The notes under the pieces: model-generated
What the model was told of the DNA's origin: nothing
The model's input: the letters and a program-made list of their open reading frames with translations, nothing else
The model's database searches: none
Position numbers and translations under genes: made by a program
In this document: positions 1 to 25,127 of the stretch, piece after piece
Position numbering within the stretch: the first letter of the stretch is position 1
Layout of the letters: each line of letters opens with the position of its first letter
Virus record (IMG/VR): IMGVR_UViG_3300034683_000400
Span: 1 to 25,127 of that record
Reading direction: 5' to 3' (one strand)
DNA: 25,127 bases
Source of the DNA: a virus

Positions 1-345
1 GTTGAACCAGGAAGATACTCTGCTCTACATCATAAAGAGAAAGCTCTTGATGCTCAAGTTGGAGCTGAGACGGCTAAAACTGCAGCTGAAACTGCCAGAA
101 CAGGAGCTGAGACGGCTAAAACTGCAGCTGAAACTGCCAGAACAGGAGCTGAAACTGCAGAAGCAAATGCTCTGGCGAGTGAGAATAAAGCAGAAAAGTG
201 GGCGCAAGAAGATGAAGATGTCGAGGTTGAGCCAGGTAAATATTCAGCGTTTCATTATAAGGAAAAGGCTCTCGCAGCTCAAATAAGAGCTGAGTTTGCA
301 GCAGCAAATGCTGAATTAGTAGCTTTAGGAGGGATGCCAATATGA
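1..345 (+). CDS. Tail fibre/appendage protein, C-terminal 114 residues (5' truncated)
   Basis: Open in frame 1 from the window edge to TGA at 343-345. The visible protein begins VEPGRYSALHHKEKAL and near residues 76-91 repeats almost the same module (VEPGKYSAFHYKEKAL). Between them lie Ala/Glu/Thr-rich heptads, AETAKTA and AETARTG, repeated twice, predicting a long helical coiled coil. Modules of the WAQEDEDVEVEPGKYSA kind are common in phage tail fibres and tail needles, where trimeric coiled coils space receptor-binding parts. The stop overlaps the next start by ATGA, so the genes are translationally coupled. A 42-bp DNA tandem repeat underlies the heptads. The role as a tail fibre is inferred from composition and from position just upstream of a DGR-type receptor-binding protein; the N-terminal half is outside the window. 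Confidence 0.75.
   Translation, partial: VEPGRYSALHHKEKALDAQVGAETAKTAAETARTGAETAKTAAETARTGAETAEANALASENKAEKWAQEDEDVEVEPGKYSAFHYKEKALAAQIRAEFAAANAELVALGGMPI
61..144 (+). repeat. 42-bp perfect tandem repeat (two copies) in the tail gene
   Basis: Bases 61-102 and 103-144 are identical, and the repeat continues for about 8 bases before diverging. The period is 42 bp, or 14 residues, exactly two coiled-coil heptads. Gain or loss of a copy would change rod length without breaking the frame or the heptad register. Confidence 0.9.
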
Positions 346-611
346 GCGCTATAAATTGCGGAGTTAAAACAGCCACATACACTCCATCAACAGTGGGAGT
401 AGCTGTAGGTAGGAAGTATTTACGACTCACAAACGAGTCACTTGACATGCGATGCCGAGCAGGGGTTTCGAACATATCGAGCACTGCAGGCATCATAATC
501 GAACCTGGTCAAACGGTTGAATTTCGACCGCTACCTTCTGAAAATCGAGAAATTTATGTTATGTCAGAAGGTAAAGCTGTAAAGTTAGCATATTACGAGG
601 TGATTGTGTAA
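342..611 (+). CDS. Small phage structural protein, unknown (89 aa)
   Basis: Starts at the ATG of an ATGA overlap with the upstream tail gene and ends by overlapping the next ATG (TAATG). It has no signal peptide or membrane segment. The sequence alternates short beta-prone stretches with turns (RKYLRLTNES, GIIIEPGQTVEFRPL, EIYVMSEGKAVKLAYYEV), suggesting a small beta-sandwich. Phages often encode such ~90-residue beta proteins among tail or capsid accessory genes. Position between a tail fibre and a lectin-fold protein suggests a virion or assembly role, but I recognise no named family. Confidence 0.65.
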   Translation: MSAINCGVKTATYTPSTVGVAVGRKYLRLTNESLDMRCRAGVSNISSTAGIIIEPGQTVEFRPLPSENREIYVMSEGKAVKLAYYEVIV

Positions 612-841
612 TGATATATACAACTAATGTAATTCAAGAAGAAGATAGAGAGAATGGTATTGAACGGATCACAGAAATAAACGTTGATTTTTCAGACGAA
701 GGGGTCAATCTTCAAGGATCCGTTAAGGTTGTAGGCGAGTGGCAACAATACTTAAAGACCCTTGAACAGGACATGCGAAACAACCATAGGTCGTTGTTTC
801 CGCTTCCTGAACCCGAAGAAATTGACGAGGAGATGGTATAA
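611..841 (+). CDS. Hypothetical acidic protein (76 aa)
   Basis: Start ATG overlaps the previous stop (TAATG), and the stop is immediately followed by the next ATG at 842, so it lies in a tightly coupled cluster. The product is acidic and hydrophilic, with a helical middle (EWQQYLKTLEQDMRNN) and a Pro/Glu-rich tail (FPLPEPEEIDEEM). No membrane segment, cysteine motif or catalytic motif is visible. It could be a chaperone or accessory factor for the neighbouring tail proteins; that is inferred from context only. Confidence 0.6.
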   Translation: MIYTTNVIQEEDRENGIERITEINVDFSDEGVNLQGSVKVVGEWQQYLKTLEQDMRNNHRSLFPLPEPEEIDEEMV

Positions 842-2074
842 ATGATTGTACCTGACGTAAAGTGTGTTTTAGGTGAGACGTTAGCAATGCAAGATGCTTG
901 GAGGCGAGGCTTTGAAGGTGCTTTGTCTCAGCGTGTCTTGGGCGTTGGCACTGAGGGAATTGCAAGTGCTGACGAGCGTGCTGAGTGGACAGCGAAGATG
1001 GAGATATTGAGCGGCGGTAAGAACACAATCAAGTGGGTAGACGATGGAGGAGAGACCAAAAAATATTGGCCGTCCATCGTAGTTGTGCGACCTACTCAAA
1101 TACGTGAATTTTACCTGCCAGGAGCAGGAAATGATATACATCCTGCTTTTGTTGCTGGTAGTAAAACGTATTCACAATATTATATGGGGAAATATCCTGG
1201 GCCGTATGTAGTAAGCAATGGCAAGACTATAATGTTGAGCTTGTACGGTTTCGACGGGATGTCTAATATGCTGACTGGAGCTTACGTACAACCAAATTAT
1301 GATAATGCTGTTCTTTATGGAAAAAACGGTGGCAACGGTTGTCACGCTGTTACCAACGCAGAATGGATGGAGATTGCCATGTCTTGTTTTCAAGACGGTT
1401 TTCAGCCGAAAGGGAATAATAATTATGGTAGAGACTATCAAGATGCTAATAGCCCAGAATATTATGGTGTGCCAGCATATTGGTATTCAAATAGAATAGC
1501 ACGTGTGTTGAACGGATCAGGCCCCATTTCATGGATGCATGACGGATCGCCGTGGGGAGTTTGGGGAATGAATGGAAATTTTTATCAATGGACGACTGGT
1601 TTTCGTCAAAATGCTGGTGAAATACAGGTAATACCTAACAATGATGCCGCTTTACCCGAAACTGATCACAGCGATGGGTCTGAAGCTTGGAAAGCTATGC
1701 TTGGTGATGGTTCGCTTGTTGCTCCTGGTACTGAAGCTACCTTAAAATATGACGCAACGAGCCCAATTAGCATAGTCACTGAAATAACTTCAAGAACTAC
1801 AACGACATATGTGTATAATTATTTTGGTGACGTTACTGGTATTGCTCCTAGTTTGGCTAAGTTGTTGGGCATTGCACCTGCAGGTTCGGCGGCTGATCAT
1901 GGTTTGGACAGAATATATATTAGAAACGATGCGTCTGGATCATATTCAGAAACGTTAGCGCTTCGTGGCGGCGACTGGAACGATGGTAGCTTCAGAGGTG
2001 TTTTCTCCTTGCATCTGCACGGCATTCGGTCGTACTCGACTCGCAGCATCGGCGCTCGCCCCGCTTTTCTTTAG
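842..2074 (+). CDS. DGR-type variable protein, C-type lectin/FGE-sulfatase fold (putative receptor-binding tail protein, 410 aa)
   Basis: The protein carries the layout seen in DGR target proteins of phages: a region like formylglycine-generating enzyme/C-type lectin folds (VWGMNGNFYQWTTGFRQNAGEIQ near residues 240-260, then IPNNDAALPETD) and a C-terminus LRGGDWNDGSFRGVFSLHL...RSYSTRSIGARPAFL at residues 374-410. This end matches the typical DGR variable-region pattern (RGGxWNxGxxAGVFxLxLxxxRSxSxxxIGxRPAF), in which the x positions come from AAC/AAT codons in a template repeat. Such proteins are sometimes annotated as SUMF1/EgtB/PvdO enzymes, but here a ligand-binding role is expected. The start abuts the previous stop. 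In BPP-1 the equivalent protein is Mtd, which selects the host receptor. No reverse transcriptase or template repeat is visible in this window. Confidence 0.85.
   Translation: MIVPDVKCVLGETLAMQDAWRRGFEGALSQRVLGVGTEGIASADERAEWTAKMEILSGGKNTIKWVDDGGETKKYWPSIVVVRPTQIREFYLPGAGNDIHPAFVAGSKTYSQYYMGKYPGPYVVSNGKTIMLSLYGFDGMSNMLTGAYVQPNYDNAVLYGKNGGNGCHAVTNAEWMEIAMSCFQDGFQPKGNNNYGRDYQDANSPEYYGVPAYWYSNRIARVLNGSGPISWMHDGSPWGVWGMNGNFYQWTTGFRQNAGEIQVIPNNDAALPETDHSDGSEAWKAMLGDGSLVAPGTEATLKYDATSPISIVTEITSRTTTTYVYNYFGDVTGIAPSLAKLLGIAPAGSAADHGLDRIYIRNDASGSYSETLALRGGDWNDGSFRGVFSLHLHGIRSYSTRSIGARPAFL
1961..2071 (+). other. Candidate DGR variable region (VR)
   Basis: The last ~111 coding bases specify the lectin-fold ligand-binding end. 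Base composition changes sharply here: the gene body is AT-rich with A/T third positions, while the VR is rich in G/C third positions (GGCGGCGACTGG; TCGGCGCTCGCCCCGC). Codons at the expected surface positions (GAC, GAT, TTC, TCC, CAT, CAC, TAC, ACT) look like products of adenine mutagenesis of AAC/AAT. The invariant GC-rich 3' end resembles an initiation-of-mutagenic-homing region. Confidence 0.7.
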
Positions 2075-2145
2075 AACTTGAGAATCTGTTATCTGTTTTT
2101 GTGATAATCTGGTTTTGGTTTTGTTTTGGAAAGGAGGTAATAATC

Positions 2146-2727
2146 ATGCGATTTGATGACGCATTCAAAATAGTTTTAGGTTTCGAAGGAGGCTACAGCA
2201 ACGACCCATCAGACAAAGGCAGTGAGACCAATTACGGCATCACAGCAAGCACATTAGAATCCGCCAAAACTAAAGGTTGGGTGCCGTCCAACGTGACTAT
2301 CAGAAACTTAAAACTTGATCATGCTAAGACCATCTATAAAAAGGGTTATTGGGATGTGGTCAAAGCTGATAGCTTGCCACATCCTCTCGATCTCATCATA
2401 TTCGATATGGCGGTCAACCATGGCCCGAGCGCAGCGGTTAAATTATTGCAGGAATCGCTCAACTCCATACTTAAAGCAGGCCCCAGCCTAGTTGTAGATG
2501 GCATCATGGGGCCGAAGACGCTCACAGCGGTTAAAGACGTGGTCAGCATGGATCACAATATGTGGCTCCAACCCAACGCGCTTGTCCGCTATTTATGCAT
2601 CGACGTGCTTATGAACAGGGTTGAACTCTACACATCTATCATTGCAAGTGATAGGACACAAGAGAAATTCTTTAAGGGATGGATCGTCAATCGAGTGGTG
2701 AAACTCAAGCAGCAGGCTGGTCTTTAA
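2146..2727 (+). CDS. Endolysin, glycoside hydrolase family 108 type (193 aa)
   Basis: Peptidoglycan-cleaving lysozyme. The N-terminus MRFDDAFKIVLGFEGGYSND followed by DKGSETNYGIT is the signature of the GH108 family; Glu14 in the EGGY motif is the expected catalytic acid. FDMAVNHGPSAAVKLLQ and VDGIMGPKTL, near residues 85-130, are the downstream family elements resembling a predicted peptidoglycan-binding half. The ATG at 2146 is chosen over an upstream GTG (2101) because AAAGGAGG lies 6-7 bases before it and the upstream extension is unlike the family. There is no obvious signal peptide, so export would depend on the holin. It heads the lysis cassette. Confidence 0.9.
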   Translation: MRFDDAFKIVLGFEGGYSNDPSDKGSETNYGITASTLESAKTKGWVPSNVTIRNLKLDHAKTIYKKGYWDVVKADSLPHPLDLIIFDMAVNHGPSAAVKLLQESLNSILKAGPSLVVDGIMGPKTLTAVKDVVSMDHNMWLQPNALVRYLCIDVLMNRVELYTSIIASDRTQEKFFKGWIVNRVVKLKQQAGL

Positions 2728-2743
2728 AAAAAGAGGTGATAGT

Positions 2744-3097
2744 ATGACGCTTTCTGAGATAGAAATGCTACAATCAGCTTTGAATGAGTTATCTAAACAA
2801 CTACAAACATTAAGCGATGAAAACAGATCTTCGTTTGGTCATATCTATGACAGGTTAACTCGAATTGAAACTCAAATGACTGAACGTGAGTGTCGGTTCA
2901 AAAAATATGAGAAGGCTTTAGAAAATCATGAAGTGCGTATCCGCACGGTCGAAGGCGAGCTTGGCACGCTACGCGATGTGCCAGAGCGATTGTGGCGCGT
3001 TTCTATGAGCAACTCTAAACTCACGGGTATGATAGCGGCAGCAGGAGGTATGGGTGGTTTGGTTGCCACTCTCATTTCTAAAATATTAGGTGAATGA
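2744..3097 (+). CDS. XhlA-like coiled-coil membrane protein (lysis cassette, 117 aa)
   Basis: An AGAGGTGAT ribosome binding site precedes the ATG. Residues 1-80 are a heptad-rich coiled coil (LQSALNELSKQLQTLSDENRSS; IETQMTERECRFKKYEKALENHEVRI). The C-terminus (LTGMIAAAGGMGGLVATLISKIL, about 93-115) is one Gly/Ala-rich membrane segment. This order, coiled coil then single C-terminal membrane helix, resembles haemolysin XhlA-type proteins that act with holins. Its place between endolysin and holin supports a lysis role. It could instead be a spanin- or antiholin-like factor. Confidence 0.65.
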   Translation: MTLSEIEMLQSALNELSKQLQTLSDENRSSFGHIYDRLTRIETQMTERECRFKKYEKALENHEVRIRTVEGELGTLRDVPERLWRVSMSNSKLTGMIAAAGGMGGLVATLISKILGE

Positions 3098-3098
3098 T

Positions 3099-3323
3099 AT
3101 GCCATTAGACGACAGGATCAGAAAATTACCACTTACAAAACTAATAGCACTGTACTTCACGGTGTTTACATGTGTGCTCATTGTGCTTGACGTAACCACA
3201 CTTTGCCCGCTAACTGACAAGTCTGCTGATCTCCTTAAATGGTTGGGCAGCACTATAATTGTAGGATATTTTGGTAAGTCAGCATATGAGCACAAAATGA
3301 ATACCACGAGTGGTGTGAAGTAA
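3099..3323 (+). CDS. Putative holin (74 aa, two membrane segments)
   Basis: The ATG at 3099 has AGGTGA five bases upstream; an in-frame GTG at 3090 would overlap the upstream gene and has no spacing for a ribosome binding site. The product has a short charged N-terminus (MPLDDRIRKLPLTK), a membrane helix (about 14-34, LIALYFTVFTCVLIVLDVTTL), a short loop with Cys and Lys, and a second helix (about 47-62, LKWLGSTIIVGYFG), then a charged tail. Two helices and ~75 residues match class II holins. The stop overlaps the next gene's ATG (TAATG). Confidence 0.75.
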   Translation: MPLDDRIRKLPLTKLIALYFTVFTCVLIVLDVTTLCPLTDKSADLLKWLGSTIIVGYFGKSAYEHKMNTTSGVK

Positions 3324-3652
3324 TGATAATAGATACGTCTAAGAAATCGTTTTGGATTAGTGTGGTCGTCATCGTCTTTATTTGTGTATCTATCCTTGTG
3401 TGGTATAATTATAAAACATCGATAGTCACCGAAGAAATCATACAATCGAGCAAAGAAGCTATTAAGGCAAGCAAGGAAGCAGCACAAAAAATAGAGTATA
3501 TAAGGCAAGACATTAAAGCTATAATGAGTGATGCCAAGAAGGCAGGTGATACAAGTATTCAAGAAATGCAGTCTGCTTCTGATGCTGAGTTTATTGATAA
3601 ACTTAACGAGTATTCAAAGCTCATGGTCGAACGAGTTACAACCGTGGAGTGA
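3323..3652 (+). CDS. Membrane-anchored coiled-coil protein, candidate inner-membrane spanin (109 aa)
   Basis: The N-terminus is a single membrane anchor (residues ~9-29, KSFWISVVVIVFICVSILVWY), followed by an extended Lys/Glu/Ala helix (EEIIQSSKEAIKASKEAAQKI) to the C-terminus. This is the topology of Rz-type i-spanins: N-terminal anchor and periplasmic coiled coil. Its position after the holin, with another exported-looking reading frame starting inside it in a different frame, repeats the Rz/Rz1 architecture. I see no sequence match that proves spanin identity; a holin-accessory role is the alternative. Confidence 0.55.
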   Translation: MIIDTSKKSFWISVVVIVFICVSILVWYNYKTSIVTEEIIQSSKEAIKASKEAAQKIEYIRQDIKAIMSDAKKAGDTSIQEMQSASDAEFIDKLNEYSKLMVERVTTVE

Positions 3653-3980
3653 TGGTTGGAGAAAACTTATGCCAGGTTACGTCGTTGATGAACCACTGAT
3701 CGCCGCTCCGTGGGACTGGGGACGATTAGTGTTCACTGGGGCAATGGCAGAGCACGAAGAGCTTGAAGCCATAAAACCAAGGATCGCCACAATTGAGCAA
3801 CAGCTTAATAGTGCTCTTGCTGAAATCAATGAAACAAACGCAAGATTGGAGCAGAGCATGGCATTGATGGAAGAAAACATGAATAAGGCTTTATCTAAAT
3901 CATACAGAAAGGGGTTTGTGGATGGTGGAGTATTGGGGTTCGTGTTGGGTATTGGCTTGGGTGTGTGGATAGCTGATTGA
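3528..3980 (+). CDS. Exported coiled-coil protein with C-terminal membrane segment, candidate spanin partner (150 aa, start ambiguous)
   Basis: Two starts are possible. ATG 3528 lies inside the upstream gene in another frame and gives a textbook signal peptide: RR/KK-containing n-region, hydrophobic LLLMLSLLINL core, then small residues (QSSWS). It has no good ribosome binding site. ATG 3669 has GGAG seven bases upstream and gives 103 residues with no signal peptide. Either form contains a coiled coil (EAIKPRIATIEQQLNSALAE, INETNARLEQSMALMEENM) and ends in a glycine-rich membrane segment (GGVLGFVLGIGLGVW). Signal peptide plus C-terminal membrane helix resembles a u-spanin, but no lipobox Cys is present. 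The coding sequence downstream of 3669 is secure; the 5' part and function are inferred. Confidence 0.55.
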   Translation: MMPRRQVIQVFKKCSLLLMLSLLINLTSIQSSWSNELQPWSDGWRKLMPGYVVDEPLIAAPWDWGRLVFTGAMAEHEELEAIKPRIATIEQQLNSALAEINETNARLEQSMALMEENMNKALSKSYRKGFVDGGVLGFVLGIGLGVWIAD

Positions 3981-3994
3981 CGGGAGGGTTGTAA

Positions 3995-4093
3995 ATGGAC
4001 GACAAGAAACCAGTAATATTAAACAAGAAACAGGCTATCTTTATAGCAGCTTTAATAGTTGTTATGGCTATCGTAATACTTAGCATTTACTGA
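3995..4093 (+). CDS. Small single-pass membrane peptide (32 aa)
   Basis: A short gene with GGGAGGG about six bases before the ATG. The product has a charged head (MDDKKPVILNKKQ) and one strong membrane helix (IFIAALIVVMAIVILSIY) reaching the C-terminus. It is the last gene of the lysis cassette before the terminator. Phage lysis cassettes often carry tiny membrane peptides that act as antiholins or pinholins; that role is inferred from position only. Confidence 0.6.
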   Translation: MDDKKPVILNKKQAIFIAALIVVMAIVILSIY

Positions 4094-4112
4094 AACTGCT
4101 GGGTGCGTAGCG
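4094..4112 (+). other. Short hairpin after the lysis genes
   Basis: An imperfect inverted repeat, TGCT...GTGCG-TAG-CGCAC-AGCA, follows directly on the 32-residue gene. It has no T-tract, so it is not a classic terminator; it may protect or process the 3' end of the mRNA. Confidence 0.4.
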
Positions 4113-4168
4113 CACAGCAACTAAGGCTGGGTTCCCTCCTCCTTACCAGCCTGGCGGCATTGGCCGCA

Positions 4169-4200
4169 GTAGAGGCCCAGATTTGTGGGCCTCTACTTTT
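4169..4200 (+). terminator. Rho-independent terminator between convergent operons
   Basis: A perfect 11-bp stem, GTAGAGGCCCA / TGGGCCTCTAC, with a 6-base loop is followed by TTTTATTTC on the + strand. It closes the rightward lysis transcript. The leftward early operon ends just beside it at 4199, and the symmetrical stem may also act on that strand. Confidence 0.9.
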
Positions 4201-4369
4201 ATTTCTTTTTCCTGTGCGGTTTATTGGTAACAGGGTTGTCAGGATGATGTTTGTTCCACGTAGCTGCTGCAATTCTTTTTGCTTCTTTCTCTGCTGCTTC
4301 TGGTGATTTTCCCTTTTTGATTAGATCCTTCTTGATAGAATCCCGCATCTTCTCGTAACCCTTCGGCAT
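4199..4369 (-). CDS. Small basic phage protein, MPKGYEKMRD type (56 aa)
   Basis: ATG at 4367-4369 follows GGAGGTGGTGACA. The product is Lys-rich and helical (MPKGYEKMRDSIKKDLIKKG; SPEAAEKEAKRIAAATWNKHHPDNP; NKPHRKKK). Very similar short proteins of the form 'KMRD..KKG.S...A...AAKI.N..HP..PV..KPH' are common in phage and plasmid accessory regions; their function is unknown. The basic tail suggests nucleic-acid contact. It overlaps the last ~131 bases of the gene upstream in another frame. It is the last gene of the leftward operon. Confidence 0.75.
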   Translation of the reverse strand: MPKGYEKMRDSIKKDLIKKGKSPEAAEKEAKRIAAATWNKHHPDNPVTNKPHRKKK

Positions 4370-4772
4370 TGTCACCACCTCCTTCTCTAAATATAAAACC
4401 ATAGAGTTGTATATCTGTAAATGTGAGCAAGTATCCTCCGTTCACGCTCCTGAATATATGCTTAGCCCTCCTCCCTTGTGTTTTGCCCTCATAAACAAAG
4501 TTACTGGGCAAGAATATTATGCCCGATAAGTCCTTCATTTCTTCTATTGTATACACTGTGCCTTGCTCGAAAGTTTTGCTCAACGCTAACTTGTTGAGCG
4601 CCATTTCTTTGTTGCGTTTATACTCCTCTGTGGCCATTACATGCCTTACTGAATTGTATGACCTTCCAATATGCTTTGCTATCTCATGTTGTGTATACCC
4701 ATCTATATCCATTTGTAGGACAGTGTTTCTATCTTCTTCTGTCCAGTATTTTTTACTATTTGTGTAGTTCAT
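4239..4772 (-). CDS. HTH DNA-binding protein (177 aa; C-terminal third doubtful)
   Basis: Start ATG at 4770-4772, with GGGG about eight bases upstream and overlapping the end of the preceding gene. Residues ~8-45 (KYWTEEDRNTVLQMDIDGY, TQHEIAKHIGRSYNSVRHVM) form a helix-turn-helix of the Myb/SANT-like or Trp-repressor-like kind. The middle (IFLPSNFVYEGKTQGRRAKHIFRSVNGGYLLTF) looks like a small beta domain. From about residue 135 the protein becomes low-complexity, rich in Gly, Arg and Ser, exactly where it overlaps the ribosome binding site and body of the next gene. That suggests the original stop was lost by frameshift or mutation. Likely a phage transcription regulator; target unknown. Confidence 0.6.
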   Translation of the reverse strand: MNYTNSKKYWTEEDRNTVLQMDIDGYTQHEIAKHIGRSYNSVRHVMATEEYKRNKEMALNKLALSKTFEQGTVYTIEEMKDLSGIIFLPSNFVYEGKTQGRRAKHIFRSVNGGYLLTFTDIQLYGFIFREGGGDNAEGLREDAGFYQEGSNQKGKITRSSRERSKKNCSSYVEQTSS

Positions 4773-4777
4773 GATGA

Positions 4778-4996
4778 TTACCCCACATTCCATGGATCCA
4801 CACCGTTCTCATGCAATGTTTTGAGTATTTCTATACCGTTGCGAACGCCCAACTTATCGTAAATTTGAGACAGTCTATTCTTGATGGTCTGTGGGCTGAG
4901 TACCATTACTTCACTTATTTCTTTGGTTGTAAGGCCCTGTGCCTTCCACTTTATGACTTCCCAATCAACGTCATTGAGTTCTTTTAAATCCACCAT
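4778..4996 (-). CDS. LuxR/GerE-type helix-turn-helix protein (72 aa)
   Basis: Almost the whole protein is one GerE domain: EVIKWKAQGLTTKEISEVMV, LSPQTIKNRLSQIYDKLGVRN, matching the consensus EvlxLxAqGlsnkeIAxxLxlSxxTVKxHlxxIyxKLgvxxR. There is no receiver or ligand domain, so it is a stand-alone DNA-binding module. Its GGAGGGAAGCACT ribosome binding site lies inside the end of the VRR-NUC gene, with 26 bp of overlap. A role late in the early operon, perhaps as an activator of late genes or a host-directed regulator, is inferred from position. Confidence 0.85.
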   Translation of the reverse strand: MVDLKELNDVDWEVIKWKAQGLTTKEISEVMVLSPQTIKNRLSQIYDKLGVRNGIEILKTLHENGVDPWNVG

Positions 4997-5363
4997 AGTG
5001 CTTCCCTCCTATATTAGAACCAAAATATTCTTCCTGGTATCTGCGTTCCACGTCCTCCACACTGGTGGCCACCATAGCTATGGCACCAGCACACTGCCAG
5101 TCGTACAGCGTCTTGGCCTGGAGCATTGTGGCGCCCTTCTCCATCCACTCACGCATTTCTTTTGGTAACCTTTCACGTAATTCCTTAGGTACTCGAGGTT
5201 TGGCGTTTGGCACCTTAACCTCTACCACCCACGCATTTGCCTCGATACATCCAATCAAGTCAGGAAACCCAGCCGACAACGGCCCACCATGCACTTTGTG
5301 GCATACTCCGCCCTTAGCCTTAAACCACTCCTGTATTTTTTTAACTATGGCTTTCTCTGTCAT
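4971..5363 (-). CDS. VRR-NUC domain nuclease (130 aa)
   Basis: Stand-alone PD-(D/E)XK nuclease of the VRR-NUC family. Residues 1-15 (MTEKAIVKKIQEWFKAKG) give the starting helix. HGGPLSAGFPDLIG supplies the catalytic Asp (~35), and AWVVEVKVPNA gives the Glu-x-Lys (~48-50). These small phage nucleases cut branched or Holliday-type DNA during replication and packaging. ATG at 5361-5363 overlaps the helicase stop as ATGA, and GGAGGGG precedes it. Association with a UvrD-like helicase is common for the family and supports a recombination/replication role. Confidence 0.88.
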   Translation of the reverse strand: MTEKAIVKKIQEWFKAKGGVCHKVHGGPLSAGFPDLIGCIEANAWVVEVKVPNAKPRVPKELRERLPKEMREWMEKGATMLQAKTLYDWQCAGAIAMVATSVEDVERRYQEEYFGSNIGGKHYGGFKRTQ

Positions 5364-7006
5364 GCCAACCCCTCCATCAATGGAAATCCTTGCACACCAT
5401 ATGACGGTGTGCACAATACAAGTTCCTCTCTGGCCCTTGTGCCAGCTACGTAATACAACCTCCTCAGTGAATCTCTACCTTCACCACCGCTATACCATGA
5501 CCTGACCTGTGGCTTTGCAAAGTCAGGTAGCACATATACTATGTCTGCCTCACCACCCTTAACACTGTGAATAGTACCAACGATAACCTGTGGTTGAGAT
5601 AAGAGCTGCGAGGCCTTTTTCTTTAATACTCGTAGAGGGTATTGCATCTTTTTCTTTCCTTCGTTTGTGAGGTTTGCCTCAAACCACTCAAGTTTCTTTT
5701 CCTCACTGCCAAATACCATTGTCAAAGCATCTTCATCAGAAAACACATCGGCTATGGTAAGTTTCTCTGTAGGTTTGGCTTTTTTAAGTTTTTCTTTTAT
5801 GCCGTGCTTTAATACTTTGGAGTCTATCAGTGGGATCCATTTCTGCAGGTCATCGGCAGACCACGTAGATGAAGCATCATCGCCCCACAACGACTTAGAG
5901 AACTTGAGGAATGACGTAAGTCTTTCAGCAGATGATGTACCTCTACCACGATTCAAGGGATTCCATGCACCTTGCTTCAATCTGTAGGGGTTGTGGTATG
6001 CGATGCCCTCCTGCCTCATGAGTTGAATGAAAGGAATGAGCATATAGGCACATGAAGCTAAGACCATAATTTTTTTGCCTCGTTTCATGTCTTTTTCTAT
6101 CTCAAGCAAAAGCATCGATGGGTCTTTGGCGTTGGCTTGAGACAACCTAACCTTGCCCTCAACTACCTTGCCATCCTCCTCCCGTGGTTTGTATTCTTTA
6201 ATTTGTCGTCTTTCTACTTTGGATATAATGTTCTCAGACCAAGACAAGACAGATTGTGGCACTCTATATGATTTACCCAACACTATGATGTGGTCATCGG
6301 GTAGCGGTGGATCGAGCATTGAATCTGGAGAAGCTCCACTAAACTGGTACAGACATTGATCTTCGTCACCAACAAGTACCAGTGTTTCCATCTTACTGCC
6401 CCATTTACGCACCAAGGCAAACTGCAATGGTGTCATGTCCTGAGCCTCATCGACAAAGCCAACCGCCGGATTGTTTGGAGCGAAAGATATATCTTTCAAC
6501 GCTATTTCGAGGAGATCGGTAAAATCGAGGAGGTTATCTCCTCTCTTCCAGTCCTCCCACGCGTTATAAAGGATCCTTACATTTGTGGGCCACATTTCAG
6601 GGGGTACGAGCATCGACCTCAACCTCTGCATTTCTTGGTATGCCTCAGCACCTGGAGCTGTGGCAGGCTGTACATCGAAGGGGTCATCTACATCTACATC
6701 GGCACTCACCGCAAGGTCAGGATGTTTTGCGTTGAACTCTGATATGTGGTTTTCGGCAAGCTCAGGAAAGTCGAGTGCCCTATAGCAGTGTGCATGCAGT
6801 GTACCGACTGATGCTTTTGGCAATATTATGCCTACACGGGAGGCTATTTCTATGGCTGCGGCCCTCGTAAAGGACGTAACGAAAATATTTTCGCCGCCAT
6901 GGATCTTTCGAGCACGTTCAATCTGACGCGCCAAGTATGTGGTTTTACCTGTGCCTGGAGGACCAAAAACCCTGAACTCATTCGTTTCTGTCATTGTCAT
7001 CGTCAT
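5360..7006 (-). CDS. UvrD/PcrA-like superfamily 1 DNA helicase (548 aa)
   Basis: ATP-dependent helicase. Walker A FGPPGTGKTTYLARQI lies at ~14-28, motif Ia FVTSFTRAAAIEI at ~42, Walker B FVDEAQD at ~184-190, motif III LVGDEDQCLYQFSGA at ~211-225, motif V GTIHSVKGGEADIVYV, and motif VI RRLYYVAGTRAREELVL near the C-terminus. At 548 residues it is shorter than cellular UvrD (~720), as usual for phage versions. The N-terminus reads MTMTMTE: three in-frame ATGs. The first has only two bases between AGGAGG and ATG, so the second (7000) has better spacing and may be the real start. It overlaps the primase gene by ~29 bp. Expected to unwind DNA with the AEP primase. Confidence 0.92.
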   Translation of the reverse strand: MTMTMTETNEFRVFGPPGTGKTTYLARQIERARKIHGGENIFVTSFTRAAAIEIASRVGIILPKASVGTLHAHCYRALDFPELAENHISEFNAKHPDLAVSADVDVDDPFDVQPATAPGAEAYQEMQRLRSMLVPPEMWPTNVRILYNAWEDWKRGDNLLDFTDLLEIALKDISFAPNNPAVGFVDEAQDMTPLQFALVRKWGSKMETLVLVGDEDQCLYQFSGASPDSMLDPPLPDDHIIVLGKSYRVPQSVLSWSENIISKVERRQIKEYKPREEDGKVVEGKVRLSQANAKDPSMLLLEIEKDMKRGKKIMVLASCAYMLIPFIQLMRQEGIAYHNPYRLKQGAWNPLNRGRGTSSAERLTSFLKFSKSLWGDDASSTWSADDLQKWIPLIDSKVLKHGIKEKLKKAKPTEKLTIADVFSDEDALTMVFGSEEKKLEWFEANLTNEGKKKMQYPLRVLKKKASQLLSQPQVIVGTIHSVKGGEADIVYVLPDFAKPQVRSWYSGGEGRDSLRRLYYVAGTRAREELVLCTPSYGVQGFPLMEGLA

Positions 7007-8660
7007 AGCCTCCTTCCGCCTCAGGTTTTGTAATCTCTGATGGAATTACCCATACCCTTGCTTGCATCCTACCTCCAATAGTAGATTTGTAATTTACTCT
7101 TTTACTTTGGATGCCTATCCTCTGTAACTTTGCCCCAAGTCTCTGCATTTGAATCTTCTCTCCGCGTGACGTTAGCCACGATCTTAACTCTTCGATGAAG
7201 AAGCATATTTCTCCTTCTCTAATAAATGGTTTCTTTGCCATGACGGCATCCCTGATTTTATCTTCAGGGAGCGGAGGATGGCTTGCAAGGTAACTTTCAA
7301 CCCACATCCTCGTTTGAGCTTCATCTGATAGTTCTGGCCCTATATCAACGTCACGTGCCGCAAACCTAAGGGCCTGCAGGATTACATCCCAGTCCTCGGT
7401 TTTATACCTGGGGGGGTAGACTTTGGTTATATCACCCACGCGCTTTCTAAATGCATTCGATGTGGCCAAGTCCTCTTGTCCCTTATGGAAGAACACCTTA
7501 CCGTTTTCTGTAAAAAGTTCATATTCTCTCGGATCCGTTTTATAGGCTATGAAATCGTAGACCTGTATACCAAAAAGCACTGACAGAAGAGCGAAGACCG
7601 ACTTCCTCTCTGCATATACAGTATCCTGGCCACTTGCATTCAGGTCCTTCAGCTTAGGAATGATAGAGGATACGTCATGTGTTTCTTCTGGCGCAAGACC
7701 AAGCTGGCCACCTTCACGAGCCTTGGCTATGGTCCTTTGATAGTATTCAAGACGCTTAATGGGGAAATTCTGCTCTCTGGCGTGGCATATCAGTAGATCG
7801 CATATTTCTTGGTCAGATAGGTTTGCCATAGCTGCATAAGATGCAATGGCTAAGTCATAGCCACTGTTAGACCTATCCTTGATAGGTTTTTTATGTGTCC
7901 ATGTCTTAGCGAAGTTTTCGATGTTTGCGCACATAGCGGAAAACTGTGGAGGATAGTCGGCGTTGGGGTTGATGACGATATTTACAGATATCGAGGGATC
8001 ACTTGTGCCGCGTCGAGCATCCCACGCTTCTGGGGGGATAAGTTCTGTTAAACTTGATACATTGTATACACACTGGTTATCTTCTACTATTGATACAGGA
8101 ACGGGGAAATCACCCTTAAAATTATACGTGCCAGGAACCCTCATCACTCGAGCGAGGTCACTGACGCTATCCAACCCCCAACCAAACTTTAATGCTTTTA
8201 ACCGATACCATTCGTTCCATGCACCAGCAAGCTTGGATGCCGTCAACCTATCCTCAGGAGTCTTGAATACAAATGGCTCGTCAAAGAGCCACCATGCTTG
8301 GAGGCCATAGCCAGAGTTGATCACCAGCGATGGTTTGGGTCCATCCTCGAGGATCTTTATAGCATCTGCTGTGGTTCGTGGTAAGTCGATCCTCGAACGC
8401 ATCATACATTGCACATCAATATCAAGCCAAAGACCGTAGATCCCAGCAGAGTCGGATGCTTTGCCACGCTTGGTCATGTCTCCCTGGGAATCAAAGAAAG
8501 ATACAGCTATATACATGTCAGTTTCGTCTTTGTGACGTTCGACGTAGCCCTTGGCATCCTGTATGCCTTCGTTGTCCAACGGGAACCAATAGGACAACTT
8601 GTCCTTCAGCGTCCATATGTATGACCACAGGCCTTTTGTTGTAGGTATATAGTCAAGCAC
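6978..8660 (-). CDS. Archaeo-eukaryotic primase/primase-polymerase (AEP, 560 aa)
   Basis: Primer synthesis, possibly DNA synthesis. AEP motif I is GLWLDIDV (Asp80, Asp82); motif II SLVINSGYGLQAWWLF at ~111-126; motif III DSVSDLARVMRVPGTYNFKG at ~164-183 with acidic residues. This set typifies the phage/plasmid RepB-like AEP families. Residues ~240-400 are helical (primase C-terminal-like), and the end (EELRSWLTSRGEKIQMQRLGAKLQRIG...QARVWVIP) looks like a winged helix. The start is GTG at 8658-8660, supported by AAGGAGGTGAAGAC. No separate DNA polymerase is seen, so this protein may both prime and extend. It sits with UvrD- and SNF2-type helicases. Confidence 0.88.
   Translation of the reverse strand: MLDYIPTTKGLWSYIWTLKDKLSYWFPLDNEGIQDAKGYVERHKDETDMYIAVSFFDSQGDMTKRGKASDSAGIYGLWLDIDVQCMMRSRIDLPRTTADAIKILEDGPKPSLVINSGYGLQAWWLFDEPFVFKTPEDRLTASKLAGAWNEWYRLKALKFGWGLDSVSDLARVMRVPGTYNFKGDFPVPVSIVEDNQCVYNVSSLTELIPPEAWDARRGTSDPSISVNIVINPNADYPPQFSAMCANIENFAKTWTHKKPIKDRSNSGYDLAIASYAAMANLSDQEICDLLICHAREQNFPIKRLEYYQRTIAKAREGGQLGLAPEETHDVSSIIPKLKDLNASGQDTVYAERKSVFALLSVLFGIQVYDFIAYKTDPREYELFTENGKVFFHKGQEDLATSNAFRKRVGDITKVYPPRYKTEDWDVILQALRFAARDVDIGPELSDEAQTRMWVESYLASHPPLPEDKIRDAVMAKKPFIREGEICFFIEELRSWLTSRGEKIQMQRLGAKLQRIGIQSKRVNYKSTIGGRMQARVWVIPSEITKPEAEGGYDDDNDRNE
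7009..7021 (-). repeat. 13-bp repeat AGGCGGAAGGAGG, copy 1 (RBS of UvrD-like gene)
   Basis: Exact copy on the - strand just before the MTMTMT start, inside the end of the primase gene. The last seven bases are a Shine-Dalgarno sequence; the AGGCGG part is extra and conserved among copies. Confidence 0.85.
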
Positions 8661-8688
8661 GTCTTCACCTCCTTACGCACTGTGAGTA

Positions 8689-8714
8689 ATAGAGGGGCCG
8701 CGAGGCCCCTCTAT
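8689..8714 (-). other. Perfect intergenic hairpin without T-tract
   Basis: ATAGAGGGGCC-GCGA-GGCCCCTCTAT: an 11-bp stem and tetraloop between the ssDNA-binding-like gene and the primase gene. Neither strand has the run of T expected for intrinsic termination. It may attenuate, be cleaved, or stabilise the 3' end of the upstream message. Confidence 0.75.
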
Positions 8715-8730
8715 GTGGACAGAAGGCATC

Positions 8731-9456
8731 CTACTCTGGTGTCACAATTTCAGGATCGAACTTGATTTGTTTGATCACATTGCCAAAGAACTCCGCATAC
8801 GACCTGAACATTTCCACGTCTGGATCGGTGAGGAATCCTTTGGCTTTGAACTCAACCTGGGCATACGTTATCCCAGCCTTGGACTTAACTTTGGAGAGCG
8901 TTAGCCCAGTGATAACACCGTAGTATGGTACATTGTTCTGTACCAGTCGCAGGAAATATGCTTTGGCGTTCTTCAATGACGTGGGTGGGATGACGACCAT
9001 TATGGGGATCCTGTCGTTTTTGCGTAGGACAAATAGCAGCCTTCGCTCGGCGCATCGCTTGCCTGGACCATTCACAGCACTGCCCCATTGATTCATAGGG
9101 CACGTAGCGCAGTCCCTACGTTCCTCGATACCCTTACCAAGTGGATCTCCGAATCCCACCACACCGTCATCACTCGAGCAGTTTGGTGGTACGCCTGGAT
9201 TGTCCTTAAAGTCTGTTAAGTACAACGACCTCACAGGCTTCCACCCAACGATCACGCCCTCGATTTCAGGCGTGGACTCAGGTCCCATAAGCCCAGGGAC
9301 CTCCCACGAGATACCTCCACCTGCGGGGACAGTAACTTTGTCGAGGTCGAATTGATTGATCTTGTCACCACCAAGGTTAGCCTCGAGCACTACCTGGATC
9401 TTGTCACCCTGTGTTGCAATTGCAAAACCCTCTGCCTTCACTAATTCGTTTGCCAT
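8731..9456 (-). CDS. Four-cysteine replication/recombination protein, ssDNA-binding-like (241 aa)
   Basis: Start ATG at 9454-9456 after AAGGAGGGGATAAGT. Four cysteines, Cys93, Cys116, Cys119 and Cys135 (PPNCSSDD, RRDCATCPMNQWGSA, GKRCAERR), form a probable zinc or Fe-S site. The second half is beta-rich (RLLFVLRKNDRIPIMVVIPP; YYGVITGLTLSKVKSKAGITYAQVEFKAKG), compatible with an OB fold. The N-terminal half contains a ferredoxin-like or beta region. Phage proteins with this CxxCPxNxWGS pattern occur in replication modules next to primases and helicases and are sometimes labelled ssDNA-binding. Function here is inferred from that and from its neighbours. Confidence 0.6.
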   Translation of the reverse strand: MANELVKAEGFAIATQGDKIQVVLEANLGGDKINQFDLDKVTVPAGGGISWEVPGLMGPESTPEIEGVIVGWKPVRSLYLTDFKDNPGVPPNCSSDDGVVGFGDPLGKGIEERRDCATCPMNQWGSAVNGPGKRCAERRLLFVLRKNDRIPIMVVIPPTSLKNAKAYFLRLVQNNVPYYGVITGLTLSKVKSKAGITYAQVEFKAKGFLTDPDVEMFRSYAEFFGNVIKQIKFDPEIVTPE

Positions 9457-9474
9457 ACTTATCCCCTCCTTATT

Positions 9475-9888
9475 TTATTTTAGACCTAAAATTACTGGCC
9501 TTGTTTGCTCATAAACTTCCACATATGGGGCTGCCCACTCGGGCAATTCTACACCATTTATGCTTGCGTACTCTCTGACCCAGGCCTCCAGGGTCTTGGG
9601 ATGTATGGTCTCTTTTACGATACCATCAAGGCCTTGACGTTTAAACTCTTCGTAGGCCTCCTCGCGCTTGTCTGCTGGGATATTGGCTCTGATATCGGTA
9701 CGTAGGGCTATTGTAACACCATCCTCAAGTTTGAGGCTTTGGAGGCCCTCTAACTCGAATATATTGAGCACTTGTTCTGATAATTCTTGAAGCTTGGCCT
9801 TCACCTCCTGTAGTTCTGTTTCTATCCTTCTTTTTTCTCTTTCGGCTTCAATGTATTTTTTTAGAAGATCACTCATTGCGTCACTCAC
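9475..9888 (-). CDS. Coiled-coil phage protein of the replication module (137 aa)
   Basis: GTG start at 9886-9888 preceded by GGGGGTATTGCA and overlapping the SNF2 gene end by eight bases; an internal ATG at 9874-9876 is the alternative. Residues 1-45 are a strong coiled coil (KKYIEAEREKRRIETELQEV, KAKLQELSEQV). A small domain follows (LEGLQSLKLEDGVTIALRTD) and then TIHPKTLEAWVREYASINGVELPEW with a VYEQTRP end. Similar proteins are frequent beside phage recombination/ssDNA-binding genes; no biochemical role is established. It may be a scaffold or host-nuclease inhibitor. Confidence 0.65.
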   Translation of the reverse strand: MSDAMSDLLKKYIEAEREKRRIETELQEVKAKLQELSEQVLNIFELEGLQSLKLEDGVTIALRTDIRANIPADKREEAYEEFKRQGLDGIVKETIHPKTLEAWVREYASINGVELPEWAAPYVEVYEQTRPVILGLK

Positions 9889-11524
9889 TGCAATACCCCC
9901 TCATTATGGTCTCTATTACTTTTTCTTTCTGTTTGAGTGCTTTGTAAATCTTTTCGTCCACAGTGCCTGCCGCAACCAGGGCTATTGAGATTACTTGTCT
10001 TGTTTGCTCTGGTCGCTGCAGGCGGCTACGAGTTTGGTTGTATTCACCAAGTGAGAAACTCAAGCTGTAATCTATGGCATACCTGGCGCGATACATTGCC
10101 ACACCTTCGCCGCCTGCCTTTAACTGTACTGCTAACACCTCACCTCCTCCTGAGTTTGTCCATTCTTCAAGCTCTCGCCTCCTCCCCGATAATTCAAAAC
10201 TTTTCCTACCGTCCAGCTTTGCCACCTCATGCACTGCATCGAGGTCATGTGTGAAACGACAGAAGACCACAACTGGCTCGTTCTTTGGTAGGTCCGATAG
10301 GACCTCAGCAAGTAATTGTTTCTTGCTGTCACCTACGTGCCTGTCGATACCGTCATCATCCCTGACGTATCCTGACGTTACCTGTTGAAGTTTGATCAGT
10401 TTGGTCAGGGCGTTGTTGACGGTGACAAAGCCATCCTTTATTTGAGCTATCAAGTCTTGCTCCAGCGCATTGTAAACCCTCTTTTCCTCTTGACTCAGTT
10501 CACAGATCCTGCGTTCAAACACAATGGGGGGCAGGTCTGGTAATGCTTCGTCGGCGCTTACGGTGAACGTAAAAGACTTATATTTTTCGTAAAACTCATC
10601 CAGGTTTTGATATCCTAACACCTGGTATCCACCATACCCACCCATACGAGCGTATCTTGCCCTGAAGTTGGCGAAACTTGTACCAAACACTTCGGGACAC
10701 AAGAAACGGGCCTGGCCGTAGATATCTAATGGACCATCGTGGAGAGGGGTGCCAGTAAGGCCAAGACGACGCTTGCTTCGCTTATGAAGCTTTGCAAAGA
10801 ATAGTGATTGCTTAGATCCAGGACTACGAAGGTGGTGTACCTCATCTGCTACAACCACATCCCATTCCTTAGATAACGCCCATTCACCTAATGCATTTCT
10901 CCAGACGGCCTCGTAATTGCATACCAGAGCTGTGATAGCTCCATGTTCAGTGATCTGCCACGCCTGCTCTGCTATCTCAGCTCTTTTGGGTATGGGCTTA
11001 CCCGCAGGTAGTAGAGTAACCTTCCATGGTATGGCAGCGTGCTGCTGTATTTGTTCCTCCCACACTGGCACAACGTTAGGGGGGCACACTATCAAGACTC
11101 GCGCGTTGCCCTGGGGATACCAATTCTGGACGATATTTATGGCTGTTCTTGTTTTGCCGCTTCCCATCCACATATCAAGCAAGACTGCTGGTAAGTCCTT
11201 CGCCCACCAATATGCCCTACGCTGGTGTAGCCAATCGTTGCCCTTGCATATTGGAGGGTTGGGCAGGTTGGTGGCCTCCTTTATTGATGCGGCCTTCTCA
11301 TAAGGATCCCCCTCCTCAAGTAATTTCATTAGATCCTCGCTTAGACCAATGGGGCCAGGGAGTGACTTCATAATCTCAGCAAGCGTGCGGTAGGATCGTG
11401 GATAGTGCCATGCCCTTTCCTTGGCGTCCCACCTTCCGCCCGTTATATTTTTCATGATATCCTTAAATTCGTACGGTGTGCGAACGTAGATGCGCTGTCC
11501 CTTCGTCCAAGCAAGGATGGCCAT
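9881..11524 (-). CDS. SNF2/SMARCAL1-like superfamily 2 helicase (547 aa)
   Basis: DNA-dependent ATPase. The N-terminal ~50 residues (IYVRTPYEFKDIMKNITGGRWDAKERAWHYP) resemble a HARP-like domain of annealing helicases. Then come motif I MWMGSGKTRTAINIV (~118-132), Ia RVLIVCPPNVVPVWEEQ, motif II VVADEVHHLR (DEVH, ~225-233), motif III GLTGTPLHDGP (~255-265), motif IV VVVFCRFTHD, motif V QLKAGGEGVAMYRARY, and motif VI QTRSRLQRPEQTRQV. Length and order match phage SNF2 helicases that remodel forks or promote strand annealing. ATG at 11522-11524 follows GGAGGG and nearly abuts the upstream stop. Confidence 0.92.
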   Translation of the reverse strand: MAILAWTKGQRIYVRTPYEFKDIMKNITGGRWDAKERAWHYPRSYRTLAEIMKSLPGPIGLSEDLMKLLEEGDPYEKAASIKEATNLPNPPICKGNDWLHQRRAYWWAKDLPAVLLDMWMGSGKTRTAINIVQNWYPQGNARVLIVCPPNVVPVWEEQIQQHAAIPWKVTLLPAGKPIPKRAEIAEQAWQITEHGAITALVCNYEAVWRNALGEWALSKEWDVVVADEVHHLRSPGSKQSLFFAKLHKRSKRRLGLTGTPLHDGPLDIYGQARFLCPEVFGTSFANFRARYARMGGYGGYQVLGYQNLDEFYEKYKSFTFTVSADEALPDLPPIVFERRICELSQEEKRVYNALEQDLIAQIKDGFVTVNNALTKLIKLQQVTSGYVRDDDGIDRHVGDSKKQLLAEVLSDLPKNEPVVVFCRFTHDLDAVHEVAKLDGRKSFELSGRRRELEEWTNSGGGEVLAVQLKAGGEGVAMYRARYAIDYSLSFSLGEYNQTRSRLQRPEQTRQVISIALVAAGTVDEKIYKALKQKEKVIETIMRGYCSE

Positions 11525-11526
11525 AA

Positions 11527-12249
11527 TTATCCCTCCAGAATATCAAGCAGGCGACATGCCTGCCAATGAGTTTCTGCGGAGGCTAAATAGTCTCCTCCAG
11601 CTACTTTAATTGCCTCTACTGCATATCGAGCTACAGATGTTACTACGCCACATGTTTTATCCATACTTTCTCTGTGTGTTGCTGTTCCCATGGCGGCACA
11701 TGCTGCTGCCCACACAGCATCGACATAGCTACCCCATGCTCGAGGGATTTCTGATGGTATATGTATTTCAACATATTCTGCCTTTTCCCGTGCTGCTTTT
11801 AGTTCTTCGAGTGTTGCCTTGCCATTAACATAGCGCCTCGCTGTTTCTATCGCCCTGCGTGGCGCATCCTCCGAAGGAAATACATGCTCGAAGATGTGGA
11901 GTACTCGCTCGGCGCAATCACAGGCAAAGAGCCGAGCACTCTTTTCATTCCAGTTAGTAAATTCACAAAGTAGTCGGCAGGTTCTGACGATTGATTTCTT
12001 TTTGTCGTGTATGATCTCATGACCAACTTCAACTTCAAATATCCTGGGGCCTAACCAGTTAATTATCTGGTCAAGCGTGCCAACCTTATAGCCATCACCA
12101 TATAACGACAATTCACCCTCGACGCGTGGCATCCAGTCACCTGGAGTCCAAGTCCCGTCGGCATTGCGGGTAGGCAATGACCATGTAACAATGTTGCCAG
12201 CACGCAATGACGTCCCGTCTTCGTCAAGCACCGTAAAATATCTTTTCAT
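11527..12249 (-). CDS. Imm5-like putative immunity-family protein (240 aa)
   Basis: ATG at 12247-12249 is preceded by GAGGAGGGTGAATAAT; a longer in-frame extension exists but lacks such a site. The N-terminal ~75 residues are a separate module (MKRYFTVLDEDGTSLRAGNI; GYKVGTLDQIINWLGPRIFEVE). The rest has the hallmarks of the Imm-5-like family: RLFACDCAERVLHIFE, then RRAIETARRYVNGKATLEELKAAREKA, then Ala-rich AVWAAACAAMGTATH, and ETHWQACRLLDIL at the end. Family members are predicted immunity proteins in toxin loci but are also frequent in phages without a known role. A second, diverged member lies at 14152-14754. Confidence 0.75.
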   Translation of the reverse strand: MKRYFTVLDEDGTSLRAGNIVTWSLPTRNADGTWTPGDWMPRVEGELSLYGDGYKVGTLDQIINWLGPRIFEVEVGHEIIHDKKKSIVRTCRLLCEFTNWNEKSARLFACDCAERVLHIFEHVFPSEDAPRRAIETARRYVNGKATLEELKAAREKAEYVEIHIPSEIPRAWGSYVDAVWAAACAAMGTATHRESMDKTCGVVTSVARYAVEAIKVAGGDYLASAETHWQACRLLDILEG

Positions 12250-12250
12250 A

Positions 12251-12640
12251 TTATTCACCCTCCTCCTCGTCTTCCTTATGTGGTAAGTCAGCATTGTACG
12301 GCAGCTCCGCGTTAATTTCCTCCCACGGTAGGGCATCTAATAACGAGTTTGGTTCATTGCCCACCATACGGAAAAACTCAGCCGTTAAACCATGCTCTTT
12401 ATCTTCTTCCTCCTTTAGTAAGCTAATTTCAGCTTTAAGTTCGGTTATCTTATAATCGAGTTGACGGATAATGGTTATTGCATTTTCTAACGTCCTCCTA
12501 AGTTCTATGTTCTCTCGTTCTAACTCTTTAATCTCCTCAATAAACTTAATCTCCTTGGCAAGATTTTTAAAGTTTCTTGGCGGAGCAGCTGGAACCTCGG
12601 GAGTCCAATCTGACATGGCTTCTATCCAGTATCTGTTCAT
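12251..12640 (-). CDS. Acidic coiled-coil protein (129 aa)
   Basis: ATG at 12638-12640 after AGGTGAGGAAATAA. The core is one long coiled coil (NFKNLAKEIKFIEEIKELER, ENIELRRTLENAITIIRQLD, YKITELKAEISLLKEEEDKE). A Pro/Trp-containing head (SDWTPEVPAAPPRN) and a very acidic tail (LPHKEDEEEGE) flank it. The stop is one base from the next start, and its coding end supplies the next gene's ribosome binding site. No family recognised; probably an oligomeric adaptor. Confidence 0.7.
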   Translation of the reverse strand: MNRYWIEAMSDWTPEVPAAPPRNFKNLAKEIKFIEEIKELERENIELRRTLENAITIIRQLDYKITELKAEISLLKEEEDKEHGLTAEFFRMVGNEPNSLLDALPWEEINAELPYNADLPHKEDEEEGE

Positions 12641-12659
12641 TTATTTCCTCACCTCGTTT

Positions 12660-13289
12660 TTACTCTAAGAGCAACTCTAATGCTCTGCGGCTCTTAGAGA
12701 CATGTGGCATGATCTTTGCTTTTATTTCCTCAAACTCAGGATCACTACATCTTAGGCAAGCCACATGACCTAAGAGATAATAGACGAATCGTATGTCTAC
12801 CTCTACGCCTACAGAATCTTTACTTAGGGGCCATGCCGACAAAGACAGGTCAGCACCTCTAAAGTCGGTTTCTCTCATATCGGCACCACGGAAATCAACA
12901 TACCTAAATGTGGCATTTCTAAAGTCGCCACCATAGAGACACGCATCCCTCATATTAGATTCATTGAAGTTGGCTCCAATGGCACCAACCTCAGAAAGGT
13001 CAGCTCGCTCAAGGTTGCACATGATGAAGCGTGTCTCCCTCAAGTTTGCTCCATGAAATGTGGCTCGATAAAGTATTGAATTGTCGAACCTGGCGGCGCG
13101 TAAATCAGTGTTAGTAAATACTGCCGATTCTAAATTAGTATGCCTGAAGTCGGCGTCCCTCAGGTCTTCGCCCTTAAAGTTGATACCAGAGAGGTCCATA
13201 TCTTTGAATACAGCCCTCTGGCCATCCTTATCAGAGTTCAGCCATAGTTTATGCCTATGCAATATTTCATTTAAATTGGTCAATGCCAT
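12660..13289 (-). CDS. Pentapeptide-repeat protein (209 aa)
   Basis: Residues ~30-150 are continuous A(D/N)LXX-type repeats (LSGINFKGEDLRDADFRHTN, LESAVFTNTDLRAARFDNSI, DLSEVGAIGANFNES, ADMRETDFRGADLSL), which fold as a right-handed quadrilateral beta-helix. Such proteins can mimic duplex DNA; MfpA/Qnr members bind gyrase. A short helical head precedes the repeats and a helical tail (EFEEIKAKIMPHVSKSRRALELL) follows. AAGGAGGAGG precedes the ATG. In a phage it could inhibit host gyrase or a defence protein; the target cannot be deduced. Confidence 0.88.
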   Translation of the reverse strand: MALTNLNEILHRHKLWLNSDKDGQRAVFKDMDLSGINFKGEDLRDADFRHTNLESAVFTNTDLRAARFDNSILYRATFHGANLRETRFIMCNLERADLSEVGAIGANFNESNMRDACLYGGDFRNATFRYVDFRGADMRETDFRGADLSLSAWPLSKDSVGVEVDIRFVYYLLGHVACLRCSDPEFEEIKAKIMPHVSKSRRALELLLE

Positions 13290-13290
13290 G

Positions 13291-13851
13291 TCAATCCTCC
13301 TCCTTTTCCTTTAATTGTTTGCGTATGTCCTCATGAACTGTGACAGGCATAATCAATGCTTCGATGGCCGTGCTATCGTTTTGTTTTATAAGTATTGGGA
13401 AAGTGGGATCTGAAGGCAATGTAATTGTAACGCTACATGGCAATCTATCTTCAATGATATTACACACATCAAGTATGTATTGAGGATTCATTGCTTGACC
13501 ATTGGCGCCTACAAGGTAAACTATTGTGGCAGCAAGGAATGACCCCTTAACTACATATTGGGGGGGTAATTCCACAACTCTACCTTCGGAACTAATGAAA
13601 GATTCTATAGAAGGATAACCTGTATCGTCAGCCACACGATCTAATATGACTTCTTTTTTGTTATTTTTTAACACATCATATAGACCGTCATCTACGACTA
13701 TTGAATTAAGTGTAGCTCTATGCATTCTTCGCACGTCAGTGCCAGTAATCTTGTTGTTTATTATGCATAAATATTTATATTCATCCTTGCCCCTCGCCGC
13801 GAGAGCGAACCTCACAGCGTCTATATCATCACGATCAAGTATTCTTATCAT
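13291..13851 (-). CDS. Short DnaN-like sliding-clamp homologue (186 aa)
   Basis: The first half contains the clamp-domain pattern DAVRFALAARGKDEYKYLCI, NNKITGTDVRRMHRATL, comparable with the beta-clamp 'LVATDGHRLA' element, followed by GLYDVLKNNKKEVILDR and TGYPSIESFI. The C-terminal third (MNPQYILDVCNIIEDRLPCS, then DPTFPILIKQNDSTAIEALI and MPV) parallels the last clamp domain (FNxxYLLDALK...spxLI...yLVMPv). At 186 residues it holds about two of the three clamp domains (cellular ~370). It might be a minimal processivity ring for the AEP or a decoy for the host clamp loader. GGAGGAGTAGTT precedes the ATG. Confidence 0.65.
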   Translation of the reverse strand: MIRILDRDDIDAVRFALAARGKDEYKYLCIINNKITGTDVRRMHRATLNSIVVDDGLYDVLKNNKKEVILDRVADDTGYPSIESFISSEGRVVELPPQYVVKGSFLAATIVYLVGANGQAMNPQYILDVCNIIEDRLPCSVTITLPSDPTFPILIKQNDSTAIEALIMPVTVHEDIRKQLKEKEED

Positions 13852-13853
13852 AA

Positions 13854-14165
13854 CTACTCCTCCTTCATATATTTGTAGTATTCCACAGCCTTAGTGTATA
13901 TGATCCAAAACGCCAGCCTCTTCACCATATCGTCCATTGTCTCATTTGGTTGTGGTTTCTCTTTAATTAACTGCTCACGGGCCTTACTATATATGTCGGA
14001 GGCCCTTACTCGCGCATCCTCTATCGTATCATAAACCTTAGCCATAAGTACCACATCAGGGCACATTTCTACACGCTCTCGAATATGCCTTATGGCTTCT
14101 TCTGGGTCGTCATAACCGTAAAATGCGCTCCCAGCGATCTCAATTGCTGTTTCAATCCATGACAT
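13854..14165 (-). CDS. Accessory paralog family, member A (103 aa)
   Basis: ATG at 14163-14165 follows GGAGGTGTTAATA and overlaps the upstream gene end by 14 bp. It is all-helical: SWIETAIEIAGSAF, DPEEAIRHIRERVEMCPDVV, AKVYDTIEDARVRASDIYSK, MVKRLAFWIIYTKAVEYY. It shares its layout with the products at 18175-18543 and 18545-18868: W.ETA..IA at the start, EEA..FI..., a Cys near residue 35, DAR, and a C-terminal (R)LAFLI...AI.YY. I know no function for the family. Spread over both leftward early operons, it suggests host-takeover or anti-defence small proteins. Confidence 0.65.
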   Translation of the reverse strand: MSWIETAIEIAGSAFYGYDDPEEAIRHIRERVEMCPDVVLMAKVYDTIEDARVRASDIYSKAREQLIKEKPQPNETMDDMVKRLAFWIIYTKAVEYYKYMKEE

Positions 14166-14754
14166 TATTAACACCTCCTTGCTGTAAATCCGCATTTAAT
14201 AATTCTACGAAGTGTTGCTTCTGCCACTCCATCTCATGTTGCAACGCCAACCATGGAGGAGAGTGGCGATGAGAGTCTATGTGGTCCACGTATGCCGCGG
14301 CGCGCGTGGCCACAGAGTACGGTGCTTCTGAAGGGGGCTTACTCAGAAGCTTGAGTAGCATAGTGGTAGCCAGTGCATCGCTCGGTGTAGTGACTTTTTG
14401 TAGGGCCTCTTGAAGCATGTTTTGTGCTGTGAGTACTTCATCAGCCTTAGCGGCATCATGGACGATATGCTGCGCTATTTTTAGCACTTCATTAAATTGA
14501 TGGTCTTGCAATCTGAGTGCGTGCTCTGCGCAATCGTACGCAAACATTAAAGCAAATTTCTCTGCACATGGACATGCTCGTAATGCCCACACGGCACTAT
14601 ATAGACCACAAGTGTTGAGGATTTTAATAATGTGAATGGGAATATGTGGACCATAGTTCCTGATCCCGCCAAGTTCCTTAGCAAGGCGCCTGTACATTTT
14701 CTTATTGAACCCTGCCTTACGAAGCAGGGTGAAATTTGTCATGGGGATTATCAT
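14152..14754 (-). CDS. Imm5-like family protein, diverged (200 aa)
   Basis: The motif CAEKFALMFAYDCAEHALRL matches the RLFACDCAERVLHIFE element of the 240-residue protein at 11527-12249, and the end EMEWQKQHFVELLN matches HWQACRLLDIL. Between them the helices are Ala-rich but the RRAIExARR element is only weakly preserved (VLKIAQHIVHDAAKADEVLT). The N-terminus (TNFTLLRKAGFNKKMYRRLA) is distinct and basic. ATG at 14752-14754 is seven bases from the 13-bp AGGCGGAAGGAGG repeat. Function unknown; see the paralog. Confidence 0.6.
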   Translation of the reverse strand: MIIPMTNFTLLRKAGFNKKMYRRLAKELGGIRNYGPHIPIHIIKILNTCGLYSAVWALRACPCAEKFALMFAYDCAEHALRLQDHQFNEVLKIAQHIVHDAAKADEVLTAQNMLQEALQKVTTPSDALATTMLLKLLSKPPSEAPYSVATRAAAYVDHIDSHRHSPPWLALQHEMEWQKQHFVELLNADLQQGGVNNVMD

Positions 14755-14761
14755 AATTGCT

Positions 14762-14774
14762 CCTCCTTCCGCCT
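14762..14774 (-). repeat. 13-bp repeat AGGCGGAAGGAGG, copy 2 (RBS)
   Basis: Exact copy upstream of the 200-residue Imm5-like gene, with seven bases to the ATG. A short hairpin (CTCGTA-5-TACGAG) lies directly before it on the - strand. Confidence 0.85.
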
Positions 14775-14782
14775 CGTATATA

Positions 14783-14968
14783 TTACGAGCGATTATAACT
14801 TGTTACCTTACCCTCTCGTATACAAATATATTCCCAAGGATGGTCGTCAAATGTGGGGGTGGCTGCGGCCAGTGCTGCAAAGTTTATGGCTACCATGTCA
14901 TCCTTGTTTGTGACTTTTACTGCCTTTTCTTCATTGTAGAACTTTCTTTTCTTAACTATCTTAGCCAT
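14783..14968 (-). CDS. Hypothetical protein (61 aa)
   Basis: AAAAGGAGGAGAGTAAT precedes the ATG. The product is soluble with a basic head (MAKIVKKRKFYNEEKAVKV) and a middle with small and hydrophobic residues (MVAINFAALAAATPTF), ending WEYICIREGKVTSYNRS. No motif is recognised. It lies in a run of short early genes, each with its own strong ribosome binding site. Confidence 0.6.
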   Translation of the reverse strand: MAKIVKKRKFYNEEKAVKVTNKDDMVAINFAALAAATPTFDDHPWEYICIREGKVTSYNRS

Positions 14969-14983
14969 ATTACTCTCCTCCTT

Positions 14984-15208
14984 TTATTTTGCTATGAGCG
15001 CGAATATTCCTCCTGGAAGGTTTTGTGCATGGACAACCCTTCCTATCATGATCACTTCATCGGAGTGATCTTTAGTAAGATTATTCAACATAGATACATC
15101 ATCAATAATAGCATCGTTTAATATTTTATAAGGAGGGACTTCGTAGACCTCGCCAGTTTCTGACCGCAAACTAACTGAGTGGGATGTTAAATTCATTATC
15201 TTTACCAT
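14984..15208 (-). CDS. Small phage protein, NLTxHxV type (74 aa)
   Basis: The ATG at 15206-15208 is supported by AAGGAGGAGGAATAGAA; a longer frame upstream lacks a site. The start MVKIMNLTSHSVSLRSETGE and EVYEVPPYK resemble a widespread phage family beginning 'NLTPHxVxIxxxxGxxxxxP'. Members are small beta proteins of unknown role. The usual downstream elements of that family are shortened here (DEVIMIGRVVHAQNLPGGIF). Confidence 0.6.
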   Translation of the reverse strand: MVKIMNLTSHSVSLRSETGEVYEVPPYKILNDAIIDDVSMLNNLTKDHSDEVIMIGRVVHAQNLPGGIFALIAK

Positions 15209-15234
15209 TTCTATTCCTCCTCCTTTTAGCGGGC

Positions 15235-15549
15235 TTACCGCAATAAGTATTCTTCTTGGGTGCACCAGTCTGGTTCTGCCACCGATGTGTGGAGGTAGAA
15301 GTTACCAATAAACTTCTCGGGATCGTTAAGTAGCTCGTTCCGCGCTTTGAAGTCGAATGAGCTTGTGAAGTATCCTTCGACCATGGGCGTATTACTGGCG
15401 GCGTCAAAGTAGAAGTGAAGAACCTGGAGCCCCAAGTATGGTGACTCCACAACGAAAAAATTGTCATTGTCGTTGGCGAGGATCCTCCAGCCTTCATCAA
15501 GGAGTCGTTGCTCCTTTGTGTTATGTGCTTCTTCTTGTGCTGTTCTCAT
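15235..15549 (-). CDS. Hypothetical early protein (104 aa)
   Basis: Preceded by AGGAGGAGGATGTGGA and its own strong promoter (-10 at 15581, -35 at 15604), so it is the first gene of a sub-operon. A helical head (RTAQEEAHNTKEQRLLDEGW) leads into a beta-rich body (NFFVVESPYLGLQVLHFYFD; TPMVEGYFTSS) and a short end (DWCTQEEYLLR). No family recognised. Strong early promoter use fits a host-takeover protein. Confidence 0.65.
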   Translation of the reverse strand: MRTAQEEAHNTKEQRLLDEGWRILANDNDNFFVVESPYLGLQVLHFYFDAASNTPMVEGYFTSSFDFKARNELLNDPEKFIGNFYLHTSVAEPDWCTQEEYLLR

Positions 15550-15580
15550 TCCACATCCTCCTCCTGTCTTTGATACTTAT

Positions 15581-15609
15581 AGTATAAGTCCTAATGGTTT
15601 TGTTGTCAA
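15581..15609 (-). promoter_or_regulatory. Sigma70-type promoter for the 104-residue gene
   Basis: On the - strand TTGACA (15604-15609), a 17-bp spacer and TATACT (15581-15586). It is like the two operator-linked promoters but lacks the 22-bp palindrome upstream, where coding sequence of the ParB-like gene lies. Confidence 0.85.
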
Positions 15610-15615
15610 GCCCAT

Positions 15616-15936
15616 TTAGTTTTCTGTTTCGAATTCTATTACTTCTGCATCGAATGCTCCATCGGCAATATATGCCACAGTGACTGACTCATCTGGGCAA
15701 TCACACCCTATAGACTCAAGTGTAACGTCCTCGTCATAGTCTATCTCCTCTATTTCTGGGGTGAACCCTAATACCTTAGCCGCTCGTAAGCGGTGGCATC
15801 CCTCAAGGGCCGCCCAGCATCCATAGACCTCCATCCACACCGCCTTTATCTTGGGTGCTCCGAGGACTTTCATTTCCTCGATTACCCTTTTTAGTTTTTC
15901 CTCATCATAATGTTTGTGCATTAGTGCCACCCTCAT
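15616..15936 (-). CDS. ParB/Srx-fold protein (106 aa)
   Basis: Residues ~25-60 (VLGAPKIKAVWMEVYGCWAA, LEGCHRLRAAKVLGF) carry the ParB N-terminal signature, in which the EGxHRLRAA helix binds nucleotide. ParB proper has a DNA-binding and dimer domain that is absent here; instead an acidic C-terminus follows (EIEEIDYDEDVTLESI; DGAFDAEVIEFETEN). Short ParB-fold proteins in phages act as nucleases, CTPases or DNA-modification partners. It is the first gene of the main leftward operon, with GGGAGGAGGAGATTAA before the ATG. Confidence 0.75.
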   Translation of the reverse strand: MRVALMHKHYDEEKLKRVIEEMKVLGAPKIKAVWMEVYGCWAALEGCHRLRAAKVLGFTPEIEEIDYDEDVTLESIGCDCPDESVTVAYIADGAFDAEVIEFETEN

Positions 15937-15973
15937 TTAATCTCCTCCTCCCTTATTATCATTTGGTGCTTGT

Positions 15974-16002
15974 AGTATAAGCTCCTTAGTCGTGGTTGTC
16001 AA
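15974..16002 (-). promoter_or_regulatory. Main leftward early promoter
   Basis: TTGACA (15997-16002), 17-bp spacer, TATACT (15974-15979), reading left into the ParB-like gene. The 22-bp palindrome lies 9 bp upstream of the -35 box. Sequence after the -10 (ACAAGCAC) is shared with the promoter at 19494-19522. Confidence 0.9.
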
Positions 16003-16011
16003 GTCCTTTTT

Positions 16012-16033
16012 GTGTATACATTCATGTATACAC
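16012..16033. promoter_or_regulatory. 22-bp palindromic operator, copy 1
   Basis: GTGTATACAT-TC-ATGTATACAC, a perfect 10-bp inverted repeat. It sits between the leftward promoter and the rightward promoter of the Xre gene, ending 2 bp before the latter's -35 box. Likely target of the Xre-family regulator encoded at 16097. Confidence 0.85.
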
Positions 16034-16035
16034 GG

Positions 16036-16065
16036 TTGACTTTTATGGGAACGAGAGCTTATAAT
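16036..16065 (+). promoter_or_regulatory. Promoter of the Xre-family regulator gene
   Basis: TTGACT (16036-16041), 18-bp spacer, TATAAT (16060-16065) reading right. The -35 almost touches the palindromic operator, so a protein bound there should autoregulate this gene. Confidence 0.8.
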
Positions 16066-16096
16066 ATATGTAGACTTAAACATAAGGAGGGGTAGT

Positions 16097-16381
16097 ATGG
16101 AGGATATCGGGTGGAGACTGAAACGAGCGCGTGAGATGGTGGGCCTGTCACGGGCCGAGGCGACCACATTGTTAGGGATACACCCCCAGTATATGGCCGA
16201 CATCGAAGGTGGAAGACGCACACCGTCGATGTCGATGTTACGGAAGGTGTCATTGGCGTATGGGATGCCGATGTGGTGGTTCTTGTTACCCAAGGATGTG
16301 GAGGGAGGTATGACAATAACAGTAAAGATACCACAGCACCTTAAATGGTTGACTGAGAGCCCGCTGAAAGAAGAAGAGTAG
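16097..16381 (+). CDS. Xre/Cro-family HTH transcription regulator (94 aa)
   Basis: Residues ~5-62 form an HTH_3 domain: GWRLKRAREMVGLSRAEATT, LLGIHPQYMADIEGGRRTPS, then MLRKVSLAYGMPMWWFL. The C-terminal 30 residues (MTITVKIPQHLKWLTESPL) are a short tail, with no peptidase (LexA/CI S24) domain, so RecA-driven cleavage is unlikely. AAGGAGGGG precedes the ATG. It is the only + strand regulator in the early region and is divergent from the main leftward operon with a palindrome between them. The best reading is a Cro/CI-like switch protein controlling the two operator-linked promoters; binding itself is inferred. Confidence 0.88.
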   Translation: MEDIGWRLKRAREMVGLSRAEATTLLGIHPQYMADIEGGRRTPSMSMLRKVSLAYGMPMWWFLLPKDVEGGMTITVKIPQHLKWLTESPLKEEE

Positions 16382-16401
16382 GCAAGATGAACGAGATAGG
16401 G

Positions 16402-16455
16402 CCACAGTCCTAATGGATAGGGAGATAAATAGGACTGTGGTCCTAAGTGTTTTTA
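16402..16455 (+). terminator. Probable terminator after the Xre gene
   Basis: An 11-bp inverted repeat CCACAGTCCTA / TAGGACTGTGG with a 17-base loop (16402-16440), then TCCTAAGTGTTTTTA. The T-run starts about 9 bases after the stem, so it is weaker than the others. The rest of 16456-16624 is AT-rich with no gene seen. Confidence 0.5.
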
Positions 16456-16624
16456 TGGGATGGGGTGGTAGAATAAGTGTGGGGTAGTATCTACTTGAAT
16501 ATCACAAGCACCACAAGAGAAGACGGCGAACGGCGTAATAATATAATGCGCATTAGTGATGACTTTATGTATTTAATATTAGCATTAGGGTGAAGTGGGG
16601 AAAACACCACAAGGAGGCTCAGGG

Positions 16625-17179
16625 ATGAACGGATTTATGCTAACTACGAAAAGCGTTAGAGAAAACTCAAGTTTCGATGCCGCAAGGCCTGGGAAACATC
16701 CCTTCCATACAATGGAACAAAACTCAAAAAAATGGAACAGTCTTTATGATGATGATACGGTGACCACAGTAGGAGAACAGTGTGAGTGGATCACTGTTAG
16801 GAACGATGATCTATTTGGTGGAAATACGTTCCACAGGATGGAAAATGATGGTTGTGTATTGTATGCAAAGAACAAAATGCCGTTCTACGGGAGAACGGAA
16901 AGCTTGGTTGACATAGAAAGCAAGGAGTGTATACACAATTTGGTGACACTACCCTATTTGGGGAGGTGTCACCAAATGTTAGGCAAGGCTAAAATCACAC
17001 CGAATTTAATACTCCACGAATTAAAAAAGAAGGAAATAATCACCGAAATGTCCTATAATGTTGATAAACCACGCAAAGAGGCAAAAAGCGTGACACATGG
17101 TGACACCTGTGTGACACCTGTGACCAATGTTGACCAAACGGTGATTGCAAGGGTTTGGACGATTTTCGACGGGCTGTGA
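16625..17179 (+). CDS. Unknown protein containing the iteron cluster (184 aa)
   Basis: ATG 16625 follows AAGGAGGCTCAGGG; ten codons of upstream extension are excluded. The product is soluble, with blocks NSKKWNSLYDDDTVTTVGEQ, GNTFHRMENDGCVLYAKNKM and a basic helical end (PNLILHELKKKEIITEM, then PRKEAKSVTHGD). I recognise no family. Its DNA is unusual: five perfect hairpins in 16703-16976 and five GTGACAC repeats plus one GTGTCAC within the gene. In lambdoid phages the origin lies inside the initiator gene (O), so this protein could be an origin-binding initiator; that is conjecture from position. A terminator at 17352 closes the rightward transcript. Confidence 0.5.
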   Translation: MNGFMLTTKSVRENSSFDAARPGKHPFHTMEQNSKKWNSLYDDDTVTTVGEQCEWITVRNDDLFGGNTFHRMENDGCVLYAKNKMPFYGRTESLVDIESKECIHNLVTLPYLGRCHQMLGKAKITPNLILHELKKKEIITEMSYNVDKPRKEAKSVTHGDTCVTPVTNVDQTVIARVWTIFDGL

Positions 17180-17309
17180 CACCTCTTTCCAAAAAAGGGG
17201 TCACGGCCATTTCGTTTTGGTGTCACAGTGTCACGGCCCCCATAAAGCCTTGCAAATACCAGTAATACTGGCATAACTAAAGTGTCACGCACGTGTCCCC
17301 AGGTGTCAC
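16943..17309. repeat. Iteron-like cluster of GTGACAC/GTGTCAC (ten copies), candidate replication origin
   Basis: GTGACAC at 16943, 17090, 17100, 17111 and 17176; its reverse complement GTGTCAC at 16966, 17220, 17228, 17282 and 17303. A 7-base word should occur well under once here on both strands. Most forward copies lie left and reverse copies right, giving a roughly symmetrical array. The first pair forms an 11-bp stem (TTTGGTGACAC / GTGTCACCAAA, 16939-16976). Further near-copies (GTGTCCC 17293, GGGTCAC ~17198) are present. AT-rich DNA follows at 17310-17345. The bases 17180-17628 hold no gene. Confidence 0.7.
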
Positions 17310-17351
17310 CGATTTTTGAGCATTGTTTTTTGTATACAATTCTATAGGAAG

Positions 17352-17386
17352 CCACAAGAGAGAGCTGTCTTGTGGTCTTTTTTTTA
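17352..17386 (+). terminator. Rho-independent terminator
   Basis: CCACAAGA-8-TCTTGTGG (17352-17375) followed by TCTTTTTTTTATTTC. A classic + strand terminator after the iteron region. Confidence 0.9.
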
Positions 17387-17492
17387 TTTCTACCACATGC
17401 GAGCTGTGTATATATGTCACCTAAGGAGTCACCGCCTCGATTTGTGGTAACACAATTTTCATTCCTATATATAACCAGTTGTGGTGCGGGTT

Positions 17493-17530
17493 CACACGAT
17501 TTTATGAGTGGCGCTCGTGTGGATTCTTTT
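17493..17530 (+). other. Inverted repeat in the gene-free stretch
   Basis: CACACGA (17493-17499) and TCGTGTG (17515-17521) with a 15-base loop, followed by GATTCTTTT. It could be a weak terminator or small structured RNA; no other signal is seen in 17387-17584. Confidence 0.35.
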
Positions 17531-17584
17531 GCTTAAGAGCAATATACAATGCACAGTATACAAAGTTCTGCGGCTATAATAAAA

Positions 17585-17609
17585 GGGCGCCACTATTACT
17601 GTGGCGCCC
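17585..17609 (-). terminator. Terminator of the second leftward operon
   Basis: GGGCGCCAC-7-GTGGCGCCC, a perfect 9-bp stem, followed on the - strand by TTTTATTATAG. It closes the leftward transcript that ends with the zinc-finger gene. Confidence 0.9.
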
Positions 17610-17610
17610 G

Positions 17611-17623
17611 CCTCCTTCCGCCT
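17611..17623 (-). repeat. 13-bp repeat AGGCGGAAGGAGG, copy 3 (no gene follows)
   Basis: Exact copy lying between the stop of the zinc-finger gene (17629) and the terminator stem (17609). No start codon or gene can follow it, so here the repeat is not acting as a ribosome binding site. Confidence 0.85.
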
Positions 17624-17628
17624 GCAGT

Positions 17629-18027
17629 TTACAGCACTCGAACGACCTTCCGCATCCCCGCCACTTCGTCGGCCTCCGCCAAGAGCGCCACGATCTCCTC
17701 GTAATCGCTCTTGTGGTAGCATTTATCGCTGCTGACGTCGAGGTCTGCAGGGCATTCGTTCCAGGGCGGGTCAACCGCCCCTGAAATGCTGTTGAAATAC
17801 CCAGGATGGTATACGTTCCATGGGCAATCGCCACAGAACGCCTCCTTGAGCTCGTCTGATTGTAAATATTCGCTGGCCGCCTCAGACAAAAACACCTTAT
17901 CATCTATCATTTTACCTACCTCCTTGATTGTATGTGCGCAATTAGTGCACACCTCGACTTTAACTCCACAGTCAACCTCTAATACTTCACCATGTGGTAA
18001 CTCTTTGCCGCACACCTTGCACCTCAT
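17629..18027 (-). CDS. Cysteine-rich putative zinc-finger protein (132 aa)
   Basis: Nine cysteines arranged as CxxC (3, 6), C20, CxxC (27, 30), CxxC (65, 68), C92 and C103: MRCKVCGKELPHG, EVCTNCAHTI, FCGDCPWN, NECPADL. The first four or five look like a zinc ribbon, the second set like a separate cluster. Small phage zinc-ribbon proteins often bind nucleic acid or host RNA polymerase; no family is recognised. Start ATG 18025-18027 is eight bases from a copy of the 13-bp repeat. It is the last gene of the second leftward operon. Confidence 0.75.
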   Translation of the reverse strand: MRCKVCGKELPHGEVLEVDCGVKVEVCTNCAHTIKEVGKMIDDKVFLSEAASEYLQSDELKEAFCGDCPWNVYHPGYFNSISGAVDPPWNECPADLDVSSDKCYHKSDYEEIVALLAEADEVAGMRKVVRVL

Positions 18028-18035
18028 GACCTTGG

Positions 18036-18048
18036 CCTCCTTCCGCCT
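18036..18048 (-). repeat. 13-bp repeat AGGCGGAAGGAGG, copy 4 (RBS)
   Basis: Exact copy upstream of the zinc-finger gene. A degenerate neighbour (AAAGGCGGAAGGCGG, about 18083-18097) and a GGAGGAGGTGG lie further upstream, suggesting local duplication. Confidence 0.85.
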
Positions 18049-18143
18049 GTCATCTCCCCCACGTGACCACCTCCTCCGAATACCGCCTTCCGCCTTTAAT
18101 TTCAGTTAATAAAATGTGGTATTCGTTGAACTACAATAAAAAT

Positions 18144-18171
18144 AAGGAAGGGGCACAAAGGCCCCTTCCTT
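18144..18171 (-). terminator. Terminator after paralog B
   Basis: AAGGAAGGGGC-6-GCCCCTTCCTT, an 11-bp stem, followed on the - strand by ATTTTTATTG. It ends transcription after the gene at 18175-18543; the zinc-finger gene would then need its own promoter or read-through. Confidence 0.85.
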
Positions 18172-18174
18172 TGA

Positions 18175-18543
18175 TTATAATACTTCCTCTTCCTCCCTTT
18201 CCTCTTCCTCTTCTGTTTTTTCTTTGAGTATGCTATAATAATAATCTATTGCTTTTCTGTTCACTATCAGAAAAGCTAATCTCGTTATTAAATCGTCTAT
18301 GGTTTCGCCTTTGCCTATATGGTCGCTTCCAATCTCGATTAGTTCTATGTTTGCTGCCTCGAATGTATAGCAATCTGTTACTCGAGCGTCGCTCACTGTT
18401 TCGTATGCTTCCGCAGTGTAGATGACGCTTCCGCAGCCGTCCACGGATTCCCAAATAAAGTTTATCGCCTCTTCTTCGTTGTCCTTGAATTCCTCCCACG
18501 CCCACTCTGCTATATCTCTTGCTGTAGCTTCCCACATAGACAT
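18175..18543 (-). CDS. Accessory paralog family, member B (122 aa)
   Basis: GGAGGGATAAA precedes the ATG. The product is helical and very acidic at the end (KEKTEEEEEREEEEV). Blocks: MWEATARDIAEWAWEEFKDN, EEEAINFIWESVDGCGSVIY, AEAYETVSDARVTDCYTFEA, LITRLAFLIVNRKAIDYYYS. These align with the products at 13854-14165 (IETAIEIAG; EEAIRHI; YDTIEDAR; KRLAFWIIYTKAVEYY) and 18545-18868. The gene directly follows member C, as expected for a tandem duplication. Function unknown. Confidence 0.7.
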   Translation of the reverse strand: MSMWEATARDIAEWAWEEFKDNEEEAINFIWESVDGCGSVIYTAEAYETVSDARVTDCYTFEAANIELIEIGSDHIGKGETIDDLITRLAFLIVNRKAIDYYYSILKEKTEEEEEREEEEVL

Positions 18544-18544
18544 T

Positions 18545-18868
18545 TTATCCCTCCTCCTTTTTTGCTTTTTTGTTGTAATATTCTATTGCTTCGTTGTATA
18601 TCATAGTAAGTACCAATGTTCTTGCTATATATTCCAAACATGGTGATGCTTTATACACATTGCGCATTTGTTTTTTTGCCTCTTCAAGTGCCTTGTGGTC
18701 TGTAAACAATGCGTCTAATATGGTCTGACATGATAGCGTGCTGTGTTTTACCTCGTTACAGTCGCATGCTTCATTAAATATAAATCTTTCTGCTTCTTGC
18801 TTATTGTTCTCATAGCTCTTTATTGCTTCTTCTGCTATTCTAACTGCCGTTTCTTCCCAGTTTTTCAT
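18545..18868 (-). CDS. Accessory paralog family, member C (107 aa)
   Basis: Member of the family at 13854 and 18175: NWEETAVRIAEEAIKSYEN, KQEAERFIFNEACDCNEV, then DALFTDHKALEEAKKQM and LVLTMIYNEAIEYYNKK. It is the most diverged of the three in the middle; the DAR element appears as DAL. The ATG is 12 bases from the 13-bp repeat, with GAGGGA also nearby. The stop is one base from member B's start codon, so B and C are co-translated neighbours. Function unknown. Confidence 0.7.
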   Translation of the reverse strand: MKNWEETAVRIAEEAIKSYENNKQEAERFIFNEACDCNEVKHSTLSCQTILDALFTDHKALEEAKKQMRNVYKASPCLEYIARTLVLTMIYNEAIEYYNKKAKKEEG

Positions 18869-18880
18869 TTCTTGTTCCCT

Positions 18881-18893
18881 CCTCCTTCCGCCT
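18881..18893 (-). repeat. 13-bp repeat AGGCGGAAGGAGG, copy 5 (RBS)
   Basis: Exact copy before paralog C. Here AGGCGG pairs with CCGCC just upstream (CCGCCAAGAGGCGG), so a small hairpin directly precedes the Shine-Dalgarno part and could modulate translation. Confidence 0.85.
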
Positions 18894-18934
18894 CTTGGCG
18901 GATGTTTTTATTGCTTCTTTTGCCAACACCTACA

Positions 18935-18964
18935 AGCCATGGGCGCTGCTTGGCGCCCATGGCT
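18935..18964 (-). other. Strong intergenic hairpin
   Basis: AGCCATGGGCGC-6-GCGCCCATGGCT, a perfect 12-bp stem five bases after the stop of the 85-residue gene. No T-run follows on the - strand (TGTAGGTG), so it is either a factor-dependent terminator, a processing site or an mRNA 3' stabiliser. Confidence 0.7.
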
Positions 18965-18969
18965 TTCTA

Positions 18970-19227
18970 TTATTGTAGGTTTAATACTTCGCTATATTTT
19001 ATATCTGTTGATGTAGCTTGGCGGGTGTTGGGATGTCCAGCCCAGCGCGATGTATAGCGCGCTGGGCGGTTATATGTTGCGCCGACTGGTAGAGACAGAA
19101 GCTCGTCGATGTCGACGAAGTAGCAATATGTCGTTGCTTTATAAGCTCCTACTACCACATAAACTCTCTGATAACCTCGCTTTTTAGCTATTGCCAACTT
19201 GTCCTTAAACCTTTGTGTTATCTTCAT
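18970..19227 (-). CDS. Hypothetical early protein (85 aa)
   Basis: AAGGAGGAGGCGGAGGAAGC precedes the ATG. The head is basic (MKITQRFKDKLAIAKKRGYQ), followed by beta-prone RVYVVVGAYKATTYCYFVDI and DELLSLPVGATYN, then a polar tail. A 9-bp GC-rich hairpin (19041-19066) lies within the coding sequence (CCCAGCGCG / CGCGCTGGG). No family recognised. Second gene of the operon that starts at 19460. Confidence 0.6.
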   Translation of the reverse strand: MKITQRFKDKLAIAKKRGYQRVYVVVGAYKATTYCYFVDIDELLSLPVGATYNRPARYTSRWAGHPNTRQATSTDIKYSEVLNLQ

Positions 19228-19253
19228 GCTTCCTCCGCCTCCTCCTTTGCGGT

Positions 19254-19460
19254 CTACTTTATGCTTCTTCCATCCTTAAACACTGCTACATCGCCAATAC
19301 TGTAACAAAGATCAGTTTCAACTATTGATTGATTGAAATTATAGCTCCATGTGTTGTAGTTGCCCTTTGAGATTTGTTCAAAGCACATTATTAAAGCTTC
19401 TTTTGGTTTTGCGTCGTAGGTGTAAACGTTACCTGTTGCCAAGTCCATTACGTCTGTCAT
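19254..19460 (-). CDS. Small early phage protein (68 aa)
   Basis: ATG at 19458-19460 after AAGGAGGAGGAGTAAGA; first gene of the second leftward operon, about 35 bases from the promoter -10. The protein MTDVMDLATGNVYTYDAKPK, EALIMCFEQISKGNYNTWSY resembles small phage/plasmid proteins with a 'vyD..tG....v.a..P..A...a..q...gnyNTWdY' pattern of unknown function. As the first gene under the operator-linked promoter it should be strongly expressed early. Confidence 0.65.
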   Translation of the reverse strand: MTDVMDLATGNVYTYDAKPKEALIMCFEQISKGNYNTWSYNFNQSIVETDLCYSIGDVAVFKDGRSIK

Positions 19461-19493
19461 TCTTACTCCTCCTCCTTTGTTCTTTGTGCTTGT

Positions 19494-19522
19494 AGTATAA
19501 GTCGTTATGTTTTGTTTGTCAA
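19494..19522 (-). promoter_or_regulatory. Second leftward early promoter
   Basis: TTGACA (19517-19522), 17-bp spacer, TATACT (19494-19499), then ACAAGCAC as in the promoter at 15974. The palindromic operator lies 10 bp upstream of the -35. Confidence 0.9.
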
Positions 19523-19532
19523 GTGTTTTTTC

Positions 19533-19554
19533 GTGTATACATGCATGTATACAC
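19533..19554. promoter_or_regulatory. 22-bp palindromic operator, copy 2
   Basis: GTGTATACAT-GC-ATGTATACAC; both 10-bp arms are identical to copy 1 at 16012-16033, and the placement relative to the leftward promoter is the same within 1 bp. Confidence 0.85.
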
Positions 19555-19913
19555 GATGACTTTATCTTTACCTTAAGCACGCATAGCCAAGCTCATCTTG
19601 CCTATGTGCTCTTATCTCTGTTTTGTGTATGTTGTATGCAATCATACACTCTTTATGTTATATGCCACATATTGTATATGATACATTGTATTCATAGTGC
19701 AATATGAGATGTGGTGTGCTCTGTATACAATGTTACACACCCCCTGGGGGAGGGGGATTGGCGTTCGGCGCGCGCGAAGGTACCCCACCCCCACATTCAT
19801 GGTAATTTTGAACTCCGAGTACTTTAGTACCTTGACAGTATATAGCCCAACGTGCTTTAATTAAACTACCACAAAACCTCCTCCTTTGGTATGTGGATAG
19901 AGTTACCGAACAC
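19555..19913. other. Gene-free stretch upstream of the packaging genes; possible cos/pac site
   Basis: No convincing gene is seen. 19600-19735 is AT-rich with many TGTAT/ATACA words. At 19739-19795 composition flips to very GC-rich, with a G-run and a C-run that could pair imperfectly around GGCGCGCGC. A GTACTTTAGTAC palindrome follows at about 19819. On the - strand an AAGGAGGAGG at about 19876-19888 has no gene after it, only a three-codon frame. Packaging sites often lie just upstream of terS, so this is a candidate; it is inference. Confidence 0.4.
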
Positions 19914-19945
19914 GAGCCACACCTGCGCAGGTGTGGCTCAATTTT
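19914..19945 (+). terminator. Rho-independent terminator upstream of the late promoter
   Basis: A perfect palindrome with arms GAGCCACACCTGC / GCAGGTGTGGCTC (19914-19939) followed by AATTTTTATC. It insulates the late promoter from upstream transcription. Confidence 0.85.
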
Positions 19946-19954
19946 TATCACCAC

Positions 19955-19983
19955 TTGACAAATATGCACCATCTGTTTATAAT
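19955..19983 (+). promoter_or_regulatory. Promoter for terS and the late operon
   Basis: TTGACA (19955-19960), 17-bp spacer, TATAAT (19978-19983), a consensus sigma70-type promoter about 40 bp before the terS start. Confidence 0.9.
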
Positions 19984-20024
19984 GTATACTGTGGATAAAG
20001 TCCACGCTTTATACTTGAGGGGAG

Positions 20025-20465
20025 GTGTATCCAGTATCTAACATAGGGATCAAGTCTTCATTCACCGAGAAAGAACGAGCCGTCATAAACCTTGTGGCAG
20101 CAGGCATCAACGATGTGGCTAAGGCCTGTCGTATGGTGGGCTATGACAATCCTTCCAAGAAAGCCCACGAACTGCTCCTCAGGGATGACTTTTACGCTGC
20201 AATCGAAAATGCTGCCGACCCAGAGGCAGATGTGGTAGTCAAGTCACAAACAGCAAGAAAGCGCTTCTGGGCACGCATAATGAACGACGAAGAAGCCAGC
20301 CACAAGGACAAAATACGAGCAAGTGAGCTCCTCGCCAAGGCAAGCGGTGACTTTGTGGATCAGGTCAATGTTAATTTTAGCCCTGCCAGTCTACTAAGTG
20401 CTCTTGAGAAGTGCATGGACGATGAATTACCGACAAGTGTGGAGTTGACAGAAGACGAAGATTAA
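20025..20465 (+). CDS. terS: Terminase small subunit (146 aa)
   Basis: DNA-recognition subunit of the packaging motor. The N-terminal half matches Terminase_2-type small subunits: FTEKERAVINLVAAGINDVA, KACRMVGYDNPSKKAHELLL (HTH, ~13-52). Next comes an oligomerisation helix (SQTARKRFWARIMNDEEASH, KDKIRASELLAKASGDF), then an acidic tail (DELPTSVELTEDED) that typically contacts TerL. The start is uncertain: GTG 20025 overlaps the strong GAGGGGAGG itself, leaving no spacing, and no other in-frame ATG/GTG/TTG lies before residue 37. It ends overlapping the likely terL start. Confidence 0.85.
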   Translation: MYPVSNIGIKSSFTEKERAVINLVAAGINDVAKACRMVGYDNPSKKAHELLLRDDFYAAIENAADPEADVVVKSQTARKRFWARIMNDEEASHKDKIRASELLAKASGDFVDQVNVNFSPASLLSALEKCMDDELPTSVELTEDED

Positions 20466-22905
20466 CGAGCGCCTGATCAATAAATTTGCTGCTTACCGTA
20501 AAGACCCAGTCCTCTTCGTGCGAGAGATTTTTGGTGCCACGCCCACACCACAGCAGGAGAAGCTCTTAAAGGCCATAGCAAAGGACAACGCACATGTTGC
20601 TGTGAAGAGCGGTCATGGGGTCGGAAAAGCGGGAACAATGGACACAATTACCATGACACCAGATGGACCACGATTCTGGGGTGATCTTAAAGTTGGTGAC
20701 GATGTATTTGGCCTTGATGGCTCACCAACTAGAATAAAAGCTATTTATCCACAGGGCAAGTTAAAAATATACAAAGTAATTTTTACCGATGGTAGCTCGT
20801 TAGAAGCATCTGGCGACCACTTGTGGAAGGTCAAGACTCGTAAAGAAAGACGATATTCACGTGGTTGGCGTATTGCAACTACTGAAGAGTTGATCCCACT
20901 GTGCCGTAGAAGTAATGGTATCAGCACAGCAAGGCAAATAGAAATACCACCATATGAGCCTGTGGCATTCCGTAAGAAGAAAGAGCTGCCACTCCACCCG
21001 TATTTCGTAGGTTGCTGGATCGGTGATGGATGTCGCGGCAGCGGTATAATCAAAAAACCAGAGATTGAAATATATGAACGCTTCAAAGAATTAGGCATCG
21101 ATGTTTCGTTCGTTGATAATACTAAAATTACAAGTCGTGGATGCTCTAAATATTTGCGTGAAATTGGATTACTTAATTGCTATGCATATGAAAAGTTTAT
21201 TCCTAACATATATAAATACTCTTCTATAGAAGATCGTTTTGAGCTTCTACGTGGTTTGATTGACACTGATGGGTATATCGATAAAAGAGGTGTGTGTGTA
21301 TACACAACCACAAGCCCCAGGCTTAGAGATGATATTGTGTGGCTGGTTAGATCACTTGGTGGTATTGCTATCGCACAAAAAGCAACAAAGAAAGCATATT
21401 ATACCGATGAAGACGGTTACAAAGTCCAGTGCAACGATGCCTACAACGTAACTATTCGTTTTAAGCCTGGTGTATGTTTAGGTTATGTCAGTAGAAAACA
21501 AAAGAACCTGCACAACAATGTCCAGGATAGATATCTCAAGCGTTGGATTGACCGTATAGAAGAAGTTGGCATGAAAGAAAGTATGTGTATCGAGGTTGAG
21601 GCACCAGACCATATGTACCTCGCTGGTGAGGACTTCGTACCAACACATAACACATCTACTCTTGCATGGTCTCTGCTGTGGTATCTTTGGACAAGGTTAG
21701 ATGTAGAGATACCATGTACAGCACCATCAGCTCACCAGCTCAACGACGTGTTGTGGTCAGAAATAGACTCATGGCGTATGAAGATGCCCAAGGACATGGC
21801 CGACGCAACTATTGTCACTAAGGATCGTGTTACCATAGAAGGATGTGGTAAGAAGCAATACGCCGTAGCTCGTACAGCACGCCGTGATCAGCCAAGTGCG
21901 TTGCAGGGGTTCCACGCTAAGAACCTCATGTTTCTGATAGATGAGGCCGCTGAGGTACCTAACGAGATATTCGAGGTAATGAGAGGCACACTCACTACCA
22001 GTAATGCCAGAGTTGTTATGACAGGTAACCCTACAATGGTCACTGGATACTTCTACGAAGCATTCAACAACAACAGAAGATTGTGGGATACATATACTTT
22101 TTCATGTCTTGATTCGCCGCTCGTAACTAAAGAATATATAGAGCTAATGAAGCAGGAATATGGCGAGGATAGTGACCAATACCGTGTCAGAGTGCTTGGT
22201 GAGTTCCCTAGCGCCTCGGTACAGCAGTTTATACCACTTGAGTTGGTCGAAGCAGCAATACATAGGTTCTTGCATGATAGTGAGTATAACTTTGCTCCTG
22301 TGATACTTGGGGCTGACGTGAGTTACTTTGGTGACGATAGTAGTTGTTTATTTTTGCGACAAGGTTTATACTCAGAGAAACTATGGGAAGGCACTGATAT
22401 AGATACTCTTGAATACGCTGACAAGATATATAGATTCGCCGTAGAGAGAAATGCTGATAAGATCTTCGTTGATGTAACTGGTGTAGGTGCAGGTGTAGTC
22501 GACCAGTTGAGGCGCATGGGTATGAGTGATAAGGTCGTTGGTGTTAATAGTTCTGCAGCATCCAGTCGCCCAGAGCTTGCAAACAAGCGCATGGAGATGT
22601 GGTATGAGATGAAGGAATGGTTGAAGAGCGGTGGGGCTATACCTGACGATAGAAAACTGCGCGATGATTTAGTTACACCATACTACGACTACCATAGACA
22701 ATCTGGTAAGATGAAGCTTGAGTCGAAGCAGGCCATAAAGAAAGTGCGTAAGTTGCCTAGCCCTGATAGAGCAGATGCATTGGCTCTGACTTTTGCTTAT
22801 CCTGTAGTAAAAAGGTTAGGTGTTAATGGTGATAGATTTTTTGTATCAGGCGGCAGGTCTCGGTCCATTGGTGGAGGGCCGCATGCCGTGTTGGTAAATA
22901 ATTAA
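20461..22905 (+). CDS. terL: Terminase large subunit with in-frame intein (814 aa precursor, ~473 aa after splicing)
   Basis: ATPase-nuclease that drives and cuts packaged DNA. The first ATG/GTG (20518) would drop INERLINKFAAYRKDPVLFV, which belongs to the conserved start of this family; the open frame begins after TGA 20446-20448, so an ATT (20461, overlapping the terS stop as ATTAA) or CTG (20473) start is likely. Walker A GHGVGK|TS is split by the intein. Walker B is LMFLIDEAAE and a coupling TGNP follows. Nuclease acids lie in ILGADVSYFGDD, IFVDVTGVGAG and SPDRADALALTFA. All motifs are intact once the intein is removed, so the gene appears functional only after protein splicing. Confidence 0.92.
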   Translation: MNERLINKFAAYRKDPVLFVREIFGATPTPQQEKLLKAIAKDNAHVAVKSGHGVGKAGTMDTITMTPDGPRFWGDLKVGDDVFGLDGSPTRIKAIYPQGKLKIYKVIFTDGSSLEASGDHLWKVKTRKERRYSRGWRIATTEELIPLCRRSNGISTARQIEIPPYEPVAFRKKKELPLHPYFVGCWIGDGCRGSGIIKKPEIEIYERFKELGIDVSFVDNTKITSRGCSKYLREIGLLNCYAYEKFIPNIYKYSSIEDRFELLRGLIDTDGYIDKRGVCVYTTTSPRLRDDIVWLVRSLGGIAIAQKATKKAYYTDEDGYKVQCNDAYNVTIRFKPGVCLGYVSRKQKNLHNNVQDRYLKRWIDRIEEVGMKESMCIEVEAPDHMYLAGEDFVPTHNTSTLAWSLLWYLWTRLDVEIPCTAPSAHQLNDVLWSEIDSWRMKMPKDMADATIVTKDRVTIEGCGKKQYAVARTARRDQPSALQGFHAKNLMFLIDEAAEVPNEIFEVMRGTLTTSNARVVMTGNPTMVTGYFYEAFNNNRRLWDTYTFSCLDSPLVTKEYIELMKQEYGEDSDQYRVRVLGEFPSASVQQFIPLELVEAAIHRFLHDSEYNFAPVILGADVSYFGDDSSCLFLRQGLYSEKLWEGTDIDTLEYADKIYRFAVERNADKIFVDVTGVGAGVVDQLRRMGMSDKVVGVNSSAASSRPELANKRMEMWYEMKEWLKSGGAIPDDRKLRDDLVTPYYDYHRQSGKMKLESKQAIKKVRKLPSPDRADALALTFAYPVVKRLGVNGDRFFVSGGRSRSIGGGPHAVLVNN
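20629..21651 (+). mobile_element. Intein with LAGLIDADG endonuclease in TerL, class 3-type (341 aa)
   Basis: In-frame insertion beginning AGTMDTITMTPDGPRFWGDL (Ala1) and ending DFVPTHN before extein Thr. N-terminal Hint block: KVGDDVFGLDGSPTRI; block B: LEASGDHLWKV. Homing endonuclease motifs: HPYFVGCWIGDG and LLRGLIDTDGYID, the two LAGLIDADG helices. C-terminal blocks F/G: SMCIEVEAPDHMYLAGEDFV, PTHN. It lacks a Cys/Ser at position 1 but has Trp66, Cys320 and Thr339, the W-C-T set of class 3 inteins, which start splicing from the block F Cys. It occupies the most conserved motif of the host protein, as inteins usually do. Confidence 0.93.
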
Positions 22906-22923
22906 AAATTGGAGGTATGATAA

Positions 22924-23166
22924 ATGTGTGGATTATTTGATGTTCCTAAACCACCACCGATGATAGAGCCACCACCTCCACCTATCATGGAGCAAGAGGA
23001 CGAACGTTCCATGGTTGGTAAGGACTTAGAACGTAGGCGTGCGGCAGCCAGACAGGGTTTTGAGTCTACATGGCTGACGAGAGGAAGCCAGACAGGTCGC
23101 CCTGGTGGTGGAGCACCTCAACCTCAGCAGCCACAAACAGTACTTCGTAAACAGATGGGGGCGTAA
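22924..23166 (+). CDS. Small proline-rich protein between terL and portal (80 aa)
   Basis: GGAGG precedes the ATG. The head is MCGLFDVPKPPPMIEPPPPP, then a charged helix (DLERRRAAARQGFESTW), then a Gly/Pro/Gln-rich end (PGGGAPQPQQPQTVLRKQM). Short proteins beginning MCG.. with Pro runs are common between terL and portal in podovirus-like phages. They are probably minor virion or assembly proteins; the biochemical function is unknown. The stop is two bases before the portal ATG. Confidence 0.75.
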   Translation: MCGLFDVPKPPPMIEPPPPPIMEQEDERSMVGKDLERRRAAARQGFESTWLTRGSQTGRPGGGAPQPQQPQTVLRKQMGA

Positions 23167-23168
23167 AA

Positions 23169-24863
23169 ATGCAGTTACCTGGTGTGACCGACATACAGAA
23201 ATACAAGAAACGTCACAAAGAGTTGCTCTACAATAGGTCACATTGGGAGCCTATATGGAAGGACTTGTGTAGTTATGTCCTGCCACAGTACGGGCGTGCA
23301 CTGTATCCTGGCTTTGAGACGAGGCCGCGGCGCGGGGATGATGATATGGTTACATCGTGGCCAACAATGGCTGCTCGTGTTACTGCGGCAGGACTGCAAA
23401 GCGGCATGACGTCTAAATCAAGACAATGGTGGCGTGCCAGCCTACCAGATCCAGAGATGTCGAGATTCCCTGCCATACGTAGATGGTTGGACGAGGTTAC
23501 TTATCGTATGACTTTTGTAATGGGACAGAGTAATTTTTACGAAGGTACGTATGGTGTATGGAGTCAAGTCCCAACGTATGGCACAGGTGTTACTGTATTC
23601 CTTGAAGATTTTGAAGATGTCATACGAGCGCATACATTGATGATTGGCGAATATGCGCTGGCATCTGATTATACGCTTCGAAACAATACATTATATAGGT
23701 CTTTCTACATGCGTACATGGGAGCTCGTAAATACTTTTGGCAAGAAAAACGTATCAAGGCAGGTTAGAAATGAGTATGATCGTAACGACACAGAGCAATG
23801 GCATCACATCATACATGCCATAGAGCCAAACGATGAGCGTATTCGTGATGGTAGGAGCAACAGAAACATGCCATATAGGTCTGTGTATTTTGAGGCTGAG
23901 GCCTCAGAAGACGACGAGGGAGTGCTTGAGGTCAAGGGCTATGAAGAAAAACCGTTCGCCACATTCAGGTGGGAGATAGCTGGTAGAGATGATTATGGTT
24001 TCGGGCCAGGGTGGGTAGTGCTTCCTGACTGCAAGGAGCTCCATGCCACACAAAGAGATAGAGGAGTAGGTATAGAGAAGTCAGTCAACCCACCACTGCA
24101 GGCGCCTGTGGCAGACATGGACAAAATAGTCAATGCCGCGCCAGGAGGGTTGTCATTTTATTCAGGTATGGTGTCTGGATCGGGCGGGGGCATAAAACCA
24201 CTGTACGAGGTTGCCCCTGACCTTAATGGCATACAGTTGAGTTTGAGTGAATTGAGACAGTTGATAGATCAAGCGTATTACAAAGACTTGTTCCTTGCTT
24301 TGATGATGAGGTCTGGCGGCAGTGCTGAGAAGACCGCCAGAGAGGTTGTGGAGATACAGCAAGAAAAGCTCTTAATGCTGTCTCCAGCGTTGGAGCGAGC
24401 AGATGAATATCTTGATGATGCCATCAATAGAATATTCGGTATCATGCTTAGAGGTGGTTTGTTGCCACCACCGCCGCCAGACATTGTAGACCAAGAGATA
24501 ACTATTGAATATGTATCGATACTTGCCCAAGCTCAACAGATGATAGAATCAGCAAAGATAGAACAGGGATCAGCATTCATTGCACAACTTGCGAGTCTAT
24601 ATCCTGAAGCAAGAGACATATTAGATCCTGATGCTATCGGTGAGGGGTATTTATCTGCTATTCAGATACCACAGAGGATGCTTACTGATCCAAGGGTGCG
24701 TGAACAAATACGACGACAAAGGGCTGAAGCAGAAAGACAAGCAGCACAAATGGCTCAGATGCAGCAGATTATAGAGCAAGGAAAGACATTATCTGAGACT
24801 GACATGAGTGGACAAAACGCACTCAGTGCATTGCTTGAGGGCGCTGCTGGTGGTATAAGATGA
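23169..24863 (+). CDS. Portal / head-to-tail connector protein, Bbp17-like (564 aa)
   Basis: Forms the dodecameric portal through which DNA enters and leaves the capsid. The order of conserved elements matches the Head-tail_con family of T7/BPP-1-like podoviruses: YKKRHKELLYNRSHWEPIWK, DLCSYVLPQYGRAL, AARVTAAGLQSGMTSKSRQW, YGTGVTVFLED, PFATFRWEIAGRDDYGFGPG, then KSVNPPLQAPVADMDKI, and a helical C-terminus (RRQRAEAERQAAQMAQMQQI). Length is usual. It starts two bases after the upstream stop and overlaps the next gene as ATGA. Together with terS/terL it defines the packaging module. Confidence 0.9.
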   Translation: MQLPGVTDIQKYKKRHKELLYNRSHWEPIWKDLCSYVLPQYGRALYPGFETRPRRGDDDMVTSWPTMAARVTAAGLQSGMTSKSRQWWRASLPDPEMSRFPAIRRWLDEVTYRMTFVMGQSNFYEGTYGVWSQVPTYGTGVTVFLEDFEDVIRAHTLMIGEYALASDYTLRNNTLYRSFYMRTWELVNTFGKKNVSRQVRNEYDRNDTEQWHHIIHAIEPNDERIRDGRSNRNMPYRSVYFEAEASEDDEGVLEVKGYEEKPFATFRWEIAGRDDYGFGPGWVVLPDCKELHATQRDRGVGIEKSVNPPLQAPVADMDKIVNAAPGGLSFYSGMVSGSGGGIKPLYEVAPDLNGIQLSLSELRQLIDQAYYKDLFLALMMRSGGSAEKTAREVVEIQQEKLLMLSPALERADEYLDDAINRIFGIMLRGGLLPPPPPDIVDQEITIEYVSILAQAQQMIESAKIEQGSAFIAQLASLYPEARDILDPDAIGEGYLSAIQIPQRMLTDPRVREQIRRQRAEAERQAAQMAQMQQIIEQGKTLSETDMSGQNALSALLEGAAGGIR

Positions 24864-25127
24864 ACAAGAACCCAAGGAAATATAGCGTAACTGATAATGA
24901 AGGTGCTGAAAGACAAAGGCTAAGAGCACAGGTTGTTAAAGATATGCGCATCAACGATCTTGCTGAGATTGTTTCAACCGAGGCTGGAAGGAGGTGGGTG
25001 TATTCTATCATTGAAAGATGTCATATATTTGAACCTGTTATGACTGGAAATAGTTATACTTTCTTCAATGATGGCATGAGACAGATAGGTTTGATGGTTA
25101 TTGGAGAATTAGCCTGTGTGGATAGAG
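24860..25127 (+). CDS. Bbp19-like phage protein (3' truncated, 89 residues visible)
   Basis: ATG overlaps the portal stop (ATGA) and the frame stays open to the window edge. After a polar head (MNKNPRKYSVTDNEGAERQR) comes the family core: STEAGRRWVYSIIERCHIFE and TFFNDGMRQIGLMVIGELAC, matching the 'xGRRxxWxllexxxxfxxxF...xxGxRxxGLxLxxxI' pattern of Bbp19-type proteins that follow the portal in BPP-1-like phages. Presumed minor head or assembly factor. Confidence 0.75.
   Translation, partial: MNKNPRKYSVTDNEGAERQRLRAQVVKDMRINDLAEIVSTEAGRRWVYSIIERCHIFEPVMTGNSYTFFNDGMRQIGLMVIGELACVDR

Follow-up and report, generated by a model that had tools for sequence, protein, structure and literature searches.

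The window, by which we mean the whole 25,127-bp stretch of DNA analysed here, is an entire IMG/VR entry derived from an incomplete phage. The genomes of its relatives are about 40–42 kb, and relative to G004, of 42 kb, it is without about 15 kb, a segment that begins behind the portal and extends to the tail fibre. The features around the variable protein (VP) gene, with its variable repeat (VR), are described relative to L001 (IMGVR_UViG_3300020111_000048), a viral relative found by a scan of viral contigs, in which a template repeat (TR) and a reverse transcriptase (RT) are also encoded:

1–341, plus strand: C-terminal end of a tail fibre, its 5' end cut by the end of the record; DNA not common to L001; left border of the exchanged cassette.
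342–841, plus strand: two small genes, encoding 89 aa (342–611) and 76 aa (611–841), that accompany VP in L001, L202 and G001.
842–2074, plus strand: VP gene, 410 aa, TaqVP family, with a formylglycine-generating-enzyme (FGE)-type C-type-lectin fold, a predicted phage adhesin (phmmer, fold search, PHROG_2889).
1955–2065, plus strand: VR, matching the L001 TR (2299–2409) without gaps.
2054–2065, plus strand: GC-rich 3' core of the VR, 12 bp, GCTCGCCCCGCT, an IMH-like end identical in the VR and TR of L001 and single copy in the window.
2075–2116, plus strand: non-coding segment behind the VP stop, common to L001 and partly to L202, with repeated ATCTG; it ends where the missing block starts.
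2117–2129, plus strand: junction, GGTTTTGTTTTGG, 13 bp replacing the avd-TR-RT block in the alignment with L001.
2146–2727, plus strand: endolysin (GH108 and PG_binding_3), the first ~80–110 bp close to L001 and the rest close to L071/G003 (86% aa identity).

An open reading frame had been placed at 842–2074 from the sequence alone, and its coordinates are exact. A phmmer search matched residues 73–410 of the encoded protein to TaqVP (5VF4, E=2.1e-45, about 32% identity), the crystallised variable protein of a Thermus aquaticus prophage DGR (PMC6328139); among solved structures it is the only one related by sequence. A profile built from 94 members of the VP family matched the same structure with E=4.5e-125. 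The protein is matched by PHROG_2889 (E=2e-68), and no Pfam domains were detected in it. An AlphaFold model, for which the VP and 93 fetched relatives served as input, reached a pLDDT of 95 and a pTM of 0.94. Superposition of this model on 5VF4, its best fold match, gave a TM-score of 0.76–0.84; the next matches were BPP-1 Mtd and then Treponema TvpA, all of them DGR variable proteins. The VP thus combines homology to the TaqVP-type DGR variable proteins with their FGE-subtype C-type-lectin fold. It is a DGR target protein of the TaqVP family, as the sequence-only reading had proposed from its lectin-like C-terminus; sequence, fold and the presence of a whole cassette in L001 all bear this out. 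Its role is presumably that of a receptor-binding adhesin at the tail tip.

Both small genes (89 aa and 76 aa) recur in the L001 record, as does VP, with 87% identity to that of the window. The gene order of L001 is VP-avd-TR-RT, followed by the endolysin, with the DGR components located as follows:

1933–2268 of L001: avd (NF033474, 5e-33).
2299–2409 of L001: TR.
2580–3629 of L001: RT (RVT_1, 3e-26).

Among solved structures the L001 RT matches 8ub7 best, in which an RT is in complex with Avd (E=2e-59), and the L001 Avd matches the same entry with E=0.0016. Between the TR and VR of L001, 14 of 25 adenines are changed and only one of 86 other bases. Judged by these matches and this pattern, the DGR of L001 is genuine. 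The two phages are thus alike in the cassette of the 89-aa gene, the 76-aa gene and VP, in the frame of the VR and in its 3' core, whereas L001 differs in carrying a complete avd-TR-RT block and another backbone downstream of the endolysin start. Runs of exact identity of 122 and 137 nt are shared by the two VP genes, compared with a maximum of 80 in 2,000 codon shuffles. These runs lie at window positions 1346–1703, in a gene that is otherwise about 80–85% identical. Long exact runs of this kind are a sign of recent recombination between the two lineages.

Comparison of the window VR with the L001 TR revealed changes at 14 of 25 TR adenines and at 19 of 86 other bases (Fisher p=0.002). Nine of the ten AAY codons of the L001 TR are altered in the window VR (to D, D, F, H, G, Y, T, R and S). 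When the two proteins are compared, 8/10 AAY codons differ, a figure that includes changes in L001's own VR, against 4/22 VR codons without an A (p=0.0015) and 38/373 codons elsewhere in the gene (p=9e-7); since the L001 VR is itself diversified, these counts mark the variable region rather than the recency of rewriting of the window copy. Given the 22% difference at bases other than adenine, the TR from which the window VR was written would have diverged from that of L001. The VR end is IMH-like and present in the window, its 12-bp core being common to the VR and TR of L001, with a function that is predicted. The VP of the window therefore has a VR at its C-terminus in which AAY-derived codons vary within a conserved frame.

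A break in composition at the end of the gene had also been claimed, and it is real. The GC content of the last 111 nt is 58.6%, compared with a mean of 44.5% for 111-nt windows along the gene, of which 1.2% are as high, and GC3 rises from 34% to 62% in the last 37 codons. The same jump is found in L001 and L202, which makes it a property of this type of VR. As an argument for rewriting from a template it points in the right direction but is weak when taken alone.

The statement that no Avd, template repeat or RT is visible in 25 kb holds for the record: searches for an RT (RVT_1), for Avd and for a second VR copy or template repeat were each negative over the 25,127 bp. The next gene is indeed an endolysin. 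Alignment with L001 showed exactly what is absent. Behind the VP stop some 40 bp are still common to both, up to window position 2116 (L001 1922), and similarity sets in again at the endolysin RBS, where window 2130 corresponds to L001 3600. The absent block, L001 1923–3599, is 1,677 bp long, contains avd, TR and RT, and has clean borders. The 70 bp that separate VP from the endolysin in the window show no avd scar, so that a loss after arrival and an arrival without the machinery leave the same picture.

The GRNA-loop hairpin behind the VR is absent from the window (2066–2129), and likewise from L001 (1872–1935). It is found in 58 of 104 TR-bearing loci of the family, compared with 4 of 830 random windows, and absent in 46. 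L001 shows nearly adenine-only change despite having no hairpin; the hairpin was consequently dropped as a test of target competence. Scans of the viral contig collection, from which records resembling the window may have been absent, retrieved L001 only, both for the post-VR element and for the pattern conserved at the 3' end of VRs; of the two VR patterns scanned, the broader one alone covers the window's own VR.

Downstream of the junction, several independent contigs are colinear with the window, and G004 matches much of the window, mostly at about 86–91% DNA identity. The portal is 96–97% identical in five records (G003–G006 and G008), and no RT was found in any of these. At the adhesin site, the three relatives examined (G003, G004 and G005) encode other adhesin-like proteins, either long and tailspike-like or, in G005, lectin-like by eye. 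The cassette of the 89-aa gene, the 76-aa gene and VP stands behind four different tail-fibre ends, those of the window, L001, L202 and G001/G002, the G002 contig ending inside VP. The occurrence of the same cassette behind different tail fibres, together with other adhesins in the backbone relatives, indicates that the adhesin site is a place of module exchange.

The portal had been called BPP-1-type and taken as suggestive of a DGR. It does belong to the Pfam family Head-tail_con (PF12236, E=1e-121), but as this family is widespread in podoviruses, the portal alone is no pointer to a DGR and carries little weight. Elsewhere in the backbone, the large terminase (20518–22905) is split in its Walker A region by an intein-like insert at about 20629–21651 (GHGVGK / AGTMD ... 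HN / TS), which carries a LAGLIDADG/Hom_end homing endonuclease and whose first residue is apparently Ala. Two near-identical, operator-like palindromic repeats of 23 nt (GTGTATACATTCATGTATACACG) are located at 16012–16034 and 19532–19554, the former just upstream of a 94-aa ORF (16097–16381) that looks like a helix-turn-helix protein by eye.

A census of the family yielded 167 VP loci, including a few duplicates, of which 111 have an RT according to a home-made RT profile and 37 are too short for the presence of an RT to be judged. Nineteen loci, the window and G001 among them, have at least 4 kb downstream and no RT, which amounts to 15% of the informative loci. For most of the loci without an RT, the search was extended to the whole record or genome, and it was empty or returned distant RTs only. 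Where RT and VP occur together the distance is at most 2,557 bp (110 family loci), and the 103 TR-bearing loci show change at 54% of adenines compared with 1.3% of other bases. The VR of L278 matches the TR of L212, which lies about 22 kb away on the same contig (JABLWZ010000003.1), with 12 of 23 adenines and none of 89 other bases changed. By this pattern the L278 VR is likely served by the L212 TR, as a remote second target and a case of action in trans. The RT match of the genome that carries the two loci is broken by an in-frame TGA.

The record of G001 (19.3 kb) encodes a VP that is 55% identical to that of the window, and no RT was found in it. Within about 100 nt behind the VP stop, however, DNLKIRQKHEDFMLYAYKALR is encoded, a stretch of 21 aa (L090/G001 about 6254–6316) that is 57% identical to residues 2–22 of the L001 Avd (E=2.9e-4 in a search of 920 bp). 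We read this putative avd remnant as the scar of a lost cassette, which would make it an independent loss of a DGR. The N bases in the G001 VR were considered as a sign of population variation and dropped, because N also occurs elsewhere in that record.

The sequence-only reading had left three options: an RT elsewhere in the genome, a host supplying it in trans, or a stranded VR. The clean absence between VP stop and endolysin RBS, the close spacing of RT and VP in the family, the RT-less backbone relatives and the scar in G001 together favour the last, and we consider it probable that the VR was written by the DGR of an ancestor and then stranded without machinery by exchange of the adhesin module or by deletion. 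The other two options remain as one alternative, namely that the VR is still diversified by an RT, Avd and TR encoded in the unsequenced part of the phage, or provided by a prophage or co-infecting phage. This seems unlikely to us, although about 15 kb of the phage is unseen, the window retains both the 3' core and the flank behind the VR, and the pair formed by the L278 VR and the L212 TR suggests that one TR can serve a distant VP. Against it speak the near-complete backbone relatives without an RT (G004, G005 and G008), the family spacing of at most 2.6 kb and the restriction of repeats with the VR 3' pattern to L001 in the viral contig collection.

An assembly artefact, through omission of the avd-TR-RT block or fusion of two phages, is very improbable. 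The record is metagenomic and known from assembly alone, and patches of its VP gene are identical to L001. A collapse between TR and VR would nevertheless keep the RT downstream and place the join inside the repeat, whereas in the window the two sides meet in unique DNA, past the stop codon, and the RT is missing as well; collapse was rejected on this ground. Moreover, the DNA downstream is colinear with independent contigs, and G001 is independently without the block while keeping a scar. That the VP is an ordinary lectin-fold adhesin and never was a DGR target is scarcely credible, for although FGE-type lectin folds exist without DGRs, and the G005 adhesin at this site ends in a domain that looks lectin-like by eye, in a record without an RT, the window VP is 87% identical to one with an adjacent adenine-specific TR/VR pair, its VR matches that TR without gaps and with excess change at AAY codons, the TR of L001 already explains its frame, and adenine-biased change marks the 103 family members with TRs.

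Under the preferred reading of a stranded VR, the last 37 codons of VP would have been written by mutagenic retrohoming in an ancestor, and both this ancestral rewriting and the loss by module exchange or deletion are what we infer from the comparison with L001. The phage backbone would be of a kind that bears different, non-DGR adhesins at this site, and the cassette of the two small genes and VP would have been acquired from, or be common to, a phage of the L001 type, its avd-TR-RT half having gone. Either a crossover that fused the 3' flank of VP with the start of the endolysin or a deletion at this place may account for the loss. The VR would then be frozen, leaving the phage with one inherited specificity, and further change could come only from ordinary mutation, from recombination with relatives that bear a DGR, or in trans should the VR encounter a matching TR and RT. 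A wider speculation, which we hold to be doubtful, is that DGR-less phages draw on the diversity generated by relatives with a DGR, one DGR serving a pool of phages. If so, such phages could take up pre-diversified adhesin cassettes that lack the retroelement, fix them, and swap them again by recombination whenever another specificity is called for.

Large surveys of DGRs begin from the RT and state that they miss targets not adjoining one (PMC8144416), so that targets which have lost their RT go uncounted. Text searches of the open-licence literature found no paper on RT-less DGR targets. A close pair of cassettes with and without the machinery, together with a second apparent loss that left a scar, suggests that the adhesin half is separable from the retroelement half. 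Whether a DGR is kept only while host receptors change, and whether the diversity it makes reaches phages that bear none of its cost, are questions that can now be tested.

Among the known systems, TaqVP resembles the window VP in its fold over the whole length, in a VR at the extreme C-terminus and in a conserved frame around the variable positions, but it adjoins avd, TR and RT (PMC6328139). In the BPP-1 DGR (Mtd, Avd and bRT), Mtd is a distant fold match only (TM about 0.3), and BPP-1 needs the GRNA hairpin behind its VR, whereas the window and L001 have none and the window is in addition without the cassette. The likeness to BPP-1 lies in the target, a phage adhesin with a C-type-lectin VR, and, for L001, in the order VP-avd-TR-RT and in an RT and Avd that match the RT-Avd complex 8ub7.
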